From NCBI GenBank assembly GCA_009886755.1, contig QXYU01000048.1:1-41169 (forward strand): a stretch of 41,169 nucleotides of DNA, given 5' to 3'. Shown here in pieces: positions 1 to 41,169 of the stretch. This stretch comes from Flavobacteriaceae bacterium. Lineage in GTDB: Bacteria; Bacteroidota; Bacteroidia; Flavobacteriales; Flavobacteriaceae. How positions within the stretch are numbered: the first letter of the stretch is position 1; each line of letters opens with the position of its first letter. The notes beneath the pieces were generated by a model. That model was given only the letters and a program-made list of their open reading frames with translations. It was not told the origin of the DNA and made no database searches. The translations under genes and the position numbers were made by a program.

Positions 1-1372
1 ACAACTGCTTGAACCGAGTATCACCTATAAAGAAAATACCTATCATGCTTAAATAGAGTAATATATACCCCACATAGGTGAGTAAGGTGCCCCAATAATC
101 ATGGTTTACAGAAAGGACCGTTCCTTTTTCATCTGGACTAAATGACGCTTGAAAAAAACGATAACCACGGTGATCCAATACATGATTCATAAAGATTTCA
201 TAGTCAAAAGGATTGCTGTCTTCAACCGTGATTTTACTCTTAAAAGAAGCATAGCTGTTTTCGGTTCCGGGGTATTTTTCTGCGATAAAATCATTGAGTC
301 GGATCGAAAAGGGCAACTCCAAAGGAAGGGAACCGTATTGAAGGTAAAAATCCAACCCTCCAAGACGGATTTTTTTGGGATCAAAATTATTACCTTTTCC
401 TCCTAACAAGGTTATTTGCTGAGCCACTCCCGCTGTTTGAATGTTGAGTTTTAAAGCGTCTTGACCGGTTTCTTGTCCTCCGTTTTCATTAGGAATCAGA
501 TCGATTCGGCTGCGCAAAGGCGGATCGGGAATCACAAACTGGAAATTGGGAAGGCTATACAAAGAACGCAGTTGCAATTCTTGCTCGGTATCGGCAGTCA
601 AGCTTCCTTGAAACTGATCGGCCATTCGCATAAAGCCCCCAGCGAAAGGAGAGGTTATATAGTGCAATCCGCCCTCGGAGCGAATATTGATGGCTCCGGA
701 AATAGGATTGTTAAGGGTGAAAAGGATGTTGTGGATATTCGCCACTTCCCCTTCTTTGAGGTAGTGTTCGTGCCGCGTTCCATCGCCTGCCTCTACAATG
801 GTTAGGTAGCGCTCTCCGTCCGGATCCAAAACCAATCCTTCGGCCACTTCCTCAGTGTAGTCAACATACGCGATGGAGAAATCTTGCCCATTGAAATCGT
901 TGTCCCAACGAAATCCATTGTCAGTATGTTCGGAAAGCAACACATCATCTTGTAATTTTTTTCGCTGTGGCACTCCGTCAATATCGCCATCTACCCATAC
1001 TGTGAGATAGGTTTTTTCGGATAAAAAAGAAGCTGTGGTTTCCCCTTCCCGAATGGGCATGACACCTTCGTATCCGACATAACGGGTAATCAATGCCCCC
1101 AATAAGATGAGGATAAAAGACAGGTGTAATGAAAGAGTGGCCCATTTTTCCTTTCGCAACAAGCGATACTTAAAAATATTACCAAGGAAATTGAGCATCA
1201 ATAAACCCATCAAAACCTCAAACCACCGGGCGTTATAAATCCAAATTTTGGCGGTATCCGTACTGTACCAAGTTTCTATAAAAGTACCCAATGCCATGGC
1301 TGCAGGAAACAGCAAGAAAAGGATACCCATCAAGCGATTGGAAAAAAGCAATTCAAAGGGGTTTTGTTTCAT
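1..1372 (-). CDS. ccsA: Cytochrome c biogenesis protein, ResB (CcsB) part of a probable fused CcsBA, partial
   Basis: The reading frame runs off the left edge, so only about 457 N-terminal codons are visible. It was read directly on the minus strand. It opens with MKQNPFELLFSNRLMGILFL, then two membrane segments (about residues 10-30 and 50-70) joined by GTFIETWYSTDTA, a third segment near residues 85-100, a long periplasmic domain, and a further membrane segment just before the edge. This is the ResB layout; in Bacteroidota ResB is usually fused to CcsA, giving roughly 1,000 residues, which would place the CcsA half outside the window (inference). System II proteins carry heme across the membrane and attach it to apocytochrome c. 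The ATG at 1372 matches the usual N-terminus of the family; no strong ribosome binding site was used to choose it. Confidence 0.85.
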   Translation of the reverse strand, partial: MKQNPFELLFSNRLMGILFLLFPAAMALGTFIETWYSTDTAKIWIYNARWFEVLMGLLMLNFLGNIFKYRLLRKEKWATLSLHLSFILILLGALITRYVGYEGVMPIREGETTASFLSEKTYLTVWVDGDIDGVPQRKKLQDDVLLSEHTDNGFRWDNDFNGQDFSIAYVDYTEEVAEGLVLDPDGERYLTIVEAGDGTRHEHYLKEGEVANIHNILFTLNNPISGAINIRSEGGLHYITSPFAGGFMRMADQFQGSLTADTEQELQLRSLYSLPNFQFVIPDPPLRSRIDLIPNENGGQETGQDALKLNIQTAGVAQQITLLGGKGNNFDPKKIRLGGLDFYLQYGSLPLELPFSIRLNDFIAEKYPGTENSYASFKSKITVEDSNPFDYEIFMNHVLDHRGYRFFQASFSPDEKGTVLSVNHDYWGTLLTYVGYILLYLSMIGIFFIGDTRFKQL

Positions 1373-1427
1373 CAAGCGAACATCTTCATCAGCCGCAAAG
1401 ATAAAACACCTCCTTGAAATACAGACA

Positions 1428-1715
1428 TTATTCAAGTATCATTTGTCCGCTGAGAAAAAGAAGAATCAGCAATTCAAAAAGCAAAGCCAAAATCACCCAA
1501 CGAACCGCATTGGAGTTGCGAACATTGGAAATCGTAACACCCAACAAAGCCGTAGGGAAAGCAACGATCAATAATGAAAAAAATACTCTTGGAAGGTCTG
1601 GTCGTAAAAATAGAAGGCAAACATTTCAAATGGCCGTAAAAATGGAGGCGACCCAGAGTAGAAAAACACCCAAAATACGAGTGGGAAACATACGATTAAA
1701 TAGATTGGTCATCAT
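1428..1715 (-). pseudogene. Small membrane protein gene with an in-frame TGA
   Basis: An ATG at 1715 (or 1712) opens MTNLFNRMFPTRILGVFLLW and continues for 29-30 residues to a TGA at 1626-1628. The same frame then runs on without shift for 65 more codons to a TAA at 1428-1430, and this second part is strongly protein-like, with two hydrophobic stretches around VFFSLLIVAFPTALLGV and VIRWALLFELLILLFLSG-type sequence. No ATG lies between the TGA and the last few codons, so restart is unlikely. Without the TGA it would be a protein of about 95 residues with three membrane segments. It lies 55 bases upstream of the cytochrome c biogenesis gene on the same strand. I do not recognise the family. A nonsense mutation or a single base error explains the pattern best. 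Confidence 0.5.
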
Positions 1716-1773
1716 AAGGATAAGTATTAGGGTAGTACTAAGATACAAAAACATATAATGATTACTTTTGAAG

Positions 1774-2529
1774 ATGCTAAAAATCGCTTTGATTGGTGCT
1801 GGGAATTTGGGTTCACATTTGTTCGAAGCGTGGTCTGCGTCTTCGGAAGTACAACTAACCCAATGGCTGAACCGATCGTATGCCCATCCAAACTGCAAAG
1901 GAGTTGCTGTGATCCAAGAACTGTCCTCCTTGGCTCCTACCGATGCCTATGTTTTAGCCCTACCCGATCGCGAAATTTCCACCGTTTCTGCGCAACTACC
2001 TACGACAGGAATCGCTTTGCATACTTCAGGCAGCATGCCTCTTGATGTGTTAAAAAATCAGGGGGGAAAAGGCGTCTTTTATCCTTTGCAAAGTTTTAGT
2101 AAAAAACAAAGCGTTGCCTTTGATCGCATCCCTTTTTTCCTGGAAAGCGAGCACAAAGCCCATCACTCTCTTCTCGAGCAACTCGCAAAAAGCCTTAGCC
2201 CAAACTTTTTTTGGATGGACTCCAAACAACGTCTTCAATTGCATATCGCGGCCGTATTTGTGAATAATTTCACCAATCACCTGTATCAGATTGGAGCGGA
2301 TTTGTGTGAAAAAAACAATATTCCTTTTTCAGTACTCTTCCCTTTGATCGAAACAACCGCTGCCAAGGTGCAACAGCTCTCACCCAATGAAGCCCAAACG
2401 GGTCCCGCCCGAAGGAAAGACATAGCCATACTCGAAAAACATTTGCAACATTTAGACAATCCCCAGCAAAAAGAATTGTATCAACAACTCACGCTGGCCA
2501 TTCAACAACAATACAATGACGAACTATAA
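1774..2529 (+). CDS. Rossmann-fold and DUF2520 domain protein (putative NAD(P)-binding oxidoreductase-like)
   Basis: A protein of 251 residues. The N-terminus MLKIALIGAGNLGSHLFEAW carries the dinucleotide-binding GxGxxG motif (G8, G10, G13); the C-terminal half, with HIAAVFVNNFTNHLYQ and the GPARRKD stretch, matches the DUF2520 helical domain that resembles 6-phosphogluconate dehydrogenase-type dimerisation domains. The substrate is not known for this family. A TTG six bases upstream (1768) would add MK, but ATG 1774 fits the family start better. The end overlaps the kdsC start by 14 bases, so the two are probably cotranscribed, as is common in Flavobacteriaceae. Confidence 0.85.
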   Translation: MLKIALIGAGNLGSHLFEAWSASSEVQLTQWLNRSYAHPNCKGVAVIQELSSLAPTDAYVLALPDREISTVSAQLPTTGIALHTSGSMPLDVLKNQGGKGVFYPLQSFSKKQSVAFDRIPFFLESEHKAHHSLLEQLAKSLSPNFFWMDSKQRLQLHIAAVFVNNFTNHLYQIGADLCEKNNIPFSVLFPLIETTAAKVQQLSPNEAQTGPARRKDIAILEKHLQHLDNPQQKELYQQLTLAIQQQYNDEL

Positions 2530-3040
2530 ACAACGACTCGCACAGATCGACACCTTAATTTTTGATGTAGATGGCGTACTGACCGATGGCAAAGTCATCA
2601 TCACGACGGACGGTGAAATGTACCGCCAGATGGACACCAAAGACGGTTATGTTTTGAAATGTGCACTCAACGAAGGGCTCAAAGTGGTTATTATTTCTGG
2701 CGGCACCAACGAAGGTGTCCGGGATCGCTTAAAAGCACTGGGCGTTTTTGATATTTACCTCGGAGCCCACCACAAACTGGATGCTTTTCAAGACCTGCTA
2801 GACAACTATGGCTTAAAACCCGAAAATATGCTTTATATGGGCGATGATGTACCCGATATCCCTGTCATGGAAAAGGTGGGAGTATCTTGTTGTCCCAAAG
2901 ATGCTGTTTCAGATGTATTGGCCATGGCGGACTATGTATCTCCCAAAAAAGGAGGGGAAGGCTGTGTCCGAGAAGTCGTTGAGCAAGTACTTCGCGTTCA
3001 GGGAAAATGGGGAAATTTCACCAACGCCCAAAACGATTAG
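2516..3040 (+). CDS. kdsC: 3-deoxy-D-manno-octulosonate 8-phosphate phosphatase (KdsC-like HAD)
   Basis: A cytoplasmic HAD-superfamily hydrolase of 174 residues, the usual KdsC length. Motif I is DVDGVLTDG with nucleophile D17 and acid D19, motif II is SGG at 61-63, and motif IV is GDDVPD with D110 and D111. No cap domain is present, which is typical of the tetrameric KdsC subfamily. It removes phosphate from KDO-8-phosphate to give KDO for the lipopolysaccharide inner core. It overlaps the DUF2520 gene upstream and is followed immediately by maf, a common flavobacterial order. A related sugar-phosphate phosphatase role cannot be excluded from sequence alone. Confidence 0.85.
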   Translation: MTNYKQRLAQIDTLIFDVDGVLTDGKVIITTDGEMYRQMDTKDGYVLKCALNEGLKVVIISGGTNEGVRDRLKALGVFDIYLGAHHKLDAFQDLLDNYGLKPENMLYMGDDVPDIPVMEKVGVSCCPKDAVSDVLAMADYVSPKKGGEGCVREVVEQVLRVQGKWGNFTNAQND

Positions 3041-3041
3041 A

Positions 3042-3641
3042 ATGGCTCTTTCCAACCCCTACAATTACGATATTGTATTAGCCAGTGGTTCGCCCCGACG
3101 ACAACAGTTTTTAACCGATTTAGGAATCCCTTTTCGCGTGGAAAAATTTGATGTTGAAGAGGCATATCCCAAACATCTGAAAGGAGCCGATATTGCTACG
3201 CATATTACAAGTCTCAAGGCCGCTCCTTTTAAAGCAAACATCCATTCCAATCAGCTGGTCATCACCGCCGATACCATCGTATGGCACAAAGACCGCTATT
3301 TGGGCAAACCCCAATCCGAGGAAGAAGCCAGTCAAATGCTGCAGGCGCTTTCCGGAGCAACCCATGAAGTGATCACTGCTGTTGGCTTTTTACAAGCCCA
3401 TGATTGGGAAGTCATTACTGCCACAACCCAAGTCCATTTCAACCCTCTCCCCAAACAAGAGATAGAGGACTATATCGCCTCAGGAGCCCCTATGGATAAA
3501 GCCGGGGCCTATGGCATTCAAGACCGGATTGGAACCATCGGTATCGAAGCTATTCAGGGTAGTTACACCAATGTTGTGGGCTTACCTATGGCAGCGTTTT
3601 ACGATAAACTTGTTAACAAACTCTCGCAAAAGCCTCGTTAA
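3042..3641 (+). CDS. maf: Maf family nucleotide pyrophosphatase
   Basis: A protein of 199 residues with the Maf signature SGSPRR (residues 15-20), the ADTIV motif with catalytic D77, and GKP (88-90). Maf/YhdE proteins hydrolyse noncanonical or canonical nucleoside triphosphates such as dTTP or UTP to monophosphates and have been linked to septum formation. A longer reading frame exists upstream to 2844, but those codons lie inside kdsC in another frame; ATG 3042, directly after the kdsC stop at 3040, gives the family-standard N-terminus. Cotranscription with kdsC is likely. Whether it is a YhdE-type or YceF-type enzyme is not resolved here. Confidence 0.88.
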   Translation: MALSNPYNYDIVLASGSPRRQQFLTDLGIPFRVEKFDVEEAYPKHLKGADIATHITSLKAAPFKANIHSNQLVITADTIVWHKDRYLGKPQSEEEASQMLQALSGATHEVITAVGFLQAHDWEVITATTQVHFNPLPKQEIEDYIASGAPMDKAGAYGIQDRIGTIGIEAIQGSYTNVVGLPMAAFYDKLVNKLSQKPR

Positions 3642-3671
3642 AAAGTCGCGGAAAAAAGTATCTTTCTTGTG

Positions 3672-4574
3672 ATGAAAATAAGTATACCATTCTTTCTTGC
3701 ACTTTTATTGGTGGCCTGTCAACCTGCTCAGGAAAAGCATACGGACGGCTTGCAGAAAAGTACGGTGGGCTTGAGTCAAGATTTCAAATCCTATTGGTTT
3801 GACGGAACCGCTGAGATTTCTTCCTATGTCCTACAACAATCCCGCTATGGCGCACTTCGCGAAGGAACGGCTGTTTTGATCTATGTAACGGAAGATTTTC
3901 TAACCGATACGCAAGTAAAAGCCAACCAAAAGTCAAAAGCATCCCGAAGCGTTTTAAAACTAAACCGACAAAAGAATTTCCTGACGGGAATTTATCCTTA
4001 TTCCATCATGAGTAGTAGTTTTACCTATCTCGGTTGGGAACCGCGTTTGGCAAAAACAACCGCTTCACTCCAAGAGTGGTGCGGGCAAAGCTATTTACAG
4101 TTAAATCAGAAGAATCAAATGGTGCTGCAAAGCCATTCCTATTTTGAAGGCGAAGCCGATCAGAAAATACTTTTCCCCAAAGAAACCCTTACGGAGGATG
4201 AGGTATGGAACCGCATTCGTCTACATCCCGAACAACTCCCTACGGGTGCTTTTCAACTACTTCCCAGTTTGGAATTGCTCCGACTGAATCATTGGCCGCT
4301 GGAAACTGTTGCCGTTAGCGCACAACTCATTCGAAACGATGGTATCAGTATTTACGCCCTTCGCTTTCCCAGTTTGAAACGCAGCTTAAGTATCCGTTTC
4401 CAAACGGAAAGTCCTCACCGTATTGAAGGCTGGGAAGACCGTTCTGATCGAGGAGCCGACTACACCACCACCGCCACCCACTTGAAGACCGAAAAGCTCC
4501 CTTACTGGAAACTCAATCGCCCTGGAGACGAACAATACAGGAGCCAACTTCAATTACCCCATAAAAGCCCCTGA
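3672..4574 (+). CDS. Lipoprotein of unknown function
   Basis: A protein of 300 residues starting MKISIPFFLALLLVACQPAQ, a clear lipoprotein signal with lipobox LVAC and the lipidated cysteine at residue 16. The mature part is mostly beta-rich and has no enzyme motif that I recognise. It sits 30 bases after maf on the same strand; in related genomes a lipoprotein of similar size follows maf and has been mislabelled as a septum formation inhibitor, apparently from its neighbour (recollection, not tested). A GTG three bases upstream is a possible alternative start. Location is probably the periplasmic side of the inner membrane or the outer membrane. Confidence 0.75.
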   Translation: MKISIPFFLALLLVACQPAQEKHTDGLQKSTVGLSQDFKSYWFDGTAEISSYVLQQSRYGALREGTAVLIYVTEDFLTDTQVKANQKSKASRSVLKLNRQKNFLTGIYPYSIMSSSFTYLGWEPRLAKTTASLQEWCGQSYLQLNQKNQMVLQSHSYFEGEADQKILFPKETLTEDEVWNRIRLHPEQLPTGAFQLLPSLELLRLNHWPLETVAVSAQLIRNDGISIYALRFPSLKRSLSIRFQTESPHRIEGWEDRSDRGADYTTTATHLKTEKLPYWKLNRPGDEQYRSQLQLPHKSP

Positions 4575-4620
4575 CACATTTTTAAATCACAATGGCAACT
4601 ACTTACATCCTTGTAAACAG

Positions 4621-7062
4621 ATGAAAAAATACACCCTAATCATTCTGATATTTAGTACTTTATTCGCAAAGGCCCAATCGGCAGCAACCTTGTATCATAA
4701 CTTACAAAAGTTGAATTTTCTGGGATCTGTACTCTATGTCGCGGCCCATCCTGATGATGAAAACACAGCCTTAATTTCGCACTTTGCCAATCATGTCGAT
4801 GCCGAAGCAGCCTACCTCTCCCTCACTCGCGGTGATGGAGGGCAAAATCTGATCGGTACGGAACTTCGCGAACAGCTAGGTGTGATCCGAACCAACGAAT
4901 TGTTAGCGGCTCGTAACATTGACGGAGGGCAGCAATTTTTTAGTTCCGCAGTTGACTTTGGGTACTCCAAACATCCCGATGAAACCTTACAGATATGGGA
5001 TAAAAAGCAGATTCTTGGCGAAGTCGTTGCTCGTATTCGCGCCTTTCAACCCGATATCATCATCCATCGATTTGATCATCGTACGCCGGGACGCACCCAT
5101 GGGCATCACACCGCATCAGCACTTTTGGGTTATGAAGCTTTTGACCTAACCAACAATCCCAAAAGCTATCCCGAACAACTTAAGCAGTACGAGCCTTGGC
5201 AAGTAAAACGACAATTTTTTAACACCTCATGGTGGTTTTATGGCAGTCAAGAACGTTTTGAAAAAGCAGACAAAACGAATCTATTAGCCTTAGAAATCGG
5301 GAATTACAACTCGCTCTTGGGGCGTTCCAATAGTCAACTCGCTGCGGCCAGTCGAAGTTCTCACAAGTCACAAGGATTTGGTTCTGCACCCCGCTTGGGT
5401 TCCCGAACAGAATATGTTGAATTGATACAAGGTGATCGCCCGAAAGGAAATGATCCTTTTGAAGGTATTGATACTAGCTGGAGTCGTATAGCCGGTGGGG
5501 AAAAGGTTGGAACGCTTGTCGCTGCCGCTATCGCTGAATTTGATTTTAAAGCTCCTTCCAAAAGTCTTAATCGCCTTATTGAAATTCACCAAGCCATCGA
5601 TCGTCTAGCGCCCTCTGTCTGGAAAACCCGAAAAGCTAGGGCCACCGAAAAGTTGATTAAAGCCTGTGTCGGCTTAACACTCCAACTTAATGCAGAAACT
5701 CCTTATGGAGTCGCTGGAGAGTCTGTTGCCATCACTTTCAATGGCGTACAGCAAAGCAATCATCTTTTGGTTATCGAAAAAATAGGAGAAACGGCGCTTG
5801 AACAAAGCCTCAAGCCCAACACAGCATTCAGCAATTCCTTTTCTATTCCTCTGGGAAATGAACTCACAACGCCTTATTGGTTGATGCAAAAGGGAACTTT
5901 GGGAAGTTTCAATAGCTCCAACAAAAGGCTGCAAGGATTGCCCGCAACCCCACCTCTAACCCTCAGCATTCATCTCCGTATAAACGGCACTCCCTTTGTT
6001 TGGAAAGAAGCAGTTCAATACCGCATCACCGACCCCGTCCGTGGGGAAGTCGTGACACCTTTTCACATCCTCCCTCATTTGGGGGTAAACTTCCAGAAAA
6101 ACGTTCATCTTTTTCCCGATCTAGGGTCACAGCGCATCCAACTGGAGGTGACCAATTATGGAAAATCGTTTTCGGGTGAGGTGGAACTCTGCTTCCCGGA
6201 AGGTTGGGAAATCGACCGAGCCAAAAAACCAATTGAATTCAATCAAAGAGGAAACGCTGCCTTTTTGTCCTATGAATTACATCCCACCCAAAAAGCCAAA
6301 AGTGGCCGTATGAGCCCTTTGGTACATCAAAACGGAAAGATCCTAACTCCTTATGCCGTTCAGCAGATTGACTACGATCATATTCCCAAGCAATACGTGG
6401 CTCACCCTAGCGAAGCACAACTGGTGCGCTTGGATTTGTCCTTACCGGATAAAAAAGTAGGCTATATTATGGGAGCCGGCGATTTGGTTGCCAAAAACCT
6501 TGAAGCCATTGGATTGCCCATTGAAGCGATTGACCTAGAGACAGTCACCCAGGAAACAATAAACACCTATGACACCATATTGCTTGGGATCCGTGCTTAT
6601 AATGTTCTAGAATCTTTGATCTATAAAAACCAATTGCTTTTTGATTTTGCCCAGCAAGGGGGAACGCTTATTGTGCAATACACCACCAGCCGCCGCATGA
6701 AAACAAAAAAAATCCTTCCCTACCCTATTCAATTGTCTCGGGATCGGGTTACGGACGAAAATAGCCCTGTACGTTTGCTTCAACCCAATCATCCTGTTTT
6801 TAACAAACCGCATCAAATCACCTCATACGATTTTGACGGCTGGGTACAAGAACGTGGGCTCTATTTTGCCAACGAATGGGATGCTGCTTACACTCCTTTG
6901 CTAGGAATGCAAGACCCAGGAGAAATTGAGAAAAAGGGAAGTCTATTGGTTGCTACCCACGGAAAAGGAAAAGTGATCTATACGGGATTGAGTTTTTTCC
7001 GGGAACTACCCGCCGGAGTACCCGGTGCCTATCGTTTACTCCTAAACCTAATCAATTACTAG
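4621..7062 (+). CDS. Secreted PIG-L family deacetylase with C-terminal glutamine-amidotransferase-like domain
   Basis: A protein of 813 residues with a signal peptide (MKKYTLIILIFSTLFAKAQS). The N-terminal 250 residues are a PIG-L/LmbE metal-dependent de-N-acetylase domain with AHPDDE at 42-47 (H43 and D46 are expected zinc ligands) and HGHH at 160-163 (third ligand). A beta-rich middle part follows, and the last 200 residues, with GYIMGAGDLVAKNLEAIG and YDTILLGIRAYN, look like a class I glutamine amidotransferase or flavodoxin-like fold without obvious catalytic residues. PIG-L enzymes remove acetyl groups from N-acetylglucosamine conjugates. It is followed, with one base between, by a small membrane ORF and a sodium:solute symporter, which suggests deacetylation of an amino sugar outside the cytoplasm followed by uptake (inference). 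Confidence 0.85.
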   Translation: MKKYTLIILIFSTLFAKAQSAATLYHNLQKLNFLGSVLYVAAHPDDENTALISHFANHVDAEAAYLSLTRGDGGQNLIGTELREQLGVIRTNELLAARNIDGGQQFFSSAVDFGYSKHPDETLQIWDKKQILGEVVARIRAFQPDIIIHRFDHRTPGRTHGHHTASALLGYEAFDLTNNPKSYPEQLKQYEPWQVKRQFFNTSWWFYGSQERFEKADKTNLLALEIGNYNSLLGRSNSQLAAASRSSHKSQGFGSAPRLGSRTEYVELIQGDRPKGNDPFEGIDTSWSRIAGGEKVGTLVAAAIAEFDFKAPSKSLNRLIEIHQAIDRLAPSVWKTRKARATEKLIKACVGLTLQLNAETPYGVAGESVAITFNGVQQSNHLLVIEKIGETALEQSLKPNTAFSNSFSIPLGNELTTPYWLMQKGTLGSFNSSNKRLQGLPATPPLTLSIHLRINGTPFVWKEAVQYRITDPVRGEVVTPFHILPHLGVNFQKNVHLFPDLGSQRIQLEVTNYGKSFSGEVELCFPEGWEIDRAKKPIEFNQRGNAAFLSYELHPTQKAKSGRMSPLVHQNGKILTPYAVQQIDYDHIPKQYVAHPSEAQLVRLDLSLPDKKVGYIMGAGDLVAKNLEAIGLPIEAIDLETVTQETINTYDTILLGIRAYNVLESLIYKNQLLFDFAQQGGTLIVQYTTSRRMKTKKILPYPIQLSRDRVTDENSPVRLLQPNHPVFNKPHQITSYDFDGWVQERGLYFANEWDAAYTPLLGMQDPGEIEKKGSLLVATHGKGKVIYTGLSFFRELPAGVPGAYRLLLNLINY

Positions 7063-7063
7063 C

Positions 7064-7153
7064 ATGGACCAACGCATTTATCTTTATCTAACACTTGTAA
7101 ACATCCTCTACTGGGGCTTGATGGGTTGGTTTACATATCAATTCAGTCTATGA
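7064..7153 (+). CDS. Candidate 29-residue membrane peptide coupled to the symporter
   Basis: ATG 7064 follows the deacetylase stop (7060-7062) by one base and opens a 29-codon frame, MDQRIYLYLTLVNILYWGLM then GWFTYQFSL, ending in TGA 7151-7153 that overlaps the symporter ATG at 7150 as ATGA. The peptide is one hydrophobic span with a charged N-terminus. Tight packing on both sides and the ATGA overlap favour real translation and translational coupling. Small membrane partners encoded beside solute:sodium symporters exist elsewhere (YhdT with PanF, YjcH with ActP), but this peptide is shorter and I do not recognise it. It is below usual gene-caller length limits. Confidence 0.5.
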   Translation: MDQRIYLYLTLVNILYWGLMGWFTYQFSL

Positions 7154-8811
7154 GCAGCATTGATTGGTTTATTTTAATCACCACCCTTTTGGGGATTGTC
7201 GGTTATGGAGTATGGAAAAACCGCCAACAAGAGAGCATCCAAAGCTATATTCGAGGGGGAAACCAAAGTCGCTGGTGGACGGTGGGACTCTCTGTTATGG
7301 CCACTCAAGCCAGTGCCATCACATTTCTCTCCACTCCGGGGCAAGCCTTCCACGATGGGATGGGCTTTGTGCAATTCTATTTTGGGTTGCCTTTTGCCGT
7401 GATCTTGATTTGCCTGTTTTTCTTACCAATCTACCACCGATTAAATGTCTTTACCGCCTATGAATTTCTTGAAGAACGATTTAATTGGCAGACAAGAACC
7501 CTCACTGCAATACTCTTTTTAATTCAAAGGGGGCTGGCTGCGGGAATTACCATTTATGCTCCGGCGATCATTCTCAGTGCCATTTTAGGCTGGCCACTCA
7601 AAGGGCTGGTCATTGGCATCGGTTTGTTGGTGATTCTCTACACCGTGATCGGCGGGACACAGGCTGTCAATGTTACCCAAAAGCAGCAAATGACTGTGAT
7701 TTTTCTGGGTTTGTTTGTTGCCTTTTTTAGCATCTTATCCGCTTTTCCCGAAAGCATCAATTTCACCCAAGCTATAAACATTGCAGGCGCCAGTGGCAAA
7801 CTTCAAGTGCTCGATTTTAGTTTTGACCCCAACAATCGCTACACTTTTTGGAGTGGCATAACTGGAGGGCTTTTTTTAGCACTCTCCTATTTTGGCACCG
7901 ACCAATCACAGGTGCAACGTTATCTTTCGGGCAAATCCTTAAAAGAAAGCCAAATGGGACTGCTAATGAATGGCTTTCTGAAAGTTCCATTGCAATTCTT
8001 TATCCTTTTGGTGGGAGTGATGGTTTTTGTGTTTTACCAATTCCAACCCGCTCCCCTCCACTTCAATCCGCAAACGGAAAAAGCCATACAAGGAACAGAA
8101 CAGGCCTCCGCTTTTGATCGCTTAGAGTCCGAAAACACCCGTACGCAAAAAGCCATAGCTTCCCTACTGCTTCGTTCGGATTTTGAAACAGATTCCCAAG
8201 CCCAACAACTATACCAACAATTGAATCGAGAAAACCAGCAGCAACGGGATGCAGCAAAACAGTTATTGGCCCGAGCAAAAACAGGCGTAACGGTTAACGA
8301 TAAAGATTTTGTCTTTATCACTTTTATCTTGGATCATCTGCCCGTAGGTGTTATCGGTTTGCTGCTCGCCATGATTTTCTCAGCTGCAATGAGTTCTACC
8401 GCCTCTGAGCTCAATGCGCTATCCGCCACCACCTTAGTAGATCTCTACCAGCGCAATCGACCAGGGCAAAGTGAATTGCATTATGTCCAAGCGGCTAAAG
8501 GGTTTACCCTTTTGTGGGGGCTTATTGCCATTGGTTTTGCTTCCGTGGGAAATCTGTTTGAAAACCTCATTCAATTGGTCAATATTATTGGTTCGGTATT
8601 TTACGGAACCATCCTAGGGATTTTCTTGGTCGCTTTTTTCTTTAAATCCATCCAAGGTAAAGCCGTGTTCTGGGCGGCTATAATGTCAGAAATTGCCATA
8701 CTATATATCTATTCTCAAGACTGGGTTGGATACCTCTGGCTCAATGCCATTGGAGCGGTGCTCACTATTTTATTAGCCCACCTAATCGCCCTGATACAGC
8801 GATCTCGGTAA
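7150..8811 (+). CDS. Sodium:solute symporter family protein
   Basis: A membrane protein of 553 residues beginning MSSIDWFILITTLLGIVGYG. It has about 13 hydrophobic segments and the SSS hallmark stretches WTVGLSVMATQASAITFLS near residue 45 and the GGTQAVNVTQKQQ region near residue 180. Between two late membrane segments there is a hydrophilic, helix-forming insert of about 95 residues (roughly 305-395), rich in Gln, Glu and Arg. The ATG at 7150 is preferred over an upstream TTG at 7126 because the extra residues fall inside the preceding small ORF and do not resemble the family. Substrate is unknown; the adjacent secreted PIG-L deacetylase suggests a sugar or amino sugar derivative (inference). 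Confidence 0.88.
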   Translation: MSSIDWFILITTLLGIVGYGVWKNRQQESIQSYIRGGNQSRWWTVGLSVMATQASAITFLSTPGQAFHDGMGFVQFYFGLPFAVILICLFFLPIYHRLNVFTAYEFLEERFNWQTRTLTAILFLIQRGLAAGITIYAPAIILSAILGWPLKGLVIGIGLLVILYTVIGGTQAVNVTQKQQMTVIFLGLFVAFFSILSAFPESINFTQAINIAGASGKLQVLDFSFDPNNRYTFWSGITGGLFLALSYFGTDQSQVQRYLSGKSLKESQMGLLMNGFLKVPLQFFILLVGVMVFVFYQFQPAPLHFNPQTEKAIQGTEQASAFDRLESENTRTQKAIASLLLRSDFETDSQAQQLYQQLNRENQQQRDAAKQLLARAKTGVTVNDKDFVFITFILDHLPVGVIGLLLAMIFSAAMSSTASELNALSATTLVDLYQRNRPGQSELHYVQAAKGFTLLWGLIAIGFASVGNLFENLIQLVNIIGSVFYGTILGIFLVAFFFKSIQGKAVFWAAIMSEIAILYIYSQDWVGYLWLNAIGAVLTILLAHLIALIQRSR

Positions 8812-8854
8812 GATTTCAAAATAAGAAATTTGCTCTAGTCAAGTCACTGTTAAA

Positions 8855-8869
8855 AATCTTTTTAAGATT
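8855..8869 (+). terminator. Weak hairpin after the symporter gene
   Basis: Six-base arms AATCTT and AAGATT around a TTT loop, 43 bases past the symporter stop and followed by CATTTTC. The tail is poor, so this is only a possible terminator. The remaining 75 bases to the truncated ATPase gene show no clear TAnnTTTG promoter. Confidence 0.25.
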
Positions 8870-8943
8870 CATTTTCAAATGCCGACTTTGTCGTATTTTT
8901 AACATATCAAAATAGACCCCATCTCTTGCTAAACCCCTTATGA

Positions 8944-9768
8944 ATGAACAGCTGCTATCATTGCGGTTACCCAATATATCATCCTGTATGCTTTCACTTA
9001 AAGTCTTCTTGTTGTCAAGGCTGTAAAACCGTTTACGAGCTTTTTACGGCCCATGGTTTGACAAATTATTATCAGCTAGAAAAAAAGCCTGGGCTTAAAC
9101 CCACAAGAGGTCGCTATCAATACCTGAAAAAGGAGTCTATTGTCAATCAACTGCTAGAGTTTAAAGAGACTGAGCTTCAAATCATCCTTTTGTCACTTCC
9201 CGCCATTCATTGTAGTTCCTGCATTTGGATTTTAGAAAAGCTCCCACAGCTTCATTCAGGCATCCTAAGAGCAACGGTGAATTTTCCAAAAAAACAATTG
9301 CGTCTCAGCTACGATCCCCAAAAAACCACTTTGTTTGAATTGGTTGAATTCTTGGCTTCCATCGGGTATGCCCCGACCCTTTCCATGAATGCGTTGGCCG
9401 TTGTGCCCAAAAAACAAAATCGACGTTTGCTATATCAATTAGGCGTGGCAGGCTTTGCCTTTGGAAACATTATGTTTCTTTCCCTACCGGAATATTTTAC
9501 AGCAAACGAATTTTGGTTAGACCGATACAAATATGTCTTTCGTTGGCTGATCTTTTTCTTTTCGCTGCCCGTGCTTTTTTTTGCGGGTTGGGACTACCTC
9601 AAGGGCGCTTACCTCAGCATTAAAAGCAAATGGATTATCATCGATGTACCTGTAGCCTTAGGGATGATCGCACTCTTTATTCGTTCTTTTTTAGCTTTAC
9701 TTTTTGATTGGGGATCTGGTTACTTTGATTCCCTTTCGATTTTGATAAATAGATGGAAAGAAAAATAA
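8944..9768 (+). pseudogene. Truncated CcoI/FixI-type copper P-type ATPase (N-terminal third only)
   Basis: The 274-residue product carries the N-terminal heavy-metal-binding segment (CYHCG, then CCQGC; C4, C7, C24, C27), an HMA domain with CSSC at 90-93, and the first membrane segments (about 163-182, 199-216, 231-256). CcoI-type ATPases, which supply copper for cbb3 oxidase assembly, are usually near 800 residues. Here the frame ends soon after GYFDSLS with ILINRWKEK, where relatives have a longer stretch leading into the actuator domain. The CPC metal site, phosphorylation motif DKTGT and nucleotide-binding domain are absent, and nothing downstream restores them: a terminator and the oppositely oriented DUF2911 gene follow at once. 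Transport is therefore impossible. A large deletion or rearrangement end is the simplest reading. Confidence 0.75.
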
Positions 9769-9791
9769 AAACCCCACCAAAAGGCGGGGTT
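9764..9791 (-). terminator. Rho-independent terminator of the DUF2911 gene
   Basis: Arms at 9770-9778 and 9783-9791 around an AAAA loop form a nine-pair stem with one G-T wobble when read on the minus strand, followed by a T-rich tail (TTTTTTATTTTTC). It lies 25 bases beyond the stop of the minus-strand DUF2911 gene and directly abuts the end of the truncated ATPase. Confidence 0.85.
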
Positions 9792-9815
9792 CTAAAACGG
9801 TACAAGCGTCAATTG

Positions 9816-10652
9816 TTATTTAGACCATTCCGCAATGGACTCTGTATTGAGTTTGATATAATCCTGATTTCCTGCTTTTTTGGCAAGTTCTAGGGAATTT
9901 TTAGCCGCTTCAATCGCCGCCGCGGTTTCATTAAGACCGGCCAAAATCAACGATTGCTGACGGAAATACCAATAGGCATCGTCTTTCATTGCGATGGCTT
10001 TATTAATCCATTTTTTAGCCTGTTTCAGATCTTGTCCTTCGTTAAGGTAATATACGGCCGCTAAGTAATAATCACGATGTTTGGGATCGTTTGCCAAAAC
10101 TTTTTTAATGCTGGCCATTGCCATTTTAACCGTAGGCACTTCTATTTTCATAGACAGTCTCGTGTTTTCCCAAGCTAGGTTCAACACTGCATCGTTGTTG
10201 GTAAGGTTGGAAAACCAAATCGAGAACGTTTCTACCATTCCGTTTTTTTGCGGTTCCACTTCCAGCGTGGCTGCCACCTTATCAGCAGACCATTCCTTGG
10301 GGATGCCTGAGTTTTCTGAATCGGTGTAGAAAAACACTTCCCAAAGAGAAGCTCCAGGGCGTGTAAAAATGGCATAGGTACCAGCCGCTAGCGTTTGTCC
10401 ACCCACTTGTACTGGGTCAGGAAATTGAATGGTTGTGTTTTTGTTGGCACCCGTGCGCCAAATTTTTCCATAAGGAACCAAATTGCCCATCACCTCTCGG
10501 CCACGTACCGAAGGACGGGAATAAACAACACTCGTTTCTGTCAAACCAATGGTCTGCACCACGGTAGCAGCAGGGCTTGCTTGGGGCGCCTGTACTTGAG
10601 CAAATGCAAGCGTGCAACTAGCCAAGGCAAAACTTAAAAGTAGATTTTTCAT
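9816..10652 (-). CDS. Secreted DUF2911 protein with C-terminal TPR-like helices
   Basis: A protein of 278 residues with a signal peptide (MKNLLLSFALASCTLAFAQV). The central region contains the DUF2911 hallmarks VVYSRPSVRGREVMGNLVPY, then GKIWRTGANKNTTI and LAAGTYAIFTRPG. The last 90 residues are helical and repeat-like (YYLNEGQDLKQAKKWINKAI, then AAAIEAAKNSLELAKKAG), consistent with tetratricopeptide repeats. The function of DUF2911 is unknown; proteins of this type are widespread in Bacteroidota and probably periplasmic. It is a single-gene unit with its own terminator, transcribed divergently from the photolyase operon. Confidence 0.85.
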   Translation of the reverse strand: MKNLLLSFALASCTLAFAQVQAPQASPAATVVQTIGLTETSVVYSRPSVRGREVMGNLVPYGKIWRTGANKNTTIQFPDPVQVGGQTLAAGTYAIFTRPGASLWEVFFYTDSENSGIPKEWSADKVAATLEVEPQKNGMVETFSIWFSNLTNNDAVLNLAWENTRLSMKIEVPTVKMAMASIKKVLANDPKHRDYYLAAVYYLNEGQDLKQAKKWINKAIAMKDDAYWYFRQQSLILAGLNETAAAIEAAKNSLELAKKAGNQDYIKLNTESIAEWSK

Positions 10653-10683
10653 GATTACTGATTTTTCCTAAATGTACATTTTT

Positions 10684-10700
10684 TAGGTTTTCAAAACCTA
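10684..10700. promoter_or_regulatory. 17-base perfect palindrome upstream of DUF2911
   Basis: TAGGTTTT-C-AAAACCTA, arms of eight bases around one central base, 32 bases before the DUF2911 start codon. On the minus strand the right arm also gives TAGGTTTTG, close to the -7 element TAnnTTTG. A palindrome over a promoter suggests a repressor site, but this is inference. Confidence 0.4.
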
Positions 10701-10754
10701 CCCCCATATCCGAAATTGTTTCGCTATTTATTCACCAAAAAAGGTTGAAAACTT

Positions 10755-10797
10755 TGTTTAATAAAATTTATATATCGTTAAACATTTAGTATATTTA
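10755..10797 (+). promoter_or_regulatory. Candidate operator and promoter of the photolyase operon
   Basis: TGTTTAA (10755-10761) and TTAAACA (10778-10784) form a seven-base perfect inverted repeat with a 16-base spacer. Just downstream TATATTTA (10790-10797) resembles the Bacteroidota -7 element TAnnTTTG and would start transcription only a few bases before ATG 10812. The repeat would then cover the region upstream of the -7 box, where a repressor would block polymerase. Light- or B12-responsive MerR regulators (LitR/CarH) control photolyase genes in other bacteria; none is encoded in this window, so the regulator is unknown. Confidence 0.4.
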
Positions 10798-10811
10798 CCA
10801 AAATTGCTTGT

Positions 10812-11279
10812 ATGAAAATCTACCGATTGCATACCCTTCAAAATTTGCCCATAAGTGTTGATGAGGCGTGGGACTTCCTTAGTGATCCCGCCAACCTTAA
10901 GACCATTACCCCGGACTATATGGGATTCAACATTTTGAGCGGTGCAGATCGTAAAATGTTTCCTGGGCAGATCATCCAATACATCGTTACTCCCCTTGCG
11001 AGAATACCGACCAAATGGGTAACGGAAATCACCCATGTCAAGGACAAAGAATATTTTGTCGATGAGCAACGGTTTGGACCTTATGCCCTGTGGCACCACA
11101 AGCACTTTATCAAAGCCATTCCGGGAGGGGTGGAAATGGAAGACATCATTGACTATAAACTTCCCATGGGGATTTTAGGGCAGCTCGCGCATCCCATTGT
11201 TGTCAAACCCAAGTTGAAAGAAATTTTTGATTACCGCTATCAAAAGCTTATTGAGCTCTTTGGTGCCTTTAAAAACTGA
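10812..11279 (+). CDS. SRPBCC family ligand-binding protein of the photolyase operon
   Basis: A protein of 155 residues starting MKIYRLHTLQNLPISVDEAW, with the FLSDPANLKTITPDYMGF stretch typical of the SRPBCC (START/Bet v1-like) proteins of COG4276, often mislabelled cell division inhibitors. The fold forms a deep hydrophobic cavity; the ligand is unknown. Genes of this type recur beside photolyases in many bacteria, which points to a role in light response or in handling a cofactor or membrane lipid product (inference). It is the first gene of the operon, with the SDR gene starting two bases after its stop codon. Confidence 0.85.
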   Translation: MKIYRLHTLQNLPISVDEAWDFLSDPANLKTITPDYMGFNILSGADRKMFPGQIIQYIVTPLARIPTKWVTEITHVKDKEYFVDEQRFGPYALWHHKHFIKAIPGGVEMEDIIDYKLPMGILGQLAHPIVVKPKLKEIFDYRYQKLIELFGAFKN

Positions 11280-11281
11280 AA

Positions 11282-11971
11282 ATGAAAAATATACTAATCA
11301 TAGGTGGCAGCTCAGGCATTGGTCTCGCGCTGGTAGATCTTTTATCCCAAGAACATCAAGTGTTTGTGGCCAGTAGGACTGCCGAGCGCTTGACTGGAAA
11401 AAATTGCACCCACCTGCCCTTTGACGCAGCCACCGATACCCTAGACGCTTCTGTACTGCCAGAATTACACGGCTTTGTGTACTGTCCTGGAAGCATCAAC
11501 TTACGTCCTTTCAAAGGACTCAAGCCCGAAACCTTTCAGGCTGATTTTGATCTAAACGTTTTGGGAGCGATAAAAGCGTTACAAGCCGTCGGAAAAAATT
11601 TAGGAGCCAATGGGCAAGCATCGGTTGTGTTTTACAGCACTGTTGCCGTTCAAACAGGAATGCCTTTTCACGCTTCTGTTGCAGCTGCCAAAGGAGCTTT
11701 GGAAGGACTAACGCGTTCCCTTGCTGCCGAATGGGCTCCAAAAATACGAGTGAATTGCATTGCCCCATCCCTAGTCAATACCCCTTTGGCGGATAAATTT
11801 TTAAACAACGAAGCCAAAATGGAAAAAGCCAGCGAGCGACACCCCATGCAACGGGTCGGAACGCCGCAAGAAATAGCAGAAGCTACTGCTTTTCTCCTAA
11901 GTGATAAAAGTGGTTGGATGACGGGGCAGATTTTGACTATTGATGGAGGAATTGGAACGCTCAAAACCTAA
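11282..11971 (+). CDS. Short-chain dehydrogenase/reductase-like protein lacking the catalytic tyrosine
   Basis: A protein of 229 residues with a Rossmann fold: GGSSGIG at 8-14 binds NAD(P), N92 sits in the helix-4 position, the substrate-side serine is near S119, and the C-terminus ends with the usual TGQILTIDGG. The expected YxxxK motif reads VAAAK: K137 is present but residue 133 is valine instead of tyrosine. The neighbouring H130 and S132 could act as substitutes, but normal SDR catalysis is in doubt. SDR genes are common next to photolyases; roles in pterin antenna cofactor metabolism have been suggested by context. Four bases separate it from the photolyase gene. Confidence 0.85.
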   Translation: MKNILIIGGSSGIGLALVDLLSQEHQVFVASRTAERLTGKNCTHLPFDAATDTLDASVLPELHGFVYCPGSINLRPFKGLKPETFQADFDLNVLGAIKALQAVGKNLGANGQASVVFYSTVAVQTGMPFHASVAAAKGALEGLTRSLAAEWAPKIRVNCIAPSLVNTPLADKFLNNEAKMEKASERHPMQRVGTPQEIAEATAFLLSDKSGWMTGQILTIDGGIGTLKT

Positions 11972-11974
11972 ACG

Positions 11975-13276
11975 ATGCCAAAAGTTAGTTTGTTTTGGTT
12001 TCGAAGAGACTTACGGGTCGTAGACAATGTAGGTTTATGCAAAGCCTTGCAAAGCGGCCATCCCGTAATACCGCTCTTTATATTCGACGAAAACATATTG
12101 GGCAAACTCCCCAAACAAGATCGTCGCTTAGAACTTATTATAAATGCCTTGGGTCGTGTCAACGATGCTATGAAGAGGAACCGATGTACTGTTAGAACGT
12201 ATCACAGTACGCCCAAGGCTATTTTTACGAAACTCATTGAGGAACATGATCTTGTCGAGGTCTTTGCAAACCGCGATTACGAACCCTATGGTCGGGAGCG
12301 CGATGCCGAAATAGAAACCCTACTCGCCAAGCATAAAATTCCCTTCCATACCTACAAAGATCAAGTCATTTTTCACGAAGACGAAGTTGTTAAAGACGAT
12401 GGATTGCCCTATAAGGTATATACCCCCTTTTCACGAAAGTGGCTCGCCCGATGGGAGCAAGAAGGTGTGGAAACCGCCCCTTCTGAAGTGAATCTGGATG
12501 CGCTTCACCCGGGTGAAAACACAATGCACAGCTTAGGAGATTTGGGTTTTATCCCCAGCGGTCATTCCGATCCACAATATACCTACACCGATACTTTGAT
12601 CGATCAATACGAGGGCACACGAAACTTCCCAGCACTGGATCAAACGTCTCGCTTGGGGCCACAGTTGCGTTTTGGAACCCTGAGTATTCGCAGTCTCGCA
12701 ATGCAAGCGGCCGCACGGGCCAATAAAACCTTTTTAAAAGAATTGATCTGGCGAGAGTTTTTTATGCAAATCCTTTGGCACTTTCCGCACACGCGAGAAC
12801 GCAGCTTTAAACCGCAATACGAACGCATTCCATGGCGTAATGATGAAAAAGAATTTGAAAAGTGGTGCCAAGGAGAAACAGGTTACCCATTGGTAGATGC
12901 CGGCATGAGGCAATTGAACGCTACAGGTTTTATGCACAATCGTGTTCGGATGCTCGTTGGTAGTTTCCTCTGCAAACACCTTCTCATAGACTGGCGTTGG
13001 GGTGAAGCCTATTTCGCTGAAAAGCTCTTAGATTATGAAATGTCCAGTAATGTAGGTAATTGGCAATGGGTAGCGGGATGTGGTGTTGACGCCGCCCCCT
13101 ATTTTCGAATTTTTAATCCAACGGAGCAAATTAAAAAGTTTGATAAAGATTTGGCTTATATTCAAAAATGGGTTCCTGACCACCAAGAATTGACCTATCC
13201 CCAACCCGTAGTCGAGCATAAAATGGCTCGAGAACGCTGTTTGACGACCTATAAAACCGCTCTGGCACAAGGATGA
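11975..13276 (+). CDS. phrB: Class I CPD photolyase
   Basis: A flavoprotein of 433 residues. The N-terminal Rossmann-type antenna domain begins [12 protein letters not shown]; the C-terminal FAD domain contains WREFF (259-263, E261 matching the dimer-contacting Glu of E. coli photolyase), HNRVRM at 321-326, and GNWQW followed by APYFRIFNP. The electron-transfer tryptophans W287, W340 and W363 match the E. coli triad by spacing, and N359 matches the Asn near flavin N5. It repairs cyclobutane pyrimidine dimers with blue light. The stop overlaps the next ATG as ATGA, so translation of the DUF2256 gene is probably coupled. Confidence 0.93.
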
Positions 13277-13404
13277 AGCGGGTTTTAAAACAACACCTGC
13301 CCCAAAAAATTTGTCCCAGCTGTAACCGTCCTTTTCAATGGCGAAAAAAGTGGGAAAAAGACTGGGAAAACGTAAAATACTGTAGTAAAAAATGCAAAAA
13401 ATAA
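13273..13404 (+). CDS. DUF2256 zinc-ribbon-like small protein
   Basis: A protein of 43 residues, [20 protein letters not shown] followed by [11 protein letters not shown] and a YCSKKCKK end. The two Cys pairs (C14, C17, C37, C41) and the RPFxWRKKW core are the signature of DUF2256, a family repeatedly encoded beside cryptochromes and photolyases. The cysteines suggest a bound zinc. Function is unknown. It overlaps the photolyase stop by four bases and the Cry-DASH start by 13 bases, so it is embedded in the operon and likely made in fixed ratio to its neighbours. Confidence 0.9.
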
Positions 13405-14705
13405 AGAAAACTGCCTTGGTATGGTTTCGCAACGATTTACGAACCCAAGACCATCAAAACCTTACCGAGGCCACACAAACTTACGAACGCGTTATTGCAT
13501 TTTTTAGCCTAGATCCAAAAAAGTTTGCCCCAACCGTTTGGGGATTTAAAAAAACGGAAAAGTTTCGAGCTCAGTTTCTTTTGGAATCCCTAGACGATTT
13601 ACGAACGCAGCTATGGGAACTCAACATCCCCCTTTATGTTCACCAAAAAGCAGCGGCAGAAAGCATCCCCGAATTGGTTGAAGATTTTGAAATTGCTGCA
13701 TTGTATTTTCAAGAAGAGTGGACTCAAGAAGAAGTCAATGTAAGCAATGCAGTATTGCAAAAACTTTCACCCTCGATACGCATCCACCAACGCAAAGAGC
13801 AGTTTTTATTTCACCCCGAAGATGTACCTATTACCATCCCCAATCTTCCAGAGGTGTTTACTGTCTTTCGAAAGAAATGTGAGAAATACGGACACATAAA
13901 AACATTGGCTGCCGCACCCGAATTATGTGAAAGGTCCTCCGATTGGCCGCTTCCCAAGCCGCTTCCTTCCTTGATAGATTTAGGCTTGGATGAAGTATCC
14001 CCAGACAACCGTTCGGCATTTCCTTTTCAAGGAGGAAGCAAAGCCGCCGCCGATCGTTTGCAACACTATTTTTGGGATAGCAAAAAACTATCCTATTACA
14101 AAAACACCCGCAATGGACTGGTGGGCTTGGACTATAGTTCCAAGTTTTCACCTTGGTTGGCCAACGGCTCACTTTCCCCCCGAACCATCTACTGGGCAGT
14201 AAAAGATTACGAAAAAGAAATCCAGAAAAACAGTTCCACCTATTGGTTGGTTTTTGAGCTCATTTGGCGGGATTATTTCAAATATGTTTCGCTGAAACAT
14301 GGCAATGCATTATTTCAACTCGGAGGTATTTTAAAAAAATCCTATCAATGGAAAACAGACCCTACCCTTTTTGTGGATTGGGCTAACGGACACACTCCTG
14401 AACCTTTTGTCAATGCCAATATGATTGAACTGCAAAAGACAGGCTGGATGAGCAACCGAGGGCGGCAAAATGTCGCCAGTTATTTCGCTAAAAACCTTTG
14501 GTTGGATTGGCGAATGGGTGCCGCTTATTTTGAATCACTTTTGTTGGATTATGATGTCCATAGTAACTATGGCAATTGGATGTATGTTGCAGGTGTCGGC
14601 AATGACCCTCGCGACCGAAAGTTTGATGTCGCATGGCAAGCAGAACGCTATGATGCTGATGGAAAATTTCAAAAACGCTGGTTGCAACAAACCCTTTTTC
14701 CATGA
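13392..14705 (+). CDS. Cryptochrome DASH
   Basis: A protein of 437 residues with antenna domain start [20 protein letters not shown] and the Cry-DASH traits of the FAD domain: [40 protein letters not shown], then [20 protein letters not shown]. Cry-DASH proteins bind FAD and methenyltetrahydrofolate, repair dimers in single-stranded DNA and may signal light. The start overlaps the DUF2256 gene by 13 bases and the end overlaps the next gene by four (ATGA). The length is close to that of other bacterial members. Confidence 0.92.
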
Positions 14706-16234
14706 CTATACGACTTGTCCTTGGCGATCAATTAAACTTGCAACACAGTTGGTATAAAACCGTAGAGGATTCGGTTTGTTATGTCATGTTTGAAATGCGA
14801 CAGGAAACCGACTATGTCAAACACCATGTTCAGAAAGTGGTGGCTTTTTTTGCTGCCATGCGGCAATTTGCGCAAACACTAGAGTCTCAAGGCCATCAAG
14901 TCATTTATCTTGCTTTGGACGCGTCGAACAACCAGCAAGATTTAGGTGAAAATCTACAGCTTTTTATCCGTGAGAAAAAAGCCACTGCTTTTGAATACCA
15001 AGCTCCCGACGAATATCGCCTCGATGCCCAACTGATCGCCTTTTGTCAAACACTGGATATTGTGACTAAATCCTATGACACAGAACACTTCCTGACTACG
15101 CGACAAGAATTGGAAACCTTCTTTGAAGGGAAAAAAAAATATATCATGGAGTTTTTCTATCGCTACATGCGAAAGAAATTTAATCTTTTGATGTTAGGGA
15201 GTCAGCCGGAAGGAGAAAAGTGGAACTTTGACAAAAACAATCGTACCAAATGGAAGGGAAGCCCAACCATCCCCCTTGCATTTGTCCCTTCAAATGATGC
15301 CCTTTTAGCACTCAAGCAGCTTCTTAAAACGCAAGGAGTCAAAACGCTGGGAAATTTTGACCCAGAACATTTCCTGTATCCCACAAATCGCGAAGCTGCC
15401 TTGAAACAGCTCGAATACTTCTGTGAACACCTTTTGGTTCATTTTGGAGATTATCAAGACGCCATGCATACGGAAGAAGTTAACCTCTTTCATTCTCGAA
15501 TTTCCTTTGCATTGAATGTTAAAATACTACACCCCTTAGAGGTAATCGAGAAAGTCATTGCTTACTATCGGTCCAATACAGAAATCATCAGTCTTTCACA
15601 AGTCGAGGGTTTTGTTCGGCAAATTCTCGGATGGCGGGAATATATGCGTGGGATCTACTGGAAAGAAATGCCGCAGTACGCCCAAAAAAACAAATTGGAA
15701 AACACCCTCCCTCTTCCAGATTTCTATTGGACGGGGAAAACCAAAATGAACTGCTTGCATCACAGCATTCAAAACTCGCTCGATCATGCCTATGCACATC
15801 ACATTCAACGGTTGATGATCACGGGGAATTTTGCCCTTCTCGCACAAATTCACCCCGATCGGGTGGACGAATGGTATTTGGGTATTTATGCCGATGCCAT
15901 TGAGTGGGTACAGTTACCCAATACGCGAGGTATGAGTCAATGGGCCGATGGCGGAATTGTGGCCACCAAGCCCTATGTCTCCTCAGGTGCCTATATCAAC
16001 AAAATGAGCAATTACTGTGCTGATTGCAAATACAACCTCAAAAAACGAACCGGAGAAGATGCCTGTCCGTTTAACAGTCTCTATTGGAATTTTCTCGATG
16101 ATAAAAAACAGTATTTAGCCAAAAACAATCGTATGGCCATGATGCTGCGCTTGCTTGAAAAAATTCCTCAAGAAGAATTGGTTGCCATCAAAGAACGTGC
16201 TCAAAAAATCCTTTTAAACCCCGATGCCTTTTAA
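14702..16234 (+). CDS. Iron-sulfur bacterial cryptochrome/photolyase, (6-4) photolyase type (PhrB/CryB)
   Basis: A protein of 510 residues opening [20 protein letters not shown], the start typical of FeS-BCP enzymes. Four cysteines, C351, C439, C442 and C455, match almost residue for residue the [4Fe-4S] ligands of Agrobacterium PhrB (350, 438, 441, 454). The stretches [19 protein letters not shown] and [14 protein letters not shown] are also family features. Characterised members repair (6-4) photoproducts and use a lumazine antenna. It overlaps Cry-DASH by four bases and the following gene by eleven. Repair function is inferred from family membership. Confidence 0.92.
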
Positions 16235-17708
16235 AACTCCTGTCAGTATTGTTTGGTTAAAGCGAGACTTGCGACTGCAGAATCATGCCGCACTCAATGC
16301 CGCTATGGAAGCAAAGTGGCCAGTGCTTTTGCTGTATGTATTTGAGCCCATACTTTTGGATGAAAACCACTGCTCAAAACGCCATTGGACTTTTGTCAAA
16401 CAATCCCTAACCGATTTAAACCAACAGTTACATTCTTATCAAACAAGGGTTTTAAGCTGTCAAGGAGACTTTTTAGCTGTATTGGCTTCCCTGCAGTCAC
16501 AATTGGACGTTAAAGGGCTTTATTCACACCAAGAAACGGGGTTACTGGTGACCTACCAGCGAGATTTAAAGGTTAAAGCCTTTTGCCAAGAACAACAACT
16601 CCCTTGGAAAGAATATCTGCAACAAGGCGTCTTTCGTGGGATAACCCATCGTAAAGAATGGCTGCCCCGCTGGGAACAGTTAATGAATCTCCCTCTACTA
16701 CCGTTTGAGGCCAAAGCCAAGGATTTTTTCTCAAAAACAAAAATTAACAGCCTACAATCCATCGGTAAAACCATTTCCTTGGCTACTGAAAAACACCCCC
16801 TGAGACAAGCCGGTGGAGAAAAGCGAGGACATGCCTATATGAACTCCTTTTTTAAGGATCGTTATGGCGGTTACCAAAAACACATTTCAAAACCCGATTT
16901 GGCTCGCAAAAGCTGTAGTCGGCTTTCGCCCTTCATCGCTTTTGGAAACCTATCCATGCAACAGGTTCTCCAAAGACTCCAAACTGAAATAGAAAAAAAA
17001 GACAGCCAACGCTTTCCCCTTCGGGCGTTTGGTTCCCGACTGCGATGGCAATCGCATTTCATTCAAAAATTTGAAATGGAACACCGTATGGAGTTTGTCA
17101 GTGTAAACGAAGGCTATCATGCTCTTGAAAAACCACAAAACAAAGCACATATCGACGCCTGGGAAAAAGGAGAAACAGGTGTTCCAATAGTCGATGCAGC
17201 AATACGATGCTTAGTAGCAACAGGTTATCTGAATTTTCGGATGCGCGCTCTGATCGTTTCCTTTTTTGTTCATCAACTATGGCAACCTTGGCAAGCCGCC
17301 TCGGCATTTTTAGCGCGCCAATTCTTGGATTTTGAACCGGGGATACATTTTCCACAACTGCAAATGCAAGCTGGTGAAACAGGTATCAATACATTACGAA
17401 TCTACAATCCCGTAAAAAATGGCTTGGAGCATGATCCCTACGGTCATTTTACCAAACAATGGCTTCCAGAACTCAAAGCACTTCCCTTTCCTTTGATTCA
17501 TCAACCTTGGACCATCACACCCATGGAAGAAAGCCTGTACGGATTTCAACCGGGAAGTGACTATCCCAATCCAATTGTTAAACTAGAAGAAAGTCGAAAA
17601 AAAGCAAGTGACGTCCTTTGGAATTTACAGAAAAACAGCTTGGTTAGGAAAGAAAGTCGGCGAATCCTCCAACGCCATACCCTTCCCGACCGCAATAGCA
17701 TCCAATAA
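16224..17708 (+). CDS. Divergent cryptochrome/photolyase-like protein, subfamily uncertain
   Basis: A protein of 494 residues with a normal antenna domain start ([20 protein letters not shown]) and a recognisable FAD domain ([44 protein letters not shown]). Several key positions differ from repair enzymes: WREFF becomes WQSHF at 275-279, losing the dimer-contacting Glu (now S277), and the GNWQW region reads FPQLQM near 376-381, losing both tryptophans and the flavin-facing Asn. A DNA repair role by the usual mechanism is therefore doubtful; a photosensory role is possible (inference). It overlaps the FeS enzyme by 11 bases and is followed 22 bases on by the TIGR03643 gene. Confidence 0.85.
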
Positions 17709-17730
17709 TGAAGACCCAATAAGCAGACAG

Positions 17731-18018
17731 ATGAAAAAGAAATTTGAACTCAACGAAATGCAGATCGATCGGATCATTGAAATGGCCTGGGAAGACCGGA
17801 CTCCTTTTGATGCAATTCTGGATCAATTTGGTCTTAAAGAACAAGAAGTCATCACCTTGATGCGAAGAGAGATGAAGGAAAGTAGCTTTCGGATGTGGCG
17901 CGCACGCGTTCAAGGTCGTAAAACAAAACACCGTATCCAACGAGGCGAAGGTATCGACCGTTTCAAATGCAGTCGACAACGGAACATCAGCAATAATAAA
18001 GTTTCCAAAAGAAGATAA
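17731..18018 (+). CDS. TIGR03643/DUF2805 family small basic protein
   Basis: A protein of 95 residues, MKKKFELNEMQIDRIIEMAW onward, with the conserved core EDRTPFDAILDQFGL, LMRREMKESSFRMWRARVQG and a basic tail. The N-terminal two thirds resemble a helix-turn-helix, so nucleic acid binding is plausible but unproved. The family is typically encoded beside photolyase or cryptochrome genes. An open frame reaches back to 17608 inside the preceding gene; ATG 17731 gives the family-like start. It lies in the same operon, 17 bases before the DUF1801 gene. Confidence 0.82.
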   Translation: MKKKFELNEMQIDRIIEMAWEDRTPFDAILDQFGLKEQEVITLMRREMKESSFRMWRARVQGRKTKHRIQRGEGIDRFKCSRQRNISNNKVSKRR

Positions 18019-18035
18019 TTTTATATTTTGGAGGT

Positions 18036-18461
18036 ATGAATCAGAACAAAACCCCACCCTCCCAAGGATCGGTTGCCTCCTATCTGAACCTAATCACTCC
18101 TGTCCAAAAACAGGAAGATTATCGCTGGTTGCACCAACTTATGGAACGTCTGACTGGCGAAAAAGCCGTCTTATGGGGCAGTAGTATTCTTGGATATGGC
18201 TCTTATCGTTACCGCTACAAATCCGGACGTGAAGGAGATTGGTTCCTCTGTGGGTTTGCCGCACGAAAACAAGCCATTAGCCTTTATTTGCTCTGTGATT
18301 TAAACCATAAAGAACTTGATTTCTCCGGTCTAGGGAACTATTAAAAAGGAGTGGGTTGCCTCTACATCAAAAAACTCCAAGAGGTCAATCTGAATAAACT
18401 GGAAACACTGGTAACCAAAGCCATAGCCATCTGCCAGCAAAACGTTGCTACATCCGGGTGA
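18036..18461 (+). pseudogene. DUF1801 protein gene interrupted by an in-frame TAA
   Basis: ATG 18036 opens a DUF1801 (YdhG-like) sequence: LMERLTGEKAVLWGSSILGY, then SLYLLCDLNHKELDFSGLGNY and a TAA at 18342-18344. The same frame continues with KGVGCLYIKKLQEVNLNKLE and ends in TGA at 18459-18461. The part after the stop is exactly the conserved DUF1801 C-terminus (GxxCLYIKKL), so the intact protein would be about 141 residues and the TAA stands where relatives commonly have Lys (AAA to TAA would be one change). The 102-residue product lacks the end of the domain. DUF1801 proteins resemble the frataxin-like fold; function is unknown. It ends the photolyase operon and overlaps the convergent murA stop by 14 bases. 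Confidence 0.75.
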
Positions 18462-19761
18462 TCTTGGCGCCAATGGCACGAAGGCGTTCATCAATGCGCT
18501 CGTAACCTCTATCAATTTGCTCAATATTATGAATCACACTGGTTCCCTCTGCGGATACTGCTGCAATCAACAAAGAAATACCCGCACGAATGTCCGGGGA
18601 AGTCATGACAGTGCCTTTAAGCTTGGACTTGAAATCATGTCCAATGACCGTTGCTCTGTGAGGATCGCAAAGAATGATCTTAGCTCCCATGTCAATAAGC
18701 TTATCAACAAAAAACAAGCGGCTTTCAAACATTTTTTGATGGATCAGTGCTTCCCCCCGTGCTTGGGTGGCAACAACCAAAATAATACTCAGAAGGTCGG
18801 GTGTAAACCCTGGCCAAGGAGCATCGGAAATGGTTAGGATGGAACCATCAATAAAGTTTTGGATTTTATACCCTTCGGTATGAGCTGGAATTACAATATC
18901 GTCTTGATCCTTTTCCAAAGTAATCCCCAAACGACGAAAAACAGAAGGAATTTGTCCCAAAAACTCCCATTGAACATTTTTGATGCGCAAAGCACTTTGG
19001 GTCATTGCGGCTAAGCCGATCCATGAACCGATTTCAATCATATCGGGGAGTATACGATGTTCTGTTCCTTGCAGAGAGTCAACTCCTTCAATGGTCAGAA
19101 GATTGGATCCAATACCGGAAATAGAAGCGCCCATACGGTTGAGCATCAGGCATAATTGCTGAAGATACGGCTCACAAGCGGCGTTGTAAATGGTCGTGGT
19201 TCCTTCGGCTAATACGGCAGCCATCACAATATTGGCCGTTCCCGTCACCGAAGCTTCGTCCAAAAGCATATTAGTCCCCTTGAGTCGCTCCGATCTGACA
19301 GTATAGAAATAATTCTCACGATCGTATTCAAACTCCGCTCCCAATTCGATAAAACCGTCAAAATGGGTGTCCAAACGGCGGCGGCCAATTTTGTCGCCCC
19401 CGGGACGTGGAATACTCCCTACACCAAAACGCGCTAACATGGGACCTACAAGCATGATGGAACCGCGCAATCCTTTTCCGTCTTCTTTGAATACATCTGA
19501 AGACAAATAATCCAAATCCACAGCATCTGCCTGAAAAAGGTAGCTGTTAGACCCTTTGGAAGAAACCTTTACCCCAAGTTTTTGCAAGAGTTTGATCAAC
19601 TTTTGCACATCAATAATCTCTGGAATATTGTGAATCAATACCGGTTCGGCTGTTAGTAACACAGCACATAGAATCTGTAAAGCTTCGTTTTTAGCTCCTT
19701 GTGGCTGAATTTCTCCAGCCAAAGGCTGTCCTCCTTCTATTTTAAAACTCCCCATTGGCAA
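18448..19761 (-). CDS. murA: UDP-N-acetylglucosamine 1-carboxyvinyltransferase
   Basis: A cytoplasmic enzyme of 437 residues that transfers enolpyruvate from PEP to UDP-GlcNAc, the first committed step of peptidoglycan synthesis. The substrate-binding K24-N25 of GAKNEAL is present, as are the repeated EPSP-synthase-type domains. The active-site loop reads PRPGGDKIGRRR, so the residue equivalent to Cys115 of E. coli MurA is Asp123. An Asp here is known to give intrinsic fosfomycin resistance and is common in Bacteroidota. It lies seven bases after the DUF4290 gene on the same strand, a conserved flavobacterial pair. Confidence 0.95.
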   Translation of the reverse strand: MPMGSFKIEGGQPLAGEIQPQGAKNEALQILCAVLLTAEPVLIHNIPEIIDVQKLIKLLQKLGVKVSSKGSNSYLFQADAVDLDYLSSDVFKEDGKGLRGSIMLVGPMLARFGVGSIPRPGGDKIGRRRLDTHFDGFIELGAEFEYDRENYFYTVRSERLKGTNMLLDEASVTGTANIVMAAVLAEGTTTIYNAACEPYLQQLCLMLNRMGASISGIGSNLLTIEGVDSLQGTEHRILPDMIEIGSWIGLAAMTQSALRIKNVQWEFLGQIPSVFRRLGITLEKDQDDIVIPAHTEGYKIQNFIDGSILTISDAPWPGFTPDLLSIILVVATQARGEALIHQKMFESRLFFVDKLIDMGAKIILCDPHRATVIGHDFKSKLKGTVMTSPDIRAGISLLIAAVSAEGTSVIHNIEQIDRGYERIDERLRAIGAKITRM

Positions 19762-19768
19762 TAACTAA

Positions 19769-20413
19769 TTAATATCGTTTGCGGTTGTTTCGTTTTCTTG
19801 GTTTAATTGGATTGTTGGATTTTGGCCCGTTTCCATTTTTGGATTTAACTTTTAAGAAATCTGCCGAAGACGTCAGAGGAAGTAATTCGGGGTTGAGGGT
19901 CAACTCACCCTTGGAGAGCTCCTCTAAATGCTTAAAGATCACCTCGTCTTCTACGGTATCCTTGTTCCAATTCAAAAAGCATTTTTTCATATGATTGGCT
20001 ATGGTAAACACCAAAGCGTCTTTCATATCGCCGGCTTCCCACCCTTTCGCCACTTCGATCATATGGTTGATGTTGTTCCCGTAAAAACGATATTTCTGGG
20101 TGTTTTTAGGGTAGTCCAAACGCTTTGGACGCTGCTCCAGCAATTCCTTTTCGGGTTTATCAAAAGGAGCATCTACATCAAGTTCAAATTTTGACATGAT
20201 GAATAATTGATCCCAAAGCTTGTGCTGAAAATCAGGGACATCACGCAAATGAGGATTGAGATTCCCCATCACTCCAATAATTGCCTTGGCCATTTTGTTA
20301 CGCTGCTCGCGATCCGACTCGGCTACGGCTTGATCTATCATTTGATGAATATGGCGCCCGTATTCGGGGATGATTAAAAGTGGACGATCCGTATTGTATT
20401 GTAAGGGTATCAT
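19769..20413 (-). CDS. DUF4290 domain protein
   Basis: A protein of 214 residues beginning MIPLQYNTDRPLLIIPEYGR, the characteristic DUF4290 start, with a helical body and a very basic, low-complexity tail (KPRKRNNRKRY). The family is restricted to Bacteroidota and is typically encoded directly upstream of murA, as here. Function is unknown; the basic tail could bind nucleic acid or ribosomes (inference). Its start follows the DUF493 gene by 31 bases, so the DUF493, DUF4290 and murA genes probably form one transcription unit. Confidence 0.88.
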   Translation of the reverse strand: MIPLQYNTDRPLLIIPEYGRHIHQMIDQAVAESDREQRNKMAKAIIGVMGNLNPHLRDVPDFQHKLWDQLFIMSKFELDVDAPFDKPEKELLEQRPKRLDYPKNTQKYRFYGNNINHMIEVAKGWEAGDMKDALVFTIANHMKKCFLNWNKDTVEDEVIFKHLEELSKGELTLNPELLPLTSSADFLKVKSKNGNGPKSNNPIKPRKRNNRKRY

Positions 20414-20444
20414 AAATTTAGAGATTAGGAGAAATATGTTTTAT

Positions 20445-20735
20445 TTAAAGGACAATAACTCCAGAGAGTTCCCTGACTTGCTTGTAAATAGTAACAACGG
20501 AATCAGGCGTTTGGTTTGATGCTAATATAGTCAAACTTCTGTAAGTACCCTTAGCAGATTGTTTTTCTGTTAGGGTCACCTCTTCGGCTGCAAAAAAAGA
20601 TTTAATTTGCTCCAAATGCGGGCTTTCTTTTTTAACTATAAATTTGTAAAGGTAGGAACCGGGCCAAGGCTGTGAATCAATTAATTTAGCCTTGAACTGT
20701 TCAAAGTAATTGGCGGCATCCTCATTGGTTTGCAT
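20445..20735 (-). CDS. DUF493 (YbeD-like) family protein
   Basis: A small cytoplasmic protein of 96 residues with WPGSYLYKFIVKKES near the N-terminus and SAKGTYRSLTILASNQTPD in the middle, the two conserved parts of the DUF493/YbeD family, an ACT-like ferredoxin fold. Function is unknown; a regulatory small-molecule-binding role has been proposed for the fold. It is divergent from the AAA ATPase gene, with 50 bases between the two starts, and heads the minus-strand unit that continues into DUF4290 and murA. Confidence 0.85.
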   Translation of the reverse strand: MQTNEDAANYFEQFKAKLIDSQPWPGSYLYKFIVKKESPHLEQIKSFFAAEEVTLTEKQSAKGTYRSLTILASNQTPDSVVTIYKQVRELSGVIVL

Positions 20736-20785
20736 CCCGAAAAGTTTTTTTCAAATATACGGTTCATTAAGAGCCTAAAAAACGA

Positions 20786-21340
20786 ATGATAAAAAGAAAT
20801 CTTAAAGTCGTCATCACGGGTGGGCCAGGAACAGGCAAAAGCACTCTTTTAGAGGCTTTGAAAGTGCGAGGCTTTAGGTGTTTCGAAGAAGTATCTCGCG
20901 ATCTTATTGAAGAGGGAAAGAAAAAGGGTATGGCTAACTATTTTTTAGAAGCGCCCTTGGCGTTTAGTGAAGCCTTGTTTGAAGGTCGTTTTGCCCAATA
21001 CCAAACTGCTAAAAACCTTCCTTTTCAGGCTCCAAAGCCTGTTGTTTTTTTCGATCGAGGGCTGCTGGATGTGGTTGCCTATTTGGAGTCACTAGGGCAA
21101 GAGAACAACCCTTTGAAAAATAAGGCTCGGAACTACCCCTATGATCGGGTTATTTTTCTGCCATCATGGAAAAAAATCTATCATAAAGATGCCCAACGTT
21201 TGGAAGAATTTGAACAGGCCGAAAAGCTTTCGAAAGCACTCTGGAACACCTATTCCCGAGAAGGGGTCGATCCTTTTGTGTTGCCGCCCGGTACTGTAAA
21301 TGAACGTGTCGAAGCACTTCTGAATTACCTATCGATATGA
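20786..21340 (+). CDS. AAA family ATPase, nucleotide kinase-like (AAA_28)
   Basis: A protein of 184 residues with Walker A GGPGTGKST at 12-20, VVFFDRGLLDVVAY as the probable Walker B and lid-proximal Asp/Arg region, and a C-terminal RLEEFEQAEKLSKALWNTY stretch. Size and motifs fit the AAA_28 group of P-loop kinase-like proteins related to NadR-type domains. The substrate is unknown. The last four bases overlap the recQ start (ATGA), so the two are coupled; the same pair is seen in related flavobacteria. Confidence 0.85.
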   Translation: MIKRNLKVVITGGPGTGKSTLLEALKVRGFRCFEEVSRDLIEEGKKKGMANYFLEAPLAFSEALFEGRFAQYQTAKNLPFQAPKPVVFFDRGLLDVVAYLESLGQENNPLKNKARNYPYDRVIFLPSWKKIYHKDAQRLEEFEQAEKLSKALWNTYSREGVDPFVLPPGTVNERVEALLNYLSI

Positions 21341-23232
21341 AATCTCTAGAAAAGACTTTGGTGCATTTTTGGGGATTTGACCGTTTTCGTCCACTCCAAA
21401 AAGAAATCATTCGCTCTGTAATCGCAGGAAAGGATACGATTGGCTTATTACCCACGGGAGGAGGAAAATCTCTTTGTTATCAGTTACCTGCTCTCTTGGG
21501 AGAAGGAATCACCTTGGTAGTATCCCCACTAATAGCGTTGATGCAAGACCAAGTAGCACAGCTAAAAGAACGAAATATTCCAGCACTGATGCTGGAACTA
21601 CCTACCCCCCATCACAGTCTAGAAAAACAATTGGACAATCTTGCGTATGGGCCCTATAAAATACTTTTTGTTTCTCCGGAACGGCTGCAAAACCCCTTGG
21701 TCTCAGAACGTTTAAGCAAACTCCCTGTAAGCCTTTTGGCGGTGGATGAGGCCCATTGTGTGTCTGAATGGGGGCATGACTTTCGTCCAGCCTTTTTAGC
21801 CATTCAAAACTTTCGTGAGAGCATCCCCAAAACACCTCTATTAGCCTTGACAGCAACCGCAACCCCTCCGGTGCTTGAAGACATAAAGAAACACTTAGGA
21901 CTCAAATCCCCTGCTCTTTTTCAAGCTTCTTTTGACCGTCCCAATATCGCTTATCATATCGATAGAACATCCGACAAAATTGGTCGTTTAAAAAAATTGC
22001 TGGCACAAGATTCGGAGCCCTGTATCATCTATTGTCGTACACGAAAGCAAACCGAAGCCCTTTACCAACAATTCAAAGACACCCATACCGTTGCTTATTT
22101 TCATGGGGGAATCAGCGAAGAAGAAAAAAAAGAACGCCTGCAAGAATGGCTGGTGGAAACAAAACGCATTATGATTGCCACCTTGGCTTTTGGAATGGGC
22201 ATTGACAAGCCCAATGTTCGACAGGTTATTCATATGAGTCCTCCCGAAAGCTTGGAACACTATTATCAGGAAAGCGGTAGAGCCGGACGTGGTGGTGCTC
22301 CAGCAAAAGCGACACTCCTATTGGGCACTTCAGACTTTGATCAACTCAGGCGTCAATTTTTGGAGGCCTTACCCACCAAAGCAGAACTGACTCATTTTTA
22401 TAAATCCCTTTGCAATTATCTTCATATCGCCTATGGGGAGGGGCAGGAACAACGCTTTTATATTCATTTTCAAGAATTCTGTGCCCAGTATCAACTTCCC
22501 TCTTCCAAGGCACTGCAAGCACTCCACCTCCTGGACCGTGAGGGGCTTTGGCAATGGAGACCGCTTTATCGGGAACAGATTCACCTTCAATTTTTAGCGA
22601 GTCGACGACAGGTTCTTGAATGGCTCCAAAACAACACACAACGGAGTGCTTTTTTCCAGCTACTATGGCGTCGTTATCCGAGGGTTGTACAGCAACCTCA
22701 AGAAATTGATTTGGAACTGCTTGCCAATATCAGTGAACTACCACAAAAAAAAATCATCCAATATTTAAATCAAGCAAAAACGGATGGTTGGCTATCGTTG
22801 CAGTGGATCAAAAGTGATAGTTGCTTGGAATGGATGCATCCCCGAGAAGAGCCCTATACCCTCGCCCCTATTATTCATCGATTGCGTAATCGGCTTGAGC
22901 AAAAGCGAAAAAAAATTGAAGCGCTAGAATATTTTTGTACCGATAACCATCAGTGCAAACGGAACCTTTTACTCGCCTATTTTAGCGAAGAGAAAACCGA
23001 ACCCTGCCAACATTGTTCTGCTCAAAGCTGCCATTCGACCTCTCAAGAAGAAATGGAAAACCTCCAAAAAGAGCTAATGGCCTGCTTACAAAAGGAGTCC
23101 CTAAGTACGGAAGCATTGATTGAGCAATTGCCCTATTCAAAAGAGAATATTATACTAATTTTACACACATGGGCCGAAGCCCAAAAACTAACTCAAAACA
23201 AGCACTTCCAATGGGAATTGACCCCGTCGTAA
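21337..23232 (+). CDS. recQ: ATP-dependent DNA helicase RecQ
   Basis: A protein of 631 residues. Motif 0 is HFWGFDRFRPLQKEII, Walker A is PTGGGKS (39-45), and the DEAH box is at 137-140, followed by CVSEWGHDFRP, the RecQ aromatic-rich loop. Helicase motifs V and VI (ATLAFGMGIDKPNVR, YYQESGRAGRGG) are complete. A zinc site follows with cysteines in QCKR, PCQHC and QSC. The RQC winged-helix part is short and no clear HRDC domain is seen. It unwinds DNA 3' to 5' in recombination and replication-fork repair. Its end overlaps fmt by 22 bases. Confidence 0.94.
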   Translation: MKSLEKTLVHFWGFDRFRPLQKEIIRSVIAGKDTIGLLPTGGGKSLCYQLPALLGEGITLVVSPLIALMQDQVAQLKERNIPALMLELPTPHHSLEKQLDNLAYGPYKILFVSPERLQNPLVSERLSKLPVSLLAVDEAHCVSEWGHDFRPAFLAIQNFRESIPKTPLLALTATATPPVLEDIKKHLGLKSPALFQASFDRPNIAYHIDRTSDKIGRLKKLLAQDSEPCIIYCRTRKQTEALYQQFKDTHTVAYFHGGISEEEKKERLQEWLVETKRIMIATLAFGMGIDKPNVRQVIHMSPPESLEHYYQESGRAGRGGAPAKATLLLGTSDFDQLRRQFLEALPTKAELTHFYKSLCNYLHIAYGEGQEQRFYIHFQEFCAQYQLPSSKALQALHLLDREGLWQWRPLYREQIHLQFLASRRQVLEWLQNNTQRSAFFQLLWRRYPRVVQQPQEIDLELLANISELPQKKIIQYLNQAKTDGWLSLQWIKSDSCLEWMHPREEPYTLAPIIHRLRNRLEQKRKKIEALEYFCTDNHQCKRNLLLAYFSEEKTEPCQHCSAQSCHSTSQEEMENLQKELMACLQKESLSTEALIEQLPYSKENIILILHTWAEAQKLTQNKHFQWELTPS

Positions 23233-24176
23233 AACCACGCATCCTTTTTTTTGGAACCCCTGATTTTGCTGTTTGTTGCTTGCAAGAACTGCTTGCCAAT
23301 GACGATTCAGTGGTCGGCGTTGTGACCAGTCCCGATCGTCCGTCAGGGAGAGGGAAAAAACTCAAAGGATCGGCTGTGAAAGAATTTGCGATTTCAAAGG
23401 GTTTGAATGTCCTTCAACCTACCAATCTCAAAGCAGAGTCTTTTATCCAAGCTCTCAAGGCATTGGATGCTGATGTTGCTGTGGTAGTTGCCTTTCGGAT
23501 GCTCCCCAAAGCAGTGTGGTCGCTCCCCAAGTGGGGGACTTTCAACCTCCATGCCTCTTTATTGCCTCAGTATCGTGGCGCAGCTCCCATCAATTGGGCT
23601 CTAGTGAATGGTGAAACCGAAAGTGGTGTCACTACCTTTTTTATTGATGAAAAAATTGATACGGGGGCCATACTTTTACAGGAAAAAATACAACTGAATG
23701 CCAATGAAACTGCAGGAAGCCTTCACGATCGCTTGGCCAGCTTAGGCAGTCGACTCATCGTAGAGACCATTATTGGACTTCAAAAAGGAAATCTTATGCC
23801 CCAAGCCCAAGAAAATCCCCCAAAACTCTTGGCCGCCCCCAAGCTTAGCAAAGAAAATACACGAATCCCCTGGCACAAACCTCTTCTAGCTATTCAAAAT
23901 TTTGTTCGTGGCATGAACCCCTATCCCGGAGCTTGGTGTATTCTCTCCAGTGAAGAGGGCGAAAAATCTGTAATGAAGCTGTTTGAGGTTGAAATTTACT
24001 ACACCGAACACTCCTACCCTAATGGAAGTTTAGTGGTTGAAGACAAAAAAATCCGCATTGCGCATCCCCAAGGGTGGGTTGACTGCACCCTACTTCAACT
24101 ACCAAATAAGCGACGCATGAGGGCATCAGACCTTCTAAATGGTTACCGTTTTCACAAAAAAAGCCATATAAATTAG
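23211..24176 (+). CDS. fmt: Methionyl-tRNA formyltransferase
   Basis: A protein of 321 residues that formylates initiator methionyl-tRNA using 10-formyltetrahydrofolate. Landmarks are ILFFGTPDFAV near the N-terminus, NLHASLLPQYRGAAPINWAL with the catalytic Asn/His region, and the IDTGAILLQ stretch; the C-terminal OB-like domain carries FVRGMNPYPGAWC. ATG 23211 overlaps recQ by 22 bases and places ILFFGTPDF at residue 11; an ATG at 23169 would add 14 residues that are the recQ sequence in another frame and do not fit the family. No peptide deformylase gene is adjacent. Confidence 0.93.
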   Translation: MGIDPVVKPRILFFGTPDFAVCCLQELLANDDSVVGVVTSPDRPSGRGKKLKGSAVKEFAISKGLNVLQPTNLKAESFIQALKALDADVAVVVAFRMLPKAVWSLPKWGTFNLHASLLPQYRGAAPINWALVNGETESGVTTFFIDEKIDTGAILLQEKIQLNANETAGSLHDRLASLGSRLIVETIIGLQKGNLMPQAQENPPKLLAAPKLSKENTRIPWHKPLLAIQNFVRGMNPYPGAWCILSSEEGEKSVMKLFEVEIYYTEHSYPNGSLVVEDKKIRIAHPQGWVDCTLLQLPNKRRMRASDLLNGYRFHKKSHIN

Positions 24177-24236
24177 GTTGGTTTTTAACAAAAAGGCAGA
24201 TTTATCAACAATCCCTAGCATTTATGGGGCGTTCCC

Positions 24237-24266
24237 TTTGGTCTTTGGGTAAAGGTTCTAAATTTG
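24237..24266 (+). promoter_or_regulatory. Promoter of the HU gene
   Basis: TTTG at 24237-24240, an 18-base spacer, then TAAATTTG at 24259-24266, a perfect match to the Bacteroidota -33/-7 consensus (TTTG ... TAnnTTTG). Transcription should start around 24273, leaving a leader of about 20 bases before ATG 24292. Confidence 0.75.
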
Positions 24267-24291
24267 TAAGAAACATTAAACCTTTTTAATT

Positions 24292-24564
24292 ATGAACAAA
24301 ACAGAACTTATCGATGCTATGGCAGCTGATGCTGGCATCTCAAAAGCAGCTGCTAAAAAAGCACTAGAATCTATGCTAGGAAATGTAGGATCAACACTCA
24401 AAGGAGGCGGAAGAGTTTCTTTAGTAGGATTCGGTTCTTGGTCTGTCTCTAAAAGAGCAGCACGTGAAGGAAGAAACCCACAAACTGGGGCAACAATCAA
24501 GATTGCTGCTAAAAACGTGGTGAAATTCAAAGCCGGTGCAGAGCTTTCTGGAGCTGTAAACTAG
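24292..24564 (+). CDS. HU family DNA-binding protein
   Basis: A histone-like protein of 90 residues, MNKTELIDAMAADAGISKAA, with the standard HU length and the arm-region motif GRNPQTGATIKIAA, in which the Pro intercalates into DNA. HU bends and compacts DNA as a dimer and supports recombination and replication. It has its own strong promoter and terminator, as expected for an abundant protein. Codon choice (GCT, GGA, AAA favoured) is smoother than in its neighbours, which suggests high expression. Confidence 0.95.
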   Translation: MNKTELIDAMAADAGISKAAAKKALESMLGNVGSTLKGGGRVSLVGFGSWSVSKRAAREGRNPQTGATIKIAAKNVVKFKAGAELSGAVN

Positions 24565-24588
24565 TTTACGATTTCTAAACAATACATA

Positions 24589-24615
24589 AGACCTCCTTCT
24601 GGAGGTCTTTTTTTA
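24589..24615 (+). terminator. Rho-independent terminator of the HU gene
   Basis: AGACCTCC (24589-24596), loop TTCT, GGAGGTCT (24601-24608): an eight-pair perfect stem followed by a run of seven T residues. Confidence 0.92.
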
Positions 24616-24636
24616 TGTTTTACTATTAAAGTTTCC

Positions 24637-24644
24637 TACATTTA
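24637..24644 (+). promoter_or_regulatory. Possible -7 element before the YqgE gene
   Basis: TACATTTA differs from TAnnTTTG at the last base. A partial -33 match (TATG at 24614-24617) lies 19 bases upstream. It would start transcription close to ATG 24655, giving a very short leader. Confidence 0.3.
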
Positions 24645-24654
24645 AGGGAACAAC

Positions 24655-25200
24655 ATGAAAAAAGGACTTCTTCTTGTCGCCGAACCCTCTATCTGTGGAG
24701 ACCAGAACTTTCACCGTTCTGTGGTATTGATCGCTGACGACAAGGAAGACAGCACGCTCGGGTTTATCCTTAATAAATCCATGAATTACAAACTCAAAGA
24801 TGTTTTGGATGGTATTCGCTACAACTTCAATCTTTACTTTGGAGGCCCTGTAGAACCTGATAATCTTTTCTATGTGCATAACTGTCCAAGTTTAATAGAA
24901 AACAGTATTCCTATCCAAAACGGACTTTTTTGGGGTGGGGATTTTGCCACTGTTCTCGATCTAATCAACTCAAAGACCATCACTCCCGAAAACATTCGAT
25001 TTTTCTTAGGGTATTCCGGTTGGGAGAAAGGACAATTGAATAAAGAAGTGGAAGCAAAATCATGGGTTATCGTACCCAATCTTTACGAGAATGAATTGAT
25101 TTCTAAGGTCAAAAAAGACTTTTGGCGCAAACAAATGGTGGCCTTGGGTGGGAAGTATATTTTGTGGTCAAACGCTCCTGAAAATCCTAGTTACAACTAA
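24655..25200 (+). CDS. YqgE/AlgH family protein
   Basis: A protein of 181 residues with the DUF179 hallmarks MKKGLLLVAEPSICGDQNFH, HRSVVLIADDKEDSTLGFIL and the YFGGPVE motif near residue 63, ending with the GYSGWEKGQL segment. The fold is known from structures but the biochemical role is not. It follows the HU terminator and probably has its own promoter. The stop overlaps the end of the convergent aminotransferase-like gene by four bases. The string HU, YqgE, aminotransferase-like, START-like is conserved in flavobacteria. Confidence 0.92.
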   Translation: MKKGLLLVAEPSICGDQNFHRSVVLIADDKEDSTLGFILNKSMNYKLKDVLDGIRYNFNLYFGGPVEPDNLFYVHNCPSLIENSIPIQNGLFWGGDFATVLDLINSKTITPENIRFFLGYSGWEKGQLNKEVEAKSWVIVPNLYENELISKVKKDFWRKQMVALGGKYILWSNAPENPSYN

Positions 25201-26030
25201 GCGCGTACTGCCCAAAACGCATCAAACCACTGCTGAAGTTGCGTTTCGGTATATGTTTTTTTTCGGTAGCTTGAAACACTAAAAACACCCAAAAAAGGAG
25301 ATAAAAGAGACAAAGCATCCGCTTTTTGCAATTCAAAAGGTGAAACAGGACGCTCCTGAATCGCAATTCCCTCTTGTTTTTTTAACCAATCAATAAAAGC
25401 TGCCCGTAAAACAGTCGCTTGACAACCCGAAGCCAAGTCGGGAGTAATCACTTCGCCTTCATCCGACAAAAGAAATAGAGATCCTTGGGCAGACTCGACG
25501 ATGTTTTTTTGGCTGTTGAGCAACAAACAGTCCGCATATCCATTTTCATGTGCGTAAGTCTGCGCCAAATCCCTTTGGGTTTGCTGTGATGCTGGCAAGG
25601 TAGCATAGTAATCTTCGGAAAGATATACGTCTTTATAAAGTTCAATTTGTACCGGTTCTGATGGGGAAGCTGTGGGAAAAGCACCTTTATACTCCAAAAT
25701 CCATCCTAAAGAACTAAGAGGTGCTTCCGCATGGGATGGAGTTTGTCGGAAAGCTGTCAATTCAAAAAGCTGGGTTTGCTCAGCCGCTTCCGTTTGTGGA
25801 AAAGCCTTCAATTGGGACTCCAAATAATCGGGTGTGAGCGTCATTGGAATTTGCATGCGCCACCGTCGTAAACTGGACATCCAATGAAAATAGGTCGCTT
25901 CCCAAAAAATCGGAACCGTGTCTTGCCAATAAATGGGAACGGTAAATTGGGCTCCTAGTTGTGAAAAAAAAAACTCTTGAAAAGGAAGGGCACTCCAATC
26001 GGAGTAGCCTTGGCCATTATATCGAATCAT
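25197..26030 (-). CDS. Class IV aminotransferase-like protein, probably without the PLP lysine
   Basis: A protein of 277 residues beginning MIRYNGQGYSDWSALPFQEF, with the fold-type IV core: the IYWQDTVPIFWEATYFHWMS stretch and ADCLLLNSQKNIVESAQGSLF, where the Glu/Asn turn after the catalytic region lies. Relatives include branched-chain aminotransferase and aminodeoxychorismate lyase. Between about residues 134 and 175, where the Schiff-base lysine should fall, no lysine is present (LPASQQTQRDLAQTYAHENG). The protein may therefore be catalytically inactive or use another mechanism. It precedes the convergent YqgE end and follows the START-like gene by nine bases. Confidence 0.78.
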   Translation of the reverse strand: MIRYNGQGYSDWSALPFQEFFFSQLGAQFTVPIYWQDTVPIFWEATYFHWMSSLRRWRMQIPMTLTPDYLESQLKAFPQTEAAEQTQLFELTAFRQTPSHAEAPLSSLGWILEYKGAFPTASPSEPVQIELYKDVYLSEDYYATLPASQQTQRDLAQTYAHENGYADCLLLNSQKNIVESAQGSLFLLSDEGEVITPDLASGCQATVLRAAFIDWLKKQEGIAIQERPVSPFELQKADALSLLSPFLGVFSVSSYRKKTYTETQLQQWFDAFWAVRA

Positions 26031-26039
26031 GACCCAAAG

Positions 26040-26432
26040 TTAGGCAGAACCTAGCACTTGTTTAAGTGCTGTGATCGAATTATCCCAAAACATTTTAGAT
26101 TCTTCGATTTCCTCTTCTTCGGCAAAATCATTGATGATTAACGAGACGTCCTTGGTGATGGCATCTACTTGTATGACAAATTCAAAATAATACTCCTCCT
26201 GATCGGGCTCATCATTAAGCCATTGGAAACGTACCTTTTGGTTGATTTTTTTTGAAAGGAGCTTGGCATATTCTTCGCCATCATCCCAAATGAAGGTGAA
26301 ATCTTCACCGCGTGAATTGACATTGTCGGCAAACCATTCACTTAAGCCCGAAGGGGTACTTAAGTATTGAAATAACAATTGGGGAGATGCGTGAAAATCA
26401 AACTCGATAGAAAAGGGCTTTTTTTGATTCAT
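26040..26432 (-). CDS. START-like domain protein
   Basis: A protein of 130 residues opening MNQKKPFSIEFDFHASPQLL, with the LSTPSGLSEWFADNVN and GEDFTFIWDDGEEYAKLL stretches of the AHSA1/START-like family common in Bacteroidota, and an acidic C-terminal helix (EEEEIEESKMFWDNSITALK). It forms a ligand-binding helix-grip fold; the ligand is unknown. It is the first gene of the two-gene minus-strand unit with the aminotransferase-like gene, a conserved flavobacterial pair. Confidence 0.88.
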   Translation of the reverse strand: MNQKKPFSIEFDFHASPQLLFQYLSTPSGLSEWFADNVNSRGEDFTFIWDDGEEYAKLLSKKINQKVRFQWLNDEPDQEEYYFEFVIQVDAITKDVSLIINDFAEEEEIEESKMFWDNSITALKQVLGSA

Positions 26433-26515
26433 GGTTTGTTATATAAATAGAATCGTTAATATATAAAAAAACTTCATTCAAGCTTTCTAACTCGTAATAA
26501 ATTTAAATACCAGGA

Positions 26516-26546
26516 TTGCTTCATAGTCATTTTAAGTTTATATTTG
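26516..26546 (+). promoter_or_regulatory. Promoter of the tRNA-Met gene
   Basis: TTG at 26516-26518, a 20-base spacer and TATATTTG at 26539-26546, a perfect TAnnTTTG -7 box. Transcription would begin within a few bases of the tRNA 5' end at 26556. Confidence 0.65.
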
Positions 26547-26555
26547 CGCACTCAT

Positions 26556-26629
26556 GGCGAGGTAGCTCAGCCGGTTAGAGCGTCGGATTCATAACCCGGA
26601 GGTCGGGAGTTCAAGTCTCCCTCTCGCTA
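26556..26629 (+). tRNA. tRNA-Met (anticodon CAT)
   Basis: A 74-base cloverleaf: acceptor arm GGCGAGG with TCTCGCT (two wobble pairs), D arm GCTC/GAGC, anticodon loop TTCATAA, variable loop AGGTC, T arm GGGAG/CTCCC with loop TTCAAGT, and discriminator A. CCA is not encoded. The lowest anticodon-stem pair is A-C. The CAT anticodon is read as elongator methionine; a lysidine-modified isoleucine tRNA cannot be fully excluded, while an initiator is unlikely without the usual GGG/CCC anticodon stem. Confidence 0.93.
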
Positions 26630-26639
26630 CAGTAATTTC

Positions 26640-26675
26640 AAGGCTTCACTGCAAAGTGGAGCCTTATTTGTTTTC
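26640..26675 (+). terminator. Terminator after tRNA-Met
   Basis: Arms 26640-26649 (AAGGCTTCAC) and 26656-26665 (GTGGAGCCTT) pair over ten positions with one T-G wobble around a six-base loop, followed by ATTTGTTTTC. The hairpin begins ten bases past the tRNA. Confidence 0.75.
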
Positions 26676-26913
26676 TATGTATCGCATGTTATATATTAGG
26701 CTTTGATTCAGCAAATTATCGATCAATAAAAAATGATTTTCTTCTTGAAGAAAATCGGCCTCCAAATCCTTCGATTCAACAAATTTGAAGAATAACTGTC
26801 TTTCCACTATCGGAATTCTCAACACCTCCTTAAAAAAAGGAATCATTCAAAAAATTATCTTCCTCTTGATAAAGGGTTTCTAAATCAGAGTCCTTTATTA
26901 GCCCCTTTTTCAA
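26664..26913 (-). pseudogene. Small orphan gene with internal duplication, probably frameshifted
   Basis: Two overlapping frames lie here. The upstream frame can start at TTG 26913 and reads KKGLIKDSDLETLYQEEDNF then LNDSFF to TAA 26830; the downstream frame starts at ATG 26846 and gives 60 residues to 26664. They join across a run of seven T residues. The text DLETLYQEEDNFL in the first frame recurs as DLEADFLQEENHFL in the second, so the two parts look like one protein made of a duplicated acidic, hydrophobic repeat and split by a one-base slip. I recognise no family. It follows the orphan gene ending at 26920 on the same strand by seven bases. Confidence 0.35.
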
Positions 26914-26919
26914 GGAAGG

Positions 26920-27276
26920 TTACCTACGTTCAAACAGTTTAATAGCAAGTCCCAATAAAGCAAACAGATTTCCACTGGGGATATTCTTTTCGTAAGCGTA
27001 TGGGTTGTTAATGATATCCCATTGAAGTTGTTGATTTAATTCTTGATTGTAAAGTGCACTGTCAAATTCGTGGTTAGATCCTGCAAGTACTACTTCATCA
27101 AGTAGTACTCCCTCTGGAATTGAATCCGCAATGACAGGGGTGAAAAAAATTTGAGTGGTATCCTTTGAGACAGTAACAAAAGCTCCTTTGATATGCTTAA
27201 TTGAAAAAGGGTTTTGATAAGAAACAGTAAGATTATATCCCGCTATTAATAAAAGGACTAAGTCGGGTCGTCGCAT
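26920..27276 (-). CDS. Hypothetical protein
   Basis: A frame of 118 residues beginning MRRPDLVLLLIAGYNLTVSY, with a hydrophobic N-terminal segment that could be a signal anchor, a beta-rich polar middle and a short hydrophobic C-terminal helix (NLFALLGLAIKLFERR). No family is recognised. It is divergent from the nitroreductase gene across about 110 bases. Local composition is more AT-rich than the neighbouring housekeeping genes, which fits an accessory gene. It may form a unit with the frameshifted ORF downstream. Confidence 0.5.
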   Translation of the reverse strand: MRRPDLVLLLIAGYNLTVSYQNPFSIKHIKGAFVTVSKDTTQIFFTPVIADSIPEGVLLDEVVLAGSNHEFDSALYNQELNQQLQWDIINNPYAYEKNIPSGNLFALLGLAIKLFERR

Positions 27277-27385
27277 TTCTTGGGGTGTTTAGAAATCAAT
27301 CCAATGTATTCAAAGAATTGAAAACCAAGTATTAATAAAACCCTAAAACCGTTAAACTTCTTTTTGAATTTTATTTCTTTATGTC

Positions 27386-27937
27386 ATGAAAAATCCCATC
27401 CCACTCCGACGGTCAATTTTCCCGATTCAATTTTCCCAAAAAGCAGTTGCTAAAACCGATATCTGTAGCATGCTGGAAGCAGCTAATTGGGCACCAACCC
27501 ATCGTAAAACAGAACCCTGGCGGTTTAAAGTGCTACAAGGGAGTCAAAAGGATTCTCTGGGCTCTTTTATGGCAGAAACCTACGCGCAAACCGCTAGCAA
27601 ATTTTCAGCTATCAAACAACAAAAGATTAGGGATAAAATAGCTCAATCGCCAGTAGTAATTCTCCTCTGCATGCAACGTGACCCAGCAGAATGCATCCCC
27701 GAGTGGGAAGAAGTAGCTGCTACTGCCATGGCGGTTCAAAACCTCTGGCTTCAAGCAACATTATTGGGATTAGGAGGCTATTGGAGCTCCCCTTCCTATT
27801 GCGATCAAATGCATGATTTTATTCCTTTTAACGAGGGAGAACGCTGTTTGGGCCTATTTTATCTTGGTCATTTCGAAGGGTCGTTACCCCAACGAACACC
27901 CGGTTCTTGGGAAGACAAAGTTGTTTGGTATAACTAA
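27386..27937 (+). CDS. Nitroreductase family protein
   Basis: A flavoprotein of 183 residues with the family start LRRSIFPIQFSQK, the FMN-contacting EAANWAPTHRKTEPWRF stretch (residues 31-47), and GLGGYWSSP near residue 127. Size and motifs place it near the YdjA-like small nitroreductases, which form FMN-binding dimers and reduce nitro compounds or quinones with NAD(P)H. The physiological substrate is unknown. Its stop lies three bases from the convergent FGE-like gene. Confidence 0.88.
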   Translation: MKNPIPLRRSIFPIQFSQKAVAKTDICSMLEAANWAPTHRKTEPWRFKVLQGSQKDSLGSFMAETYAQTASKFSAIKQQKIRDKIAQSPVVILLCMQRDPAECIPEWEEVAATAMAVQNLWLQATLLGLGGYWSSPSYCDQMHDFIPFNEGERCLGLFYLGHFEGSLPQRTPGSWEDKVVWYN

Positions 27938-27940
27938 ATT

Positions 27941-28507
27941 TTAATCTGTCAATACACTAAATCCAATATGTATATTGGCGGTTTCCGAATCGACAAAGAG
28001 TTCTCGTTCAGCAACAGTCCCATGACAAGTCGAAGGGGAACAAAACAGGGAGCCCCCTGCAAGTCTAACTTTTCCCTTTGTCTCCTTTTGCTGGGTTATG
28101 TCCCAGACATTGCCCACCACATTAAAGGTATCCACTGAAGTAATCGGCCCTTGATTATCGGATCGGATGGGACGGGTATCGAACTTTACCAACTGCCAGT
28201 ATTCCGCATAGGTCGGCAAACGTACACCTGCCCAACGGCAGTAAGCTATTGCGTCATTATAACTGACTTGAGTTACAGGTAATGCCTTGGACGTGGGTGG
28301 ATGAAGCCCATCGGGTTGACACCAAAAGGCACCCCATTCGGTTCGGTAACGGTACACATCTATCTGAACAATAGACCAACCATAGCGTTCCGCATCGGTG
28401 ATGTACTGCGTTGCGTTGACAAAACGTTCGAAATCCCCAACTGTTACTGGAAGCAATTGTGGCTGTGAAGGACTGAAAATCAATAAGAACTTTAGGAACA
28501 AAAGCAT
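27941..28507 (-). CDS. Short SUMF1/formylglycine-generating enzyme-like protein
   Basis: A protein of 188 residues with a hydrophobic N-terminus that could be a signal sequence. The FGE-sulfatase core is clear: VTVGDFERFVNATQYITDAE, VTQVSYNDAIAYCRWAGVRL, NVVGNVWDITQ and RLAGGSLFCSP. Cysteines C156 and C161 have the five-residue spacing of the copper-binding pair of true formylglycine-generating enzymes. It is shorter than usual FGE proteins (about 280-300) and lacks the N-terminal beta region with the GG/MG motif. No sulfatase is encoded in the window. It follows the isomerase-like gene by nine bases, so both may act on one pathway. Confidence 0.75.
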   Translation of the reverse strand: MLLFLKFLLIFSPSQPQLLPVTVGDFERFVNATQYITDAERYGWSIVQIDVYRYRTEWGAFWCQPDGLHPPTSKALPVTQVSYNDAIAYCRWAGVRLPTYAEYWQLVKFDTRPIRSDNQGPITSVDTFNVVGNVWDITQQKETKGKVRLAGGSLFCSPSTCHGTVAERELFVDSETANIHIGFSVLTD

Positions 28508-28516
28508 TCCAAAAAC

Positions 28517-29380
28517 TTATACATCACAAATTTGGATGGCTTCTCGGAGAGATTCCAACGGGTTTTCCTTCGTAGGGATAAATTCTTGCGCAACATAGCC
28601 CTGAAAGCCTGTAGCAACGATGGCTCGCATAATGGCTGGGTAAAAAAGCTCTTGGTTTTCGTCAATTTCATGCCGTCCTGGAACCCCTGCTGTATGATAA
28701 TGTCCAAAGAATTGATGGTTGGTCTGAATACTACGGATGATGTCCCCTTCCTGAATTTGCATATGATAAATATCATAAAGCAATTTGAAATTATCGGACC
28801 CCAAGGCCTTACACAATGCAATCCCCCATTCAGTAGAATCGCACATATAATCCGGGTGATTGATTTGATTAAACAATTCCATCTGTAACACCACACCGTG
28901 TTTTTCCGCCAAAGGAAGAATCTTTGATAAACCCTCAACACAATTCGCCAACCCTTGTGTGTCGGACATTCCATTGCGATTGCCACTAAAACAAATTAGA
29001 TTAGTGTAGCCTGCCGCAGCTACTTGAGGGATTATTTCTGTGTAATTGCGAATCAAAGTTTCATGATACTGATGATCATTCCATCCTTCGGTAAGGCTGA
29101 TCTCAGCACCGTTACACATAGAGCAATGAATACCGTGCTTTTTGAGTGTAGGCCAATCTTTCGGGCCAATGAGATCAATGGCCTGGATCCCTATGTCTTT
29201 GATGATTGGCAAAAAAGTATCTAAAGGAATATCCTCGAAACACCATTGACAGACCGAATGATGAATGTTATTCTTACGTTTGAAAGTTTCAGCTGTTGGA
29301 TCGTTCGTGTTCGCATTAGTCATGGGATGTAAAAGCAATCCTGATAAGGCTGTGTTTTTTATAAAGGTTCTTCGATGCAT
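28517..29380 (-). CDS. Hydroxypyruvate isomerase-like TIM-barrel protein with Tat-type signal
   Basis: A protein of 287 residues. MHRRTFIKNTALSGLLLHPM resembles a Tat signal (RRTFIK), so export is likely. The rest is a xylose-isomerase-like TIM barrel with HSVCQWCFEDIPLDTF, VVLQMELFNQINHPDYMCD (E and H metal ligands), LLYDIYHMQIQEGDI and GYVAQEFIP, which match the hydroxypyruvate isomerase (Hyi) family. The cytoplasmic enzyme interconverts hydroxypyruvate and tartronate semialdehyde; exported Bacteroidota relatives are uncharacterised and may act on sugars. It is the first gene of a minus-strand pair with the FGE-like gene. Confidence 0.8.
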   Translation of the reverse strand: MHRRTFIKNTALSGLLLHPMTNANTNDPTAETFKRKNNIHHSVCQWCFEDIPLDTFLPIIKDIGIQAIDLIGPKDWPTLKKHGIHCSMCNGAEISLTEGWNDHQYHETLIRNYTEIIPQVAAAGYTNLICFSGNRNGMSDTQGLANCVEGLSKILPLAEKHGVVLQMELFNQINHPDYMCDSTEWGIALCKALGSDNFKLLYDIYHMQIQEGDIIRSIQTNHQFFGHYHTAGVPGRHEIDENQELFYPAIMRAIVATGFQGYVAQEFIPTKENPLESLREAIQICDV

Positions 29381-29760
29381 AAGAAAGGAACTTCAATTTA
29401 ATTGGAAGCTCCCTAAATGTATAAAAAAATGATTACATGAATGCTCATCCGTGGCTATGCCATCTAGCCTATTCTAATCTCAGGGAGCCTGATATCGGTC
29501 TAATAGCATATCCATTTTACGAAATCACAAAGGGGGCAACATGGACAGTAGCATAGAGGTTGGATAGCCGTATGGCAATTGGTGACTGTTTGGTTTGTTT
29601 TCCAATATCTGAAACTTTTTATTCGATCGAAAGTGATGATCCGAATGCCGTGTCAATTCATAAAGCACCCTCCTTTGAGAGTGCAAATACAGTCGCTACG
29701 GGAATGGTATAGGCCAATAGATACTTAACATCCTTAAGCATAGTTGTGATAATTACACCT
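29381..29760. other. Gene-free stretch of 380 bases
   Basis: No open frame longer than about 47 codons is found. The plus-strand frame from ATG 29573 and one minus-strand frame around 29510-29640 read for 30-47 codons but match nothing I know. A weak hairpin (GCAC...GTGC, about 29666-29685) is visible. It may be the remnant of a lost gene. Confidence 0.4.
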
Positions 29761-30591
29761 CTAAGATGCTTTTTTTTGACTTCTGGACTTGTATAATATG
29801 TTGCAAACCAGTCCACTAATAATTAAAAAGATTCCCAGCAGACTGAAAAAAGTGTAGGTTTCTTCAAAGACAAGAACACCAATTGATAGGGTAAAAAAGA
29901 CCTCAACGTATTTGAATGGAGCAATTATATTTGCCTCATAGGAACGAAAGGCTTTGGTCATATACAGTTGCCCAAAAAACCCAAAAACCCCTAGCATAAA
30001 TAAGCTGGGGTAGTCCGCAAGAACGGGGCTTAACCATCCGGTAAAACCAATCCCTACAGCCCCTACCACTGTTGCTATGAGCATAAAATAAAACACCACT
30101 ACAACCGAATGATCACCATGACCAATTTTATTGAGAATAATATAAACTCCAGCAGAAAAAAAAGCAGACAGAATCGCAATCGAAAAACCTAAAACAGAAA
30201 CGGTGCTGTCAAAACCCTTAATCAGTGCTACGCCAGCAAAGGTAATTGTGAAAAAAAGCCATTGTGTAGGACGGATTTTTTCATTTAATAAAAAAATCGC
30301 CAGAAAAGCAGCAAAAAGAGGAGACACATAACGAAGAGTTACTGCAGAACCAAGGGAGATATAATTAACCGAAAGAAAAAACAATACCATAGATGTAGAT
30401 CCCACCAATCCACGGCTAATCAGCAAGGTCTTTTGATCTCCCCAAATGGGAATATTAAATCGTTTCAGATAGCCAAAAGCAATTATCAAGGACGTTACGG
30501 AACGAAAAAAAATCAACTCAAAAGTGGGGTAGTCAATGAGGTTTTTGATCAATGTATTCATCATACCAAACAGCGCAGTGCTGAGAAGCAT
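29761..30591 (-). CDS. EamA/DMT family transporter
   Basis: A membrane protein of about 276 residues with ten hydrophobic segments in two repeats, starting MLLSTALFGMMNTLIKNLID and including LRYVSPLFAAFLAIFLLNEK, the hallmark of EamA domain one, and FKYVEVFFTLSIGVLVFEET in domain two. The open frame reaches ATG 30723, but those 44 residues are polar, unlike the family, and would overlap the divergent DUF983 gene. A GTG at 30621 is another possible start. DMT transporters export amino acids or other metabolites; the substrate is unknown. It stands alone on the minus strand. Confidence 0.85.
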   Translation of the reverse strand: MLLSTALFGMMNTLIKNLIDYPTFELIFFRSVTSLIIAFGYLKRFNIPIWGDQKTLLISRGLVGSTSMVLFFLSVNYISLGSAVTLRYVSPLFAAFLAIFLLNEKIRPTQWLFFTITFAGVALIKGFDSTVSVLGFSIAILSAFFSAGVYIILNKIGHGDHSVVVVFYFMLIATVVGAVGIGFTGWLSPVLADYPSLFMLGVFGFFGQLYMTKAFRSYEANIIAPFKYVEVFFTLSIGVLVFEETYTFFSLLGIFLIISGLVCNILYKSRSQKKAS

Positions 30592-30713
30592 GTAACGAAC
30601 GGCACGATAAAAATCGGTCACTTCAGAATAATTTTCACAAAGATGCTGGTTCTTTTGCGATCTAGGTGGCAAGAATCTGGGTTTTTTCTGTGTAGTTTTG
30701 TTCAAAACCGTCC

Positions 30714-31091
30714 ATGAAAACACTGCTCAGTATTTTTCGACTGCAATGCCCTTGCTGCCACAAAGGGGAATTTTTAGAAAGTCCTCCCCGACCTTTGTTC
30801 AAAATTATTCGTGTTCTAGAGCAGTGTACTCATTGCCCAACACGATTTAAAATAGAGCCGAGTTTTTACTACGGATCTATGTATGTCGCTTATGCCCTTG
30901 GAGTGGCGCTAATGCTAGGGGTTACGCTCTTATATTGGGTGCTCAGTGATTCTTTTTCGGTAGGGGCTGCTTTTTTGTTGATTAGTGGTATTCTTTTGAT
31001 CGTGAGTCCCTATCTGAATGCTTGGTCAAAGTTGATTTGGGCCAATTTCTTTTTTCACTACCAGCCTGATCTAAAAAAGAAAACCGATTAA
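30714..31091 (+). CDS. DUF983 family membrane protein
   Basis: A protein of 125 residues with an N-terminal zinc-ribbon-like part (CPCC at 12-15, then CTHC at about 38-41) followed by two membrane segments (about 56-76 and 84-102). The arrangement CPxC near residue 12, RxxPLF in the linker and the two helices are typical of DUF983. Function is unknown; members in other bacteria lie near cytochrome oxidase genes. It is divergent from the EamA transporter and its stop overlaps the convergent cutC end by four bases. Confidence 0.86.
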   Translation: MKTLLSIFRLQCPCCHKGEFLESPPRPLFKIIRVLEQCTHCPTRFKIEPSFYYGSMYVAYALGVALMLGVTLLYWVLSDSFSVGAAFLLISGILLIVSPYLNAWSKLIWANFFFHYQPDLKKKTD

Positions 31092-31801
31092 GGTTTACAA
31101 ATCGAAACCACTTCTTGTAACATTTTCAAATCGGCTACTTCGGCTTGCTGCTCCCAAAAATCCGCAACACTTTCGGCGTTCGAATGATTCAAATTTTTTC
31201 TTTGGGCAGACAAGTGTATGCTCTCAAAACCATGATCGTAAAACATTTGACAGTTTTCAGCGCTGATTCCCCCCCCTGGTTGAATTTCAAGGGATTTACC
31301 CGCCAAAGTTTTCCATCGCTCAAGTGTTGCAATACCTTCCGTCGCTTGTAGGGCTTTTCCCGAACACAAAATGCGATGAACTCCCAATTCAATAAAACGC
31401 TTCAATGCTGTCTCTGGATCTGGAATCAGATCAAAAGCTCGATGAAAGGTAATCGCAAGAGGCTTGGCAAAAGCCATTGCTTGTTGTAGTTGTTCCCAAT
31501 GTATTTGATTATTTGAATGCAAAAAACCCACCACAACACCGGCCACGCCTAATTGCTTAGCCATTCGAATGTCTTCCAAAAGGGTTTGAAATTCAACTTC
31601 CGAATAACAAAAGTTGCCCGAACGTGGACGAATCAAAAGATGAATAGGCAATTCGCTCAAGCGAACCGCTTCCTTAATAAAACCATAGGAAGGCGTGATA
31701 CCACCCAAGCTTAATTCTGCACAAAGTTCAATTCGATCAGCACCGGCTTGCTGGGCATTCAGGATGGATTGGAGGCTGGTGGCACATACTTCAACTTTCA
31801 C
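31088..31801 (-). CDS. cutC: CutC family protein
   Basis: A TIM-barrel protein of 237 residues, close to the usual length. Family marks are MKVEVCATSLQSILNAQQAG at the start, ADRIELCAELSLGGITPSYG, the LIRPRSGNFCYS stretch, and VVGFLHSNNQI and FHRAFDLIPDP. CutC has been linked to copper tolerance, but its enzymatic role is unsettled. The gene is divergent from the aquaglyceroporin gene across 97 bases, which contain a long inverted repeat. Confidence 0.9.
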   Translation of the reverse strand: MKVEVCATSLQSILNAQQAGADRIELCAELSLGGITPSYGFIKEAVRLSELPIHLLIRPRSGNFCYSEVEFQTLLEDIRMAKQLGVAGVVVGFLHSNNQIHWEQLQQAMAFAKPLAITFHRAFDLIPDPETALKRFIELGVHRILCSGKALQATEGIATLERWKTLAGKSLEIQPGGGISAENCQMFYDHGFESIHLSAQRKNLNHSNAESVADFWEQQAEVADLKMLQEVVSICKP

Positions 31802-31827
31802 AATTTCGTTTTTAGGTTTTTGTAAAA

Positions 31828-31854
31828 TACTGCATTTTTAGGTAAAATACAGTA
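31828..31854. promoter_or_regulatory. 27-base inverted repeat between cutC and the aquaporin gene
   Basis: TACTGCATTTT (31828-31838), spacer TAGGT, AAAATACAGTA (31844-31854): eleven-base arms with a single mismatch. The sequence GTAAAATAC also recurs as a direct repeat 20 bases apart (31822 and 31842). There is no T-run after it, so it is not a terminator. Its central place between divergent genes suggests an operator for one or both. Confidence 0.55.
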
Positions 31855-31898
31855 CCTTTTGACACCATTGAATTATAAATTTAATTCCATATACCGTT

Positions 31899-32645
31899 AT
31901 GACACTTGATCCTTTTTTGGCAGAGTTCATTGGCACGGCTTTTCTCCTATTACTTGGAGCAGGTGTTGTTGCCAATGTGAATTTGAAGCAAACCATTGCA
32001 GAAAACCAAAACCCCTGGATGCTAATAACAACTGCTTGGGCTTTTGCAGTCTTTGTGGGGGTTTTTATTTCAAGTCAATCCAGTGGCGCGCATTTGAATC
32101 CTGCCGTGACCCTAGGTTTTGCAGTTGCTGGAAAGTTCTCTTGGGAACTCGTAGCAAGCTATCTTCTGGCTCAATTTCTTGGAGCCATGTGCGGAAGTTT
32201 TTTAGCTTATCTCGCTTATATTGATCACTACCGGGCTACCAAAGACGAAGCTGCGGTCAAAAGTACATTCTGTACCGGCCCAGCCATACGCAATTATAAA
32301 AACAATCTTTTTGCTGAAGCCCTTGGTGCTTTTGTCCTTGTTTTTTCAGCTTTGATGCTTGCCAGTCCCAATATTGAAATCAAAGGTAGTTCCGTTACTA
32401 ATTTTGGTCTTGGCGCTCTTGACGCTCTGCCCATTGCGTTGGTCGTGTGGGTTATTGGTCTTGCTTTGGGAGGTACTACTGGATACGCCATCAATCCAGC
32501 TCGCGATTTTGGACCGCGGCTTGTATATTCAATCCTGCCAAGGAAAAATAAACAAGTCGACTGGGCCTATAGTTGGATCCCCATTTTAGGACCCTTTCTA
32601 GGTGGAGTCATTGCAGGAGGACTTTATCTACTGCTAGGACTTTAG
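31899..32645 (+). CDS. Aquaglyceroporin (MIP family)
   Basis: A membrane protein of 248 residues with six membrane helices and both half-helix motifs: HLNPAV (NPA at 67-69) and INPARDFGPR (NPA at 199-201, followed by R202 and D203). The Asp after NPAR is the mark of glycerol facilitators such as GlpF rather than strict water channels. It probably passes glycerol and similar small solutes through the inner membrane. No glycerol kinase is nearby. It converges with rny. Confidence 0.9.
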   Translation: MTLDPFLAEFIGTAFLLLLGAGVVANVNLKQTIAENQNPWMLITTAWAFAVFVGVFISSQSSGAHLNPAVTLGFAVAGKFSWELVASYLLAQFLGAMCGSFLAYLAYIDHYRATKDEAAVKSTFCTGPAIRNYKNNLFAEALGAFVLVFSALMLASPNIEIKGSSVTNFGLGALDALPIALVVWVIGLALGGTTGYAINPARDFGPRLVYSILPRKNKQVDWAYSWIPILGPFLGGVIAGGLYLLLGL

Positions 32646-32652
32646 TGCGCCT

Positions 32653-34215
32653 CTATTTGGCAATATTCACCGCTCGTGTTTCTCGAATGACTGTGATTTT
32701 TACTTGCCCAGGATAGGTCATATCTGTTTGGATCTTTTGAGATATTTCAAATGAAAGCTGTGCTGCATGATCATCACTAACTTTTTCACTCTCCACAATT
32801 ACTCTAAGTTCACGTCCTGCTTGAATGGCAAAGGCCTTATTGACTCCATCAAAATCATACGCGATATTTTCCAAATCCTTAAGACGTTGCACATAGCTAT
32901 CGAGAACTTGTCGGCGTGCACCCGGACGCGCACCAGAAATAGCATCACACACCTGAACAATAGGGGACAATAAAGAGGTCATTTCAATCTCATCGTGGTG
33001 CGCTCCAATAGCATTACACACTTCTTTTTTCTCTCCGTGCTTTTCTGCCCACTCCATTCCCAGCAAGGCATGAGGCATTTCTGTTTCTTCTTCGGGTACT
33101 TTCCCAATATCATGGAGCAAACCAGCACGCTTGGCCATTTTAGCGTTCAAGCCTAATTCTACGGCCATCACACCACAAAGTTTGGCAACTTCACGAGAGT
33201 GCTGTAAAAGATTTTGACCATAGGAAGAACGATATTTCATTCGCCCAACGATTCGGATTAACTCTGGATGCAGACCATGAATACCAAGGTCAATCACCGT
33301 GCGTTTTCCAACCTCAACAATTTCATTCTCGATTTGCTTTTTTGTTTTTTGAACCACTTCTTCGATTCGTGCGGGGTGAATGCGTCCATCAGTGACTAGT
33401 TTATGCAATGACAAACGAGCAATCTCTCTCCGAACGGGATCAAAGCAAGATAAAATAATAGCCTCGGGAGTATCATCTACAATGACTTCTACTCCAGTAG
33501 CTGATTCCAATGCCCGAATATTGCGCCCTTCCCGACCAATGATGCGACCTTTAATATCATCCGATTCGATGTTGAATACAGACACACAGTTTTCAATTGC
33601 TTCCTCAGTTCCAATGCGTTGGATAGTGCTAATAACCACTTTTTTCGCTTCCTGTTGAACCGTTAGCTTTGCTTCTTCCAAGGTTTGTTGTGTGTACTCC
33701 ATAGCGGCTGCCTTAGCCTTTTCCTGAAGGGACTTTACCAATTCTTCTTTGGCTTCTTCTGCAGAATAATTGGCGATCTGCTCCAACTTTACAATATTTT
33801 GCTTTTCCGTTTCGGAAACGGTTTCCATCTTTTTCTCAAGCTTTTCGAGTTTGATGCCCAACTGTTCTGTCTTAGCTTCCAGTTTTCGATTGAGGTCTTT
33901 GCTTTTGTTGAGCTCATTAGAAAGACGGGATTCTTTATCTCTCAAACGCTTTTCGATTTCAGCGATTTTTTTCTCACGTTGAAAAATTTCTTTCTCGTGC
34001 TCGCCTTTTAATTCAATAAAACGCTCTTTGGCTTGTAGGATTTTATCCTTCTTAATGGTATCGCCGTCTCGTTGGGCTTTTTTTACAATCTCATGAGCCC
34101 GTATCTCGGACTGTTTGATGATACCCGTAGCTTTATTTCGCTGCGAAAAACCACCAATAATGATACCCCCAACAAGGGCTAAGAGGGCAAGTAGGTAAGG
34201 GATGTATGCTTCCAT
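32653..34215 (-). CDS. rny: Ribonuclease Y
   Basis: A membrane-anchored endoribonuclease of 520 residues, the usual length. The order is an N-terminal membrane helix (residues 5-22), a long coiled coil (about 35-200), a KH domain with [15 protein letters not shown] (about 210-270), and an HD domain with HSREVAK and HDIGK (H368, D369). It starts mRNA turnover. On the minus strand it begins only about a dozen bases after the T-run that ends the 6S RNA, so it is likely read by transcription through that signal or from a promoter inside it. Confidence 0.95.
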
Positions 34216-34221
34216 ATTATT

Positions 34222-34397
34222 TAAAATAAAAAAGCCTGCATTAGCGATGAGTTTTGTATAAACTCCATATAAACAGGTTTGAGGCTACCCCATTGATCAA
34301 GGATCTGCTCTGGGCAGCATGCTTTTACAATAGTGACTCACCTCTTCGAATTAAATCTTCGTTGAGTTTATCAAAAAATATTACTAATACAGGCAGT
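34222..34397 (-). ncRNA. ssrS: 6S RNA (6S-Flavo type)
   Basis: The 200 bases between zapA and rny fold on the minus strand into one long hairpin. The ends pair (GCCTGTATTAG with CTAATGCAGGC, plus coordinates 34384-34394 and 34234-34244, one G-U), then ATAAACTC pairs with GAGTTTAT, a large open region follows, and the top closes with GCTGCCC against GGGGTAGC. A T-rich tail ends the RNA. This is the closing stem, central bubble and terminal stem of 6S RNA, which mimics an open promoter and binds RNA polymerase in stationary phase. Position beside zapA is shared with E. coli ssrS. Exact ends are estimates. Confidence 0.75.
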
Positions 34398-34421
34398 ATT
34401 GTATTGTTATGTTAAAGAACG

Positions 34422-34715
34422 TTAGTACGTAGCAATATGAACGTCGATGAGATCTATTAATTCTTGAGTCTTCAATCTATCTGCTTCGTTAGACTCGGGG
34501 TTTTGTTCTTGTTTCTCCACGCGTGCGGCGTATTGCAGGGCGCACATGGCTAAAACATCTTGTTTATCTCGTACAGCATAATTCTTTTCAAGCTGTTTGA
34601 TCATTCCTTCTATTTTTTTAGCAGAGTTTCGTAATGCCGCTTCTTGATCGGGAGCTATCGTCAAGGGATAGACGCGATCGGCAATGGTTAACTTTATTTT
34701 AATTGTATCGCTCAT
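34422..34715 (-). CDS. zapA: Cell division protein ZapA
   Basis: A protein of 97 residues, MSDTIKIKLTIADRVYPLTI, with the YPLTIAPDQEAALRNSAKKI head domain and a C-terminal helix (DVLAMCALQYAARVEKQEQN), as in ZapA. ZapA binds and cross-links FtsZ filaments at the division ring. It follows the coiled-coil gene by four bases and is followed by the 6S RNA, the order also seen for zapA and ssrS in Proteobacteria. Confidence 0.9.
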   Translation of the reverse strand: MSDTIKIKLTIADRVYPLTIAPDQEAALRNSAKKIEGMIKQLEKNYAVRDKQDVLAMCALQYAARVEKQEQNPESNEADRLKTQELIDLIDVHIATY

Positions 34716-34719
34716 TAGG

Positions 34720-35004
34720 CTACAATTCTGCTATTTGATACAAGCATTGATCAACTTCTTTGATAAGGCTGTTCAGTTTACGTTTCGTATTGGCTTTACT
34801 TTCGTTACTGCCGAGTAAGCTATTGGCAACTTTTAATGAGGCATTTTCCTGTTGCAATTGGGTGTACTTTTCTTGCAATTGCTGATTTTGCTCTTTGAAA
34901 GCTGTTATTTCGCTTTCAAGTTTTTGAAGTTGCAAATGATTGTCTTTGAGTTTATTCAAAAGAGCAATGATTTTTTCTTCAAGAAGGAGCATTGGTTGAT
35001 TCAT
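34720..35004 (-). CDS. Coiled-coil protein next to zapA (ZapB/ZauP-like)
   Basis: A protein of 94 residues that is nearly all coiled coil: LLLEEKIIALLNKLKDNHLQ, then heptads through SEITAFKEQNQQLQEKYTQL and QQENASLKVANSLL, and a short C-terminal helix. Proteins of this shape encoded directly upstream of zapA (ZauP in alphaproteobacteria; ZapB is the coiled-coil partner in gamma) help ZapA organise the division ring; the same role is likely here but inferred from position and shape only. The two genes are four bases apart. Confidence 0.75.
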   Translation of the reverse strand: MNQPMLLLEEKIIALLNKLKDNHLQLQKLESEITAFKEQNQQLQEKYTQLQQENASLKVANSLLGSNESKANTKRKLNSLIKEVDQCLYQIAEL

Positions 35005-35037
35005 GTCTCGGTTTGATTTGTCAAACGCTTACTTAAT

Positions 35038-35071
35038 CAAAAGTAACAATTCGATTTCATATATTTAACAA
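35038..35071 (-). promoter_or_regulatory. Promoter of the coiled-coil/zapA unit
   Basis: On the minus strand TTG (35071-35069) precedes TACTTTTG (35045-35038), a perfect TAnnTTTG -7 box, with a 23-base spacer, slightly longer than ideal. The leader would be about 27 bases. Confidence 0.5.
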
Positions 35072-35159
35072 CGCTTCCAGCGTTTTAATAACTTTAACAT
35101 ACCCATTACCCTTGAATAGCTATCCAATCCATTATCATTCCTGCCTATTCTTTATACGA

Positions 35160-36830
35160 ATGCTGTCCTGTTTTTTTTTTCTTGGAACTCTTTTAGGTTT
35201 CGGTCAAAACGAAATTGAACTCGGAACACCTCTAGACATACCCTTGGCCTTATCTGGGAATTTTGCTGAATTGCGAGGAGGACATTTTCATGCCGGCTTA
35301 GACATCAAAACCAAAGGAAGACAAGGCTTGAAGGTCAAAGCTGTAGAAGCAGGTTCTATACGTAGAATCCGCGTGAGTACCAGTGGTTATGGCAAGACTT
35401 TATACATAGAACACAATAATGGTCTTACGAGTGTATATGCTCATTTACAAAAATTTGCTCCCAAGATAGAGGCCTTCATAAAAGCTATTCAGTATGAAAA
35501 AGAACGATTTGAAGTACAGCAATTTTTACGTAAAGACGAACTGACAGTTACCAAGGGAGAAATCATTGGTTATTCTGGTAATACTGGTGGAAGCTTTGGT
35601 CCTCATCTTCATTTTGAGGTACGAGACACAGACCTACAAACGCCACTGAATCCACTCCGAATGGGCTTGAATGTTCAAGATACCCAACGCCCTCAATTCC
35701 GACAACTCTATTTATTTGATGATCAAGAAAGACTTTTTCAAGACGTTCCCCTTCAAAAAATCAACGATAGTGTATACCAAACCAATTTGTTATTCACTCA
35801 AGGGAAAATCGGATTGGGACTGAGTATGTTTGATCGGCAAGATTTAAGCTATAATCGAAATGGCATCTACAGAGTTGAGGTCTTACTCAACGGTCAAAAA
35901 GTCTATGCCTACCAATTCGATGAGATCGATTTTAAAGACGGAGAATACATCCCACTCTTTATTGATTATGCTCTTTCAAAAACCAAAAAACGTCGCTTAT
36001 ACAAACTTTTCACCCCAGCATATAGTATGCTTAGTTTCTTGAATACTATTCCTTCAAACGGGTTTTTACTTATCGAAAATGGGAAATCCTATCAAGTGAA
36101 AGTTATTGTCACTGATTTTCATGGCAACCATGCTTATCTGGAATCTTATATCGATGGGCAAAATACAAAACGTGAGTTCTCATCATTGACCCCCACCAAT
36201 CCAACACATACCATTACCCCCGAAAAAGATTATCTGGTACAATTTGAAGACAAGGGTGTGTATTTTTCCAAAAACAGTTTTTTTAGTACTCAGAATATTC
36301 GCTGTGAAAATCTGCAAGAGTCATTAAAACTCGAAACACCTCTCGTTCCTGTTCGCAAAGCTTTTGAAATTTCTTTTAATCCTCCCAAAGGCGACAGTCT
36401 TAACCTTGCCCAAATGGCCATTGTTCGCAAAGGAGAAAAAGGCAAAAACATCTTTTTTGCAACTCGAAAAAAAGCAGCACATTGGATCGCAAAAACAAAA
36501 GAAGGAGGCATCTATCAACTGCAAAGAGACAGCCTATCCCCTAGCATCAAACCGCTAAACTTTAAAGAAGGGCAATGGCTATCACGTTATCGTTATCTGA
36601 AAATACATATCGAAGACACCGACAGCGGAATTCGTTCTTATCGATGTACTATTAACGGGGAATGGGTTCGTTTTGAATACGAGCCTAAACTTAAATTACT
36701 TACCTATGATTTTCGGGATAAAACATTCAGAACATCCAAGCATGAACTGCAATTGGAAGTCACCGATGGAGTTGGCAATCGCAGTGTGTATGAAACAACA
36801 TTATATCGCAAATACGGCTTGGATAAATAG
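35160..36830 (+). CDS. Secreted M23 family metallopeptidase
   Basis: A protein of 556 residues with a signal peptide (MLSCFFFLGTLLGFGQ) directly followed by the LytM/M23 domain. Zinc ligands are complete: HAGLD gives H44 and D48, and GPHLHFE gives H149 and H151. The next 380 residues are beta-rich repeats of unknown function. M23 enzymes cut peptidoglycan cross-links, so a periplasmic role in wall remodelling is likely. A TTG at 35112 would add 16 residues before the signal peptide; ATG 35160 fits better. It is divergent from the zapA unit. Confidence 0.88.
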   Translation: MLSCFFFLGTLLGFGQNEIELGTPLDIPLALSGNFAELRGGHFHAGLDIKTKGRQGLKVKAVEAGSIRRIRVSTSGYGKTLYIEHNNGLTSVYAHLQKFAPKIEAFIKAIQYEKERFEVQQFLRKDELTVTKGEIIGYSGNTGGSFGPHLHFEVRDTDLQTPLNPLRMGLNVQDTQRPQFRQLYLFDDQERLFQDVPLQKINDSVYQTNLLFTQGKIGLGLSMFDRQDLSYNRNGIYRVEVLLNGQKVYAYQFDEIDFKDGEYIPLFIDYALSKTKKRRLYKLFTPAYSMLSFLNTIPSNGFLLIENGKSYQVKVIVTDFHGNHAYLESYIDGQNTKREFSSLTPTNPTHTITPEKDYLVQFEDKGVYFSKNSFFSTQNIRCENLQESLKLETPLVPVRKAFEISFNPPKGDSLNLAQMAIVRKGEKGKNIFFATRKKAAHWIAKTKEGGIYQLQRDSLSPSIKPLNFKEGQWLSRYRYLKIHIEDTDSGIRSYRCTINGEWVRFEYEPKLKLLTYDFRDKTFRTSKHELQLEVTDGVGNRSVYETTLYRKYGLDK

Positions 36831-36831
36831 C

Positions 36832-37980
36832 TTATAAGGTCTTTTCGAGGGTAAAGGTTTTCAAGGTGTCTAAAACGTAAGCTACTTCTTCTGAGGTGTT
36901 AAAGCTTGAAAAAGAAAAACGCAATGATGCCATTTCTTGTGGAGTCGTTTCTAAGGCACTAAGCACGTGAGATCCTTTGCCGCTTCCAGACTGACAAGCA
37001 CTGCCTTTGGAACAGGCAATTCCTTTCAGATCCAATTGAAAATCCAAAAGCATGCTTTGTTCTTTTTCTATGGGCAAAGCTACATTGACAAGTGTATAGG
37101 TACTTTTTTCAAAATCAGAACAACACCCATTAAAATGAACTTGAGGGAAAATCTCCCGAAGTCCCTCAATGAATTGTAGTTTCAAAGATTGAATAAACTG
37201 GCGTTCCTCTGCAAGTTTCGCGTAGGAAAGCTCTATGGCTTTTTGCATTCCAACGATACTGTGAACCGCCTCGGTTCCAGCACGAAGCCCTTTCTCTTGT
37301 GCGCCGCCATAAATAAAACAGTCCAACCCAGAATTCTTGCGTACATATGAAAAACCAATCCCTTTTGGTCCGTGGTATTTGTGTGCGGCAGAAGATAAAA
37401 AATGGATTGGTGTTTTGGATAAATCCAATTCAAAATGCCCTACACCTTGAACTGCATCCGTATGGAAATATGCTTGGTTGGCTTCGCACAAATGCGCCAC
37501 ATGATCAATATCGAGTATGGTTCCAATTTCGTTATTTACATGCATTAAGCTAACCAAAACAGGTCCCTGACTTTCTTTGAGCAGTTTTTCAAGATCTTTT
37601 AAATCAATGGAGCCCACAGGGGTTAATTTCACATAGTTGATTTGTATCCCACTGGCTTCTAATGCGTCCAGAGTATGCAAAACGGCATGGTGTTCTATTT
37701 TGGAAGATATGATGGTTTTGACCCCTAAATCTTTAACAGCACAACGCAGGATCATATTGTCAGATTCGGTACCTCCAGAAGTGAAAATGATTTCTTGAGC
37801 CTGAGCACCCAGAAGTCCTGCAATACTTTTTCGAGCTGATTCAATGTTGGATTTTGCCGTTCTTCCAAATCCATGCGTTGAAGAAGGGTTCCCGAAACAG
37901 CTTTGCATGGACTCAGAAATCGCTTCAATTACTTCGGGGCGCATGGGTGTGGTTGCGGCATTGTCAAAATAAACGTCCAT
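36832..37980 (-). CDS. Cysteine desulfurase (NifS/IscS-like)
   Basis: A PLP enzyme of 382 residues starting MDVYFDNAATTPMRPEVIEA. The PLP lysine K201 lies in SSAAHKYHGPKG, and the catalytic Cys is C329 in SACQSG. It takes sulfur from cysteine for iron-sulfur clusters or tRNA thiolation; the short active-site loop is of group I (IscS/NifS) type. The open frame begins at 38013, but ATG 37980 matches the family N-terminus. No iscU or other suf/isc gene is adjacent, so its pathway partner is not evident. It lies 54 bases after rocD on the same strand. Confidence 0.92.
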   Translation of the reverse strand: MDVYFDNAATTPMRPEVIEAISESMQSCFGNPSSTHGFGRTAKSNIESARKSIAGLLGAQAQEIIFTSGGTESDNMILRCAVKDLGVKTIISSKIEHHAVLHTLDALEASGIQINYVKLTPVGSIDLKDLEKLLKESQGPVLVSLMHVNNEIGTILDIDHVAHLCEANQAYFHTDAVQGVGHFELDLSKTPIHFLSSAAHKYHGPKGIGFSYVRKNSGLDCFIYGGAQEKGLRAGTEAVHSIVGMQKAIELSYAKLAEERQFIQSLKLQFIEGLREIFPQVHFNGCCSDFEKSTYTLVNVALPIEKEQSMLLDFQLDLKGIACSKGSACQSGSGKGSHVLSALETTPQEMASLRFSFSSFNTSEEVAYVLDTLKTFTLEKTL

Positions 37981-38034
37981 CACTAAATAATCATTACTTA
38001 ATTCACAAATCAAACTTACATAAGAAGTATTGAT

Positions 38035-39315
38035 TTATTCAAACTCTTGCAGTGTTTTTGTAATAATTGAAATGCAATCTTCCAATTGAGCTTCAGTCAT
38101 TACCAAAGGAGGGGCAAAACGAATGATATTGCCATGGGTAGGCTTAGCCAGTAGGCCATTGTCTCTTAAACGCAAACAGATCTCCCAAGCTGTTTTACTA
38201 TCTGGAGCATCATTGATGACAATAGCGTTTAAAAGTCCTTTCCCGCGCACCAAAGACACAATAGAACTCTTTTCTATGTAGGCATTCATGGCCGCACGAA
38301 ATTTTTCGCCAAGTACTCGAGCATTTTGTGTTAGTTTTTCTTCTTGAATAACGGTTAATGCTGTGTGTGCTACGGTCACCCCCAATGGATTTCCTCCAAA
38401 GGTACTTCCGTGTTGTCCGGGCTGAATCACATCCATGATCGCAGTATCACATAAAACAGCAGAGACAGGGTACGTTCCTCCACTTAAGGCTTTTCCTAGA
38501 ATCAACAAATCGGGGCGTACATAGGTGTCTTCTTGACGCTCACAATGTCCTTCACAAGAACAATTACCACAAACGGCTAACAAGGAACCTGTACGACCTA
38601 TTCCAGTTTGAATTTCGTCAGCCATCAACAAGACATTATACTGACTACACAGGGCACGCGCCCCACGAATAAAGTTTTCATCGGGTGTATAAACTCCAGC
38701 TTCTCCTTGGATCGGTTCTACCAAAAAGCCAACGATATTCTTGTTGGTTTGCAAGACGGCCTCCAATGCATCGAGATCGTTATATGGAATATGTAAAAAG
38801 CCTCCGGTGTGTGGGCCAAAATAGTCTTTGGAACCAGCATCGGATGAAAAAGAAATTATGGTTGTAGTTCGTCCGTGAAAGTTATTGTCACAAACAATAA
38901 TCTGCGCCTGATCTTCTGGAACTCCTTTGATCGTATAACCCCATTTTCGGGTGATTTTTATAGCTGTTTCAACCCCTTCTGCACCGGTATTCATTGGCAG
39001 TAAACTTTCAAAACCAAAATACGCTGTGGCGTATTCCATATACTCTCCCAAGCGATTGTTATGAAAAGCGCGTGAAGTAAGTGTTAGGGTTTCGGCCTGG
39101 TCTTTAAGTGATTTTACAATTCTAGGGTGACAGTGCCCTTGGTTTACTGCAGAATATGCAGAGAGAAAATCATAGTACTTTTTCCCTTCAACATCCCAAA
39201 GGAAAACCCCTTCGCCTTTAGCTAATACAACAGGAAGCGGATTATAGTCGTGTGCTCCGTATTTTTTTTCTAAATCAAGGTGGTATGCCGAGTTGTTTAC
39301 TTGTTGCGTTTCCAT
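38035..39315 (-). CDS. rocD: Ornithine--oxo-acid transaminase
   Basis: A PLP-dependent class III aminotransferase of 426 residues that converts ornithine and 2-oxoglutarate to glutamate semialdehyde and glutamate. Hallmarks are [45 protein letters not shown] and the PLP lysine K275 in [10 protein letters not shown]. Between RTGSLLA and YVRPDL there is a cysteine-rich insert with C249, C252, C254 and C258 that animal ornithine aminotransferases lack. The divergent rlmD gene starts 136 bases away. Confidence 0.93.
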
Positions 39316-39383
39316 GATGTTGTATTTGTAACGGTTTGTTTAGTAATTGTGTAAATTTAGCAATAATACCAATGTGCTAGCTG

Positions 39384-39391
39384 CAAAGATA
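39384..39391 (-). promoter_or_regulatory. Possible -7 element of rocD
   Basis: On the minus strand the sequence reads TATCTTTG, a perfect TAnnTTTG. No good -33 TTTG stands at the right distance. The leader would be about 60 bases. Confidence 0.35.
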
Positions 39392-39438
39392 TTACAAATT
39401 CATCAACAATTTTACACTACAGAAGCCGCATTAAATAC

Positions 39439-39446
39439 TACTTTTG
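39439..39446 (+). promoter_or_regulatory. Possible -7 element of rlmD
   Basis: TACTTTTG is a perfect TAnnTTTG. It lies only five bases before ATG 39451, so either rlmD is leaderless or translation starts at the second ATG (39463). Confidence 0.3.
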
Positions 39447-39450
39447 CCCC

Positions 39451-40854
39451 ATGGGAAGAAAAATGAAAGCCTTTGGGCTAGAAGCCCTCAAAATCGTTGA
39501 CATTAATGCCAAAGGCATGGGCGTAGGAAAAGACGACGGACGGGTGTTTTTTGTACCGGGAACCGTTCCTGGTGATGTGGTTACAGCAACTGCCTATCGA
39601 AAAAGGCGTGGATATTGGGAAGCACGTTTGGAAAAGATCGAAAAACCCTCACCCGATCGCGTTAATGCTCCTTGTGACTATTTTGGTCTGTGCGGTGGCT
39701 GCAAATGGCAGCATTTTGATTATCAAGCACAACTTCAGTTTAAAGAAAAAGAGGTCACCCACAATCTCACCCATATTGGCAAAGTAACTCCCATAGAAAA
39801 ATATCCCATTGTAGCGGCACCAGCCGACTACTACTACCGCAATAAAATGGAATTTTCTTTTTCCAGTCAACGTTGGTTGACCGCAGAGGAAATAAACAGC
39901 GAAGCGACTATTGAACGCCGAGGGGTTGGGTTTCACAAACCGGGGATGTGGGACAAGGTGGTAGACATCCACCACTGCCATCTTCAGGCAGATCCTTCCA
40001 ATGCCATTCGCAACTTTATTCGCAGCTACGCTCTAGAGCACAACCTTTCTTTTTTCAACCCTCGAGAACAGGAAGGATTCCTACGAACCCTGATGATCCG
40101 AACCGCAAGTACTGGAGAAGTTATGGTGCTGCTTCAATTTTTTCATGAAGCAACAAACGATCGTGAAGCTTTATTACAAACGCTACAAAACGAATTTCCA
40201 ACCATCAACTGCCTCCTTTATTGCATCAACAACAAGGCCAATGAAAGTCTCTACGATCAAGAAATTGTAGCCTATACAGAGCGAACCTATATTGAGGAGA
40301 AAATGGGTGATTTGACCTTCAGGATTAGTGCCAAATCTTTTTACCAAACCAATTCGGAACAGGCCGAAAAACTTTACCGTTTGGTCAAGGATTTCGCGCA
40401 ACTTCAACCAAACGAAATTGTCTACGATCTCTATACGGGTACTGGAACCATTGCACAATATGTGGCCGATCAGTGCGCTAAAGTGATTGGAATTGAATCT
40501 GTACCTGATGCTATCATAGCCGCCAAAGCTAATGCCTTAAATAATGGCATTTCAAATGTAGCCTTTGAAGTAGGCGATATGAAAGATTGCTTTGACAAAA
40601 ACTTTATCGAGCGTCATGGTGAAGCACAGGTCGTGATCACCGATCCGCCTCGAAATGGAATGCATGCCAAAGTGGTAGGGCAGCTTATGGAACTCGCACC
40701 GGAAAGAATCGTATATGTGAGTTGCAACAGTGCCACCCAAGCTCGTGATCTGGCATTGATGAAGGAAAAATATCAACTCGTAAAAAGTCAAGCGGTGGAT
40801 TTATTCCCACAAACCCATCATGTAGAAAATATTGTACTTTTACAGCGTATATGA
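39451..40854 (+). CDS. rlmD: 23S rRNA (uracil-C5)-methyltransferase RlmD
   Basis: A protein of 467 residues. An N-terminal TRAM domain (GKDDGRVFFVPGTVPGDVV) is followed by the [4Fe-4S] ligands C75, C81 and C84 in CDYFGLCGGC and C176 in HHCHLQ. The methyltransferase part has YDLYTGTGTIAQYV for SAM binding, ITDPPRNGMH and the catalytic Cys in VYVSCNSATQ. It methylates a uridine of 23S rRNA (U1939 in E. coli). The exact target among RlmD/RlmCD types is inferred. The last four bases overlap the next gene (ATGA). Confidence 0.9.
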   Translation: MGRKMKAFGLEALKIVDINAKGMGVGKDDGRVFFVPGTVPGDVVTATAYRKRRGYWEARLEKIEKPSPDRVNAPCDYFGLCGGCKWQHFDYQAQLQFKEKEVTHNLTHIGKVTPIEKYPIVAAPADYYYRNKMEFSFSSQRWLTAEEINSEATIERRGVGFHKPGMWDKVVDIHHCHLQADPSNAIRNFIRSYALEHNLSFFNPREQEGFLRTLMIRTASTGEVMVLLQFFHEATNDREALLQTLQNEFPTINCLLYCINNKANESLYDQEIVAYTERTYIEEKMGDLTFRISAKSFYQTNSEQAEKLYRLVKDFAQLQPNEIVYDLYTGTGTIAQYVADQCAKVIGIESVPDAIIAAKANALNNGISNVAFEVGDMKDCFDKNFIERHGEAQVVITDPPRNGMHAKVVGQLMELAPERIVYVSCNSATQARDLALMKEKYQLVKSQAVDLFPQTHHVENIVLLQRI

Positions 40855-41169
40855 AGTCCCTCCCCGCGATTTTCCTGACACTCCTTGCCAGCTGGCTGAT
40901 TTTTAGCTGCGAAAAAGATGATATTTGTCTTGAAGGAACACAGGGAACCCCACGCTTAATTATCAAATTTTATGATGCTGAAAATCCTGAGGTTTTAAAA
41001 ACTGTTTCAGGTCTCCAAGTTAGAGCACTCAGCATCGATTCCATCATTCCTCTTAGCGACCCCCTTTCCATACCCTTGCAAATCGATCAATCTTTCACTG
41101 AATTTGAAGTGATCAAAAATGCAAGTAGTGAAACGGAAAGCCAAACCACCGTTCAATTTAACTATGATC
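40851..41169 (+). CDS. DUF6452-type lipoprotein, partial
   Basis: The frame starts at ATG 40851, overlapping the rlmD stop, and runs off the right edge after 106 codons. MKSLPAIFLTLLASWLIFSC is a lipoprotein signal with the lipidated Cys at residue 20, followed by EKDDICLEGTQGTPRLIIKF, typical of the DUF6452 family that follows rlmD in flavobacteria. Function is unknown. The end of the gene is outside the window. Confidence 0.82.
   Translation, partial: MKSLPAIFLTLLASWLIFSCEKDDICLEGTQGTPRLIIKFYDAENPEVLKTVSGLQVRALSIDSIIPLSDPLSIPLQIDQSFTEFEVIKNASSETESQTTVQFNYD

Follow-up and report, generated by a model that had tools for sequence, protein, structure and literature searches.

What is encoded in the short gap between a PIG-L family deacetylase gene and a sodium:solute symporter gene is the question raised by this locus, which lies in contig QXYU01000048.1 of a Flavobacteriaceae bacterium (assembly GCA_009886755.1; positions 1 to 41,169 of the forward strand, a stretch of 41,169 nucleotides referred to here as the window). 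The first-pass annotation proposed that a 29-residue membrane peptide occupies this gap exactly, that its stop codon overlaps the symporter start and that it belongs with the short single-helix proteins that assist transporters.

A small reading frame between two larger genes

The small open reading frame (ORF) begins with an ATG at 7064, one base after the PIG-L stop codon TAG (7060-7062), and ends with a TGA at 7151-7153; the position and the overlap match the first-pass coordinates exactly (Table 1). The overlap makes translational coupling of the small ORF and the symporter possible. When the 87-nt gap was shuffled, the frame stayed open in 16% of cases, and it both stayed open and carried an ATG within codons 1-2 in 0.6%; gap geometry alone is therefore mildly surprising and suggestive, and conservation is decisive.

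Table 1. Features of the window around the small ORF.
Feature	Position	Strand	Length	Description
301-aa protein	3669-4574		301 aa	between Maf and PIG-L; lipoprotein-like N-terminus (by eye)
PIG-L family deacetylase	4621-7062	+	813 aa	PF02585, E 2.5e-14; usual but dispensable upstream neighbour
Small ORF	7064-7153	+	29 aa	MDQRIYLYLTLVNILYWGLMGWFTYQFSL; single predicted transmembrane helix; proposed symporter accessory subunit
ATGA stop/start overlap	7150-7153	+		small ORF with symporter, from the sequence
Sodium:solute symporter (SSS/SLC5)	7150-8811	+	553 aa	PF00474, TIGR00813; candidate partner of the small-ORF product
Heavy-metal P-type ATPase, N-terminal part	8944-9768		274 aa	metal-binding and HMA domains

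The symporter is assigned to the SSS/SLC5 family by its SSF domain (PF00474, E 1.4e-38, 133 bits against a cut-off of 22.8; TIGR00813, 241.6 bits against a cut-off of 184), with the corresponding fold predicted for the orthologue at locus L082. The PIG-L protein has an N-terminus that appears signal-like by eye, and it had no match among PDB sequences up to E 0.01. Upstream of it, the 301-aa protein matched nothing in Pfam or NCBIfam at E 0.001 or below. Downstream of the symporter, no catalytic domain was matched in the frame of the ATPase ORF, which therefore looks truncated or frameshifted.

Conservation and selection of the reading frame

The near set used for comparison comprised the best 80 symporter-orthologue loci of a larger number found, mostly from Flavobacteriaceae. 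A homologous short ORF directly precedes the orthologous symporter in 80/80 of these loci (L027 and L083 by eye); the profile that called the small ORFs was built from 11 seeds, 10 of them from these loci. With the starts chosen, the encoded proteins are 28-43 aa long, and the ORFs end anywhere from 7 nt inside the symporter gene to 72 nt before it. The 81-row alignment of the window and the near loci, in which the row of L083 starts one codon before the ATG, constitutes profile A1; its near-invariant residues are Y6, N13, Y16 and F20 in window numbering, the window itself having Met at position 20.

Over 73 close pairs, which share sequences and are not independent, pN/pS was 0.25 in frame versus 0.90 and 1.37 in the shifted frames, and pN was below pS in 73/73 pairs in frame versus 39/73 and 14/73 in the shifted frames. 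The symporter gave a pN/pS of 0.13 over the same pairs. In the identity band of 0.5-0.65, pN was below pS in 1500 of 1508 pairs, and in the closest band (12 pairs) the single pair with pN above pS, L057/L064, carries a single difference. The conserved place and the in-frame selection indicate that the small ORF codes for a protein, and the conservation of the frame with synonymous bias on which the first-pass annotation had staked the peptide is thus found.

An open frame arising by chance in so short a gap, for which the proportion of shuffled gaps that stay open might have spoken, is refuted by this conservation together with the in-frame selection and retains practically no probability.

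The copy in the window ranks among the more diverged and less typical members, lacking the consensus F-Y pair and the pre-helix Trp. Compared with its nearest relative, L009, it gives a pS of 0.27 and a pN of 0.12, against averages of 0.33 and 0.05 in equally close pairs, and this pair is more weakly constrained than those.

Distribution, gene neighbours and separated copies

The Bacteroidota were sampled by an even draw of 296 genomes, in which the symporter (symporter-positive at E<=1e-70) was present in 114. Profile A1, the narrower of the profiles, matched 55 places in 53 of the 296 genomes at E<=0.01, including 48 directly before the symporter, 4 separated cases and 3 that are apparently chance matches. 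In the window's family, both genes occur in 29 of 30 genomes and neither in the remaining one. Symporter loci were also taken from the 67 positive genomes in which A1 had no match next to the symporter (the distant loci), and an iterated profile placed the small ORF in 51 of these, giving the broader consensus W...Y..V...L...I.LF..FT..F. The bit scores of the final round are in-sample; in round 0, which was out of sample, 39/67 distant loci scored above 12 bits, with a top null score of 6.2 bits among 770 scored reverse-strand ORFs, a null not matched for hydrophobicity.

Across the 114 symporter genomes, the small ORF is adjacent in 98 (47 by A1 and 51 by the iterated profile), separated in 5, ambiguous in 7 (L153, L191 and five of family f37) and missing in 4 (G162, G144, G113 and G136), so it is not universally required. 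In the last three of these genomes (L194, L196 and L190 being the loci of G113, G136 and G144), the PIG-L stop directly overlaps the symporter start, no small ORF was found between the two genes, and the loci represent natural controls. Five loci of one distant family (L195, L197, L198, L201 and L202) carry a different short hydrophobic ORF immediately upstream of the symporter ATG, one with almost no profile score; these ORFs are possibly strongly diverged members or a replacement.

A second profile, A2, was built from 60 sequences, namely 55 of the 66 members outside L009-L088 (11 near-duplicates having been left out by eye), the window and four near members. Strong A2 matches (E<=1.4e-5) were present in 102/114 symporter-positive versus 1/182 symporter-negative genomes, counts that are not adjusted for shared ancestry and that involve many sequences included in A2 itself. 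G290, a member by the iterated profile, had no match with A2. The sole negative genome with a strong A2 match, G027, encodes PIG-L and the small ORF followed by symporter remnants (L213, 2427-2890), with the first and last parts of the symporter in different frames and the middle missing, a state that may be genuine or may stem from faulty assembly.

An upstream PIG-L gene is present within 700 nt in 72/80 near loci and 35/67 distant loci. The eight near loci without it at this distance, six of them from Tenacibaculum and one with PIG-L 1173 nt upstream, keep the small ORF. The 67 distant loci divide into 31 with PIG-L as well as the small ORF, 20 with the small ORF but no PIG-L within 700 nt, 4 with PIG-L but no small ORF and 12 with neither; in 7 of those 20, PIG-L lies 734-1891 nt upstream, and in the other 13 no PIG-L was found within about 3 kb. 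The retention of the small ORF where PIG-L is absent points to the symporter as its partner. The genome of the window encodes several SSS paralogues, yet A1 gave one small-ORF match up to E 10, which ties the small gene to this symporter group; A2 adds two weak matches elsewhere in that genome (E 0.04 and 0.06).

The spacing of the two genes bears on whether the small ORF acts as a translated leader, in which translation of the ORF couples or tunes symporter translation and the peptide itself is of minor importance. Overlapping or abutting codons, which would speak for such a leader, are common: among the 81 near members the gap is -4 in 5 (window included), -1 in 21 and 0 in 13, and the 4-nt ATGA overlap is present in 33/51 distant members, whose symporter start codons were chosen by script and are probably wrong in some cases. 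However, the gap reaches 54-72 nt in 6/81 near members (overall range -7 to +72 nt), the amino-acid sequence is itself selected, with Tyr, Asn and aromatic positions kept, and five genomes have an intact ORF at a distance of 15 or 108 kb from the symporter. Four of these genomes belong to one genus (G026, G038, G054 and G100); there the symporter lies on the same strand, about 15 kb downstream, and the small ORF keeps the upstream gene of the intact-pair relative G163. The copies in these four genomes keep pN (0.01-0.06) below pS (0.04-0.33) in 6/6 pairs, these being small numbers from related sequences. In G275 an intact small ORF lies 108 kb from the symporter, and the gene before this ORF is 80% identical to the gene before the intact pair in G283. 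No new small ORF scored with the iterated profile upstream of the displaced symporters. This arrangement may reflect a split of the pair through insertion or relocation, and the intact peptide in two separated lineages favours a trans-acting protein over a cis-only leader, which we consider improbable.

In G100, the region of about 15 kb between the small ORF and the symporter (L209, 669-15817) is occupied by a gene cluster. By eye, we take its ORFs to encode a DASS-type transporter, SusC/SusD-like proteins, a regulator pair, a second PIG-L, a glucosamine-6-phosphate deaminase-like (NagB-like) protein, a ROK-like kinase and an MFS protein. This amino-sugar-like cluster gives a hint that an amino sugar may be the substrate of the symporter.

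Topology, known transporter partners and the proposed role

Hydropathy profiles of five members contain one membrane-type stretch each. The small ORF is coding and under selection, and its membrane-type peptide is tied to this symporter group. Lys and Arg average 3.07 in the N-tail and 0.40 in the C-tail, a charge bias that makes an N-in, C-out helix most likely, so that the N-terminus of the small protein would probably lie in the cytoplasm and its C-terminus outside.

This topology is relevant to the suggestion that the small ORF encodes an N-terminal helix split off from the symporter and rejoined to it by programmed frameshifting or read-through. SSS proteins have their N-terminus outside, with which a C-out peptide would be compatible, and the two genes share a frame in 28/80 near loci. 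Against such a fusion, the relative frame and the gap vary among loci and fully separated genes exist, and the variation makes it very unlikely.

A read-through model of L082 was computed with the stop codons as glycine, using 28 in-frame rows (L082 included) and 53 symporter-only rows, and has a mean pLDDT of 82.5 and a pTM of 0.81. Model residues 12-38 form one helix (pLDDT block means of 89, 86 and then 62), confidence falls at the C-terminal end of this helix, and the linker is disordered, mostly below 50. The covalent tether is artificial, and the model supports no claim about an interface. The symporter part is nearest to SiaT 5nva (Z 42.1, rmsd 2.4, 467 aligned residues, 27% identity), followed by SMCT1, NIS, CHT1 and the SGLTs. 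These SSS matches align the symporter part only, from model residue 58 or later, and a distant match, 6cse_C (Z 19.6), starts at model residue 8; a missing counterpart of the small helix among fold matches is not evidence for a new fold. Mean-field DCA between the small protein and the symporter (175 pairs, Neff 96) gave scattered top pairs, the best of which (z 7.4) joins small-protein Y35 and symporter V86 of L082. The top 60 pairs involve loops (17), model helix 379-406 (12) and helix 131-157 (7) and define no docking site.

Arg135 of SiaT has been reported to form a salt bridge with the carboxylate of sialic acid (PMC5931594) and aligns with an alanine in the partner symporter (phmmer, read by eye; identity is low and the alignment may slip). 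Judging from this one residue, sialic acid is an unlikely substrate of the partner symporter.

Pfam and NCBIfam scans of the 81 A1 and 60 A2 members gave weak, scattered matches only (best E about 0.003, at most three members each), with HMMER filters that drop most matches above E 0.1 and, for the A2 Pfam scan, with 25 of 42 weak families listed. No PDB sequence matched the A1 profile. YhdT/DUF997 (associated with PanF), DUF4212 and DUF485 proteins are small two-helix membrane proteins found near SSS genes, and these and the DUF3311 protein, also of two helices, are longer than the small protein, which at 28-43 aa has room for one helix. None of DUF3311, DUF997, DUF4212 and DUF485 was among all 13 Pfam families matched by the 81 A1 members up to E 10. 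DUF3311/MctP resembles the small ORF in being encoded beside an SSS permease, the DUF3311 protein adjoining MctP and changing in expression together with it (PMC9100948), but MctP belongs to another symporter subfamily.

By its length, its hydropathy and the L082 model, the small protein resembles the known single-helix transporter accessories, which are short and have one membrane helix. AcrZ, MgtS, MgtR and MgtU of enterobacteria are of similar size (about 28-49 aa) and act on transporters, AcrZ as a single helix on AcrB (PMC10710835), but these are other transporters than the symporter considered here. None of the four was among the weak Pfam and NCBIfam matches listed for A1 and A2.

A closer functional parallel is offered by human MAP17 (PDZK1IP1), which is larger and has an intracellular tail. 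MAP17 with SGLT2 or SGLT1 is, like the proposed pair, an auxiliary membrane protein of an SSS/SLC5 symporter, and differs in that its partner is an SGLT whereas that of the small protein is nearest to SiaT by fold. SGLT2 has been reported to require MAP17, which contacts helix M13 (PMC9616851). The MAP17 family (PF15807) had no match among the 81 A1 members, and one of the 60 A2 members matched at E 0.11. From these comparisons, the best reading is that the small protein would be analogous to, and not homologous with, MAP17.

A search of the open-licence PMC literature found no report of this small-protein family among the matches listed, and nothing for DUF4212; a term search of a review of prokaryotic SSS symporters (PMC7918813) found no mention of a subunit, an accessory or small membrane protein, a DUF, YhdT or a single transmembrane helix. 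Single-helix partners of transporters are a known kind of protein; what appears to be new is this family and its link with a bacterial SSS symporter.

Taken with the gene pairing, we consider it likely that the small protein is a dedicated single-helix accessory subunit of the SiaT/NIS-like SSS symporter encoded directly after it. The first-pass suggestion of a short transporter-assisting helix fits the conserved and selected frame, the one membrane-type stretch and the closer association of the small ORF with the symporter than with PIG-L. Through the overlapping or abutting stop and start codons, the small protein and the symporter would be made together. The small helix may then pack against the symporter bundle, and may be needed for symporter stability, membrane insertion or full activity, by analogy with MAP17 and SGLT2.

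The peptide might instead have a regulatory role, either inhibiting the symporter or directing its turnover through a protease (FtsH, for instance), in the manner of MgtR or MgtS. Other transporters are regulated in this way by proteins of about 28-49 aa (PMC10710835), but encoding together with the symporter in 98/114 genomes, with no sign of separate control, is a near-constant pairing that fits a subunit better than a switch, and a regulatory role is unlikely.

The accessory-subunit reading extends, at somewhat less than even probability, to a two-chain transporter across much of Bacteroidota, in which an extra helix of about 30-45 codons would be supplied in trans and required for folding or transport. 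If true, this two-chain symporter would be an independently evolved bacterial counterpart of SGLT2-MAP17. The small-protein family is widespread across Bacteroidota and without a Pfam or NCBIfam match, and its clear candidate partner makes its function directly testable. The pairing also suggests that cloning the large symporter gene alone may omit a subunit, and a prokaryotic single-helix partner would provide a simple model for why an SLC5 carrier needs an extra helix.
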